DNA from: Hysterangium stoloniferum
Lineage: Eukaryota; Basidiomycota; Agaricomycetes; Hysterangiales; Hysterangiaceae
NCBI GenBank assembly: GCA_015178975.1
Contig: WHVD01000010.1
Span: 744,001-808,000 of the forward strand
Length of the DNA: 64,000 nt
Direction: 5' to 3'
In this document: piece by piece, positions 1-64,000 of the stretch
Layout of the letters: each line of letters starts with the position of its first letter
How positions within the stretch are numbered: position 1 is the stretch's first letter
The notes under the pieces: generated by a model
The model's database searches: none
Seen by the model: the letters and a program-made list of their open reading frames with translations, nothing else
What the model was told of the DNA's origin: nothing
Program-made: the position numbers and the translations under genes

Positions 1-1775
1 GATGAGACACCCGTATGGCTCGACGACTGGGACACATTTGTGGAAGAACTGGAAACTAATTTTGGACCTTACAATTAATCTGGCAAAGTGGAAAATGAAT
101 TAATGACGCTCAAGATGAAGGACAATCAACGAGTCTCTGATTATCTTGTCAAGTTTAATACTCTTGCCACACAATGTGGATGGGATGATTCTGCCCTCAG
201 GCACCATTTCTATATGGGACTTCCATCATGCCTTAAAGGTGAGATCTGCAAAGATGGGAAGCCAAAAACTCTCCAACTCATGTGGATTAAAGCTGTTAAG
301 TTCCCGAACAAAGCTCCACGGATAGTCCCACGGAGGTTTCCGGTAACTATTCCGAACACACACTTGCTTCCGGGAATAGTCCCACGGAGTCCCCGGGCAA
401 TAGGTCCCGGGAAAGTTCCGGGGATTATTAGTACAAGGAACGGTGATATCAGAATAATTACCAGAAAGATATGGTGAACGACTGAGATGGACTTGGCTTC
501 AGCTTATAGGCTGCGCCCTCGTACACTCATTCGGGTGTCCATATTTAGAGCTGACAGAATGCATACAGGAAGGTATAGATTCCGGAGTTCCCGTGGGAGT
601 TCCGGGAATCGAGTGTGCAGACAGACAAGAGGACTAGAGACTGTTCAAGGATCAAACTTGTTCGGGGGAAAACTAGTTCGAGATTGAAACTGGATTCTAA
701 GTACATGAACATAGCAGACTTATATAGACTGTGAAATGTAATAATACCAAATCCGGTATTAATGAGAGGCAGAACTATTAAACATAAAACAAAACAGGTA
801 AATACTAAACTGGGAATTAGGGACGGAACGGAACGGGAGCAGAGAACGAATCATGACAGATCATTTAACCATAACTGGAGCGGGGCTCAGTTAGAGGGGT
901 TCCGGAAGTCCGGTCGGAGTCCGGTGACTTGGTGCACAAGATAGTGTCGGGTATAGACAGGCTTGATGTGCAGGAGGTCCGGTGGAGTCCAGTGGGTTTT
1001 CCAATGACTGGTGTGTGAGACGCAGAGACAGATAACAGGAGCGGGGTTCTATGCTCTGTTAGAGGGGGTTCCAGGAGTCCGGTTGGAGTCCGGTGACTGG
1101 TACATAAGACACAGAGTGTCGGGTGTATGTAGGGTGGAGTCCGGAGTCCGGAGGAGTCCGAGGACTGGTGTATGAGACACAGAGGGTTAGGTGCAGACAG
1201 GTGGGGTGCGTACAGAGAGTCAGGCATAAACAAGTTGACATGTGGGCTCCCGTGGGAACTCCGGTTGTTACTATACAATATAGAGGGTCGGGAGCATGTA
1301 GGACCGGGTCCGGGGGCCCGGAGGCCGGCGGGTTTTCCGGTTCCTGACAAAAGCTCAGACATCTGATGCCCATTATTGGGAATGAAAAGCTGAGGTCTCC
1401 TAAGAGAATCTGATGGAACATTCTCAGAACAACAAGGCGTCGACTAGCAAGTCTTCTGGCAATAACTCAGGCAATAACACCAGCAACTCTGGCACTAATA
1501 CTGGCAAATCAAATTCTGATCGGAAAAAAGACAAGAAATCAAACAAGGAAAAACAGTCAACTTCCGACAAACCTGACATTTCCCATTTGTTGGGCACTGA
1601 CGGTAAACTCACCCCGAAGGAGAAACAACGATGCATGGATAACGATCTCTGCCTTTTCTGTGGGAAAGGTGGACACAAGGTTTCCAACTGCACTGTTAAG
1701 TCTAACTCTTCCAAAGCCCGCACAGCAACTTCCACTATGACTACAACATCCAAGGAAAACCCATCATGGAGTTGA
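1..1775 (+). pseudogene. G1 gag (capsid and zinc knuckle), broken
   Basis: Frame 1 from the window edge gives the capsid segment with WLDDWDTFVEELETNFGPY, a stop near base 77, then LKMKDNQRVSDYLVKFN and further capsid to base 288. Reading resumes after the solo LTR at 1355, with Ser/Asn/Lys-rich spacer and a CCHC nucleocapsid knuckle (CLFCGKGGHKVSNC, about 1651-1692). It ends at 1775. The gag in G4 and G5 is collinear, which supports the assignment. Gag would form the virus-like particle and bind element RNA. Inactive here: at least two stops plus a 1-kb insertion. Confidence 0.85.
294..1349 (-). mobile_element. Solo LTR, family A, inserted in G1 gag
   Basis: The 1056-bp block begins TGTTAAGTTCC and ends TTCCTGACA on the plus strand, and the 5 bases aaagc occur on both sides (289-293 and 1350-1354). 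Removing it rejoins the gag reading frame region. A TATA-like box (CTATATAAG on the minus strand, near 720-730) shows that transcription runs on the minus strand, so the true LTR start is at 1349. It carries the shared hairpin block at 491-520. The second copy is 10296-11339. Confidence 0.92.
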
Positions 1776-1822
1776 AAAAAGAGTAAGCAACCTTCCAGGA
1801 TCTGCATGGACAGAGGGTTGCA

Positions 1823-3840
1823 TTGATGACTCTCTCTGTGTTTCTGAGGTTATCCGTCTCAATGCATCCACTCTCTAATCCCAACTCATTATTTGTAAAA
1901 CTTGTCTCTGACCTTCTTGGAAATTTAGTGTACCAAGCTCTGATAGATTCTGGCTCCACACACTGTTTTGTAGATACCACCTTTGCCACAAAACATAATC
2001 TGAAACTCCATTCTGTTTCCACAATTTCTTTGCATCTGTTTGACAGCACTAATATGGCAATTACTCAATGTCTATCTGATTCCCATGTGGAACATCCCAG
2101 ACGGTTACTTTTTTCGTAACACAGTTGGACTCTAGCTGTTCGGTAGTTCTTGAATACAACTGGCTCACCTGATATAATCTGTTGATTGACTAGGTATTGG
2201 GCAGTATTAATTTCCGGATTCCCAACACTTCTGTTCCTCCTGCAGCATCTTTTCCAGCCAGAGCCTCTTTGGCCTTGACGGCACTTCTGGCTTCTACCGA
2301 AACCTCTGAACCTCTGAAAATCTCTCTCATCAATGCTTCGGCATTTGTTAGGGTGAGTAAACTGGATGGATTGCAGTGTTTTTAAATCAGCTTAAAAGTT
2401 GATGAAGCATCTGGACATTTTGCAACTCCAGAATTATCCGAGCTAAAAGCTGACCTGGAAGGAGTTCCCGAAAAATACCATGATTTTGTGGATATTTTCA
2501 GTAAGCAAAAAGCTGACCGGCTCGCACCACATAGGCCCTACAACTTAAAAATCAATATTGAGCCCAGTTCAAATCCTCCGTTAGGACCTATTTACCTGTT
2601 ATCCCAATTGGAACTTTCGTCTATTCGGGAGTTCTTGGATGAACATCTGTCAATAGGTTTTATCCATCCCTCAAAGTCTCTGTATGCAACACCCATCCTT
2701 TTCATCAGAAAGAAGGATGGTTCCCTTCGACTCTGTGTCGATTTCAGAGGATTAAATTCCATCACATGGAAAGATAAGTACCCACTTCCACTCGTTACCG
2801 ACTTACTCGATGCCCCATGGAAAGCTCAGATCTACACCAAAATAGACCTTAAACACACCTAACATTTGGTCCGAATTGCTGAGGGTGATGAATGGAAAAC
2901 TGCTTTTTGGACTCACTATGGATCCTTTGAATGGTTGGTTATGCCGTTTGGCCTTACCAACGCCCCTTCCACTTTTCATCATTTTGTTAACAATATATTT
3001 TCTGACATGCTTGACATACTGTATGTGTTATAGTCTATTTGGACGTCATTTTGGTATTTTCCGCTCTTCACGATGAACAAGTCTGTGAAGTTTTCTGAAG
3101 ACTCCGAAAACATGGTCTTTTCATTAATGGCAAAAAATGCTATTTTGACATGGACTCTATTGAATACATACTTAGGTTTCATTATCAGACCCGAGGGTCT
3201 CCATATGGATGAAACCAAGGTTCAAGTTGTCCGTGATTGGCCTGAACCACGGAAAGTCAAAGACATTCAGTCATTTTTAGGTTTTGCAAACTTTTACTGT
3301 CATTTCATTTGGAATTACTTGGATATTACAATACCGCTCACTCGTCTTACCCATAAATCTCAACCATAGGTTTTTGACGACAAATGCCACTCTGCTTTCC
3401 AGACTTTGAGAAATGCTTTCACTTCCACCCCAATTCTTTCTCATTGGAAACCTGATGTTCTGATTATTGTGGAAACTGATGCTTCTGATTACGCAATTGC
3501 TGTGATTCTTTCCATTCAAGATTCTGACAGTGAAATTCATCCAGTCACATTCCTTTCTTGGACACTTTCAGTGTCCAAACTCAACTACAACGTTCATGAT
3601 AAGGAACTTTTGGCAATCTTTGAAGCTTTCAAACATTGGTGTCATGACCTCGAAGGTTCCGCAACTCCTGTTGACATTGTTACCATCACAAAAATCTTGA
3701 ATATTTTTCTACCATTAAACCTTTGACCCACTGGCAAGCCTGCTGGTCTGAATTCCTTTCTGCTTTCAACATGATTATCCATTTCTGACCTGGATGTCTT
3801 GGTGGAAAACCAGATGCCATGACCCGATGATGGGATGTCT
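1823..3840 (+). pseudogene. G1 protease-reverse transcriptase-RNase H, broken
   Basis: The retropepsin active site is visible as ALIDSGSTHCFVDT (about 1933-1975). After a frameshifted linker, the RT starts with a DEHLSIGFIHPSKS-type segment (2488-2862) and continues through the TKIDLKHT and FGLTNAP regions. The catalytic YLDD box has decayed to YLDV near 3030-3045. Connection and RNase H-like segments follow (FLGFANFY near 3277; [11 protein letters not shown] near 3469; KELLAIFEAFKHW near 3601). Stops and frameshifts occur at about 2119, 2862, 3025, 3369 and 3726, so no polyprotein can be made. Best matched within the window by 46110-47920 and 60813-62700. Confidence 0.88.
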
Positions 3841-5222
3841 ATCCTAAAGAGGGGGAAAGTAACTATGCTGTTGTTAATCCACATAACTTGAAACCGCTTT
3901 TTACAATACAGCAACTTTCCACATCTATTCGAGTGACTTTCCTCTACTATCCAATTATGCATAGCATTATGATTATGGACATTGAACAATTACATCAAGA
4001 TATCCTTTCCGCACTCACTTCTGACCTGGCTCTCCAGCCACACCTAGAAGTTCCCGATAATCCCAACCAACCCTGATAGTCACAAGACTCTCAAGGGTTT
4101 ATCCATCTCGATGGACATATCTACATTCCAGATTCCAATAATCTCTGACTCCACATACTTCAGTACAAACATGATCATCCAATCTCCTGTTAAGTGCCAT
4201 GTTGGAACTTATTCTGGAACTATTGGAAAGTCACCAGGAAGTCGGGAACTATCAGATAGGGTCAGGACATTGGCTTCAGCTTATGTGCTGCACCTCTACC
4301 CAAACACTCAAAAGTCCTTAATTTCAAAGGTGAGACTTACGATGGAAGATACAGATATTCAGAGTTCCGAAGAGCTCCGAATATTGAATGTACAGAAAGA
4401 TGGAAGAGGGAATAAGAAACTAAGTCGATATCAGATCTGAAGTAAAGTACAAATTCACAGACACTAATACAAGTCTTCTCATTATTGTACTACAAACTAA
4501 GACCACAATAAGATGGAAATGGAAGTATTCTGAAACAGGAATACAACAAGACAAATTGGGGAGACAATATTCCGAAATGGCAATATAATAAACAAACGAG
4601 TGAATACTTGTCAACAGACAAATTACCAAATGCAGAACAAGGGAAGAATGCAGAAGATACGGTAATTATGATGTTCCGTAGTCGGAGGTCGGAGGTCGGA
4701 AGTTGGAAGTCAGATATTGAAACATCTGGGAATGGGTCATAACATCTCCAGACATTATGGCATTAACAATACTCTTGGTCTAATCTGAAGAGAATATACT
4801 TGGCCCAACCTCTGAGATTTCATAACCCAGTTCTGTAAGTCATACACCACCTGCTTACACTCTAAAACCCAGAGAAATAAGCTGTATGGCCTTCTCAAGT
4901 AACTTCTGATACTGGAAAAACCCTGGAACTCAATTTCCATGGATTTTATTGAACAACTTCCGACTTCTGAAGGCTTTACATCCATTCTAGTTGTTGTGGA
5001 TTGATTCTTGAAACAAGGCATTTTCATACCCACTCATGATACAATCACATCCTTACAATTAGCAGAACTTTTCATTATTCACATATTTTCCAAACATGGT
5101 GTTCCATCTCACATAACTTCCGATCAAGGCTCCAAGTTCGTCTCCCACTTCTTCCAGGCCCTTGGAAAAGCCCTCGACATGAAACTACACTTCACCTCGG
5201 GATATCACCTGGAAGGAGGATA
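3841..5222 (+). pseudogene. G1 integrase, interrupted and C-terminally deleted
   Basis: The N-terminal linker (WDVYPKEG..., near 3826) leads into a zinc-binding region that is cut at 4187 by a solo LTR and resumes at 4750 (REYTWP segment). The catalytic core is recognisable from MDFIEQL (4938) through VVVD, IFIPTHDTITS and ITSDQGSKFVSHFF to HLEGG (5222). The third catalytic residue region (GDGQTE in relatives) and everything after it are lost. The sequence then passes directly into the end of the antisense gene, so the deletion is internal to the element. Confidence 0.85.
4188..4744 (-). mobile_element. Solo LTR, family D, inserted in G1 integrase
   Basis: 557 bp, plus-strand start TGTTAAGTGCC and end GGGTCATAACA, flanked by the exact duplication tctcc (4183-4187 and 4745-4749). 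It carries the shared hairpin block at about 4269-4297, so the LTR reads on the minus strand. The same LTR family forms the 3' end of G1, so a relative inserted into this element and then lost its body by LTR-LTR recombination. Confidence 0.93.
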
Positions 5223-5232
5223 ACCCAAAACT

Positions 5233-6329
5233 TTAAAAATTATCTGCAATCTCTGCACTTTCCACCATATCCTGCACTTCTTCATCCTCACTTTCTGGCC
5301 CCTTTCCTGACTCCCACCTTTTCTCGACACATTCTGCCAACAGATCATTTGGCTGGTCCCTTGCCTTATCAGAAAATCTTTCAGAAACTGCAATAATGCT
5401 GATGCTAACCATTACCTTCTCCAGAAATTTGTTTTGCCTCTGGAAATTCCGGGTCATCGAATGGAAACCTTTTTCCTGGATATCATTATGGTGCTCCAGT
5501 GCATCCTGCATTTTCATAAGTTCTGTCCCAATAAAAACCAACACGTCCACAGTGTCCTTAGGAGCTCGATGCCAGAACTATCTGTATTCAGCACTTCAGT
5601 TTCTGTAATCTTGGCCATTCCCAAATTTTCCGCATCATCAGTTTTCTGAGCCTTCTCACCTTTCGAACCTTCTTCATGGCAAGAGTACACAGAAGTTTGA
5701 GAACTGTGCAGGGATAGCAAGTTCTGCCCCATTTTACCTTCTGTTTCCAACATGTTATATTCCAAATTGAACATCGGTAACACGGACTGTTGTGGATGAC
5801 CTCCATCCATTCTGGAGCTTTGACCTTTTGTTTCTGTCTCGGAAATTAGTCAACTTCCGACCTTTTACAAAGTCACTTACTTTTGGACTGGAAGGCCCAG
5901 CCTCTCCCTCTACCTCCACCTCCACCTCCACAGCTTTGCACTGTATCCAATCGTTATCGGATGAAAACATGGAAACTTACTGTTTAAACTTACCTTTCCC
6001 TCCCTTATTTCCTTCGCTCTCTTTTCTGCCACCTCAGACTCCCACTGCCTTTTCTCCACCTCATCTTTCTTCCTCTGATCCTCCGCCATTTTCCACATCC
6101 ACGCCTCCTTTTCTGCCTTCACCCACTCCAACTCCCACTTTTCCACCTTTTCCACCTCCTTCAACTCCCACATCAACATCTTTTCCTCCTCCTTTTGTCA
6201 TCACTTCATCTCCTCCATCCTCTGTCATTTTCGTTGAAGTTCTTTGACCTTCAACATCTTTTGAAGTGCAGAAATTTCGGTGTCTGAGTCTTCCAGGGTA
6301 GTGATAAACAAGGACCGACGAATCAACAT
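5233..6329 (-). pseudogene. Antisense accessory gene of G1: coiled coil plus Zn2Cys6-type cluster, three exons
   Basis: Reads on the minus strand, opposite to G1. Exon 1 (6329-5994) starts at an ATG and gives a Lys/Glu-rich coiled coil, with three in-frame TGAs. Intron 1 (5993-5941, 53 bp, GTAAGT...CAG) is followed by exon 2 (5940-5881, acidic, ending GPSSPK) and intron 2 (5880-5834, 47 bp, branch-like TGACTAAT). Exon 3 starts at 5833 with KQKVKAPEW and then the cluster C-x2-C-x6-C-x10-C-x2-C-x6-C (5782-5687), the spacing of fungal Zn(II)2Cys6 DNA-binding domains. A helical stretch and an acidic tail end at a stop at 5233. Frameshifts occur after the cluster. Exon borders match the copy at 58133-59130. 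Function unknown; DNA binding is inferred from cysteine spacing only. Confidence 0.72.
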
Positions 6330-6499
6330 GCAAGTTATGGTTAAAGAAACAAAATCATTAATTCGAATATTTGGAGGTTTTTATACTCAGACCAGCAGCC
6401 AAAACTCTCACCTCCAGAATTGTGTAAATTTCACAACACATAATGATCAGCTGTCACTTCAATCACTCAGTACCTAATCGCCTCTATGGGACTTCGGCC

Positions 6500-6514
6500 T
6501 AACAGGGGGGGTAC
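6500..6514 (+). other. Polypurine tract of G1
   Basis: A short G-rich run (AACAGGGGGGGTAC) directly abuts the 3' LTR start TGTTACGACC. This is where plus-strand DNA synthesis of an LTR element would be primed. G6 (32721-32734) and, on the minus strand, G5 (57958-57972) have equivalent tracts. Confidence 0.8.
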
Positions 6515-8316
6515 TGTTACGACCCGTTCCCAGATGTTTTCAATATCTGACATCCGACTTCCAACTGTGGAACATTGTAGTTACCGTATCATCCGTAATC
6601 TTCCTTTGTTCTGCATTTGGTAATTTGTCTGTTGACAAGTATTCACTCGTTTGTTTATTATATTCCCGTTTCGGAATATTGACTCCCTAATTCATCTTAT
6701 TGTATTCCCATTTCAGAATACTTCCATTTTCATCTTATTGTGATCTTAATTTGTAGTACAATAACAAGAAGACTTATATTAGTTTCCGTGAATTTGTACT
6801 TTACTTTAGATCTGATATTGACTTAGTTTCTTATTCGCTCTTCTATCTTTCTGTATGCTTGATATTCGGAACTCTTTGGAACTCTGAATATCTGTATCTT
6901 CCATTTGTAAGTCTCGCCTTTGAAATTAAGGACTTCTGAGCTGTGAGGTATCAGCTTTATCTCATAAAGTTCTCTTAATTTTCTTTGAATTATTTAATAT
7001 TCTCTCGAATTCATTGTATTTTTATTATATTCTATTGTGAAATATAAGGCCTAGTTCCTTTTAACTTCGCATAATAATAGCATATATGAGCTCATATAAT
7101 ACAATTTTATTTTAGTTAATTTATTATAATTTTTAACTAATTATTTATATTTTATTTACTTAGTTATTGCTTTTCGGCACATTGTTTGCTCCAATGTGTG
7201 CATTTTTGGAGTCATGTGACTTATTAGATAAGCCTCCGACCCTCAGGATATCATAAAGTCATGAATGTGACTGTAACAACTTACTTGATTATTTGATTCC
7301 ACTGACTGATCAATTGCTTCCGTCCCAGGACTGCGGCCTTGAACCTTCATGTTCAAGCCAAAGGTTGGAACCCTTGTCTCAGAGAGGGGAATCACATGGT
7401 AAATAAAGGGTAAAAAATAAGTAGAATATGAGGTCATTATGACCTAAATAATGACCTCATAAAATAAATAAATAGTTAAATATTTAGTTATCAAAATGTA
7501 TATAAGGAGGGCCAAGTTTATCAATCTATCACACACATATTTTACTGCACAACTCAGAAGCTTATCTAATATCCTAAGGACAATAATAGCCTTAGTCTGA
7601 TACACTAACTGCAAGCACCTACACTTGCAGAATCTTGAATCTTTGTCAGCAACTCTTGAACTTAGCTAATCATCTAAGTTCCCCCAGCCTCACAGCTACC
7701 CTTAGGCTTACTAAATAAATAGTAAACCTAATAAGTATCCTTACTGAAATCCCTGCCAATACTAGATTATTCAAGGCCTAGCCCTAAGTTTATTGAATTA
7801 ATCAAGTACAAGCACTCAAATAATCCAACACAAATTATTGTCTCTATTAATAAATTATTTAACACCTTGTTAAATAACTATTAATGGTTACAAATAAGAA
7901 TACAAGAATCCGAAGCTTATATCAAGTCTCTGCTAAGTTACTGCGAATATACTCAGCTTATAGCCCCTATTCTCAAGGAATAGTTCTTTTATTTGCTAAA
8001 AGAGTCATATATTGTTCTATTGAACCTTTCAATAATCAAAATAAGCATTGATTTGAGTTGTTTAAGCTTAATAGCAAAGCTCATTAATCTATCAGTATTT
8101 AAATTACTGGACCTTTGCTTATTTTATTGTTGAAGCTCTGTGACACTATAGCATATATTGAGCTATCTAAGAGAATCCCCTGAATACATTACATGAGTGT
8201 TTGCGTAGAGGTGCAGCACATAAGCTGAAGCCGACATCCTGACCCTATCTGATAGTTCCCGACTTCCTAGTGACTTTCCAATAGTTCCGGAATAAGTTCC
8301 AACATGGCACTTAACA
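6515..8316 (+). mobile_element. 3' LTR of G1 (family D), split by another LTR
   Basis: Starts TGTTACGACCC next to the polypurine tract and ends GGCACTTAACA at 8316. The halves are 6515-6941 and 8194-8316, together about the size of the solo copy at 4188-4744. The shared hairpin block is at 8206-8235. The 5' LTR lies outside the window, so the target duplication of the whole element cannot be tested here. Confidence 0.88.
6942..8193 (-). mobile_element. AT-rich solo LTR (family E/G) inside the G1 3' LTR
   Basis: 1252 bp, plus-strand start TGTGAGGTATC and end ACATTACA. Flanks are tgagc (6937-6941) and tgagt (8194-8198), a duplication with one mismatch. On the minus strand it starts TGTAATGTATT, like the 2-kb LTR at 54137-56200, and both share a CCTTATATACATTTT TATA region, which sets the orientation. 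Excising it restores the LTR-D sequence. No coding sequence seen in it. Confidence 0.75.
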
Positions 8317-9284
8317 GTGTCCATATGGGGTAAGCTGTCATTCTTGGATATCCCTCTGGTAGCCTTGTGCAAGTACCACAGGCCCCATTTGAAGTGGCCC
8401 TTACAGTGAACAGATATGCAAGAGTATGCCTTTATAATGGAAATATGGATACACATTCCCATCATGCTTATTTTGTCTCTGGACTATGAGGACTTGACAG
8501 AGGCATGGTGTCAGCCTAAAAAGCTCAAATTAGTTCAGAATTCAAGCCATCTTAAATGTCTACACTACAACCTCATAGACAATGATACCATCCTATTCAC
8601 CATCTGCTCAACACTTTACATCAAGGTTCCATAATGAGAATGCTACCTATGAGTATGATGGTTTCCATAATTCAGGATACCATTAAAAATTCAAAAAGGT
8701 ACTATATCACAGTACCTTGAAGAGAAGTTTCAAACCATTTCAGGTATATCTTCATACATTATGGCTGTTATGTATATATATGTGTGTTACAAGGTGGAAT
8801 TGAAGCTCAGGAAGAGGTTCAGAAAATACAAAACAAGTCTTAGCTAATCACAATGTTCTTGTAAACTACAATTCTTCTTCAGCAATACTGCCTCAAGCCA
8901 CTATAAATCCTACTATTTGTTTTTCTATTTCCATCAGAGGAACACTTTTTGTTTGCAAACCCCAGTAGCACTCAAGGTACCTCAAGATCTTTGAAGTTGG
9001 AAAACATTCAGAAAATCTCACTATTTGGCCAAATTCTTTAAGGATTTTTTGATCTAAAAAACTGGTTGAAATTTTTAGTTTTAGTAGGTTTGTCTGGTGT
9101 CAAAAATAGTACCTGAAAACCCTAAATATCTGCATCAGGAAATTTGGTGGAAACATTGTTGGAAATAGTCTATTTTTGATGGAGTTGCTGAATGAGAAAT
9201 CTCTTAGAAAAACCCTGTATTTTGTTAGGGTTTTTCCACCCATAAAATCCCATGAAAACTGTAATAATGTGCTTAGTGAAACTA
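8317..9284. other. Non-coding stretch, nothing recognised
   Basis: Between the G1 3' LTR and a solo LTR-C. Only short unconvincing ORFs on both strands and no similarity to other parts of the window. A small perfect hairpin-like run (AAACCCT...AGGGTTT) lies near 9209-9236. This sequence continues at 10078-10290 and 11345-11539 when the two solo LTRs are removed. Confidence 0.6.
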
Positions 9285-10072
9285 TGTTAGGGTACATACA
9301 TGGTGGGTTTCCAGAGAAACCCACAGCATATCTGGTAGGACTTGGCTTCAGCTTATAGGCTGCACCCTCACGAGATTGTGTTGTCCAGTTTCAGACAGGT
9401 GGACAGGAATCCTGGGGAGTCCAGGCAGGGTTCGTGGGTTGAGGGGTAATAGGTCGGAGGTTGTGGGTTGAGAGGTTGGGAGTCGAGATAAATAAGAGAG
9501 ATAGATGCATCGGAGCCCATGGGCTCTGACTAGTGAGAGTGGTGTAATTCAAGGAGGAGTTTAGAGCGGAAAATGTATTAGATTACTGGGGGGAATCTAA
9601 GCCAATTTTCTGACTGGATTGTATGTACAACATCTGCCAGACTATATAGACCGTGGAATGAATGACATACCAAATCCAGTAATTATGAAACAAAACTAGC
9701 AAAACATAAAATGAGAATAGTAAACACCAAATTTGGTGTTAGGAATGGGACAGAACGTGAATTGTGACAAATCATAAACCATAATGGGAAATGGAGTGGG
9801 AGTGGAGTCTAAATCGTGACAGGCCATTTGACTAAAACAGGAACAGGGCTCTCTTAGAGGGATGATGGGTTTTCTGAGTGGTGGGACAGAGTCAGACATA
9901 GACAGGGACAGAGTCAGGTGGGTATTCTGGTGACTGATACACGAAGTCTAACATGGACAAGTCTGATGTACAGAGTCCAGCGGGAATTCCGGTAAACTGA
10001 CAATTGGTGCGTATAGGGTGTGGGTGTGTATAAGTTAGTGCCCAGAGTCCGGCGGGAATTCTGGTTGTAACA
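9285..10072 (-). mobile_element. Solo LTR, family C
   Basis: 788 bp, plus-strand start TGTTAGGGTAC and end GGTTGTAACA, with exact duplication aacta (9280-9284 and 10073-10077). The shared hairpin block is at 9340-9370. A TATA-like box read on the minus strand lies near 9645-9655, giving a minus-strand LTR. Many CpG positions have become TG or CA compared with the copy at 56208-57046, so this is an older copy. Confidence 0.92.
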
Positions 10073-10295
10073 AACTAGTTCAAAACTACATATTTCTACT
10101 CAATTTTTTCCCTCAGGGAATTGAGTGAAAGCTGTGATTCTCTGCCTAACAAAACTTGTGTGCCAAGACAAAGCTTTCTTAAAGTTTTATCAAGGTGAAA
10201 CTCATAAAGAAATTTAGAGTTTAACTATGTGTGAAATCATTGAATAATTATATATTTTAACAAAATTTTCCTTAGTCATAAACACTATGGAAATG

Positions 10296-11339
10296 TGTCA
10301 GGAACCAAAAAACCCGCTGGACCTCTGGGCTCCCGGACCCCATCCTACATGCTCCCGACCCTCTATACTGTATGGTTACAACTGGAGTTCCCACCAGAGC
10401 CCACACATCAACTTGTTTATGCCCGACTCTCTGTATGCACCCCACCCTATCTGCACCCAACTCTCTATACCCACTACCGGACAACCCGCTGGGACCTGGA
10501 CTCCACCCTATATGCACCCGACCTGCTGTATGGAACTTAACATACAGTCACAACCGGAGTTCCTGCCAGGACCCATCCATCACACCTGTCTGTACCTGAC
10601 ATACCTCTCTGACACACCTGTCTGCACCTAACCCTCTGTGTCTCATGTACCAGTCATCAGACTCCACCGGACCCCCTGCACATCCAACCTGTCTATACCT
10701 GACATTGTCTCATGCACCAAGTCCCCAGACTCTTCCCGGACTCCCGGAGCCCTCTAACTGAGCCCTGCTCCAGGTATGGTCTACTGACCTGTCATGTTTC
10801 AGACCCTGCTCCTGCTCCATTCTGTCCCTAATACCTAATTTGGTATTTACTTGTTTTGTTTTATGTTTAATAGTGCTGTCCCTCATTAATACCCAATTTG
10901 GTATTATTACATTTCACAGTCTATATAAGTCTCCTATATTCATGTACTTAGAATCCAGTTTGAATCTCAAACAAGTTACACCCTGACCCAGTCTCTGCTC
11001 CAGTCTCTACTCACTTGTCTGTCTGCATGCTTGATTCCCAGAACTCCCACAGGAACTCTGGAATCTACATCTCCTTGTATGCATTCTGTCAGCTCGAAAT
11101 ATGGACACCCAAATGAGTGTACGAGGGTGCAGCCCATAAGCTGAAGCCAAGTTCATCTCATCAGTACCATACTTTCTGGTAATTATTCTGATACCACACT
11201 CCCTTGTACTAATATCCCCAGCAACTCCCCTGGACTTATGACCCGGGGACTCTGTGGAACATTTCCCAGAAAAGAGGTGTGTTTGAAATGATTACCAGAA
11301 AATCTGTGGGACCAGAGATCCTTTGTTCGGAACTTAACA
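10296..11339 (+). mobile_element. Solo LTR, family A
   Basis: 1044 bp, start TGTCAGGAACC and end GGAACTTAACA, exact duplication aaatg (10291-10295 and 11340-11344). It is the reverse-complement relative of 294-1349. A TATA box CTATATAAG lies at 10921-10929 and the shared hairpin block at 11122-11151, roughly 200 nt downstream of the TATA box, hence in the transcribed part of the LTR. Confidence 0.92.
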
Positions 11340-11539
11340 AAATGTATTTGTGAACCCTGGAAGAAATTAGCAGTTTTGTGAAGATCTGTTCCCAGAGACT
11401 CCATGGAGTATCTCCTGGATCTCACATCATCTTCTCAACCATCTTCCAGACTAGTATCAAGATCCAGAATCCACTGGAATCTGACCCTCATTCCTCAAGT
11501 ACCCTTCAACTCAAATCCCATTCTGGTATTCTGCCCTCA

Positions 11540-12572
11540 TGTTAAGTGCTGTGTTGGGAACTTATTCTGGAACCATTGGAAAGTAACCAGGAACTCGGGA
11601 ACTTCCAGATTGACACAAATCAAATTTCCTTCGATTAAGTCAAATAATAATTGTAATATATTCTACAAAACTGAATACAGAAGCCTCATTCAATGAAGTA
11701 TAAATTCAACCTGTCAATGAAGTGAGAGGCTAATACCAGTCACAAAGGCTCACAGATGTTAATGTCAAAGAGTTTCAATGATCACATAAGACAAGATCGA
11801 GAGGTAGATTAATAATACAGATAACTAATATACAATGGAGAGATTATCTGACTGAGGTCCTTTTCTCTTCTCATATGCCTTTCTTCATTAAACTATGATT
11901 AAACTATGACATATGAATGAAATCACATATGACATTGAAATGAGACAACTCAAAAGTAAGTTGAATGAATTTGAGGGTGTTGAAGATGTTGAATAGAATG
12001 TCAAGTTGGAGTTTTTGTCAAAGATAAATTGATGTGTCGAAGATGAGTTGAATAGTTGTCAAAAGTTACCTTGAATATTTTGTGACAATGTTGTGACTGT
12101 GACAGTTGTGACACAGATAGGGTCAGGATGTTGGCTTCAGCTTATGTGCTGTGCCCCTACACAAACACTCAGAATGTCCTAAATTTCAGAGATGGGATTT
12201 AGGCCAGAAGATTACAGATATTCAGTGTTCCAAAGAGTTCTGAATATTGAGAGTACAGAAACAAGGAAGGAATAAGAAACTAAGTTGATACTGTATCAGA
12301 TCTAAGGTAAAGTACAAATTCACAGAAACTAATACATATAAGTTCTTTTTGTTATTGTACTACAAACTAAGATCACAATAAGATGGATTAGGGAAACAGG
12401 AATACAACAAGAAAACAAATAAATACTTGTCAGTGGACAAGTTACCAAATCCAGAACAAGGATTGGGTTTGGAAGTACAGGAACTTGAAATGTTCCATGG
12501 ACAGAAGATGGGTCAGAAGGTACAGATAATCTTGGAAGATTGAAGTATCTGGGAATGGGTTGTCATAATTGT
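11540..12572 (-). mobile_element. LTR of family D, interrupted by an AT-rich LTR
   Basis: Starts TGTTAAGTGCT on the plus strand and continues after the insertion at 12119 with the hairpin block (12131-12160) and the LTR-D body, ending in a decayed GGGTTGTCATAATT near 12572. About 525 bp remain once the insertion is removed, against 557 for the intact copy. The right end is too altered for the target duplication to be tested. Possibly the 3' LTR of the old minus-strand element G2, but the spacing is wrong for that unless DNA has been lost. Confidence 0.75.
11611..12113 (-). mobile_element. AT-rich solo LTR, family F, inside LTR-D
   Basis: 503 bp, plus-strand start TGACACAAATC and end AGTTGTGACA, exact duplication cagat (11606-11610 and 12114-12118). 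Its plus-strand sequence aligns with the reverse complement of 18644-19147 (TGTCACAAATCAAATTT at the start and a shared internal GACTGA...CCTTT region), so it is read on the minus strand. No coding sequence. Confidence 0.85.
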
Positions 12573-12925
12573 GAAGAACCTATAAGCAAGGTGGAACACA
12601 AAGGAATTCAGACTGAATGGTATTGTGAAGTTAGGTTGAAAAATTCATAAGTGTTGTTTTTTCTTTTAAATTTTGTCAAATTTTTCATTTTCTAATGATT
12701 TTTGTTGTTAGTTGCACGATGTGCTACAATACTGGGATTGTGTGAAAAAACTAATGTGTCCACAAATTGTAATTGATGCTCACAAATGCATTGCACTTGT
12801 TATTGGACAGTTAACAGGCCACCTGGGAAACCATGACAAAGTCAGAAGAAAAGTCAAAAGGTTATCAAAGAATCACATGATGAAGTCAAAAATGGTAGTC
12901 CAGGGATTCAAAGATTCAGGCAAAG

Positions 12926-13645
12926 TGTTACGACCGTGTCGCAACCCTATCGGCCCCGAGGTTATCGCCACTTGTCAACGTTTCAAGTCATCCTCTCGGA
13001 AACCATCGGCCCCGAAGCTGACGAATGTTTCGCGAAGATCAAACTCCATTTACGCCCACGTCAAATAACTCGTATTGTCTGGTCAAACTTTGATACGTCC
13101 CCTTTATTATGTTGATCCGTTCAATCTTATGTTTCGCATATGTCTATCTATATTTGTAGTCCTCGAACCATTTCCTTTTATCGTAATCCCGCTCTCAGTT
13201 ATCATCGGCCTCCGAACTAATCATAAACTTCCCGTTCCTAGTCAAGCTTATTGTTAATACCGTGTTCCGCCTTTCTCCCCATTAGTATTTTCCAGACGCC
13301 TGTTACTGGTATATGAACCCGCTGTAATTGTAGTTACTAGGTAATCAGAATATCGACTCAGAATACCCTCATACGTCTGTAGCAGTCTCATACTAGAAGA
13401 ACCCCCTTCCGCCTTCGCGTGCGCTCGCCCATTCTCAGCCCGATCCCTTGGCCCGACACTTGACCTGTCCTTCGGTTCCGATCGGTATCTCACCGAAAGG
13501 TCCTTCTTAGGATATAGTCTTCGCCTGTCCGAAATTTAAGGACAACCTACGAATATTTGCGAGGGCGCAGCACATAAGCTGAAGCCAAGTCCTTCCGATC
13601 GGTCCCCGTCGGCCACCGACATTAGTCAGTTTCCAGTTCTTAACA
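12926..13645 (+). mobile_element. Solo LTR, family B, young copy
   Basis: 720 bp, start TGTTACGACCG and end GTTCTTAACA, exact duplication caaag (12921-12925 and 13646-13650). Hairpin block at 13560-13591. It is CpG-rich, and its reverse complement is almost base-for-base the copy at 51110-51829, which has the same length, so both inserted recently. Confidence 0.94.
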
Positions 13646-14062
13646 CAAAGGAAAAATGCTCATCATAAAGCTATATCAAGAATGTTGGTATTATCCAGAA
13701 GGAAATCATTCTACAGTGACCCAAAAAAGTGTCCAGATGTTTGGTGAATTTGGAAAGAGAGGTTCACAGCTCCAGAAATAAAATAGATAAAAATCAGAAG
13801 AAATCAGAAGTAAGAGGTATACATCTGACCTATATGAAACATAAGCATGACATCATAACTTTCCTTACCAAGAGAGTAAAAAATAAACAATGTACATGGT
13901 GCATCTGGACACTTTTTTTGCTCTGTCAACTGATATATGAAACTCAACTAAGGTTCATATGACTGTGGGAATTTCTGGTTAGGTTCAATGAGGTCATGTG
14001 ACTACATGTTTAAATAACACATTTATATGAACCTTTGCCTCATTTCACCCTCCCACCACATT

Positions 14063-15806
14063 ATGAAGAAGAACTCTGCTGAAACAAGACTCTCTGTCAT
14101 TTCCCTTCTCCAAGAGAGTCACTCCTGCAGAATAATTGCTTCCAAACTCCATATTGGGCACTCTACAGTATCAGAAAATTGCTCCCAACTCCCTGGTCCA
14201 CTTCTAACACCTTCCAGAGGTTGTCCTCCCAAGCTCTCCCTCAGGGATCATCACCACCTGGCTCATTCTATCATCTCTGGACAGGTTGATAATGTCTCCC
14301 AGGCCAAGTCCTACCTCTCCCTCAATGTCTGCACACAGACAATTCACAATGCATTGAAGAAAGAGAATTTGAAGGCTGTGATGAAGGCCAAAAGACCCCT
14401 TCTTGCCTCTCAACACATCAAGACTCAATATGAGTTTGCTGTCAAGTATCAGCATTGGACTGAGGAGGACTGGTTTAGGGTTATCTTCTCAGATGAGACC
14501 AAAATCAATTGTTTTGGCTCTGTGGGAGGTTGTGGGTGTGGAAAGGACCAGGTTCTGCACTCACTCAGCAGCATATCAATGGAACTATCAAATTTGGAGG
14601 GGGGAATCTGATGATTTGGGGATGCATGACAGCACATGGAGTGGGGTACATGTGCAAGGTAGATGGGAGGATAGATGGGGAGATGTACAGGGACATATTG
14701 GAGGACTATATTTATCTTCAAAACAGTGGAGTATTATGGGATGGACAGGGAAAGGTTTGTCTTCCAGCAGGACAATGACCCTAAACATACTTGCAACTTG
14801 GCCAAGGATTGGTTCAAGGACCATCAGGTGGAGGTTTTAGACTGGCCTGCACAGTCTCCAGACCTGAATCCAATAGAACACTTATGGTGGGAGTTGAAGA
14901 GAAGGCTTGGAACATACCCTGAGGCACCTAAGAGCATGTTGGAGCTCTGGGAGAGGGTGGGGAGGGTATTCCAAGGGAGAAATGCTGTTACGACTGTGTC
15001 ACAACCTGACGGTCCCCGAGGTTATTGCCACCTATCAACGTTTCAAGTTATCAATCAAGTCATTGCATCGGAAACTGTCAGTCACCTGATGCTGATGTAT
15101 GCTTTCACGGCAATCAAACCCCATTTACACCCCCATCAAATTACTCGTACTATCTGGTTATACTCTGATACGTCCCTTTTTTATTATAATGATCCGTTTT
15201 ACACTATGTTTCACATATGCCCGTATATACTTGTAACCCATGGATTATTTCCTTTTCTCATAATTCTGCTCTCGGTTAAATCATGGCCTTGAAACTTATT
15301 GTAACCTTCCAGTTCCTAGTCAAGTTTATTTGTCAGTAATGTTTCCACTCTTCCCTTAGTTAGTATTTTCTAGACACCAATAATTTGTATATGAACCCAC
15401 TGTAGTTGTAGATACTAGACAATCAGAATATTGACTCAGAACACCCACATACATCTCTAGAAGTCTTACTCTAAAGTATCCCGCTCTCTGCCTTTGCATG
15501 TGCTCGCCCACTCTTGGTCCCTGACCTCTTGGCCTGACACTCAACTTATCCTTTGGTCCCGATTGACAACTCACCGTGAGTAACTCATTAGGACTAGTCT
15601 TCACCTGCCCAAAATTTAAGGACACCTGATGGTTACTTGCGAGGGTGCAGCACATAAGCTGAAGCCAAGTCCTTCCAATTGGTCCCTGTTGGCCTACCGA
15701 CATTAGTCAGTTTTCAGTTCTTAACAAATGCCTTGAATTGATCAAGAGCATTCCTAGAAGGGTTGCTGCAGTGCTAAAGGCCAAAGGGGGATACACTAAA
15801 TACTGA
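14063..15806 (+). pseudogene. Tc1-1 transposase, DD34E type, broken
   Basis: ATG at 14063. The N-terminal helix-turn-helix region (SAETRLSVISLLQES) is followed by the catalytic core with WFRVIFSDETK (first Asp), FVFQQDNDPKHTC (second Asp) and SPDLNPIEHLWW (Glu). Exactly 34 residues separate the second Asp and the Glu, so this is the Tc1 DD34E class. Frameshifts occur near 14530 and between 14650 and 14760, and a solo LTR cuts the C-terminus at 14985. The last residues (RRVAAVLKAKGGYTKY) and TGA stop are at 15732-15806. The protein would cut and paste the element at TA sites; it cannot be made from this copy. Confidence 0.9.
14986..15726 (+). mobile_element. Solo LTR, family B, in Tc1-1 transposase
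   Basis: 741 bp, start TGTTACGACTG and end GTTCTTAACA, exact duplication aatgc (14981-14985 and 15727-15731). Hairpin block at 15640-15671. It differs from the 720-bp young copies mostly by TG/CA in place of CG, so it is an older insertion. Confidence 0.93.
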
Positions 15807-16429
15807 AACTAGTAAAAACTAGTAGTTAATTACAAGAGCATAAAAAGTGTCCAGATGCACCATGTGCATTGTTCATTTTTTACTCCCCTGATAAGAAAAG
15901 CTATAATGTCATGCTATGTCATCATATAGGTCAGATGTATACCTCTTACTTCAGATTTCTTCAGATTTTTATCTATTTTATTTCTGGAGCTGTGAACCTC
16001 TCTTTCCAATTTCACCAAACATCCAGACACTTTTTTGGGTCACTGTAGAAGGTCAGGAACTATTTATCAAATGTCAGAAAATAGGTCAAATAATTACTTG
16101 GAGGAAGAAATGAAATTGATGCATGAAGAAATGTCAGAAATGAAGAATACTATTCATGACTTGGTTGATGATGTGAAGGAATTTAAAGAAGATTTTTTGG
16201 CAATGTCAAAGAAATTGGACAAATACATCTGGTGATTGGAGCAAAATGACCAATATTAGTGTTGATGATAAGATTTTTGGAAGGGCTTGGCATAAGAAGA
16301 TGGAGAGGTTGAGAAAGGAAGGAATTTTGAATACTTGAGTATTAATAGATCTTTTTAAATTTGATTTTTTTGATGTTGAATTATTGATAATGATATTAGT
16401 TGAAATTTTGAGGTCTTGGTAGTCTTGGA

Positions 16430-19400
16430 TATTTTCAATGAAATTCTTCAATAAGATTGAAAGTATGTTCACAATCTTGAGAGCCTAACCAAGAAGTTTC
16501 TTCATATGTCCCTTTGTGTCCTAGCCATGCAACCAAATATTATAATGAGTCCTTATATCTTTTATCAAATTTTGAATCCAAAATTTCTCAAGTTTCATAT
16601 TCAGGTTCTTCTTCAACATAAATTGGTGGTGGAGGTGGTTGTTTTTGATTTGGGAAAGTATTGGGATAAAATGGTCTAACATTGAAAAGAAATGTGAAAT
16701 ATGGGATGAATTCCTTTGAGATGCTTGGGGAGTTTTAATGTATATGAATGAGATCCTGGTTGAGCAATGATTTCAAAAGGGCCTAGTAATTTTTCCAATA
16801 ATTTTTTTGATGGTCAAGTCATTCAAATAAAGTCAGATTGTACATATACATACTTGAGAGTGGATCAGAAAATCAATTCATTCTTTCGACACATGTCAGC
16901 ATATTTTTGATAATGTAATTGAGCTTTCTGGATATTTGATTTGAGATATTTATGTAGAGGAGGTCTGTCATATATTCACAAGCAAGAGGGGAAGCTAAAT
17001 CCTTTTCAGGGTGAATTTCTAATAATAGATGATAACCTTTATTTGCAAAAAATGGTGTTTCACCTGTAGTTTCAGATGGTGCATTATTATAAGCAAATTC
17101 TGTGATGAGAAGTAATTCAGCCCAATTGTCTTGTTGATAGTTGCAATATATTTGTAAATATTGTTTGAGAGTTTGATTGACTCATTCAGTTTAACCATCT
17201 CCTTCTGGATGATATCCTGAAGTGAAATGTAATTTCATGTTGAGTGCTGTTCCTAGAGATCAAAAGAAATGTGAGACAAATTTGGATCCTCAATCAGAGG
17301 TTACATGACTTGGTACTCCAGGTTTTGAAAAGATATGTAATACAAAAAGTCGAGCAAGTTCAGGAGCATTGATTGTAGTATAAGTTGGAATGAATACTGC
17401 TTGTTTTGATAATTGGTTGACAATAATGAGTGTTGAGTTGTAATCTGTAGAAGCCAGTAATTGTTCAATAAAATCTATCAAAATTGAATGCCATAGTTGA
17501 AGAGGGATTGGAAGTTGTTTGAGTGATCCAATCAGTCGATGTTGTGGACTTTTCAATTTTGTACATGTTACACATGATCAAACAAATGCTTGAACATCTT
17601 GTCAAAGATGTGGCCAATAAAAATCACAATATATCATTTGATAAGTCTTCATTTGACCAAAATATCCTGCATTAATATGATCGTGCCTTGATTGAATGAT
17701 TCAAAGTTGAATATTCTGGAAATCAGGAACATAAATTCTATTTTTAAAACATAAAAAATCTTGTTCATTTCATTGCCAATCTTCTTCAACTTGGTCAAAA
17801 CTCTATTGAATTTTGTCAAGAGTAAATTAATCTTCTTTTTGAGCTTTCAATATATCTTTTAATAATTAATCAGTGTCCATAACCAATGTTACTTTCACTG
17901 CCATTGAAAGATAATGTGTTGCACATAAAGAAGTGTTGATTTGCTCATTTGTGAATATTGATCAAAGATTTGTTGGATTCTTTTTCAAATAATCTGGTTC
18001 ATTAGGGTAGACATCACTTCTTCTCAAAAGAATATCTGTTTTCAAATTTAGTTTTCCCAGTCTGAATCAAATAATTAAATTGAAAGTCAATAAGTATTCT
18101 GCCTATTGAGTTTGTCATTGAGACAGAATTTGAGTCATCACAAAATATTCAAGATTCTTGTGATCTGTTAAAACTTTGATTGGTTCTTTTGTTCCTTTGA
18201 AATAATGACACCAAATTTTGAATGATTTGAATATATAGTCCAAAAGGCATAACCAAGTATTTACAAGATCCATATTGAGTCCAAAAGGCTGTTTTCCATT
18301 CATCACCTGGGGCAATCCTAACTAAGTTATAGGCTACCTTGAAGATCAAGTTTTGTAAAATATTTTACCGTTCAAAGTCGATCTAAAAGATCAGGAATTA
18401 AAGAAAGTGGATACCAATTGTTTCAAGTAATTTTATTGAATCCTCAATAGTCAACACATAGTCATAAATGTCCATCCTTTTTCTTGACAAATAAAATCAG
18501 TGCACCAGCAGGAGATTGAGAGGATCAAATAAATTTCTTCGAAAGATTTTCTTGGAGATATTCTCATAACACTTTTAATTTTGTCTTGGATAATGGATAG
18601 ATCAGTCCCATAGGTGGAGTAGTTCCTTCTTCTAATGGGATAGTGCCATGAATGTACAAGCTCAAATTTTGATAATATTCAATTTAATATTTCTTTGACA
18701 TTCCTTTGACATTCCTTCAACTTTCCGACTCAATTTCCAATTCAACTTCCAACTCAACTTCTGACTCAACTATTCTTCGACAATATCTTCGACAATCTCA
18801 AATATCTTTGACTTGTCTCAGTTTGATGTTATTGATGATTTCACTTTGATATCATATTATCATCATAGGTAAATGATATATAGTATAAAAGGGCAATAAT
18901 AGGAACAAAGGAAGTCAGTCAGAAAACCTGTACTATATTATATTATTTACTGTATTGTATAATTGTTGAACTTTTTCCAAGATTTTCTTCAACTTATTTA
19001 TTCATGAGCCTCTGTGTCCTATCTTTGCCTCATGCTTTATCAACAGGACGAATTAATACTTCGTCAAACAAGGCATCTTTATTCGATATTGTTGAATATT
19101 CTTCAATTGTTTATTCGACTTTATTGAGTAAAATTTGATTTGTGACAGATAGTGTGATCATAAGTTCAATGTTGAGGTAAAGCTTCAGCTTCTTTCTTGT
19201 TGAAGACATCCGAGAAGTCATAATATTCTATTGGAACATTCAGTATGTCAAAAGATTTGAAGTCAAAGTCAAAGTAGTACCAGAGGCTTTACAAGTCTTG
19301 AAAGATTCATCATGAATATAAACCATGAAAGTTTGTGAATCTTTTGCTCATGCTGCCTGTAAAAACATTTTCTGGTTTACTATATTTATATTGTGATGAG

Positions 19401-19548
19401 TAGTCTCAGATTTTGATTTTTCACAGATTTTCTCAAATTTATAAGATTGACTCACCAAGGTTGAAGCATGCTTCTTTTCCAATAATGTTTTGATTGATAA
19501 TTGAATTGGATTGAGATTTATTAAAGGTGTCAAAGTAGGTTTGAATGA
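16430..19548 (-). pseudogene. Gypsy element G2 pol remnant (RT-RNase H-integrase-chromodomain), very old
   Basis: On the minus strand, right to left: the pre-RT segment (19348-19540; YYDFSDVF-like piece near 19210), then across an LTR insertion the RT (DEWKTAFW near 18300), RNase H region ([12 protein letters not shown] near 18150), integrase core (DFIEQLLAS... GVPSHVTSD, 17290-17556, with first Asp changed to Asn) and its C-terminal domain. A chromodomain-like YLVAWLGHKGTYEETSWL lies near 16450-16540. Stop codons are dense, CpG is almost absent and the sequence is AT-rich. The right end is cut by Tc1-2 at 19549, the left by Tc1-1. A decayed relative of the G1/G5/G6 chromovirus group. Confidence 0.85.
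18644..19147 (+). mobile_element. Solo LTR, family F, inside G2
   Basis: 504 bp, start TGCCATGAATG and end GATTTGTGACA, exact duplication gatag (18639-18643 and 19148-19152). A TATA-like TATAAAAGGG lies near 18885, so the LTR reads on the plus strand, opposite to G2. Its size matches the family member at 11611-12113. Confidence 0.9.
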
Positions 19549-19788
19549 TACAGTGAGGGACAAAACCCTTCCAATGATTTTTAGTTGTGCAAAGACTCTT
19601 GAATAACTCAAGAGCTACTGTAGATACAGACCTGAAATTTGGAGGTTGGTTAGGTCTATATGCTATCTATATGCCCTTAAAATATTATGACATAAGCATT
19701 AGTATTTCCCATGCTATAAATAAAACACTAATAAAATCACATTGGAAGGGTTTTGTCCCTGGTATATAAAAAATACAAATTAAACAAT

Positions 19789-20922
19789 CTAGTATTTGGT
19801 ATAGCCTCCCTTGGCCTTCAAAACAGCCTCAACCCTTCTAGGCATACTCTCTATTAAGTTCTGACAAGTAGAGGCAGGGATCTTCTCCCACTCTGTCTGA
19901 ACCCTCTCCCACAACTCATGAATTGGTGGCCTTTTTGCTCTTGTGTTTGGGGTCATTGTCTTGCTGAAAGACCACATCTCCTGTGTTCTTGCCATAATAC
20001 TCCATGATTTCTTGAAGTTCATCTTCCATAATGTTAACATAAAGGTCAGCATCCATCCTTCCATCAATTTTGGTGGAATATCCTGGTCCTTCCCACAACA
20101 TACAGCCTCACAACATCAGATTTCCCCCTCCAAACCTGATTGTAACCTCAGCCACCCTATCACTGAGCCCCTCTCCTGCCTTTTTCCACACCTACTTCCT
20201 CCCATCTGACTCCAAACAATTGATTTTTGTCTCATCTAACCAAACAGCCCTCTTCCAATCATCCACAGTCCAGTCCTTGTGTGCCAGAGCAAAGTCCATC
20301 CTTGCCTTCCTATGTCTCTTAGTGAGTAAAGGCCTTTTCTCTCCACCACAGCCCTCATTCCAGCCTTCTTGAGTGCTCTATGAGCAGTCTTCACTGAAAT
20401 GGACTGTCCAGTCATATTTTGAAGGATTTTGGTCACCTCAGTGGCATGTTCTGCCTTCTGAGAAGTGATTTGTTAGAGGGAATGATGAATATTTGAGGGA
20501 GAAAGCTTGCATGGATGGCCACCAGGTGCTTTGGCAAGTGATGGGCAATGGGTAAAGTGAATTCTGGATATAGTAAACAGATCTCTGCCAGTGATTGCAG
20601 AGATCTGAGAAGTAGACTTTTTAAGTTTAGATACAAAGAGTGCACACAAAGTTTAAGTAGATGAAGTAATGCTTTGGGTTTATTTGTTGTTTTTTAGTGA
20701 AATACAACAACTAAGGTATATATATACAATACAGCTCCAAGATGTATGTCATGCTATGTATATGAGATAATTGGAGTGAATGATGAAATGAGCATAATTG
20801 GTAATACAACCTGTTTAGGTAGTAATCGATTGACAGAATACATGCAGGCTTGCAATTCCAACAGACTTGCCCTTATTGAGCAAAATGAGATTGTGGCTAA
20901 CCTGAGGAGTAAGAGCTTTCAT
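19789..20922 (-). pseudogene. Tc1-2 transposase, catalytic region deleted
   Basis: The ATG at 20922 matches the start of the Tc1-4 transposase (MKALTPPQ). The reading is interrupted by an LTR at 20620-20863 and by frameshifts. The second catalytic Asp is present in VVFQQDNDPKHKS (near 19945). The next 35 or so residues, including the SPDLNPIEHLW box with the catalytic Glu, are deleted, and the sequence resumes at HELWERVQTEW and ends GGYTKY with stop at 19789. The internal deletion alone would abolish catalysis. Confidence 0.88.
20620..20863 (-). mobile_element. Short solo LTR, Copia-like, in Tc1-2 transposase
   Basis: 244 bp, minus-strand start TGTTGGAATTGCAAG, flanked by the exact duplication gactt (20615-20619 and 20864-20868). 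Comparison with Tc1-4 shows that it splits the otherwise continuous transposase N-terminus. A TATATATATA run lies near 20720. The minus-strand end is AAA rather than CA, so the terminus may be mutated. Copia is suggested by the TGTTGGA start and small size, not proved. Confidence 0.7.
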
Positions 20923-20996
20923 GGTGTAGAATGTTGAGTTGGGGATGTTGTTGAACTAGAAAGTGAACAACTATATATATATCTAATTTTGACAGG

Positions 20997-21058
20997 TCAC
21001 ATGATTAAACAAAACCTTATTTGCTGATAATCAATAAGGTTTTGTGTTAATCATGTGA
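20997..21058. repeat. 62-bp imperfect palindrome in Tc1-2
   Basis: Arms of about 25 bases (TCACATGATTAA...AACCTTATT and its inverse) surround an 11-base centre. It lies between the transposase start and the right terminal repeat. A reduced half is seen in Tc1-4 near 53479 (CACATGATTAAC). Confidence 0.7.
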
Positions 21059-21204
21059 CTGGGAGAAAACCCTTCCAATGTGATTTTATTATTATTTTAT
21101 TTATAGCATGGGAAATACTAATGCTTATGTCATAATATTTTAAGGGCATATAGGTAACATGTAGACCTAACCAACCACCAAATTTCAGGTCTGTATCTAC
21201 AGTG

Positions 21205-21575
21205 TGTAATGGAAGCAGACTGGGTAGCAGACTTCAAATCGGGTGGGTAACTGCCCTAGTCTTAGATGGTAAGGAGTAAAAAAAGAGGACACTAGAAGTT
21301 CTCGATCATTATAGGGTTTCAGGCTTATTAGATGTCATTAGGGGATGTAGCTTACTATGACCAGCATAAATAGGTGAACCCCCCACTAGTTAGAGTAGAC
21401 TTTTTCAAATTGGAGTCTATTCCTACTCCACATGTTCCTCTTCGTAAGAGCTCATTGAAGGATTACACTATCTCGTGAAGCTGAACCTTACACTTTTTGA
21501 GTATTTTGTATCCAATTTTGAACTTTTATTATTCTTCTTTACTAGTGGACTGATCACCTACTAGATTTTCCAACA
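21205..21575 (+). mobile_element. Putative 5' LTR of Gypsy G3
   Basis: Begins TGTAATGGAAGCAG exactly where the Tc1-2 terminal repeat stops and can be closed at CCAACA (21575), just before G3 gag. No second copy exists in the window to prove the borders, because the G3 right end is lost near 35075. Called from TG...CA ends and position. Confidence 0.5.
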
Positions 21576-21725
21576 ATCAATAAAAAACGTGCATGTAACC
21601 CAAAATAAAAAAAAACAAGATAACCATATGTCTCCCTAATGTCCGAGATTAACCAACCTGTCACTTGCCGAGGTACTGTCTGAAGCGCCATCCCTGTCTG
21701 GAGTAAATGAGTTGTTCGTCAATGG

Positions 21726-23690
21726 GTGACTAGTGATGATTTGGTTAGTCCAGTTATTAGTTCAGTGAGTATGACCTCTTCACCTTTGAATGCCACAGGC
21801 CCCAAGCCTATCTCCCCTGCACGGGCAGGAAGAGAGGGGAGGTTGGACTGTGATGCCGAGATGGAAGAGGTATCACAAATTACATCTGATTCCTCGAGGA
21901 ATCCTTCAGGTGGAATGAGTTCTAACCCTAGAGGTGAAGCCTTCAGTGAATTGGGGGAGAGAGAAGGAGACAGCTTATCTTTTCCTCATCCAATGGAGTA
22001 TATAAGTACTCAGGTCGCTCTCCGCAACTGGACTTATCAGTATGGCTTGGTGTACCCCAAAGAGCTAGCAGCACCGAGAAATACCTTCCACAGGAGGTAC
22101 AGTACTGGGAAGCCTCTTATTCGCCCAGAAGCTCTCTACAGAGTGGTTTGAAGAAGACAGTAGTGGCAATGAGAGGGGGGAGGGAACTCCCAGGAGAGGA
22201 CGGTTGAGCACCATCAGGGCTCTATACTGAGATGGGCAGATTGCTCAGAAGATGAGGATCAGTTGGGGCTGCTTCCCAAAGCTTGGATGTTACTGGGATT
22301 GAAGAGGACCAAGGATGTCCAAGGGTTGGAAATGGCGATCGCTGCACCATCTCCATTCCTAAAATTAAGTGCCATCGTCATAGAGGTTGAGGACAATGAA
22401 CCTGCTACAGTCACCCCAGCTTCTCCTGGGTTAGAGCCTGCAAAGGCAGATGGATCTAAACCACCAGCGGGAACATCATCCACCAAAGGAAAGGAACGAA
22501 TGGAGGGTGAGAGACCTGTTAAGGGTCTGGAAGAGGTGACCTCATCTCCAAACCGCAGAGCTGGGGGCAAGAAATGAAATAGTAAGCCACCTAGGAAAGA
22601 AAGAAATAAGGAGGTCACAAGCCAGTACATGCAGGAACCATCCCAAGTACCCAGGGGAGGGTACTTTGCTCTGGGAGGGCAAGGGAAATTTGGACTGCCA
22701 TCAGATTCCAGCACCTCACCTTCTAGCGATGACAATGAGGAGTCATCCCACAGCAGTACATCAGGTTCCAGCTCAACGAATAGCAGAGAAAGTACTGATT
22801 CACCTAATTCTGGGTCAGGATCGGATAGCACTCATTTGACTGACTCTGAAAGAGAGAAGAAGAGGTGGAGACACAAAAACTCACCTAGCTCCCAGCGCAC
22901 AAAGCATGAGAAACACCAGCAGTCTAAGACAGACACCCGAAGAACCAAACGACTACTTGCTGGAGTTAAGACCAAGCAAGCCATGATCTATACTGGGACA
23001 GCAAAAATTGATGTTTTGGAAGCCTTCATATACACCTATGACCTTTGGGCAGAGATTAATGGCTTAGATCGCAAGTGGGTGGTAAAACTTATCATATACT
23101 TCTTGGATGGAAAGGCCAGCTCATTTTACATGAAGCATGTAGTCTTGAGCAAACAGAAGTGGACATTGAAGGCAGTCTATGATGGACTTTTTGACTACTG
23201 CTTCCCTGCCGACTACAAGTTGCGGTTGCGAAAACAATTGACATCCTCTAGGCAGGGGAGAAAATGTTTTCGTGATTTTCCATGAGATGTCGAAAGTAAT
23301 GCAAGGAGGTTTCCTGATATTCACATGCAACAACTGAAGCAAATTGTGTGGGATGGAGCATATGATTATATCAAGGAGAAATGGTTAGATAATGGACTAA
23401 ATCCTGACAATACATTGTGGAAGAAACTTATCAAAACAGCTACCTGGTTTGAGGCTGCTCAAGAATTTCGGCTGGCAGAAAAGGGGAGAAGGGAAAATGC
23501 CTCATCCAGATTGCCTCGAATATGGGCCCAAAAGAAAGACCTAGCAGGTCAGGCTGGGCATAAAACAGATACCCAAACAGGGAGAACTTACCAGGCTAAG
23601 CCATCGGGACCAGGAAGTATTACTCTTGAACCACATCCTAAACTAAGTCGAAGTGAGATGAATCAACTTCAGTCAGAGGGGTGATGTTTT
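21726..23690 (+). pseudogene. G3 gag, broken
   Basis: The N-terminal Ser/Pro-rich part (21726-22151), a second low-complexity part (22263-22577) and the capsid-like region (22629-23285; TGTAKIDVLEAFIYTYDLWA and following) are in different frames. A C-terminal piece at 23325-23684 includes WFEAAQEFRLAEKG. No start codon is certain: the first ATG in the opening frame is near 21768. Would form particles; several frameshifts prevent that. Confidence 0.78.
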
Positions 23691-24701
23691 TCCTGCAAGA
23701 AGGAGGGTCACGAGTCCCACAACTGTCCTCAAGGGAAGTTTGCATCAGCACCAAAAAAAGGAGTAACTGTGGTGGCAGAATCTGTCCAAGTCAAACGACT
23801 TACCAATTTGGAAAGAAAGAAAGATCAGGCAGAGTTACAGCTGCATATGGCTTCATTTGTGCTTAGGGATGAAGAGACTCAGCAGGAGTTTGATAACTTA
23901 CATGATCAAATTTACACTGCCTGGCTGCAGAGATCAATCACGCAATATTATGGGCCGGATACCACTTTACCTGAGGGTCAAAATCCGAGGACACAGTTTG
24001 AAGTGTCATATTCTGTTGACGAGTTCAGAGTGAGAGACAATGTCGTGCCTGGGGATCTTCTATGCATTAGCAAAGCTGTATGTAGGGAACCAGGATTTAA
24101 CATTGATCAAAGCATCATGAACAACCTGGAATGGTTCATTTTTCACAGACTGAGTCCATTGCAGCAGGAATGCGACACACAGAGAGGTTCCAGGTATCGT
24201 TCGATAGGTATTGGGTGTATGAAATTGTGGATCGCTTACAGCCTGACTTATACATGGTGATAATGAAGCAAGCCCTATTTAATGATGACTGGGAAATTCC
24301 ACAAGTGGTTAGAACAGCAATCCCAATGGTGGGGGGGACTTCTCAAGGGGAGCTAAGAGAAAATGAGGACCCACCGAGATCTGCTCCATAGCAGCATCTT
24401 CTCCAAGCCCTGAAGGAGTACTTTCCACATGAAGCATCAGTGCAGGAGGGGGTGTCTCCCGAAGCCCAGTTTAGGGTATATACAGAAGAGTCGGGACTGC
24501 GGATATGGGACGAGAACAACACCGACCTGCCTCTATTTATGCCCTGGTCTGTGTACAGGCTGGATGAGAGTATGGATGATAAAAGAGAGGCAGTCTATGA
24601 AGAACACATACCTCGTTTCTCTGAAGATATGCCTGTGTTTCGACAGTATTGTCAAGAGGCAATGTGCAATCTTCTGGATCTCCGTTTCCGAGTCTACTAT
24701 A

Positions 24702-26286
24702 CAGTGACTCACAAAACCTTTCCAATGTTTGGAGTTTGCATATTGGCAGACTGCTACCAGGAAAGAGAAAATAGCAAAAAGTTTCAAAAATTCACACTGG
24801 ATAGCTAAACATGTATAGAATCATGGTATAGAGTATTATTACATAATATGCATTTTTGGGTATGCTACAAATAGTTTAGTCAGGCCTGCTCATTGGAAAG
24901 GTTTTGTGGCTGATAATTTTGATACAATATATACTATATAAACTGGCCAAATCACATGTCTTTGTTGATTCTATTCAATATGGTCACATGACTTGTTGAT
25001 CTATAGTCAACTTTGATATTACTGTCTCTTCACATTGCCAGCGATCCATCATGCACTCCCTCTCTCCTGCTCAACAACAATATATTATCTCTCTACTTGA
25101 AGCTGGCCATTCCACTCCATCCATTGCCTCAATCACTGGTTTTGGCATTGGTACTATCCCCAGACTTCACTCTAAGCACCTTCCTACCCTTCCCAAATCA
25201 ACTGGAGGTTGTCCCAAGAAGCTCTCTGCTACCAACATCACACATCTGGAAAGGCTGAAACTGCAGTGGACATAGCCCAGAAACTTCAGACCATCACCAA
25301 CAACCCTATTTCAGCTGAGACAGTTCGGAGGAGCTTGAAGAAAGCAGGGATGAAAGCAGTTGTGAAGAAGAAGAAGCCACTTTTGTCCAAGAGATACATG
25401 AAGGAGAGGCTTGACTTTGCTTTGGCCCACCAGCACTGGACTTTAGATGACTGGAGGAGGGTTGTGTGGTCTGATGAGACTAAAATAAATCGCCTTGGCT
25501 CAGATGGGAGGAAATGGGCATGGAAAAAGACTGGGGAAGGCCTGAATGAGAGGCTTGTTCAAGGGACAGTGAGTTTGGTGGAGGATCAGTCATGGTTTGG
25601 GGGTGCTTCATGTGGGAGGGTGTGGGATATGCCACCAGGATTGAGGGTAGAATGGATGGGGAACTTTACAGGAGCATCTTGGATGAAGACCTCCAAAACA
25701 GCATCAGGTATTACCAGTTGGACCCTGCTAAAATCATCTTTCAGCAGGATAATGATCCAAAACATACCTGCAAAAAGGCAAAGGAATGGTTTGAAAATAA
25801 TGGAATGACTGTCCTACCATGGCCTGCCCAATCCCCAGACCTCAATCCAATTGAGCATCTATGGGATTACTTGAAGAGAAAGCTGGGACAGTATGCCACT
25901 GCACCAAGTGGGATTCTGGAGTTGTGGGAGAGGATAGAGAAGGAGTGGGAAGATATACCAGCTTCTGAGTGTCAGAAGTTAATTGAAAGCATGCCAAGGA
26001 GGGTTGAGGCAGTCATAAAGACCAAGGGAGGGTATACCAAGTATTAAAATATAGCATATATTGCATCATAATCATCAGCCACAAAACCTTTCCAATGAGC
26101 AGGCCTGACTAAACTATTTTTAGCATGCCCAAAAATACATATTATGTAATAATATTCTAGGCCACGATTCCATACATGTTTAGCTATCTAGTGTGAATTT
26201 TTGATATTTTTTACTATTTTTTCTCCCCTGGTAGCAGTTTACCAATATGCAAACTCCAAACATTGGAAAGGTTTTGTGAGTCACTG
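24702..26286 (+). mobile_element. Tc1/mariner element Tc1-3, structurally complete
   Basis: 1585 bp between TA duplications (24700-24701 and 26287-26288). Ends are CAGTGACTCACAAAACC and its inverse. Terminal repeats of about 210 bp (24702-24913 and 26075-26286) each carry an outer ACAAAACCTTTCCAATG and an inner inverted copy (24889-24909; 26080-26098). One transposase pseudogene lies between. It sits in the G3 middle domain, so it is younger than G3. Confidence 0.94.
25051..26047 (+). pseudogene. Tc1-3 transposase, DD34E, two frameshifts
   Basis: ATG 25051, starting MHSLSPAQQQYIISLLEAG with a helix-turn-helix N-terminus. Frame changes near 25250 and again at about 25565-25590 (in the FGGGSVMVWGC region). 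The catalytic residues are all present: RRVVWSDETK, IIFQQDNDPKHTC and SPDLNPIEHLWDY, with 34 residues between second Asp and Glu. Stop at 26045-26047 after GGYTKY. The most nearly intact transposase in the window. Confidence 0.92.
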
Positions 26287-26427
26287 TAAGACTAGCATAT
26301 TTGACGATGCAAACAGAGTAGAACAGCAGCGATTCATAGTCTCTTTTACCACAGGAGTTTATATGATTCGTGATTGGGAGTTAAAGGTGACATATACCGT
26401 GATGACTGACCATCTGCAATATGAGGA

Positions 26428-27054
26428 ATGGACAGTGCCTCAGATATTGGATTGAGCAGTATCAGGGAGGACTCACCAGAACCTATTGTTTTTGCAAATG
26501 CTGCCAATGTGACTAGGAAGAAATCAGTAGGACCGAAAAAAAGTCAATTGAAAAATGGAGGTACTGAGACTGTCGAGCATACCCCAATGCAGCCCAAGGC
26601 TTTTACATGGTGGCTGCCTAAACCGGTTGTCATTGAAGCATTCATTAACAGTCGACCAGCGAAAGTCCTAATTGATAGTGGGTCACTTGCAGATTTTATG
26701 TCCACAACACTGGTTGATCAGCTGGGAGTCATTAAGGATCCACTGCTCAAACCACTCACTGTGCAGCTTGCTGTCCATGGGTCAAGATCTAAAATCAATT
26801 ATTCAGTGACTGCTCAGTTTGTATATCAAAATATAAATTGCTCACATCATTTTGATGTAGCCAACCTCGATTCATATGATTTAATTCTGGGCACTCCATT
26901 TATATTTCAACATGGTGTGATGCTTGGATTGAATCCTACAAGGGTAAACATTGGATCAGGGCAGCCACTACCAATAGAAGGGGATACCATCGAGACACTG
27001 TGGTCTGCTGTGGCAGAAGTTTTTGAGGATGAGCTTGAGAGTTTAAGGGCTGAG
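26428..27054 (+). pseudogene. G3 protease region, cut by G6
   Basis: The open frame contains the retropepsin motif AKVLIDSGSLADFMS (near 26659-26703) and a second conserved protease strand (DLILGTPFIFQHG, near 26878-26916). It is interrupted at 27054 by the 5' LTR of G6 and continues at 33682. Active-site Asp-Ser-Gly is intact. Confidence 0.85.
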
Positions 27055-28242
27055 TGTTACGACCGTGTCATAACCATGTCGCAATCTGACAGTCCCCGAG
27101 AATATTACAGTCTATCAATGTTCCAAGTTATTGATCAAGTCATTATTTTGGCAACCTTCGGAACACCGACACTGATGTATACCTTTATGGCGATCAAACC
27201 CCATTTATGCCCCTGTCAAAATATACTCATACCATCTGGTTATGCTTTGATACGTCCCTTTTCATTATGATGATCTGTTTTACTCTATGTTTCACATATG
27301 CCCATATATACTTGTAGCCTGTGGACTATTCCCTTTTCTCGTAATCCCGCTCTCAGCTAAATCTCGGCTTCCGATCTTATTGTAACCTTCCAGTTTCTAG
27401 TCAAGTCTATTTGTCAATAGTGTTTCCGCTCTTCCCTTAGTTAGTAGTTTCTAGACGCCGATAACTCATATATAGACCCGCTGTAATGTAACTACTGGAC
27501 AATCAGAATATCAACTTAGATCAACTTAGATACCCCTCTAATTTCCGACTCCATTATCTATTCACGACCACCACATTCTGACTCCATCCGATTTACAATT
27601 CAACCTACATTTACGACTTCAACCTCTAATCTCCAACACTCTCAGTCTCCGACTCTCAGTCTCCGACTCTCAGTCTCCGACTCTCAGTCTCCGACTCTCA
27701 GTCCCTGACTCTCAGTCTCTGACTCTCAGTCTCTGACTCTCAGTCTCTGACTCTCAGTCTCTGACTCTCAGTCTCTGACTCTCAGTCTCCAACTCTCAGT
27801 CTCTGACTCTCAGTCTCCGACTCTCAGTCTCCGACTCTCAGTCTCCGACTCTCAGTCTCCGACTCTCAGTCTCCGACTCTCAGTCTCCGACTCTCAGTCT
27901 CCGACTCTCAGTCTCCGACTCTCAGTCTCCGACTCTCAGTCTCTGACTCTCAGTCTCCGACTCTCTCAGTCTCCGACTCTCTCAGTCTCCGACTCTCTCA
28001 GTCTCTGACTCTCTCAGTCTCCGACTCTGGGTCTCTGACCCCTCAGCCCAACCCTCGACTTATCCTTCAGTTTCTGATTGGTAGTTTACCGAGAGGTTTA
28101 CCTGACAGGACTAGTTTCTGCCTGCCCGAAATTTAAGGACACCTGACGGTAACTTGCGAGGGTGCAGCACATAAGCTGAAGCCAAGTCCTTCCAATCGGT
28201 TCCCATTGGTCCGCCGACATCAGTCAGTTTCTGCTCTTAACA
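27055..28242 (+). mobile_element. 5' LTR of G6, with expanded microsatellite
   Basis: 1188 bp, TGTTACGACCG...TGCTCTTAACA. Hairpin block at 28157-28188. A run of about 32 copies of CTCAGTCTCCGA (27641-28029) accounts for nearly all of its extra length over the 3' LTR. Outside the run the two LTRs differ mostly by C/T and G/A changes at CpG positions. Confidence 0.92.
27641..28029 (+). repeat. 12-bp microsatellite in the G6 5' LTR
   Basis: Unit CTCAGTCTCCGA with CTGA variants and a few 14-base units at the right end, about 32 units. The matching place in the 3' LTR (33321-33470) has about a dozen more diverged units. Confidence 0.95.
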
Positions 28243-30415
28243 GTATATTCTGATTTCTACTCGCAAACCCGTCCTTATTCTATTCATTTGTTCATCACTC
28301 CACATCGGCATCGCATTACTTATCTTTTACAGAACCCTTTTGTGTTTTCAGACATCACTCTGATTTCCAGATGCAAAGATAAGTTAATGGCCAAAGCTAA
28401 TCCTGTTTTACTCAGATTCCACTCATTTTGCCCTGCTCCAATCCTTGTTTTGTCCTGCCCCTGGTTTTCTCAGCTCCCAATTATTTCCAGATATTCCGAA
28501 TGGACTAATTTACCACTAGTCACCATACTCTCGGAATCCATCGGCTTCCGGAAATTCGCTATGTCTGCCATTTACCTTGATGGTATATTATGGATTCAAG
28601 TTCACAATGTGTTGGCCACCTAGTGCTTGGTTTTCTTTACAGATATACCTTCCTAAACCATTGCTCATAACTCCAAATCGACATCGCCTTGCTTACCCTT
28701 GTTCTTTGCCTCACCTTCAGACCTTTTCTGGGTCCCAACCCCTTTTCCGAACTTTTGGACCCTTTTCCGACCTACCCTTTGGTCCATGCTGTCCCATGCA
28801 TGTTCCTTGTCTTGTCACCACCTTCCGACCCATTCTCTGACTATTTTCCGACTATTTGGATTCCTCTCAACCTCTGCATTGATTCCTACAATGACTCTCC
28901 AGACTTTCCGGTTTTTTTGGCAGGTCAGACTCCAAGTCAGGAAGATTTTATGCAGTACCCATCTCTTATCGGCTTTTGCAACCTGGATACATTCCAAACT
29001 GCAATACGGTTTCCGGTTCCCTTCTGGGACATTTTCTGGCTCTTTTCAGTTTATCTGAGGAGCATTTACTTGTTTCCCTTGTGGAACAAATCTGGATGTC
29101 ACCCCTTTGACTAGCAGTATGAGTTGCTTGATTATTTCTAGGATACCACTGTCTCACCCACTATAATCCATTGATTTCCGGGTATTGAGCAGTAAATTTT
29201 CCAAAACTTCCAATGCCTCTCATTTGACTGTATTGGTCTGCTCTGAATATTTTCAGACATCTCTGGCCTTCAGGCAACCCTTCACCTTTCTGGGCATTTC
29301 TGGCCTTTTGGTACCTCTGGTCCCTTTTGGCATGTTCTACTGTTTCAGTCAACTTTGGATTCTTTGGATTCCTTGGATTTCCGGACTTTCCGGAATCTTC
29401 GGACCCTTCGGATTTCAATTACCTGTTGAGTATATGCTCGTGAAGATCAGTTTAATCTGGCTTTTCAGGCATCTCTGGCCTTCAGGCACCCATGGCCCTT
29501 CTGGGCCTGGCCTTTTTGGCATCTCTGGTCTTTTGGCTTCCCACTCTCTCACTTAAACTCGGATTCTATGGTTTCTTCCAAACTTTCCAGAACCCTCAGA
29601 ACCTTTGGAACTTTTGGATTCTTCGGACTTCTGGACTTTCCAGAATTTCCAGACCCTTTGGATCCTACTTATTTGTTGAGTGATTGTTTGTGGAGATCAG
29701 TTAATCCAGCCTTTCAGGCACTTTTGGCCTTCGGGCAACCCTCAGCCCTTTTCTCAGGCACCCCTGGCCCCTTTTGGCACTCTTGGCCTTCGGGCAACCC
29801 TTGGCCCTTTTGGGCACCTCAAGCCTTTTGGCATATTCAGCCCTTTAGGCATTTTATGGCTGTTTTCGGCATGTTCAACACTTTCACTTAACTTCAGATT
29901 CCTCAGATTTCCGGACTTTCCGGAATCCTCGGACCTTTTCCATTCCCAATTATCTGTTGAGTGTTTGCTTGCCAAAAATCAGTTTAATCCAGCCTTTTCA
30001 GGCAAACTTTGGCCCTCGGGAAATCCTAGCCTTTTGGATCCCTGGCCTCTCTTCTGGCCTTTTCAGCCCTTTTGTCCGACTTTAAATTCTGTGAATTTTC
30101 GGACCTTCCAGAATCCTCGGACTTTCCAGAACCTTTGGATTTTCAGAATTTCTTGGACTTTCCGAAATCCTCAAATTTTCTAGACCCCTCGAACTTTCCG
30201 AAATCCTCGGACTCTCCAAATTTTAACTCTTTGTTGAGTTTTCCTTCTTGCCATGATTGTTTTTATCTCGGCTTTTTAGCATATATGGCCTTTTGCGCCA
30301 TTCCAACCCTTTTAGCATACTTGGTCTTTTGGCACCAATGTTTCAACTCAATTTCAGATTTCCGGATTTTCTGATCTCTCCCAACTTTCAGAAATTTTGG
30401 ATTCCAAAAATGCTG
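28243..30415 (+). repeat. Low-complexity region and minisatellite replacing gag-RT in G6
   Basis: Starts with a primer-site-like GTATATTCTGATTTCTAC just after the LTR, then about 0.9 kb of pyrimidine-rich DNA and, from about 29180, four or five tandem units of roughly 250-285 bp. Anchors TGTTGAGT occur near 29424, 29671, 29957 and 30233. Units contain short sub-repeats such as GGACTTTCCGGAATC and CTTTTGGC. No domain is recognised in any frame; minus-strand frames give Lys/Ser/Glu/Gly-rich peptides, and the open frames are probably by-products of the repeats. Confidence 0.75.
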
Positions 30416-32060
30416 TCACCCGGCCCTTCTCTGAATACCTTTCTGCCTTCAATATGGTCATCCACTTCTGTCCTGGCCACCTTGGTGGAAAACCTGATGC
30501 TATGACTAGATGATGGGACGTCTATCCTAAAGAGGGGAGTAGCGACTATGCCACAGTTAATCTGCATAATTTCAAGCCTATGTTTTCATCGGAACAACTG
30601 TCTGAGTTAATCCGAGCTACTTACCTTATACATCCAGTCATGCACAGTGTTATCCTTATGGACACCGAAAAATTACATCAAGACATACTATCGGCAATTC
30701 CATTAGACCCAGTCACCAAAGCACATCTCAATAATCTGTCCGACCCCGATCATTTCTGATGGTCACTTGACCCGCAAGGTTTCATTAAACTTGACAATTG
30801 CATATATGTTCCGGATCCTAACACTCTCCAACTTTGAGTCTTGCAGTATAAACACGACCACCTGATCTCGGGACTTTTCAGTATCAATTTACCATCGGAC
30901 GTATCTGAAGAGAATATACATGGCCCAGTCTCCGAGATTTTGTCAAGCATTATTGTAAATCATGCACCAACTGTGCATGTTCCAAATCAAGATGTCACAA
31001 ACCATATGGCCTACTCAAACAATACCGGAAAAACCCTGGAATTCAATATCAATGGATTTCATTGAACACCTGCCAGCATCTAACGGCCATACCGCAATTC
31101 TCGTTGTTGTGGATTGGCTTACCAAGCAAAGTATTTTCATTCCAACTTATGATACAGTAACATCCATACAGTTGGCCAAATTGTTCAACACTCATGTATT
31201 CTCCAAGCATGGCATTTCCGTTGCATGTCACTTCCGATTGCGGATCCAAGTTCATCTCTCACCTTTTTAGGTCACTCGGAAAAGCACTTGACATGAAACT
31301 CCATTTCACTTTCCGGCTACCACCCGGAAAAGCAATGACCAAACTGAATGCACTAATCAAACACTGGAACAGTACATCTGAGTATATTGCAACTATCAAC
31401 AAGACAATTGGAAATCACTTCTACCACTTGATGAATTCGCATATAACAACACCCCAAATGCTACTACCGGCATTTTGCCTTTCTTCACAAATAAAGGCTA
31501 CAACCCAAACATCGCTATCCATCTGGAACACGATCTCACTTTAACCTGTGCTCAGGACTTTGTCACAAACCTCAATGAGCTACACCAAGAACTTCGAAAG
31601 AACATCACATCAGCCCAGGAACATTACCAACACTCCACAGACAAAAATCGGCTGCCACCCCTGAACTCAAGATTGGTGACCGAGTATTTGTCAAAGCCGA
31701 GTTCTTCCGAATGACTAGACCATCCAAAAAAGCTCGCCAATAAGTACTTAGGACCTTTTGAAATTATAGCACAAGCAGGCACGCTCTCTTGGACGCTTCA
31801 GCTCCCCGAGAATATGTGTGCAGTACACCTAGTACAACCTCCACCTCCACCTGTGGTTATTGATGGGGAACCCAAATTCGAGGTATCGGAAATCCTAGAT
31901 TCAAAGATGGATAATCACCGATGTACCTGCAAACTACTCTATTTGGTCAAGTGGACAGGTTACAAAGGTACCGATGAATAAGCATCCTGGATTCTTGCCA
32001 CAGAACTCGGAAATGCATCGGACATCGTCAAAGACTTCCATCAAGCATATCCGAACAAAT
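30416..32060 (+). pseudogene. G6 RNase H end, integrase and chromodomain, broken
   Basis: Reading begins at a SAFNMVIHF segment (about 30445). Next come WDVYPKEG and the integrase N-terminal region (30840-31060), the core with ILVVVDWLTKQSIFIPTYD (31099-31155) and decayed second and third catalytic regions, then the C-terminal domain. A chromodomain (LLYLVKWTGYKG, near 31939-31974; SWILATELG) ends near 32060. Chromodomains steer chromovirus integration to marked chromatin. Stops and frameshifts throughout; the third catalytic Glu region is altered. Confidence 0.85.
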
Positions 32061-32734
32061 CCGGACCCCTATAATCTACAGCATCCCGACATTTTTCCGA
32101 CACCCATAGTTTTGTATCCTGCCTCTTTCCCTTCGCTTCCTCCTCAGCCCTCTCAGTGGCTGCCAGCAACTTGGCATTCCCTGTTGCCATCAGTTAACAC
32201 TCCGGCCTCTCATGGGCAATTTCCAGTCCATTTGGACATCTTCTGGCCTTTCCAGCACCTTTCCGGCACCTTTCTGTCCTACTGGTTAGCATTTATTCTC
32301 ACACTTCCTTGCACCCTCTGCATTTTGGCATCTTCGGACTTTTGTCACCCCTGTCCCCCTTGCCCTGTTTGTCTGCTCCCACATTTTCAGTGTGCTCGGA
32401 TCCCTCGGAACTTCCGGACTCTGTCCCGGACCTTTTCGGACTTTCAGACCTTATTGGATTTTCGGACATTTTTAGATTTCTGGACCTTTTCAGAGGTTTG
32501 AACTTACATTCAAGTATCCAAATATGACCATGGCCTCATCCTGACCTTCATCTCGATCTTGACTTTCCAAATCCTCTCCGAATCCTTTCTGAATCCATTC
32601 CAAACCTTTCTGAACCTTTTCCGAACCCTTTCCAGCACCTTGCCAAATCCCATCCCTTTCTGACCTTCCTGCTTTCATCTTATTCTTCAGCACTTTTTCA
32701 GCCTCCTTGGGATTTTGGCCAAATGGGGGGATAC
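32061..32734 (+). other. G6 3' non-coding region and polypurine tract
   Basis: Pyrimidine-rich, with repeats like those at 29.2-30.4 kb. It ends in the conserved block CCTTGGGATTTTGG and the polypurine tract AAATGGGGGGATAC (32721-32734) at the 3' LTR. The minus strand reads Lys/Glu-rich peptides (near 32540-32700), but the Zn2Cys6-type cluster of the antisense gene is not found. Confidence 0.6.
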
Positions 32735-33676
32735 TGTTACGACTGTGTCGTAACCATGTCGCAATCTGACAGTCCCCGAGAATACTACAGTCTATCAATG
32801 TTCCAAGTTATTGATCAAGTCATTATTTCGGCAACCTTCGGAACACTGACACTGACGTATACCTTCATGGCGATCAAACCCCATTTACGCCCCTGTGAAA
32901 ATATACTCATACCATCTGGTTATGCTTTGATAAGTCCCTATTCATTATGATGATCCATTTTACTCTATGTTTCACATATGCCCATATATACTTGTAGCCC
33001 ATGGACTATTCCCTTTTCTCATAATCCCGCTCTCGGCTAAATCTCGGCTTCTGATCTTATCGTAACCTTCCGGTTTCTAGTCAAGTCTATTTGTCAATAG
33101 TGCTTCCGCTCTTCCCTTAGTTAGTAGTTTCTAGACGCCGATAACTCATATATAGACCCGCTGTAATGTAACTACTGGACAATCAGAATATCAACCTAGA
33201 TCAACTTAGATACCCCTCTAATTTCTGACTCCATTATCTATTCACAACCACCACATTCCGACTCCATCCGATTTACGATTCAACCTACATTTACGACTTC
33301 AACCTCTAATCTCCGACACTCTCAGTCTCCAACTCTCAGTCTCCAACTCTCAGTCTCCAACTCTCAGTCTCCAACTCTCAGTCCCCGACTCTCAGTCCCT
33401 GACTCTCGATATCCGACTCTCACTCTCCAACTCTCAATCTCTGACTCTCAGTCTCCGACTCTTGGTCTCTGACCCCTCAGCCCAACCCTCGACTTGTCCT
33501 TCGGTTTCTGATCGGTAGTTTACCGAGAGGTTTACTTGACAGGACTAGTTTCCACCTGCCCAAAATTTAAGGACACCCGATGGTAACTTGTGAGGGTGCA
33601 GCACATAAGCTGAAGCCAAGTCCTTCCCATCAGTTCCCATCGGTCCACCGACATCAGTCAGTTTCTGCTCTTAACA
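32735..33676 (+). mobile_element. 3' LTR of G6
   Basis: 942 bp, TGTTACGACTG...TGCTCTTAACA, hairpin block at 33591-33622. Collinear with the 5' LTR except for the shorter microsatellite. Confidence 0.92.
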
Positions 33677-33681
33677 CTGAG

Positions 33682-35074
33682 CTGCAAGCTGAGGCAGTAG
33701 ATCTGGACCCAGATACTGCACTGATGGGGCTGCCTCCACTAAGGGCAGTGAATCATACCATCCGGATCATAGATGAGGCAAAAATTTACTCATGGCAGCC
33801 ATCTAAATGCCCAGAAGCAATGAGGGAACTATGGCATGACAAGAAAACAGCTTACCTGAGGAATGGGTGATGGCGAGTTGCCACAGGTACAAATGCATGT
33901 CCTATGCTCATAATACCTAAGCCTCCAAAAGCTGATGGAAAACTGTGGATATGCACAGTAGTGGACAAACGTGAGCAGAATGCTAACACGTATAAACTGG
34001 CTACCCCTTTGCCAGATATTGAGGCTATTCTCAGGAATGTTGTACGACATAAGTATCGGAGCCTCATAGATGGAAAGGATGCATATGAGCAGATTCGTGT
34101 GGTGCCTGAGCATGTCCATAGGACATTATTTACTTCTCCTGATGGGATGATGGAAAGCCTAACTTTGCAGATTGGCGATTGTAATGGGCCATCCACATAC
34201 CAGACGCTAATGAATCACCTATTTGCTTCTTACATTGGGATTTTCATGGATGTATACCTGGACAATATTGTCATATATTCAGATTCCATTAGCGATCATG
34301 TGGAGCATTTACACACTGTCTTCAATGTGCTCTGTCAAGAAAGGCTCTACTTGGCTGTTGATAAAATGCACGTGGTAAATGATAAAGGGATCAAAATGGA
34401 CCCACATAAGGTAGACTCCATCACTAACTGGAAAATTCCAATGAACAAGCTGCTGTTGGCTGGTTTTTTGGGGGCAGTCAGATACCTTGCGAACAATTGT
34501 GAGGGGATAAGAATTCCAATGGCCATTTTGGCTAATCAGATGGGGGTAAACAGGCCATGGAGGTGGGAGGCAACTGAGCAACATGCTTTCGAAGATGTCA
34601 AGGGGATAGTTCAATCTCATCGTGACAAGTACCGAATTGCATTGGATTACTCACCAGGCCATCCAACCATTAATTTGGTCACAGAATCTTGTTTAACTGG
34701 TGTGAGTGGCATCCTTAGCCAAGGGGAAGATTTTCAAACAGCAGCTGTGGTGAAATTTAACTCAGCTCAGTAAAACTACCCTGTGCATGAACAAGAGTTG
34801 CTAGCCATTGTGGAATCATTGAAACAGTTTCAGCCACAACTGCTGGGGGTTAAGTTATTTGTACAGACCACAAAGGTATAGAATATATACTTACACAAAA
34901 AGGTTTATCCCCAAGGCAGACACGGTGGCTGGATGCTCAATGAATTTGATTTCAAGATCCATTATATTCCTGGACAACTGAATAAGTTGGCTGATGCACT
35001 GTCTCACATTTACAGTGATGAACCACTCGGCACCATTAGGGCAGAAATGGAGTATGTAGGTGAGACCCCTGAGG
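33682..35074 (+). pseudogene. G3 reverse transcriptase and RNase H, broken
   Basis: Continues from the protease after G6: LPPLRAVNHTIRIIDE, then RT motifs MLIIPKPPKADGK, YRSLIDGKDAYEQIRVVP, PSTYQTLMNHLF and the catalytic box, here YLDN instead of YLDD (near 34255-34266). Connection and RNase H parts follow (WRWEATEQHAF; NYPVHEQELLAIVE after a stop at 34771) up to KLADALSHIYSDE near 35020. Stops at 33870 and 34771 and the YLDN change make it inactive. Integrase is absent. Confidence 0.88.
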
Positions 35075-35126
35075 TGGTAATATCCTCAGGGACCATCAGG
35101 TTGTGACACAGTTGCAACATGGTCAT
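35075..35126 (-). mobile_element. LTR-B fragment, first 52 bases only
   Basis: Reverse complement of the first part of a family-B LTR, ending CATGGTCATAACA. It matches, inverted, the first 53 bases of the LTR at 35816-36486. It marks the point where G3 breaks off. Confidence 0.75.
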
Positions 35127-35815
35127 AACACAAAGGCACTCTTGAAGTCAAAGGTAAGGTCAAAGACATTGTCATTTGTCATCTTTCAAATCTTCATGTA
35201 GTCGAAGTTGATTGTGTTTCTCATTGTCATTCATTTTCTTGCATCCAATAATAAGAATCAAGTCAAAGTGCTGCTGTTCATAATTCAGTAAAACTTTCCA
35301 GTTGAACTTGAAGCTTCACTATTTCATCCTTAATACAATTTGGAAGTCCCTTGTAGAATCATCATTGTAAAGCAAATTCATTGTATCATGTTTGAGCAGT
35401 GAGACTCATAAATTGTATTGAATACTTCACAACATGAGGATGATTCTTCATTTGAAGATTGTCAAATTTTTCTTTGGCCCCCCCCCTTTACATTGATTTC
35501 TTCAAACTGAGCATATAATTTGTCCAAGAAGTCAAGATAATCTACAAGAAACATGGAGGAGGAATTGGAGGATTCAGCAAATAAGGTTGCCACCATCCTT
35601 GAGCTGTTTTCCAAAAATACAATGTTACCATTGTAATCTTTGACTGATTGGTTTGGTATGACTTCAGTTGAGATTGAAAAACCATTTCACATTGAGCAAT
35701 AAAATTCCTCAACATTAAAGGCTCTTCTCTCGTAAACTCCTCTGGCTTGTTCACAGTAATTTCAGATTCTTTGAGAGTGGACAATTGCTTCTTGATTACT
35801 TTTCTGAGTGCATCT
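35127..35815 (-). pseudogene. Gypsy gag fragment, AT-rich and old
   Basis: The minus strand reads VNKPEEFTREEPLMLRNFIA and WWQPYL (35542-35784), a clear counterpart of the capsid start in G4 and G5 (KVNVPEPFTGSNPNKLSTFL). Weaker gag-like sequence follows down to about 35130. Many stops and very low CpG, like G2, so perhaps a piece of that element family. Confidence 0.7.
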
Positions 35816-36486
35816 TGTTAAGACCATGTTGCAACCGTGTCACAACCCGACGGTCCCTGAGGATATTACCGTTGACTGACATTTCAAGTTATTGATCAAG
35901 TCATCATATCAGAAACTGTCAGTCACCCGACACTGATGTATGCCTTCATGGCAATCAAACCCCATTTATGCCCCTGTCAGGTTATACTCATACTATCTGG
36001 TTATGCTCTGATATGTCCCTTTTTATTATGATGATACATTCTACTCTATGTTTCACATATGCCTTGTAACCCATGGACTATTTCCTTTTCTTGTAATTCA
36101 GCTTGCAGTTAATTCATGACCTCCGAACTTATCGTAACCTTCCGGTTCCTAGTCAAGTTTATTTGTCAATAATGTTTCCACTCTTCCCTTAGTTAGTATT
36201 TTCTAGACACCAAGAGCTTGTATATAAATCCACTGTAGTTATAGTTACTAGGCAATCAGAATATCGACTCAGAACACCCACATACATCTCCCATAAGTCA
36301 CACTCTAAGTATCCCACTCCCCACCTCTGCATACACTCATCCACCTTCAGCCTCTGACCCCTCGGCCTGACACTCGACTTATCCTTCAATGGTAACTTGC
36401 AAGGGTGCAGCACATAAGCTGAAGCCAAGTCCTTCTGATCGGTTCCCATCAGCCAACCGACATCTGTCAGTTTTCTGTTCTTAACA
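35816..36486 (+). mobile_element. LTR, family B, probably solo
   Basis: 671 bp, TGTTAAGACCATG...TGTTCTTAACA, hairpin block at 36400-36431. Flanks catct and catgg match at only three of five bases, so the target duplication is weak or decayed. Confidence 0.85.
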
Positions 36487-37326
36487 CATGGTTGCAACAC
36501 AGTTGTAACACCCACATTCATTACCACTCTTGTCTCTGAGTATATAATCCCATAGTTACACATGAGACCCCCCTATGTGTTTATAACCAACAATATCACT
36601 CAGACAGTATTGCACTCCTCCTCTATAGGTCTGGTCATATTTTCGCTGAAAAGTTAACACCCTTGTGTCACAATATTTGTCTTTCCCTTATTAGCAATGT
36701 TTATCAAAACATTACATGAGTGAATGGTTGGGGATTCTTTCCAGCATCAGGTGATGTTGTATGAATTAGGAACCTGTGACATTGTAGGCGTTAGATGTAT
36801 CCGTTCATAGTCCGCACGATTCCGTATGATCATGAATAGCCCCGTAAGCTCCAAACAAAAAACAAAAATTAACGGGATGTAGATGTATACACAGCCACAA
36901 TAGCCACACACAATGATACATTCCGATCTGAGGCCAACACTGTACGTGACCCTCCGATCGAGGATATCGGGCACAAGGTTAATCTCATATCTTCTCACAC
37001 ACTCATTTTTTCTGACATGCGGTTCGTACGATAGGAACAACGATCATAGAAACCTCCTATCGCATCCAAGTAAGGGCAATGAACCTTGATCGCCTAGATC
37101 CGAGTGTTGCACGTGACAAATGTTCACCAAATTTTCAATGTTCCCCATCAGAGCCAATATATGAGTCTATCGATGGCCACGGTTCGCTCAGTTTCTTTTT
37201 CCGATTAATAGATCTAGTGATACTTTTAATTATACATCACTTGGAATACGTTGGGCATATATGTAACGAGTTAGGCGAGACGTGTGTGAGCGTTCATATA
37301 CTCTCCCGTCGAAAAGCTCAGAGCCT
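36487..37326. other. Left part of the low-repeat island, no gene recognised
   Basis: 36487-36719 has LTR-like features (TATATAATCCC, AACATTACA) but no second copy or clear ends. From about 36720 CpG frequency rises and no repeat of the window matches, so this looks like ordinary chromosomal DNA. Short ORFs only. Confidence 0.5.
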
Positions 37327-37809
37327 TCAGCTGAGATTGGTTGGACTGCAGTATCCGAGCTCTTCGACCATGTCCGCATACCCTCTTTCCGGCGGCGCCC
37401 TGAAGGCTGCCTCGAACCCCGTGAAAGACGCCTCGCACTCAGGGTGGTTCAACAGGTGCCGCTGAACCATCTCTCTTCTATCCCCGACCGCCTTATAGCT
37501 CTCGCCTAGGCAGTTTCGATTTGGGCAAATGCCAAGATCCAGAGTCGCTGTACATAGCTTCTTGACACAATCTACAAAATGGGCCTGATGCCACTCTATG
37601 AGTCCGACACGGAGAGCGAAAATTTCATTCGCAACATGCACCCGCGCCCAATGCTCCAGCACCTTGATCTCACCCTTTCCATTCACGTTAAATGGACATG
37701 GGTATTTCCTTCCGTCCGAAAGGTAGATACCGCCCCAGGGGCAGCGAGAGGGCAAGGGTGACGGCGACGGCGACGGAGGTTGAGATGTGAGATTTTGTGC
37801 GGTAACCAT
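37327..37809 (-). CDS. Candidate host gene: small Cys/His-rich hypothetical protein
   Basis: 160 codons from the first ATG (37809) to TGA (37327); upstream in-frame codons lack an ATG. The N-terminus is Ser/Pro-rich (PPSPSPSPLPS). Two Cys/His groups follow: CPFNVNGKGEIKVLEHWARVH and, further on, CPNRNC...HLLNHPEC, which could be two zinc-finger-like units of irregular spacing. No family is recognised and function is unknown. Codon use is CpG-tolerant, unlike the TE ORFs. It may have introns or further exons that are not apparent. Lies in the only repeat-poor stretch of the window. Confidence 0.55.
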   Translation of the reverse strand: MVTAQNLTSQPPSPSPSPLPSRCPWGGIYLSDGRKYPCPFNVNGKGEIKVLEHWARVHVANEIFALRVGLIEWHQAHFVDCVKKLCTATLDLGICPNRNCLGESYKAVGDRREMVQRHLLNHPECEASFTGFEAAFRAPPERGYADMVEELGYCSPTNLS

Positions 37810-40800
37810 TGGTCCTACGGACAATTCTCTGCTTGGCTGGCCACGGTCATTTCTCCCATCATAAGGAGTGGACTGTAGGTCCCTTTCCCACGATGGTGTG
37901 AGATCTTTATTTGGTCGTGTTTGGCCAGCGGAAGGATATCTTTTCGGGTATTTGGGTTAATAGTGATTTGTTATAGATTTCATAATAAAACACATACATT
38001 CCACTGACCAGACATTTATCCGGTGCTTTCAATAAGCCAGTTGAATTGCTTTGCGTCTCATAGTAACCAGGATTGAGACTGTAGGAATTCAACTGGGTGA
38101 TACTGGGGTTAGAGCTGTCACTACTTCGTGTCTAGTAGTCAGATGAATATATAAAAAAGTAGCGCATTAGTTACTAATCAATAGCAGGCGGCTGGGATAT
38201 GGGTTGGAGGGCATGAGCTATCGATCTGTGTGATATGCTCAGAGCTCAAATATAGTACATCGCGTGAGATTTTGACGTAAAACTCACGAGTAACTACTCA
38301 TAGGAATAGTCTCATACTCCGTTGAAATCCTAAAAAGGTAAATAGTATGAATATGTTTGAACAGTCGGGCGAACTGCAAAATAGGCTTACGTTTCAGCAT
38401 CAGTTTGCGGATACGACCAAGCGTCACCAATGAATCCTGAGGTATCCCTGAAAGGGGAGTCGTCAGGATAGACTGTCACCGTGTGGTGGCTGCGAATGGT
38501 GGCACGTTAATTATCTTTTATTGCAATGTCAAATGTCACGGTTTCGACTCACCTCGGGAGGGCATGTTGCGCGGTATGCATTGCTCTCTGAAGTGGCGCG
38601 CCGCCGTGATTACTATGAACGATGCAGCATCTAGGTGTACCAACGGTAGCAAGGATGAAATGACTGACTGTGTGGGATCGCTGTGTCCTTGAAGAGGGAA
38701 GGTGCTGTATGGGTGTTCAGTGGGATGCATCGCAATCTTGGGTGATTGCGAAAGTTGTGAGTAATGTTAAGGGGGGGCACGCCGCATAGCCATGACATGG
38801 TTCTAGTATATGTAGGTTGTCTAGCAGTCGGCAATCCCGCATTCATAGATGGACCAGCCTGCCCTGAGTAATATGAAGGACACTGCCGTCAAACCTTGTT
38901 TCCCATTCGAAGTTGGTGACTTCCCAAAAAGGATATGAGCATTCATTTCCATCACGTGATGGGACCAGGTACAATTGATTCGACCATTCTGTGGTGTCAT
39001 TTGCTCCCGTCTGCTTCTCTCGACTCGGATCGACTACATTTGCAGAACGGATAACCTTATGAAAATCATATAAGTGAATTAGTGGGAAAAATACCGGTGT
39101 TGTAAGATTATATAATATAAACAGTTGATCTGATACTCTCGCCTAGCGTTTTGCTACACACAGTCCACCTTTTAGGAAGCGGATGTAAGGTTCGGCTTTA
39201 AAGATAGCATAATCCTTCGGTTTGAGCTTCTTACGAAGAGGAACGAGCAGAGTAGGAATAGGCTCCAATTCGAAATAACTACTGTAGCTAATGGGTGGTT
39301 TCCCTATTTATGCTCGCATTCGTAGACTAAACCCCCTAGCGACAGATAATAAAAATGAAACAGTGTTCTGATCAGAAAATTATCTACCCTCTCTTTACCC
39401 CCTGAGACAACGGTGGTAGACCGCTCCGTGCCAAGTCTGCCACCAGGTCCGCTCCCGTTACAGCGGACTAGCGCTGGCGTGGGGGGAACATGTGACTTCA
39501 CTCTCTTTTAAATTGAGAATTGAGTCTGTTCTGTTCTCATGATCACTTCTGGCAACCTTAAACTTGCCTATCATGGGTATAACAATGAGATCCGAGATCA
39601 TCTCGTCAAGGTTTTCATTTCATTCAACTAAATTCTGTATTAATGGTGCTTACCGCCGTATCAAAGGCAGGCGAAGAGGCCCTTCTTTAAGAGCTTGGAG
39701 AACTGTCCACTCATGTATCAGCAAGTACAACATATCTCCTATCTCACATCTCTTTAATTTTAACTTGCTGCCCTAATACTGTGTCCAACCTCGGTCTGTG
39801 GCTGTCCGTCAATTCGGTTCAAGGTTCTATAGTCCAAATGGACATTGAGAAATGAATAGTAGTAGGTCCATAGTATTATTCATCTCAACGTTTTCGTTCT
39901 CTTCCACCTAAACATCATTTCCGGGCTTGAGCTTCATGGTAGTACTTTAACTGCTCTTGTGATTTTTATGGTGCAATAACCTCACTTGTGCTGGAGTTGA
40001 AGTCTGCGCTGCAGATATCATAAATTTACCCAAGATTATAGAAGATACTATCCTCGACCGAGAATTTACCTCTGCCATTAACTTTTCTACTCCCAGACGC
40101 TCGTGCGGATGTCTGTTCTATTATCTATCCTTACCGGTTTGATATATTAAGAGTCTTAGTGTTGCCCTTGCTGATTCTTGATTGTCCTTTAATTTTGGTA
40201 CTAGCCTTATTTTCCAAGCTTTCTTTATATGCAATATGCCAATTTCTAAAGTAGCATATGATTGATCCAACCACTGCAGCTGTGACCTTTTTTAATGGAC
40301 TGCAACCAAGGAGATGAACTCTAATAAATGAATTTTAATTTGTACTAAATCTTACTTAAAATAGACATATTCTAATAATTGGGTCACACAAAGGTGAAAA
40401 AAGGTAGCTTTTAGGTTTAATTTAGTTTCTATACCGAGTGCATCAAAACTTTAGTACAAAATAAATCCATTTATTAGAATTCATCTCCTTGGCAATGATT
40501 GTGTGGTGCATTAATGTGGCATTACCAAATATCAATCTGCACATAATGTCAATCACCCCATTGTTGTTGGTGGCACTAGTGCAGCACATAAACCACCTCT
40601 GGTCTTTGCACAACATTGAAAACCCATGCTCGCCCCTCGAAGGACCATCCCTCGCCACTACAATTACCATTGGAAAACTATGTTTACTACTATACATAAT
40701 TCTATTCGACTATTCAACACGACTACATTATTCTCTTCCAACATCATTTCTACATATCTACCAACCTTTTTTGCCTGGCCGCATTGCCTAATCTATCTAG

Positions 40801-41052
40801 TATCGAGTGCTGCACGATCCCTGCGTGCCAGGAGTAGTTCAGCACTCAACGTCCAGCCGGGCATATGAAGGAGTCGCACGCCTTTTGTTCTTTGCTACAA
40901 CATCTCTGTCAGTACAGTATTTGAGAAATCACATTCATTCACACTTTCTTTCTTTAATTCTTTCTGTTTTAATTCATTTCCTACTCTGGAGCTGTACCAC
41001 AAGGGATGTTCATGCATTTAGGTATTAACAGCACTGAAATAAACCCTCCCTC
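37810..41052. other. Rest of the low-repeat island, no confident gene
   Basis: Mixed sequence with normal CpG content to about 39.5 kb and more AT-rich beyond. ORFs are all short, have no recognisable domains and no convincing introns. One inverted repeat (40306-40492). No tRNA, rRNA or transposase sequence seen. Confidence 0.5.
40306..40492. repeat. Inverted repeat, possible MITE or hairpin
   Basis: Arms of about 44 bases (40306-40350, CCAAGGAGATGAA...; 40450-40492, its inverse ...TTCATCTCCTTGG) around a 99-base spacer, with a handful of mismatches. No clear target duplication was found, so it may be a decayed non-autonomous transposon or simply a foldback. Confidence 0.65.
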
Positions 41053-41784
41053 TGTTAAGAACTGAAAACTGACTAATGTTGGTGGCCGACAGGGACCGAT
41101 CGGAAGGACTTGGCTTCAGCTTATGTGCTGCACCCTCGCAAATATCCATAGGGTGTCCTTAAATTTTGGACAGGCGAAGACTAATCCTAAGAGTTCCTTT
41201 CAGCAAGATACCGATCGGGACCGAAGGACAAGTCGAGTGTTGGGCCAAGGGGTCGGGGCTGGGAGTGGGCGAGCGCACACCGGCGGATGAGGGGATTCTT
41301 AGTATGAGACTGTTACAGACGTATGAGGGTATTCTGAGTTGATATTCTGATTGCCTAGTAACTACATCTACAGCAGGTTCATATACAAGTAACAGGTGTC
41401 TAGAAAATACTAACGGGGAGAAAGGTGGAAAACGGTATTAACAATAAGCTTGACTAGGAACGGGAAGTTTATGATTAGTTCAGAGGCTGATGATAACCGA
41501 GAGCAGAATTACGGTAAAAGGAAATAGTTCGAGGACTACAAATAAAGATAGACATATGTGAAACATAGGATAGAACGGATCAACATAATCAAAGGGATGT
41601 ATCAAAAGTTTAACCAGACAATACGAGTATTTGACATGGGCGTAAACGGAGTTTGATCATTGTGAAAGCATACGTCAGCTTCGGGGGCCGATGGTTTCCG
41701 GTGTGGTGACTTGAATAGTAACTTGAATCATTGATAAGTGGCAATAACCTCGGGGACCGATAGGGTTGCGACACGGTCGTAACA
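41053..41784 (-). mobile_element. Solo LTR, family B
   Basis: 732 bp, plus-strand start TGTTAAGAACTG and end CGGTCGTAACA. Flanks ccctc (41048-41052) and ccttc (41785-41789) differ at one base. Hairpin block at 41108-41138. Moderately young; many CpGs kept. Confidence 0.9.
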
Positions 41785-41797
41785 CCTTCCATGGATG

Positions 41798-41957
41798 CAG
41801 GGACGGAATCTGTAAAAATATGCAACAGGATTTCATGTGGGTGAGGGGATGACAAAGTCCCTACTGAAATACATGTGATGACTAAGCTACTGTACAGTGT
41901 AAATAGCTGAATATAATCAAACTATAAACACTCTCAATGGCTTACAATATTCTAACA
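41798..41957 (+). repeat. 160-bp repeat, same as 48703-48857
   Basis: Shared sequence from a TATGCAACAGGATT segment through TGAGGGGATGACAAAGTCCC to CAATATTCTAACA, in the same orientation as the copy just before the Ngaro-like gag. Probably a fragment of that element's 5' terminal repeat or leader. Confidence 0.75.
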
Positions 41958-42021
41958 TGCCCACTTTGCATGTTGTTGAGAACTTGTAGGAAATCCATAT
42001 GTACCCACCAAGAATATAAAC

Positions 42022-42842
42022 TGTTAGGGTACGTACATGGCGGGTCTCCAGAGAAACCGGTGGGATATCCAGTAGGACTTGGCTTCAGCTTATAGGCTGT
42101 GCCCTCACTAGATTGTGTTGTCCAATTTCAGACAGGCGGACCGGAATCCCGGAGAGTCCGGGTGGGGTCATGGGTTGAGGGGTCGTAGGTCGGAGGTCAT
42201 GGGTTGTGGGTTGTGAGTTGAGATAGGTAAGAGAGATAGATGTGCCAGAGCCCGTGGGCTCCAACTAGTGTGAGTGGTGTGATTCAAGTAGGAGTTTAGA
42301 GCAGAAAATGTATTAGATTACTGGGGGGAATCTAAGCTGATTTTCTGACTGGATTGTATGTACAACATCTGCCAGTTTAAATAGGCCGTGGAGTGAATGT
42401 CATACCAAATCCAGTAATGATGAAACGAAATGAGCAAAACATAAAACAGGAATAGTAAACACCAATTTGGTGTTAGGAATGGGATGGAATGGAGTGGAGT
42501 CCAAATAGTGACAAATCATAAACCATAATGGGAAATGGAGCGGGAGCAGAGTCCGAATTGTGACAGGTCATTTGACTAAAATGGGAATGGGGCTCTGTTA
42601 GAGGGGTGACGGGTTTTACGAGTGGGGTCTGGTGACTGACACGCGGGATGAGGTCGGATATAGACAGAGACGGAGTCTGGTGGGTTTTCTGGTGACTGAA
42701 ACACAACGTAACAAAGACGAACGTAGACACATCTGATGTATGGAGTCTGGTGGGAATTCCGGTAAACTGATAATGGGTGCGTATAGGGCACGGGTGTGTA
42801 TAAGTTAGTGCCCGGAGTCCAGTGGGATTTCTGGTCATAACA
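42022..42842 (-). mobile_element. LTR-C at the left edge of G4
   Basis: 821 bp, plus-strand start TGTTAGGGTACG and end GGTCATAACA. It is followed at once by GTACCCTCCCTTTATACC, the inverse of a polypurine tract, so this is the 3' LTR of a minus-strand element. Hairpin block at 42077-42107. Confidence 0.92.
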
Positions 42843-43022
42843 GTACCCTCCCTTTATACCGAAGTCCCAAAGAGGCTCTAGACCTTGATAAGGTTCTTGT
42901 TGGCTACGTGCATGTGTCAAACGTCATGTCAATTACACGTATGTGTCAAGGAGTCATGTGATCTGGAAGGTAAGGTTCAAACGCGATGAGCCTATAAATA
43001 AATTCGAAAAAATAGAAATTTC
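42843..43022 (+). promoter_or_regulatory. Upstream region of an antisense accessory gene, gene body lost
   Basis: Next to the inverted polypurine tract, the block CCGAAGTCCCAAAGAGGC matches the same place in G1 (6486-6503, inverted) and G5. Two copies of TATGTGTCAA or CATGTGTCAA followed by a TCATGT follow (about 42908-42932 and 42940-42960), as in G5 near 58050. A TATA-like CCTATAAATAAA lies near 42990. The sequence then switches abruptly to RNase H at 43023. Confidence 0.6.
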
Positions 43023-43982
43023 TTCTCTATCTGCCTTCAACATGATTATCCACTTTTGACCTGGCCATCCTGGTGGCAAACCCAACACTTTAACTAGACA
43101 ATGGGATGTCTATCCTAAAGAGGGGAGCAACGACTATGCCACGGTAAACCCATACAACCTGAAACCTATTTTCACGAATCAACAACTTACTGCATCGGTC
43201 TGCGCAACTTTCCTCATCAATCCCATTGTCCATGGAATTATCATTATGGATATTGAGAAGTTACATCAAGATATTCTATCGGCAATTCCGCTAGACCTGA
43301 TAACTAAAGCTCACCTTGACAATCCCATGGACCCCGATCAACCCTGGTGGTCTCTTGATCAGCATGGTTTCATTAGACTTTGACGATCAGATCTATGTAC
43401 CGGACTCCAATGGCCTCTGCCTCAGGATCCTTCAATACAAACATGAACATCCACTCTCAGGACATTTCAGGTACAACAAAACTCTATCATTAATAAGAAG
43501 AGAATATACTTGGCCTGGACTCCGTGGATTCGTTAAGCACTATTGTAAATCTTGCACTACTTGTCCCCACTCGAAATTTCAGCAACACAAGCCATACAGC
43601 CTTTTGAAACAACTCCCGGTACTGGAACATCCATGGAATTCTATCTCTATGGATTTCATTGAACACCTACCGGATTCTGAAGGCTTTTCCGCCATTCTAG
43701 TCGTTGTTGACAGATTCTCAAAACAAGGTATATTCATCCCTACTTATGACACAATTACATCCATGCAGTTAGTGGAACTTTTATTATCCACGTATTTTCC
43801 AAGCATGGAGTTCCATCCCATGTAACTTCCAATTGAGGATCAGAGTTCGTATCTCACTTCTTTAGATCCCTCAGGAAATCCTTGGACATGACATTACATT
43901 TCACATCTGGACATCACCTGGAAGGTGACGGACAAACCAAACATATCAATCAGACATTGGAACAATATCTCCGCGTATATTG
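43023..43982 (+). pseudogene. G4 RNase H end and integrase fragment
   Basis: Opens at SAFNMIIHF, then WDVYPKEGSNDYATVN, the integrase zinc region (REYTWPGLRGFVKHYCKSCTTC, near 43500-43565) and the core MDFIEHLPDSEGF with VVVDRFSKQGIFIPTYDTI. The second Asp region is at 43819-43850 (with a stop) and the third at GDGQTKHINQTLEQYL (43925 on; Glu changed to Lys). It breaks off at 43982 directly into an LTR. Confidence 0.85.
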
Positions 43983-44777
43983 CGGACTCCGGGCACTAAC
44001 TTATACACACCCACACCCTATATGCACCCATTATCAGTTTACTAGAATTCCCACCAGACTCTGTACATCAGACTTGTCTACATTCATCTTCATTATGTTG
44101 TGTTTCAATCACCAAAAAACCCACCGGACTCTGTCTCTGTCTATATCTGACCTCATCTTGCGTGTCAGTCACCGGACCCCACTCGTAAAACCCATCACCC
44201 CTCTAACAGAGCCCTGTTCCTGTTTTAGTCAAATGACCTGTCATGATTCGGACTCCGCTCCCACTCCGTTTCCTGTTATAGTTTATGATTTGTCACTATT
44301 CGGACTCTGCTCCGTTCTGTCCCGTTCCTAACACCAAATTGGTGTTTACTATTCCCATTTTATGTTTTTCTCATTTTGTTTCATCATTACTGGATTCGGT
44401 ATGACATTCACTCCACAGTCTATTTAAACTGGCAGATGTTGTACATACAATCCAGTCAGAAAATCAGCTTAGATTCCCCCCAGTAATCTAATACATTTTT
44501 CCACTCTAAACTCCTACTTGAATCACACTGCTCACACTAGTTGGAGCCCACAGGCTCTGATGCATCTATCTCTCTTACCTATCTCGACTCACGGCCCATG
44601 ACCTCCGACCTACAACCCCTCAACCCATGACCCCCACCTGGACTCCCTGGGATTCCCATCTGCCTGTCTGAAATTGGACAACACAATCTAGTGAGGGCAC
44701 AGCCTATAAGCTGAAGCCAAGTCCTACTGGATATCCTGCGGGTTTCTCCAGAGACCCACCGTGTACATACCCTAACA
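43983..44777 (+). mobile_element. LTR-C, 5' LTR of the gag-RT part of G4, first two dozen bases missing
   Basis: Starts within the LTR (GGACTCCGGGCACTAAC) and ends CCCTAACA at 44777. TATTTAAAC box near 44425, hairpin block at 44692-44723. Followed by GTATTTTCTGACTAAGAC, similar to the bases after the G6 5' LTR, the expected primer-binding position. Confidence 0.9.
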
Positions 44778-44813
44778 GTATTTTCTGACTAAGACTCGCA
44801 GATTGTTTTCAAT

Positions 44814-46064
44814 ATGCCACCAAGAAGAAAAGCGAACACACAGGCATCATTACCTGCTGTCGACTCTTCATTCCCCATTAACTTTGTATACCAGCCAGAC
44901 ACTTGTGAACCAGTCGGAACCCATGGAAGAAGCCCATATCAAAGAAGTCCCGGAAAACCAGGATGAATCCGTGGCCCCCAACAAGGGCAAAGGTGTCAAA
45001 AATCCTCCACCTATCAAACGACCGCACTTGGGGGACCCTACTTCTGAATTTTTAGCAGGTACTATAGATAAATTTATGACGCACCTGCTCGAAGAACGAA
45101 AGAAAAAGGAACAAGAACCTCCACCGTCAAAAGTCAATGTTCCGGAACCCTTCACAGGTTCCAACCCAAACAAACTCTCTACTTTCCTCATGCAATGTCG
45201 CTTCAATTTCCGTCATCGATCTGCCACATTCTCCACAGACTCCTGAAAAGTCAACTACGCACTTTCATACTTGTCGGGATCCGCATTGAAATGGTTCGAA
45301 CCGGCTTTTAGTGGAATTTCTGAGGAAGAGCCACTTTGGCTTGAAGATTGGGATGCTTTTGTTAAGGAGCTTGAAACCAACTTTGGCCCATATGACCTGA
45401 CAGGAGAAGCCAAGAACAGTCTCACAAATCTTCATATGAAGGACACGCAGCGCATCACGGACTACATCATCCAATTCAATAATCTTCCAGCTCGTTGTCA
45501 GTGGGGCAATCCCGCTCTCTGCCACCAATTTTATGCCAGTCTGCCGTCCCGCCTTAAAGACAAAGTCTCAAAAGGAGAAGATGGCAAGCCAAAAACCCTG
45601 TCCCATATGCACCTCAAAGCTCAAAACGTGGACGCACGCTATTGGGAACATCACACGGAAGTTGCCCATGAGACCTCTGTGGACAAAGTAAACAAGTCCA
45701 CAGCCAATAAAACCAACAACAACAATTCGTCAACCAGCAACCAAAACTCCATGAAATCCAACAAGAAGAACGATAAAAAGTCTTCTAACAACAACAACAA
45801 CAAGGACAATAATAAGGGTCAACAGTCCAGCAAGCAAGCCAGAAAACCTGACCTCTCAGGCAAACTCGGACCCGATGGCAAATTGACCCCACAGGAAAGA
45901 CAACGTCATATGGACAATAACCTCTGTCTCTTGTTTGGGAAACCCGGTCATCGAGTCCTGGAATGTCTGCTGGCAAAGCAAACTCTTCAAAGGGTCGAAC
46001 AGCCAAGGCCTCCACGGAAACCCCGTCGAAGGACAAACCGGCTTCCGACTCGAAAAAAGAGTAA
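44814..46064 (+). pseudogene. G4 gag, nearly complete
   Basis: ATG 44814 (MPPRRKANTQAS). A frameshift near 44875 leads into the main frame, a stop interrupts at 45244-45246, and 45271 onward is open. Capsid motifs include WFEPAFSGISEEEP, WLEDWDAFVKELETNFGPYD and MKDTQRITDYIIQFN. An Asn/Lys/Ser-rich linker precedes the nucleocapsid knuckle at about 45922-45963, where the second Cys is Phe (CLLFGKPGHRVLEC). A second frameshift near 45965 precedes the expected end (...SDSKKE stop, 46064). The least damaged gag in the window. Confidence 0.87.
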
Positions 46065-46109
46065 GCAACCCCGCAGACTCCACACAGGTTGGAGGTTGTG
46101 TTGCCTCTC

Positions 46110-47920
46110 CGCGCATTCAAGAGTTTACCCATCTCAATGCATCTGCTCTTTCACATTCTGATTCATTTTTCATTAAAATTATGTCTAATATGATTCTGAA
46201 ATTCGTTTTTTCAGCTCTTATAGATTCCGGCTCGACTCATTGTTTTTTAGATACAACATTCACGCAAAAAAATTCTTTGTCAACTTATCCGATAAATCCC
46301 ATCGGTCTCTGCACTACAATCCATTGATTGACTGGATAGCTAACAGTATAACATTCCAGACTCCTGTGGCAGCCAAGGAAACTGTGCCCGTCACAGCCTC
46401 CACGGCACCCATGGCCTTCCCAGCACCTGCAGTCTCAAGGACTCCTGTGATCCCTACGGCACCCATGGCTTCCCCAGAACCCATGGCACCTCCATCTATT
46501 TCTCTGATTAATGCTGCAGCTTTTATTAGGGCTTCAAAAATGGACGGGTCCCAGGCATTCACTATCAACTTAAAAATTGATGAAGCAACTGGACATTTTT
46601 CAACCCCAGTATCTGAATCTGAGCAAGCTGCTGACCTAGAAGGCATCCCGGAGAAATATCATGACTTTGCGAATGTTTTTAGCAAGTGGAAAGCTGACCA
46701 GCTTCCACCCCACAGAGAATATGACTTAAAAATCAATCTCGAAGATGGTGCCCAGCCACCCCTAGGACATATTTACCCACTCTCGTCCACAGAACTTTCC
46801 ACAATCTGTGATTTCCTGGATGAACATTTGTCCATAGGTTTTATCAGACCCTCAAAGTCTCCTTTTGGAGCACCTGTTCTGTTTGTCAGAAAAAAGGATG
46901 GATCCCTTCAACTATGTGTTGATTTTAGAGGACTCAATGCTGTCACCAAAAAGAATAAGTATCCACTTCCACTTATATCTGATCTGCTCGATGCTCTGCG
47001 GAATGCCTGGATTTACACCAAAATAGATCTCAAACACGCCTATCACTTGGTCTGGATCGCTGTGGGCGACGAATGGAAAACCACTTTTAGAACCCGCTAT
47101 GGGGCCTTCGAGTGGTTGGTGATACCCTTTGGACTCACCAATGCTCCGTCTGTTTTTCAGCATTTTATCAATGGCATTTTCTCCAACATGCTCAATGTAT
47201 GCATTATTGTTTACTTGGACGACATCCTTATCTACTCCGAGAATCCCATGGAACATGACAAACAAGTCTGTGAAGTTCTCCGGAGACTCAGACAACATGG
47301 TTTATTCGCGAATGGTAAAAGATGTACTTTTGACATGGACTCCGTGGAATACCTGGGTTTCATGGTGGGACCCGACAGACTCCGCATGGATGAAACTAAA
47401 GTGCAAGTCATCAAGGATTGGCCTGAACCCCAAAAAGTTAAAGATATACAATCCTTCCTCGGCTTTGCCAATTTTTACAGATGGTTTATCCATGGATATT
47501 CTGACATCACGGTTCCCCTTACCCATCTTACGTGTAAGGATACTCCGTGGAATTTTAATGATAAGTGTCAAAAAGCTTTCAATATTTTAAAAAATTCTTT
47601 TTCTTCAGCTCCTATTTTATTGCATTGGAAACCAGACTTCCCGCTCATTGTTGAAATGGACACCTCGGATTATGCGCTTGGAGCCATTCTGTCTATCCAG
47701 GACTCCGATGGAGAAGTCCACCCCGTGGCTTTTCTGTCCCAGACTTTTACCAGAGTAGAGCTCAACTACAACATTCATGATAAGGAACTCCTGGCAATTT
47801 TTTCAGCTTTCAAAGCATGGTGACACTATTTGGAAGGCTCGGGAACTCCTATTGACATTGTAACAGATTAACAGATCACAAAACCTGGAATACTTTTCTA
47901 CCATAAAATGTTTGACCCAC
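46110..47920 (+). pseudogene. G4 protease-RT-RNase H, mostly open
   Basis: Protease ALIDSGSTHCFLDTTF at 46214-46261, then a frame change. A 527-codon open frame (46240-47823) carries the Ala/Pro-rich linker, RT with [42 protein letters not shown] and an intact catalytic box VYLDDILIYSE (47209-47241), then [11 protein letters not shown] and RNase H-like DTSDYALGAILS (near 47659). A stop (TGA) follows AFKAW at 47821, and the sequence ends in RNase H at about 47920, fused to the last bases of an LTR. Confidence 0.9.
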
Positions 47921-47943
47921 TGTGTACATACCCTAACATAAAC

Positions 47944-48872
47944 CCTTTTTCAATATAAGAAAAATATGCCCACTTGATGCAAAACCCATCCAAAACCTGT
48001 CCAAAATTTGAACGTACACCTGTGTTGACTTGATGCAAAACCTGTCCGAAAACTCATCTGAAAATCTGTCTGAAAATCCATCTGAAATCGAAAAATATGC
48101 CTGTGCCCACTAGATGCAATCCATCTGAAAATTGAAGACACACCCACTGTGCCCACTAGACGCAATCCATCTGGTACTTTTGGCATCAAATCGAACCTTG
48201 GAGCGACCCTTGCTCCTAGAACGCATTCCCCCAACCTCCCAGGCCACATCTCCACTATGTTAGTGTCAAATGGTACCTTCGGCTCACAACTCCTAGTACA
48301 CATCCTCCTAACCTCCCAGATTTCACATGCTAGACTGCAGAGTCCTGCTCACAACTCCTAGTCCCCACAAATAACAGAATACTTCAGCCTGACCACTCGT
48401 GGGACAACAGGCCTACTTTGCAAAGGTCGGTTCACAGAACTTGAAGTTGAATGTTGTTGTCTTCATCAAACCCATAGATGTACTTGGAACAGATACAACA
48501 ATCTGTGAGTCCATTCCCAATAAACCACACTCCATATACAGCTGCCACTCCACAGTTTCATTACTTGTCCCAATGCCACACTTTGTAAGTCCACCTCTCA
48601 TTGCACTCAAAGATCAAAGGTGAGTGGCTTGACAATGACAAAAGGATAGTTTAGATGTAGTAGCAGTAGTTAAGCAAATTAGAGGCAACTGGTGGGGCCC
48701 ATAACCTGTAAGAATATGCAACAGGATTCCATATGGGTGAGGGGATGACAAAGTCCCTACCGAAATACATGTGATGACTAAGCTACTGTACAGTACTAAA
48801 TAGCTGAGTGTAGTCAGACTGTGAGCACTCTCAATGGCTTGCAATATTCTAACAGAATCTGCCCCAGTGGAA
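47944..48872. other. Non-coding, with short direct repeats and the leader of the Ngaro-like element
   Basis: 47944-48200 has degenerate direct repeats built on GCCCACTAGATGCAATCC and CATCTGAAAAT (near 47968, 48030, 48105, 48155). No gene recognised. 48703-48857 is the repeat shared with 41798-41957, and the first gag ATG follows at 48873. Confidence 0.55.
48703..48857 (+). repeat. 155-bp repeat upstream of Ngaro-like gag
   Basis: Second copy of 41798-41957, in the same orientation, ending CAATATTCTAACA sixteen bases before the first ATG. Possibly the 5' terminal repeat of this retroelement. Confidence 0.7.
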
Positions 48873-50387
48873 ATGAGTGGGCCTCAGGATCCTTCAACAT
48901 TGCCACTTCCAGGAGGGGCTAGCACCAACCATGGGACACATCAACCAGACCAAGGCCCATCAGTCTCAGAAATCGAACTACTCGACACTCAGATTGCCCA
49001 GCTCATGGCACACAGGAATCACCTAACATGCAATATCGGCTCCAGTGATCAGGAAGGAGGTGTCACGACAGACGCTGCACTGATGGTCATGAGATTATTT
49101 GTCGACCCGGATGCACTACAACAGGCCCGGATCTTCACCAGCCAAGGAGTCCCAGGGCAGCAGAAAGGCCCCAATTCCCAAGATTATACCTGGGTTCAAG
49201 GCCAACCCTCTAGAAATATGTAAGTGCATTCATCCTTCCCTCACAGATGGCGGCCAGTCCACATTGGATTCATGTGGACTATGTGGACAGTCCAACAGTA
49301 TTATGGAATACATGCTGCATAGCAAAGACAGTACTGGGAGCATTGTGGAATGCATGCCTCACATCGCAGACTGTTCGATGGCATTGCAGAATGCATGCCT
49401 CACATCACAGACTGTCCAACAGCATTGCAGAATGCATGCTGTACAGTACAAATAGTTATGGTTTCTGCAGCACAGTCTCTGCCCAGATCCACAGCATGCC
49501 ATTCAGCCTTGCAGCTGCCCCCCCCCTCCCTTCCTCTCCCACATCACAGTCTCAAGGATGCATAGCCCACAGAAAGGGGGGGCAGGATGCCACTCCCATG
49601 CACCAATCCTGTCGTGTCGCTGGTTCACCATGCTCACACTCCTTCCTTCATTTCAGCAATTCCTCGCAAAGTAGAACCTACACTATGTCCCATATATTCC
49701 CTCACCACTGAGGCACAGTGTAAAGCAGAGAAAGGTGCAGAGGAATTCATGATTTCACCATCCAGTGGCATCATTGCCAAGGGCCTGGATCATGATAATG
49801 AAAAAGGTATTAGCATCATTGACTGGCTGGTGGCAGCAGCTGCAGCAGTTGACCACACTAGGACCCATGGTGGTGTCCTTAGAGCCAATGCATTATCGGC
49901 ACACCATTCCATTGTCACATCAATTGTGAAGTCACATGGTTGGGAAGTGACCATGGACTAGGATGTCCAGCAGTGGGAGGCAGCTGCTCACAACTTGTCT
50001 CATGACTTAGGATGCTTGGATGTCGAGGCACTGACAATTATATCAACCCAAACAGCACTGCAGTCATTGAAGGTGATTCACACCTCAGCTACACCGCCCA
50101 AGTGCTCATGGCCAGCATATTCCCCCTCTCTGGCCAGATCACCGCAGAAGAAACCACACATGGACAGAGACTCCTCACATTGTTTTCAGTGTGGAGTCCA
50201 AGGTCATTTGCCTGCTGACTGCAGGTTGAAGTGGACAACTGCAGGAAAGAGCCCTGCCGCAATTGCACAGGGAGCCAGGAATAAGCATGCCCTTACCACC
50301 CCTAACAGCAGACAATTCTGCTTTGGCTGGACACTTGAATATCAGTGTAGGTGGGGGCAACAATTGCACCAATGCACATACATGTAA
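48873..50387 (+). pseudogene. Gag-like gene of the Ngaro-like element, broken
   Basis: ATG 48873 (MSGPQDPSTLPLPGG); a coiled region IELLDTQIAQLMAHRN follows. Frameshifts near 49223, 49590 and 49990. The middle piece (49587-49961) has GISIIDWLVAAAAAVDHTR. The last piece (49995-50387) ends with a CCHC knuckle CFQCGVQGHLPADC (near 50181-50220). A short out-of-phase repetitive stretch (ATGCATGCCTCACATC and variants) occurs near 49340-49440. Would package element RNA. Confidence 0.65.
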
Positions 50388-51109
50388 CATCTGCTTCGAG
50401 GAAAACCATGGAGCAGGAGCCTGCAGCAAACTCTGACCCAAGGCAGGTCATAATGCCACTCGACCCTATCGGCGCAGCATGTATATTGCGTAAATATGGT
50501 ATATTGCAAGACTGGCAAAATATTATAGCAGGTCTGTATAATAAATTTGACATTGGATTGAAAGAGCACATAACACCTAGAGTCATTTTTCGAAAACCAC
50601 AGATCTTCCTTAGTGGATACAGATTTTATAACCAAGTATATAGCAAGCGAACAAGAAATTGGTCACTACTCCAGAGGCTTTACACTAGAGGAGCTGGAGC
50701 AAGCCATAGGGCCATTTCAGACATCTCCCCTGGGACTAATTCCGAAACCAAATTCAAATACATACTGCATGATCCAAGACCTATCGTTCCCCCAAAATGA
50801 CCCAATTCATTCCTCCCTAAACAGTCACATAAACCCCGATGACTTCCCAACAGAGTGGGGAACCTTTGCAGATGTGGCTGCACTAATTTTATCCCTACCA
50901 GAGGGTTCTGTGGCCACTACCTTCGACATTTCCACAGCTTACCAGATGATGCCCATTCGACCAGATCAGCAGAATGCATGCTGCATTTTCTGGGAGGGCC
51001 TGGTATACGTCGACCAAGCAGTTGCATTCAGCTTGGCTTCAAGTGCTGGCGTATTTGGGAGCATAGCAGACATGTTGATTGCCTTATACCAAAAGGCAGG
51101 CTTTGGGTG

Positions 51110-51829
51110 TGTTAAGAACTGGAAACTGACTAATGTCGGTGGCCGACGGGGACCGATCGGAAGGACTTGGCTTCAGCTTATGTGCTGCGCCCTCGCAAAT
51201 ATCCGTAGGTTGTCCTTAAATTTCGGACAGGCGAAGACTATATCCTAAGAAGGACCTTTCGGTGAGATACCGATCGGAACCGAAGGACAGGTCAAGTGTC
51301 GGGCCAAGGGATCGGGCCGAGAATGGGCGAGCGCACGCGAAGGCGGAAGGGGGTTCTTCTAGTATGAGACTGCTACAGACGTATGAGGGTATTCTGAGTC
51401 GATATTCTGATTACCTAGTAACTACAATTACAGCGGGTTCATATACCAGTAACAGGCGTCTGGAAAATACTAATGGGGAGAAGGGCGGAACACGGTATTA
51501 ACAATAAGCTTGACTAGGAACGGGAAGTTTATGATTAGTTCGGAGGCCGATGATAACCGAGAGCGGGATTACGATAAAAGGAAATGGTTCGAGGACTACA
51601 AATATAGATAGACATATGTGAAACATAAGATTGAACGGATCAACATAATAAAGGGGACGTATCAAAGTTTGACCAGACAATACGAGTTATTTGACGTGGG
51701 CGTAAATGGAGTTTGATCTTCGTGAAACATTCGTCAGCTTCAGGGCCGATGGTTTCCGAGAGGATGACTTGAAATGTTGACAAGTGGCGATAACCTCGGG
51801 GCCGATAGGGTTGCGACACGGTCGTAACA
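51110..51829 (-). mobile_element. Solo LTR, family B, young copy, in the Ngaro-like RT
   Basis: 720 bp, plus-strand start TGTTAAGAACTGG and end CGGTCGTAACA, exact duplication gggtg (51105-51109 and 51830-51834). Removing it and one duplication restores the RT frame across the KWVDD box. Nearly identical to the inverse of 12926-13645. Hairpin block at 51165-51195. Confidence 0.95.
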
Positions 51830-51934
51830 GGGTGGCTGCTAAAGTGGGTAGACGATTTCTTAGCCATTTGCCTGCCAGGACAGGTTTGGACAGAAGACGA
51901 CTTCATTGCATTGAGTGCACAGTTCGGTGTACCA

Positions 51935-52144
51935 TGGAGTGAGAGCAAAACAAGACCTTTTTCACCAATACAGAAATACATAGGCTTTGTGTGGAACTTG
52001 GACACCAAGACTGTTGCTGTGCTGAGAGAGAAGCTCGAGTGGAGTGAGAGCAAAACAAGACCTTTTTCACCAATACAGAAATACATAGGCTTCGTGTGGA
52101 ACTTGAACACCAAGACTGTTGCTGTGCTGAGAGAGAAGCTCGAG
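51935..52144 (+). repeat. 105-bp tandem duplication in RT-RNase H
   Basis: 51935-52039 and 52040-52144 differ at only a couple of bases (for example GACACC against AACACC in the WNL-TKT segment). 105 is divisible by three, so 35 residues (WSESKTRPFSPIQKYIGF and on) are doubled in frame. Confidence 0.95.
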
Positions 52145-54136
52145 GTGACATTGGAGCTAGTTGGGCATTGGGCCCAAGGGGAGAACTGATTCTCGGTGAA
52201 TGAGGCAGAGAAGCTCCATGGGAAGTTGGTTCACATTGCATCCATCTTTCTGTGCATAAAACCATTCCTACACTCCATTACCATATTTGCATGTGGTTTC
52301 ACATCACAGAGAGCATTGTTTCCCCCAGGCCTAGCACTGCGGGCAGACATGTCATGGGTGTGCTTCATATTGCAGCACTTACCAAACAAACTACCCATAA
52401 CTTCAGCAGATCCTATTGACATAGGGTGGTGGGGGGATGCCAGTACATCCTTCAGATTGGGTGTGGTAGTCAGCACTCAATGGGCGGTGTGGAAGTGGGC
52501 CCCCGGCTTCAAGGTGGGCCCATATCGCCAGTGCGACATCAGCTGGGCAGAGGCCATGGTCATGGAGTTGGGGCTGAGGATGGCATTACAATCAGGTGCG
52601 ATGCGCCAGCACAATCCATCAGAATCCATTTTCTTGGTGCATTTGGACAATGCTGGTGTAGTGGCTGTATTGAACAAGGGCCAGTCACGCAACAAGGAGA
52701 CTGTTAAGAACTGAAAACTGATGAATGTCGGTAGGCTGATGGGGACCGATCGGAAGGACTTGGCTTCAGCTTATATGCTGCACCCTCGCAAATATCCATT
52801 GGGTGTCCTTAAATTTCGGATGGGCAAAGACTAGTCCTGATGAGTACCTCTTGGTGAGTTACCGATTGGAACTGAAGGATAAGTCGAGTGTCGGGCCAAG
52901 GGGTTGGGAACCGAGAGTGGGCAAGCGCATGCAAAGGTGGAGGGTGGAATACTTAGTATGAGACTTCTAGAGATGTATGAGGGTATTCTGAGTCAATATT
53001 CTGATTGCCTAGTAACTACGACTACAATGGGTTCATATACAAGTATCCGGTGTCTAGAAAATACTAACTAGGAAAAGAGTGGAAAACATTATTGACAAAT
53101 AAACTTGATTAGGAATGGGAAGGTTACGATTAGTTCGGAGGCCATGAAATAACTGAGAGTGGGATTACAAGAAAAGGAAATAGTCCGAGGGTTACAAGTA
53201 TATATAGTGTATGTGAAACATAGAATAGAACAGATCATCATAATAAAAAGGGGACATATCAGAGTATACAGTGAGGGACAAAACCATTCCAATGATTTCT
53301 AGTTGTGCAAAGATTCTTGAATAACTCAAGAACCATTGTAGCTACAGACCTAAGATTTGGGAAGTGGTTAGGTCTATATGTTATCTATTTACCCTTAAAG
53401 TATTATTACATAAGTATCAGTATTTCCCACACTATAAATAAAATACTAATTAAACTGCTTTGGAAGGGTTTTGTCCCTGTCACATGATTAACATATAACC
53501 ATATTGTTTATATGCAAATAAGTGCAAATAAAAATCATCTGACCTGTCAAAATTATATATATATACATCTGTTTACTTTCCAATCCAAAAACATCCCCAT
53601 AGCTCAACATTCTACACCATGAAGGCTCTTACTCCTCCTCAGCTTAGCCATATTCTCACTTTTCTCAATAAGGGCAAGTCTGCTCCTCAGATCTCTGAAA
53701 TCACTGGCTAGGATCTGTCAACTATATCCAGAATTCATTCTACCCATTGCTCATCACTTGCCAACTCATCTGGTGGCTGTTTATGCAAGCTTTCCTCCTC
53801 AGATATTCATTATTCTATTCAACAAATCACTTCTCAAAAGGCTGAAAATGCCACTGAGGTCACCAAACCATTCAAGATATGACTGGAGAGTCTATTTCAG
53901 TTAGAACTCTTCATAGGGCATTCAAGAAGGCTGAAATGAGAGCTATGGTGAAGAGAAAAAGGCCTTTACTCAATAAGAGGTATAGGAAGGCAAGGATGGA
54001 CTTTACTCTAGCACACAAGGACTGGACTGTGGATGATTGGAAGAGGGTTGTTTAGTCAGATGAGACAAAAATCAATTGTTTGGGGTCATATGGGAGGAAT
54101 TAGATGTGGAAAAGGGCAGGAGAGAGGCTCAGTGGT

Positions 54137-56200
54137 TGTAATGTATTAGCCTTATTTCAATATTATTTTCTGGAAAAAGGAGTCCAATGCTCTATCAAAA
54201 TGTGCAAATACTCAATTCACTGCAAGGTAAAATAATTTAAGTATTTGATATTAATCAGTGGCAGCCTAAATAGACTTAGAACCCCTGAAGTCAAGAGTTT
54301 ACTTGAATATATGCACCCTACTTCGCAAAGAAGGTTTTGAGAGCTGCTTGTGCAAGCTTGTTCTTTTTCTGTAAAAACAACTACTAAAATAAGAATAACA
54401 ATTTACTGATTCTGAAGCTAGATTTAACTTCAATGCTAGCTAGTTTATATATATTTTATACTATTTATCAAACAGTAAAAATATTTATAAACAGGTCAAA
54501 AGATTGGATATAGAATAAAACACTATTTGGCTAATATATGCTTTATTTACACTAACCTACAAGGTCTACTGTGATATTAACTTATCAGGATCTTAATGTA
54601 GTCTTAAGGATTCTGCAAGGATATTCTCAGTATTTGTTTATGTGAATATGCTTTACTGATTCACAATAAATGAACAAAGGAACGGGATTATTTGCAATGT
54701 AATAAACAGTCAAATTACTCAACTAGAGGTGACTGAAGTCTTAAACTACAAATAACAATGTAAGGAAAACTAATAATCAGTACTCAATTAAGAGATGACT
54801 ATAGTATGAGATTATTTATATATTATTAGTTGATAACCAACAACTCTAACTGAAGTGGAAATAATATATAAAAGATAGCCAACTATTCAATTAAGAAGTG
54901 GCAAGGGGGAACAAAAGTCAACAACTCAGATTGAGGTGACAGGGGAACAGCAGATCAGTCAACAGCTCAGATTGAGGTGACAAGGGATCTGATTGGGCCA
55001 ACAACTCTGATAGAGGTGGCAAGGGTTTCCAACAGCTCAGATAGAGGTGGAATGAGATGTCCAACTGCCCAGATAGGGGTGGAGTAGCCTGCTTGCTGCA
55101 GTGACACACACAGATGTGGTGGGTTGATGTGATGATATGATTGATTGATTGATTTTTTTCAAGGCTGGAGCTGAGCTCCTTATATACATTTTAGTCTGAG
55201 ACATTTAGAAGATTCTAGAAGATTTAATGATGTCATTCTGGGAGGAGTGATGTCATTTAGAATTTTCTAGAATTTTCTAGAGCATTGTGGAAGGTTCTAA
55301 CTACTTCTAAGACACTATAGAATATTCTTGGCATAATGGAACATTGTAGAATTTTATAGAATATTCTACAATATTCTATCTAATATTAGTACCTATTAAC
55401 TAATGTTCCATTGGAAGCCACTGGAATGTTCCAGAGAGTTTCCTGTTTTTGTTGCAGTAGCATATATGATGACATAATGCTCTCGCGCCTGTGCGCGCGC
55501 ATGACACCCTTCGCGTCTTGTGACTGTCACGCGTTGTGACAGTCGCGCGCCTGTGTGACCGTCGCGCGCCTGTGTGACCGTCGCGCGCCTGTGTGACCGT
55601 CGCGCGCCTTTGTGACAGTCGCGTGCCTCTGTGACCGTCGCGCGCCTCTGGGACCGTCGCGCGCCTCTGTGACCGTCGCGCGCCTCTGTGACCGTCGCGC
55701 GCCTTTGTGGACAACTGTCACCTGTTATGACGGTTGTCACTCGTTGTGACGATTTTCCCGCGCGCCGTGTAATAAACGCCAGGCCGGTTTTATATTATTA
55801 TATAATTATTATATTTACTTTTAGTTAGTTATAAATATAATATTTTATTATAATAATATAAAAATATATATATTTCGCCTTGATAATGCGCGAGTATTTC
55901 AAATCGCGTTTTGTCAGCGTCGGAGTTTGAAATATCATGTGAATGTCACATGATTACTCGCGTGTTGTGAATAAGCGCTGAGTCGCCGACATATTAATCA
56001 AAAAAGAATAAAAAGTAGAAATTCAATTACTTGCTCAATTTATTAGATAAAAATACAAAATAAATTGTATAAATTCAGGATAAATCAAACAAATATTGTA
56101 CAATTTAATCGTCGCAATATAATTACATTTGAATATTTGTTTTCGCAATTTGTTAGGGGAAATTGTTTAAAAATTGGAAAAAACTTAGAAATACATAACA
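54137..56200 (+). mobile_element. Long AT-rich solo LTR (family E/G) in Tc1-4
   Basis: 2064 bp, start TGTAATGTATTAGCC and end ATACATAACA, exact duplication gtggt (54132-54136 and 56201-56205). TATA region CCTTATATACATTTT near 55182, shared with 6942-8193. It contains short repeats of CAACAGCTCAGATTGAGGTG type (about 54920-55070) and a CpG-rich 19-bp minisatellite (55534-55708). No coding potential recognised. Confidence 0.85.
55534..55708 (+). repeat. CpG-rich 19-bp minisatellite
   Basis: About nine units of GTGTGACCGTCGCGCGCCT with small variants, inside an otherwise very AT-rich LTR. The period gives 19-residue peptide repeats on the minus strand (about 55400-55740), which are a by-product, not a gene. 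Confidence 0.93.
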
Positions 56201-56207
56201 GTGGTAG

Positions 56208-57046
56208 TGTTACGACTGGACAAATCCCACCGGACTCCGGGCACTAACTCGTACGCCCCCACGCGCTACAAGCACCAATCGTCTGTTTATAGGATTTCCC
56301 GCCCGGACTCCGTTACGTCAAGACTCGTTACGTTCGACCTCATTAAGACACATATCAGTCACTGGACATCCCCCGGATCCCGTCTCTGTCTATGTCCGTC
56401 TTCGTCCCACGCATCAGTCACCGGAACCTGCTCAGAATCCCGTCACCGCTCTAATCGAGCCCCGTTCCCATTTTAGTCAAATGACCTGTCACGATTTAGG
56501 ACTTCGCTCCCGCTCCGTTTCTCGTTATGGGTTATGCTTTGTCACGATTCGGACTCCACTCCGTTCCGTTCCGTTCCTAACACCAATTTGGTGTTTACTA
56601 TTCCCGTTTCATGTTTTGTTAGTTTCGTTTCGCCATTACTGGATTTGGTATGTCATTCACTCCATGGTCTATATAAACTGGCAGATGTTGTACATACAAT
56701 CCAGTCAGAAAATTAGCTTAGATTCCCCCCAGTAATCTAATAATATTTTCCGCTCTAAAACCTTACTCGATTCACATCGCTCGCACTAGTCGGAGCCCAC
56801 GGGCTCCGGCGCATCTATCTCTCTCAACCAACTCGACTCACGACCCACGACCTCCGACTTACGACCCACGACCCGACTTACGACCTACGACCCACGAACC
56901 CCGCCCGGACTCCCCGGGATCCCCGTCCGTCCGTTTGAAATTGGACAACACGATCTAGCGAGGGCGCAGCCTATAAGCTGAAGCCAAGTCCTACCGGATA
57001 TCCCGCGGGTTTCTCCGGAAACCCGGCCTGTGTGTGTATCCTAACA
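56208..57046 (+). mobile_element. Solo LTR, family C, young copy, at the edge of the E/G LTR
   Basis: 839 bp, start TGTTACGACTGG and end TATCCTAACA, exact duplication ggtag (56203-56207 and 57047-57051). Its target overlaps the target duplication of the 54137-56200 LTR. TATA CTATATAAAC near 56670, hairpin block at 56959-56990. CpG-rich, so recent. Confidence 0.94.
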
Positions 57047-57957
57047 GGTAGGCTGGTCAAGGGCACAGTCAGGTGAGGAAATCTGATGTTGTGGAGCTGT
57101 ATGTTGTGGGAAGGCCCAGGATATTCCACCAAGATTAATGGGAGAATGGATGATGACCTTTATGGTAGCATTTTGGAAGATGAACTTAAAGCAACTGTGG
57201 AGTATTATAGCAAGAACACAGAAGATGTGGTCTTTCAGCAGGACAATGACACCAAACACAAGAGCACAAAGGCCATTAATTGGTTCAAAGACAATGGATT
57301 TATGGTCATGGTATGGCCACCTCAGTCTGCTGACCTTAATCAATTGAACACCTCTGGTATTACCTCAAAAGGAGGTTGGGAGAGTATGAAGTGGCACCCA
57401 AGAGTATTCATAAGTTGTGGGAGAGAGTTCAGACAGAGTGGGAGAATATCCCTGCCTCTACTTGTCAGAACTTGATAGAGAGTATTCCTAGAAGGGTTGA
57501 GGCTGTTTTGAAGGCCAAGAGAGGCTATACCAAGTACTAGATTGTTTGATTTGTGTTCCTTTTATACCAGGGACAAAACCCTTCCAATGTGATTTTATTA
57601 GTGTTTTGTTTATAATGTGGGAAATACTAATGCTTATGTCATAATATTTCAAGGGCATATAGATAACATATAGACCTAACCAACCCCCAAATTTCAGGTC
57701 TGTATCTACAGTGGTTCTTGAGTTATTCAAGGATCTTTTCACAACTAAAAATCATTGGAAGGATTTTGTCCCTCACTGTAACCAGATAGTACGAGTATAT
57801 TTTGATGGGGGTGTAAATGGAGTTTGATCACCGTGAAAGCATACATCAGTGTCAGAAGACCGACGGTTTCTGATGTAATGACTTGAATGATAACTTGAAT
57901 TGTCGATAGGTGGCAATAACCTCAGGGACCATTGGGTTGCGACACGGTCATAACAGT

Positions 57958-58132
57958 ATCCCCCCATTTGGCCAGCCAAAATCCCAAGGAGGCTGAAAAT
58001 CTAGATTCCGTATGTAAAAACTTGTTGGGTACAGGTGGTGTGTCAAAACATCATGTGACTTGGTAAAAATTTACATCAAAAAATTCGAGGGGTTCTGGCA
58101 CTTGATTTTTTACTTCTCTTCCCTCAACCACC
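57958..58132 (+). promoter_or_regulatory. Polypurine tract (minus) and upstream region of the antisense gene
   Basis: GTATCCCCCCATTTGG is the inverse of the G5 polypurine tract. Then comes CCAAAATCCCAAGGAGGC, matching the block beside the tract in G1, G4 and G6. GGTGTGTCAAAACATCATGT (about 58037-58056) matches the doubled motif in G4. The coding start follows at 58133. The promoter role is inferred from conservation and position. Confidence 0.55.
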
Positions 58133-59130
58133 ATGACCATTGGCTCGGGGTCGAAACCCTTCCCGGTTCAGTTGATGGTCGCTCCCATGTTGGTCCCAAG
58201 TGGGCCATCAAGTGCCCAAGAACGTCGTCACCTTCTTGAGGAGATAAGGAAAGCACGCGAGGAGGAGGAGCGGAAGGAGAAGGAGGAGCTGGTGGCCATA
58301 GAGGCGGAGAAGAAGAAACTGGCAGTGGAAGAGGCTGCACGCAAGTACTGGGACATGGTGCTTGTGAAGAAGAAGCAGTGGGAGGCCGATCGGGCACGAG
58401 AAGAGGAGGCGAAGAAGAAGTGAGAGGGAAAGGTAAGTCGGGTTCCCGTTCTTTTGCTGACCTTGCTAACTCTTTTTTTTTTTCAGTGCGAGGTAGCGAC
58501 GCCTTCAGAGTCCGATGACAAGGAGGACGAGGAGGACGAGGAGGGTGTACTGGGGCCATTGAGCCCCAAGGTGGGTTCGGGTTTCTAACACTGTAGTTTT
58601 CTAATTTTTTTTGATTATAGAAACAAAAACAGGCCCCCAAGGTGGGGCCCGAAAATGACCCAAAGTGCAACTGGTGCACTAAATGGGGTTGGACTTGCCA
58701 TCCATGGGCAAGTGGTTGGGGCCACACCTGTCAAGAGTGTGCCAACCAAAAGCTCAGGTGCATATTCCCAGATGCTGACGGGAATGGGTCCTACCAAGAA
58801 TGGCAGGCCAATGCGTTAGAGGAGCAAAACCACCTCATGCACACCTATTTCTTGGAGATGACTTGGTTCCGATTCGAGACACTGCGACAACAAGGACTCA
58901 TGACCAAGCAATTGTGATTATTGGGTGTTGGGTTGGACAAACAGACCAACGTGATTGAGTCGCTCAGGGAGCAACTTGAACAATATTTAGAAGTGTCGAG
59001 TTGTGATGGAGTTGGGCCTGGAGTTGGGGTATTGGAAAAGGTTGGTGAGGAGGTGTCAGTGGCCGTCGGTGAGGGGGAAGGTTCGGAAGCCGGAGAAGAA
59101 GGGGAGGTTGTAGAGGAAACCTTTAGGTAG
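58133..59130 (+). pseudogene. Antisense accessory gene of G5: coiled coil, acidic exon, Zn2Cys6-type cluster
   Basis: Three exons: 58133-58432, 58487-58570 and 58621-59130, with introns of 54 bp (GTAAGT...TGCTAAC...CAG) and 50 bp (GTGGGT...TTCTAAC...TAG), both phase 0. Exon 1 is a Glu/Lys/Arg-rich coiled coil, exon 2 is acidic and ends GPLSPK, and exon 3 opens KQKQAPK. The cluster C-x2-C-x6-C-x10-C-x2-C-x6-C (58666-58761) is the spacing of fungal Zn(II)2Cys6 domains; a helix and a Gly/Glu-rich acidic tail follow. About 297 codons. Two in-frame TGAs (58421, 58918) could both be decayed CGA. The G1 copy has the same exon structure. Role unknown; DNA or chromatin binding is plausible from the cluster. 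Confidence 0.78.
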
Positions 59131-59239
59131 TAAAAATATAATGGTTTTAAAAACAAACAAACATAGCATGAAATCATAAGGCATGGTCGGGAAAAGGTCG
59201 GGTACTGCGTGAGACGACTTATAGGGAATTTAGAGGACC
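59131..59239. other. Short gap between antisense gene and G5 pol 3' end
   Basis: The two genes converge here. AT-rich after the TAG at 59128; no further feature seen. Confidence 0.5.
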
Positions 59240-60812
59240 AGGTTTATTTGGATAAGCTTGATGAAACCCTAAAATGATTTCTGATGCATTGCCGAGCTCT
59301 GTAGCTGGGATCCATGAAGTTTCTTCATCTGTACCTTCATAGCCAGCCCATTTAACTAAATAAAGTAATTTGCATGAGCATCAGCGATTGTCAATTTTTG
59401 AGTCTAGGATTTCCAATATCTCGAATTCAGGTTCTCCATCAATAATCATGGGTGGAGGTGGTGGTTGTATGTGATCTGGTATATTGTTAGCAACACAAGG
59501 TTCTAACATAGATACGTGAAATACTGGGTGCACTGCACACATGTTGTTGGGAAGCTGAAGTGTCCATGAAAGTGTGCCGGCTTGTGCTATAACTTTAAAA
59601 GGACCTAAATATTTTTCAGAGAGCTTCTTAGAGGGTCTAGTAGTTTGGAAAAACTCGGCTTTAACGAATACTTGGTCTCCGATCTTGAAATCAGGAGGTG
59701 GAAGTTGAGTCTTATCCATGGACCATTGGTATCGTTGTTGGGCCAATTGCGATAGTTTTACAAAGTTCTTGATGTAGCTCGTCAAGGTTTGTAATGAAGT
59801 CTTGAGCACGGGTGGATTGCAATGTTGGGGTTGTAGCCTTTGTTTGCAAAGAAAGGCAAAATGCCAGTAGTGGTGTTTGGTGTGTTGTTATATGTGAATT
59901 CGGCTAGCAGTAGTAGTGATTTCCAGTTATCTTGTTGATAGTTACAATAGACACAAATGTACTGTTCCAAAGTTTGATTCATGCGTTCGGTTTGGCCATC
60001 GCCTTCCAGGTGATAGCCTGAAGTGAAGTGTAATTTCATGTCTAGTGCTTTTCCAAGTGACCTAAATAAATGAGAGACAAACTCGGATCCACGATCAGAT
60101 GTGACATGCAATGGAACACCGTGCTTGGAAAATACATGGGTGACGAATAATTCAGCTAACTGTACAGATGTTATTGTGTCATATGTTGGAATGAAAATAC
60201 TTTGCTTTGTGAGCCGATCCACAACAACTAGGATTGCTGTATGACCTTCAGATGCCAGTAGATGCTCGATGAAATCCATAGAAATCGAGTTCCAGGGTTT
60301 TTCTGGTATCGGTAATTGTTTGAGTAAGCCATATGGTTTGTGTCGCTGTGATTTAGAGCATAAACATGTTGTACAAGATTTGCAATAGTGCTTAACAAAA
60401 TCTCGGATGCCGGGCCATGTATATTCTCTTCTAATGAGTGAAAGAGTTTTATTGAGGCTGAAATGTCCCGAGATTGGGTGATCATGCTTATGTTGTAAGA
60501 TTCACACCCGAAGGGTGTTGGAATCCAGTACATAAATGCAGTTGTCAAGTCTAATGAAACCTTGTGAGTCTAGTGACCATTGGGGTTGGATGGGTTATCG
60601 AGGTGTGCTTTGGTGATTGGGTCTAATGGAATTGCCGATAGTATATCTTGATGTAACTTTTCAGTATCCATAAGAATAACACTTCGCAAGACTGGATGAA
60701 TGAGGTAAGTGGCTTGGATAGATGCAGACAGTTGTTCTGATGAAAACATAGGCTTGAAATTATGCAGGTTAACTGTGGTGTAGTCGCTACTCCCCTCTTT
60801 AGGATAGAGGTC
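59240..60812 (-). pseudogene. G5 integrase and chromodomain
   Basis: From right to left on the minus strand: linker (LYPKEGSSDYTTVNLHNFKP, near 60800), zinc-binding region with a frameshift (60360-60480), and core with MDFIEHL, VVVDRLTKQSIFIPTYD, VTSDRGSEFVSHLF and EGDGQTERMNQTLEQ (60279-59940), all three catalytic residues present. A frameshift near 59800 leads to the C-terminal domain (59809-59381; YLGPFKVIAQAG) and a stop within the chromodomain. Chromodomain residues LLYLVKWAGYEGTDEETSW are at about 59380-59300. Would insert element DNA at chromatin read by the chromodomain. Confidence 0.88.
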
Positions 60813-62700
60813 TCATTGTCTAGTCATAGCGTCGAGTTTTCCACCAAGGCGGCCGGGATGGAAGCAGATTACTATATTGAAAGTGGAGAGGTATTCAGAC
60901 CATTGGGCTTGCCGACAGGTGAGGAGTTTTGTGGTTGAAAAGTAAGCCAAATTTTTGTGGTCAGTAATAACATCTATTGGGTGAGCCGATCCTTCCAAAT
61001 AATGTCGCCATGTTTTGAAAGCTTCAAATATTGCAAGTAGTTCTTTATTGTGAACATCATAGTTGATTTCGGGTGCCAAAAATGTGCGAGACAAAAAAGC
61101 TACTGGGTGAACTTCACCATTGGTGTCCAAAATGGACAATATCACAGCAAGTGTATAATCTGAGGCATCAGTTTCCACAATGAGTTGAACATCGGGCTTC
61201 CAGTGCAACAAAATAGGAGCAGATGTAAACACACTTTTCAATTCTCAGAATGCTGTCTTTGCGAGTAAGATGAGTGAGTGGAACTGTAATTTTTGAGTAG
61301 TTGTGAATGAAACAATGATAAAAATTGGCGAAGCCTAAAAAGGACTGAATATCCATAGCCTTTCAGGGTTCCTGCCAATCCTGAATGACTTGAATTTTAG
61401 AGTCATCCATGCGGAGACCATCAGGTCCCATCATGAAACCTAAATATTCAACTGTGTTGACATCAAAAGAACATTTTTTACCATTCACAAAAAGACCATG
61501 TTTTTGGAGTCTTTGGAGAACTTCACAGACGTGTTTGTCATGAAGTGTAGGATCTTCAGAGAATATAAGGATGTCGTCTAAGTACACAATGACAAAGACA
61601 TTGAGGAGGTTGGAAAAGATGACATTGATAAAACATTGAAAGACCAATGGAGCGTTGGTGAGACCGAAAGGCATCACTAACCATTCAAAGGAGCCATAGC
61701 AATTGTGAAAAGCTGTTTTCCATTCATCACCTTTGGTGATCTGAACCAAATGATAGGCATGTTTGAGATCTATCTTTGTATAGATTTGGGCCTTCTGAGG
61801 GGCATCAAGTAAATTGGAGATTAGTGGTAACGGGTACTTATCTTTTCGAGTGATCATTTAGTCCTCGAAAGTCAACACAAAGCCAAAGAGAACCATCTTT
61901 TTTCCAAACAAATAGGATGGGGGCTCCATAAGGAGACTTTGAGGGTCAGATAAAACCTTTAGCCAAGTGTTCATCCAAGAAATCTCGGATAGCCGATAAT
62001 TCGGACTGCGAGAGAGGATAAACTGGGCCTAAGGGCAGATGTGAACCTTCTTCAATATCAATTTTCAAATCATAAGGCCTGTGAGGAGCAAGTCAATCAG
62101 CTTTTTGTTTACTGAAGACATCTGCAAATTTGTGGTATTTTTCTGGAACACCTTCCAAATCTGCGATCGGTTCGATCACTGGGGATGCAAAGTGACCGGT
62201 GACTTTGTCAACTTTAAGATTGACTGTAAATGCTCGGGAGCCGTCCAACTTGATGGCTCTCATAAAAGCTGTGGCATTTATTAGAGAGACAGGCAGTGGA
62301 GAGCTCGGATTTGCCACGGGGGCCAGAGGAGCCATAGAGGCCATATTTGCCAAAACAGGTGGAAATGGACCAGTCGTATCAGGTGCTGACAGGGTTTGGA
62401 AATGGATACTGCCCAATACCCAATCAATCAATGGATTGTAGCAGGTGAGCCAGTTATGTCCTAGAACCATGGAGCAGCTCGAGTCCAACTGTGTTACAAA
62501 AAATGTAACTGTCTGAAAGGTTCCACATGGGAACCGAAGTTGGAGTTCACAGGCTTGCGAGATTATGGAGTTGGAAGTATGTACCATCAAAGAGTTGGAG
62601 TGGAATCAGATCTATTGCATAGGTTTTTAACTGATTTTTTTGGGAAAAACTTATATCTATAAAACAATGGGTTGAACCTGAATCTATGAGAGCTCAAAAA
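60813..62700 (-). pseudogene. G5 protease-RT-RNase H
   Basis: Protease LIDSGSTHCFIDISFSQ near 62690-62640 (a stop just upstream and one near 62630). Then a long linker and RT start (62590-62093), the RT core with LPLISNLLDAPQKAQIYTKI, FGLTNAPLVFQ and an intact VYLDDILIFSED (61857-61363), FLGFANFY (near 61340) and RNase H with [15 protein letters not shown] and HNKELLAIFEAFKTW (61241-60813). Only a handful of stops, near 62093, 61970, 61860 and 61360, and one frameshift near 61240. Less damaged than G1. Confidence 0.9.
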
Positions 62701-62822
62701 GTAAGACTCCCGAGGGGTTCTGAAGTAAGATTTATGAACAAGAAATTGGGATCATACAGGGTGGATGCATTAAGATGACAATTTTCTGGTGTGCAGGGAG
62801 ACTCAATGCAACTCTCCAACTG

Positions 62823-64000
62823 CATGAAATCCAGAGAGTTGCTTAATCTTTTTTTGACTCGGCCGCCAGCTTAGCCAGTTGTGAAGTTGTGGCCATATTG
62901 GCTGATCGGGCTTTTGTGGCCTTCAGGCATGCGGCGACTCGGTGTCTGGGATCTGTGCACAACAAAGGTTGTTGTCCATTCGGCATTGCTTTTCCTGTGG
63001 TAGGAGCTTGCCATCGGAGCCGAGTTTGCCAGTTACGAGTTTGCCAGTTAAGTCAGGTTTGTCTTTATCTTGAGACTTATTTGACTGTTTGCCCTTGCCT
63101 TTTTTTGTCATTAGAACCCTTGTTTTTGGACTTCTTATTGGAGTTCAAGTTGCTACTATTGTTGGTGTTTTGATTACCAGGCTTGTTAGCATTCTTATTG
63201 TCTGATGATTTTTTGTCCGACAGGTTTTCACGACTGATTTCTGAATGTTGTTCCCAGTATCGGGCATCCGTGTTTTGGGCCTTTAGACACATGAGGGGGA
63301 GAGTCTTCAGTTTGCCAGTCTCTCCTTTGGAAACTTCATCTTTGAGGCAAGATGGGAGGCTGGAGTAAAACTGGTAACAGAGGGCCGAATCACCCCAGTC
63401 GCAACATGTGGCGAGGTTGTTGAACTGGATGATGTAGTCGGTGATGCACTGGGTGTCTTTCATTTTGAGATTAGAAAGTGTGGTTTCAGCATTGCTGGTT
63501 TGGTCATAGGGACCGAAGTTTGTTTTGAGTTCCTCAACAAAGGCATCCCAATCGTGAAGCCAATCAGGATCTTTGGAGGTGAAGCCGGAGAATGCAGGTT
63601 CAAACCAGGCTGCTGCGGAATCCTTAAGGTACGAGAGTGCAAAATTTACCTTTCGGACATCCATTGCGAAAGCAGCCGGGCGGTCCCAAAAGTTGAATCG
63701 ACATTGCATAAGGAATGTCGGTAATTTCTTCAGGTTTGAGCTGGTAAACCGTTCGGGTTTGTTGACTCGGGTTTGCCCAGGTTCTTTTTCCTTGGTATTG
63801 TTCTTAAGGAAATCATTAAGGGATCCTAAGGTACCTGAGAACAATTCCCATGTCTTGTCGGGATCAAAGTCCAGTTTTTGTTTCGCAGACTCCTTAGGAC
63901 CATTAGTCTGAGGTAAGGACTGGTCACTATCCTCAGGTTTGGGTCCCAGAACTGATTGGTTGTTAACCTCTTCAGGTGCTTCAGGTTCAGTGGCTTCAGT
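62823..64000 (-). pseudogene. G5 gag, N-terminus outside window
   Basis: Open from the window edge (64000) to 63077. The capsid part has KPERFTSSNLKKLPTFLMQC, WFEPAFSG, WLHDWDAFVEELKTNFGPYD and MKDTQCITDYIIQFNN. A frameshift near 63095 is followed by the Lys-rich linker. The zinc knuckle near 62950 has lost bases, leaving only a C-x4-H-x4-C remnant (CTDPRHRVAAC). It ends at about 62845-62823, where protease-linked sequence begins. Confidence 0.87.

Follow-up and report, generated by a model that had tools for sequence, protein, structure and literature searches.

In plants, Gypsy retrotransposons can carry an antisense open reading frame between pol and the 3′ LTR (aORF-3R); in the sections of two papers available to us, the examples are maize Grande with GENE23, rice RIRE2, and Silene Retand with TRP28 (PMC7264820, PMC11963269). 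The Grande product is described there as nuclear and as transcribed from its own upstream promoter, and the authors also propose regulation, the function in plants being unknown. The word ‘intron’ is absent from the main text of both papers. In deltaretroviruses, according to the available part of PMC10186651, HBZ of HTLV-1 and APH-2, APH-3 and APH-4 of HTLV-2, HTLV-3 and HTLV-4 are regulators that damp LTR-driven expression and come from spliced antisense transcripts starting from the 3′ LTR; HBZ and APH-2 are nuclear.

Here we analyse a 64-kb stretch of genomic DNA from the fungus Hysterangium stoloniferum (the window), in which Gypsy elements carry an antisense gene with introns and a six-cysteine cluster. 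The elements G5 (58133–59130, + strand) and G1 (6329–5233, – strand) share one three-exon architecture, antisense, between the integrase and the 3′ LTR. We refer to G5-like copies of the gene as alpha and to G1-like copies as beta. The parts of the gene are as follows.

57956–58132, + strand: G5 leader, from the inner edge of the LTR to the ATG; the TATA box of other alpha copies is altered here
58133–58432, + strand: G5 exon 1, rich in E, K and R and coiled-coil-like by eye; one in-frame stop in this copy
58433–58486, + strand: G5 intron 1, phase 0, GTAAGT...CAG, 54 nt
58487–58570, + strand: G5 exon 2, acidic, last residues GPLSPK; its junctions are also those of the NCBI gene model P0001
58571–58620, + strand: G5 intron 2, phase 0, GTGGGT...TAG, 50 nt
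58621–59130, + strand: G5 exon 3, encoding the six-cysteine cluster and after it a long helix, the latter predicted from a different alpha copy; interrupted here by one in-frame stop
58666–58761, + strand: G5 cysteine cluster, C-x2-C-x6-C-x10-C-x2-C-x6-C
6379–6385, – strand: G1 antisense TATA box, TATAAAA, at –56 from the ATG
5994–6329, – strand: G1 exon 1, three in-frame stops in this copy
5941–5993, – strand: G1 intron 1, phase 0, 53 nt
5881–5940, – strand: G1 exon 2, last residues GPSSPK
5834–5880, – strand: G1 intron 2, phase 0, 47 nt
5233–5833, – strand: G1 exon 3, with the cysteine cluster at 5782–5687 and a frame broken downstream of it

All four introns are of the GT...AG type and of phase 0. 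When the whole window was searched in six frames for the exact cysteine spacing, the G5 and G1 clusters were the two matches, and nothing else was found. The original prediction of one antisense three-exon gene in both elements, with matching intron positions and phases and an identical cysteine spacing, is thus confirmed by the coordinates. Its remark that exon 2 opens with TGC does not hold as a general rule: alpha copies also have CGC or CAC at this point, and beta copies CGA, CAA or TGA (deduced from the translations R, Q and stop). The stops in both window copies, together with the broken exon 3 of G1, leave neither able to make the full protein. A chance origin of the cysteine pattern was considered and rejected, given 0 matches in 20 Markov shuffles and the frame-specific constraint described below.

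The host elements resemble fungal chromovirus Gypsy in having gag, reverse transcriptase, RNase H, integrase, an SH3 domain of the Tf2-1 type and, in G5, a chromodomain-like end, and Pfam scans assigned the reverse transcriptase, RNase H and integrase to the Gypsy type. Unlike such elements as described in the literature searched, they contain an antisense gene. Compared with the G5 integrase over the aligned parts, that of G2 (a further Gypsy element of the window) shows 58% identity and that of G1 71%.

59219–59368, – strand: G5 pol end, a chromodomain-like stretch and the pol stop; convergent with the antisense gene, the two stop codons lying 88 nt apart
59384–60501, – strand: G5 integrase, with H2C2, rve and SH3_Tf2-1
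61008–62440, – strand: G5 reverse transcriptase and RNase H, frames broken
62764–63652, – strand: G5 gag
4714–5217, + strand: G1 integrase core
16688–17700, – strand: G2 integrase, antisense to the remnant described below and downstream of it

The chromodomain profile PF00385, tested in G5 alone, scored 24.3 bits on the pol end (cut-off 25.1, E = 3e-5). In the window, no cysteine-cluster gene could be recognised behind a further Gypsy integrase at 30861–31915 (+ strand). The window also holds a tandem array with a 19-bp unit (55516–55747) and, by eye, Tc1/mariner-like transposase remnants at 14018–15292 and 25176–26047.

A ruined copy of the gene had also been predicted in G2 (12712–16235). 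The remnant is real, in two pieces, and belongs to a third family, gamma, not to the gene type of G5 and G1.

12720–12854, + strand: cluster part of gamma exon 3, 51% identical to the gamma query (E = 2.5e-12), with two TGA codons
16089–16232, + strand: coiled-coil-like tail of gamma exon 3; nested insertions lie between it and the cluster

By eye, a solo LTR like that of G5 (12926–13645), with CAAAG on both flanks, lies inside this gamma gene, which is also interrupted by Tc1-like sequence; the remnant at 14018–15292 is nested in the G2 element along with more LTR-like sequence. The gamma structure has introns of phases 1 and 2, the second immediately 5′ of the first cysteine, and a gap of 8 residues between the third and fourth cysteines (by eye); exons 1 and 2 differ from those of alpha and beta. 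Alpha and beta have in common the exon 2 pattern RKA...GPSSPK and the exon 3 start KQK, and hhalign joined them with a probability of 94.4% over 41 cluster columns. Judged by these likenesses, alpha and beta are homologous. Homology of gamma to either of them was not supported by hhalign (1.8% and 1.0%); the beta–gamma alignment is weak, yet has the cysteines in register.

Searches of the genome revealed at least 150 alpha matches (the best 150 of 749 candidates, with a 98-residue query from G5 exon 3) and at least 150 beta matches (the best 150 of 683, with a 67-residue query from G1 exon 3). The cysteine part of a gamma copy gave 113 matches from 117 candidates, a few of which share one copy, and the 48-residue G2 tail at 16089–16232 gave 95 from 105. 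Loci were sampled from the gene side, with gene-less elements outside the counts. In gene orientation, an antisense integrase lay at most 1.5 kb downstream at 28 of the 33 loci of alpha, 14 of the 23 of beta and 12 of the 14 of gamma, and its distance from the gene was mostly near-constant; the proposed antisense linkage to Gypsy integrase is found at most of these loci. It was missing within 1.5 kb at 16 of 70 loci, 15 of them without any integrase there and one, an alpha locus, with an integrase on the same strand. The gene lies antisense to gag-pol between pol and the 3′ LTR, which is the aORF-3R position. Upstream, 25 of 29 alpha loci have the inner edge of the LTR 168–176 nt away from the ATG; for beta the best edge, with a loose motif match, was 665–682 nt upstream of exon 3 in 13 of 23 loci. 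Next to one alpha copy there is a long tandem-repeat array (L037:3584–7868), between the gene-side integrase end and more integrase sequence.

Most of the aligned copies are decayed (L034 and L035, which duplicate L022 and L016, were excluded from the gene alignment). All three exons are open in 3 of 34 alpha and 2 of 24 beta copies, one of the latter with altered last residues, and exon 3 is open along its length in many. All four splice dinucleotides are retained in 30 of 34 alpha copies, including G5, and in 20 of 24 beta copies, including G1, with intron lengths clustering around 50 nt. Of the 27 codon columns with a stop in at least one copy, 17 have CGA as one of their five commonest codons, probably the usual footprint of CpG transitions.

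Because CpG decay consists of transitions, selection was measured on transversions, by comparing 0-fold with 4-fold sites over all copy pairs. The exon 3 counts exclude copies whose exon 3 is not in frame along the counted stretch (8 of 34 alpha, 11 of 24 beta and 6 of 14 gamma). The exon 3 ratio was 0.089 for alpha (95% CI 0.051–0.155; 26 of 34 copies), 0.214 for beta (95% CI 0.121–0.401; 13 of 24) and 0.13 for gamma (8 of 14); the intervals, from a codon bootstrap, are approximate, since copy pairs are non-independent and some stop-bearing copies are included. Exon 1 gave 0.19 in alpha (20 of 34 copies) and 0.55 in beta (14 of 24), where it is weakly constrained. Wherever the ratio is defined, the gene's own frame has the lowest value of the six; in one other gamma frame it is undefined, with zero 4-fold transversions. 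The mirrored frame (rev 1) came second (0.31 alpha, 0.44 beta, 0.25 gamma), a place to be expected from third positions facing each other. A sense-strand reading frame as the constrained product was likewise considered and rejected, as the antisense frame has the lowest ratio wherever defined. The six cysteines are retained in 154 of 156 alpha and 76 of 78 beta alignment cells. These substitution patterns indicate that the antisense gene is under purifying selection in alpha, beta and gamma; neutrality was not found, and the earlier proposal that the gene is kept by selection across several Gypsy lineages stands.

Leaders were covered for 29 of 33 alpha and 19 of 23 beta loci. Of the 29 alpha leaders, 26 have TATA[AT]A on the gene strand at –80 to –40 relative to the ATG, compared with 1.3 expected from base shuffles; 25 of these boxes are at –56/–57, the remaining one being in a copy with foreign upstream sequence. 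All 19 beta leaders have it at –55/–56 (1.0 expected). In the window, G1 has retained the box and G5 has it changed. No canonical TATA box was seen in gamma leaders. The placement at –55 to –57 points to an alpha/beta core promoter within the element yet outside the LTR. In 22 of 29 alpha leaders, ACCACC comes before the ATG. A GCCGAAATCCCAnnGAGGC-like stretch next to the LTR edge is common to alpha and beta leaders (14 of 29 and 4 of 19), which otherwise differ; it is possibly a binding site or a priming-related sequence. CGG/CCG pairs are the usual half-sites of Zn2Cys6 proteins. Upstream of the gene they showed no consistent enrichment, exceeding expectation in some copies and pair types.

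At the sensitivity of word-based searching, the database relatives found were P0001, P0002 and P0003 only. P0001, a hypothetical NCBI protein of H. stoloniferum, is an annotated model that joins alpha exons 1, 2 and 3 at the same junctions and differs in its start and end; P0002 is a second Hysterangium protein related to the gene. A metagenome assembly supplied P0003, which shares the cysteine spacing and is 39% identical to beta. Its best match in the present genome reaches 45% identity among the best 150 of 914 candidates, which suggests that P0003 comes from another organism. A search with the combined profile A3 returned P0001 as the only relative among the matches listed, and viral contigs scanned with P0003, beta and alpha queries yielded no relative.

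The Zn(II)2Cys6 signature consists of six cysteines spaced C-x2-C-x6-C-x(5-12)-C-x2-C-x(6-8)-C. The copies have this spacing, with x10 between the third and fourth cysteines in alpha, beta and P0003 and x8 in gamma, so to this extent the Zn(II)2Cys6 identity originally proposed agrees with the data; the Pfam profile PF00172 (Zn_clus) stayed below its cut-off or unmatched in every copy tried. Against a cut-off of 21 bits, G5 scored 17.1 bits and cluster pieces of alpha and beta 14.1 and 13.8 bits; Pfam scans listed no Zn_clus match in longer alpha or beta exon 3, in P0003 or in gamma. A genome scan with the profile listed one alpha place, at 16.9 bits. Ordinary Zn_clus domains are present in this genome (83 matches at E up to 10), and contigs C56, C115, C309, C37, C209 and C85 have places with at least two matches per open frame, some of them clustered. 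In native order, the weak Zn_clus matches at 58666–58761 and 5782–5687 align the cluster's first half to the profile's second half. Swapping the halves changed the alpha score from 14.1 to 14.5 bits and the beta score from 13.8 to 16.4, about alike, so that swapped halves remain a lead.

Structure prediction, also suggested at the outset, supported the helix and gave low confidence for the cluster. In the AlphaFold model of alpha exon 3, a 68-residue helix spans positions 55–122, most of it at pLDDT about 97. Cluster pLDDT is about 50 in alpha and about 60 in beta, whose model is poor throughout and has two short helices near the CxxC pairs (block pLDDT 54–66). Foldseek with the alpha model gave one unusable match (E = 7.2), and VIA-align with the beta model gave helical hairpins and coiled coils of unrelated proteins. 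No zinc-cluster structure was in the output of either, an absence that excludes nothing. A PDB sequence search returned nothing credible, and NCBIfam nothing of use. Given the low Pfam scores and the poorly modelled cluster, ‘zinc cluster plus coiled coil’ is a reading based on sequence.

The gene shares with the plant aORF-3R its place and orientation and its maintenance in many copies. It differs in its fungal host, two conserved introns, six-cysteine cluster and TATA box at a fixed distance; the TRP28 domain of the Retand type (PF04195) was not listed in Pfam scans of the gene. With HBZ and the APH genes it has in common an antisense position near a retroelement 3′ LTR and introns, here predicted ones. 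Unlike theirs, its putative alpha and beta TATA box is placed outside the LTR. Pfam scans listed no bZIP domain, a trait of HBZ, and no sequence relation to HBZ or APH was shown. By analogy, HBZ and APH would be the nearest working model, and the plant antisense frames the nearest anatomical match. Fungal Gal4-type Zn(II)2Cys6 factors (PF00172) have a similar cysteine spacing and, compared with alpha, a long predicted helix after the cluster, whereas the element gene scores below the Pfam cut-off or is unmatched, and its weak matches pair the halves as if swapped. A full-text search of the open-licence literature found no fungal precedent for such an antisense gene. The words ‘antisense’ and ‘zinc’ are absent from the main text of a paper on Laccaria transposable elements (PMC3411680), and Zn2Cys6, Gypsy and antisense occurred together in that literature only in a Morchella genome paper, as far as its available part goes. 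The gene is a fungal, intron-bearing, cysteine-cluster variant of retroelement antisense genes, without precedent found in the open-licence literature.

The place and strand of the gene, its exon structure, the TATA box in alpha and beta, purifying selection, presence in three lineages and a relative elsewhere are established as far as sequence can establish them. The explanation that we favour, by a modest degree when taken as a whole, is that this is a spliced antisense accessory gene encoded by Gypsy, whose product tunes the element's sense transcription; element transcription is one of the three putative roles first suggested, the others being chromatin targeting and silencing. A core promoter of its own, lying in the short leader that separates the 3′ LTR from the ATG, would drive transcription against the direction of gag-pol, and two short introns would be spliced out of the transcript. 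In the predicted product, a long helical stretch comes after the six-cysteine cluster, which in alpha and beta is preceded by the E/K/R-rich exon 1. If made, this protein may bind zinc, dimerise through its helix and enter the nucleus, where it would bind the element's own LTR or leader and tune sense transcription; by analogy with HBZ and APH in deltaretroviruses, tuning would most likely mean damping. The introns would persist because sense RNA is the intermediate by which copies propagate, and antisense splice sites go unread in it; their persistence through many copies fits the original suggestion that antisense introns survive reverse transcription of the sense RNA.

A selected antisense protein might instead act elsewhere, in packaging or export of genomic RNA, in integration targeting or against host silencing, with a protein partner or RNA as the ligand of its cluster. 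The signs of selection, the promoter and the splice signals speak for a protein but not for its target, the PF00172 cut-off is not reached, and the frequency of CGA in stop columns suggests that the elements suffer CpG mutation, so that an anti-silencing factor would be useful to them. We nonetheless consider such a role unlikely: the chromodomain-like end of G5 pol could already supply chromatin targeting, and both the cluster-then-helix layout and the cysteine spacing are those of fungal zinc-cluster regulators. That the conserved product is the antisense RNA, acting as double-stranded RNA or by interference with sense transcription, is very improbable. Retroelement antisense transcripts can act as RNA, as the available part of PMC7264820 discusses for plants; here it is the gene's own frame that has the lowest ratio (0.09, 0.21 and 0.13), the cysteines are almost invariant and exon 3 is open in many copies, a frame-specific constraint that largely contradicts an RNA product.

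We attach still less weight to a passenger host gene, transduced once and carried neutrally. Gene capture by LTR elements is known (PMC7264820, available part), and the genome has ordinary Zn_clus domains. The gene, however, occupies one and the same position in three lineages, G5 and two whose integrases match that of G5 at 58% and 71% identity; purifying selection acts on it, and another organism has a diverged relative. A further question is that of origin, and one answer to it, compatible with the tuning explanation, is that alpha and beta descend from one ancestor while gamma acquired its cluster independently. The gamma intron phases, x8 spacing and exons 1 and 2 all differ, and hhalign joins alpha with beta and leaves gamma apart; against this, gamma has the same position, strand, three-exon layout and order of cluster and helix, and its weak alignment to beta keeps the cysteines in register. 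Separate captures are therefore a real possibility, toward which we do not quite lean.

One genome thus contains hundreds of matches to a gene that has splice sites, a promoter and a cysteine cluster that can be recognised, and fungi are a kingdom in which reporters and binding sites are easily tested. As the database relatives are hypothetical or unnamed, annotators gain a recognisable family. Tentatively, and with some reserve, we suggest that fungal Gypsy elements have long carried an intron-bearing antisense gene for a dimeric zinc-cluster regulator of their own, TATA-led and possibly with swapped halves, which would bind the control region of the element and set its activity, a counterpart of HBZ of independent origin; so read, its age would exceed the divergence of the three lineages and of host species. 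A gene of this kind would explain the stable life of spliceosomal introns inside a retrotransposon.
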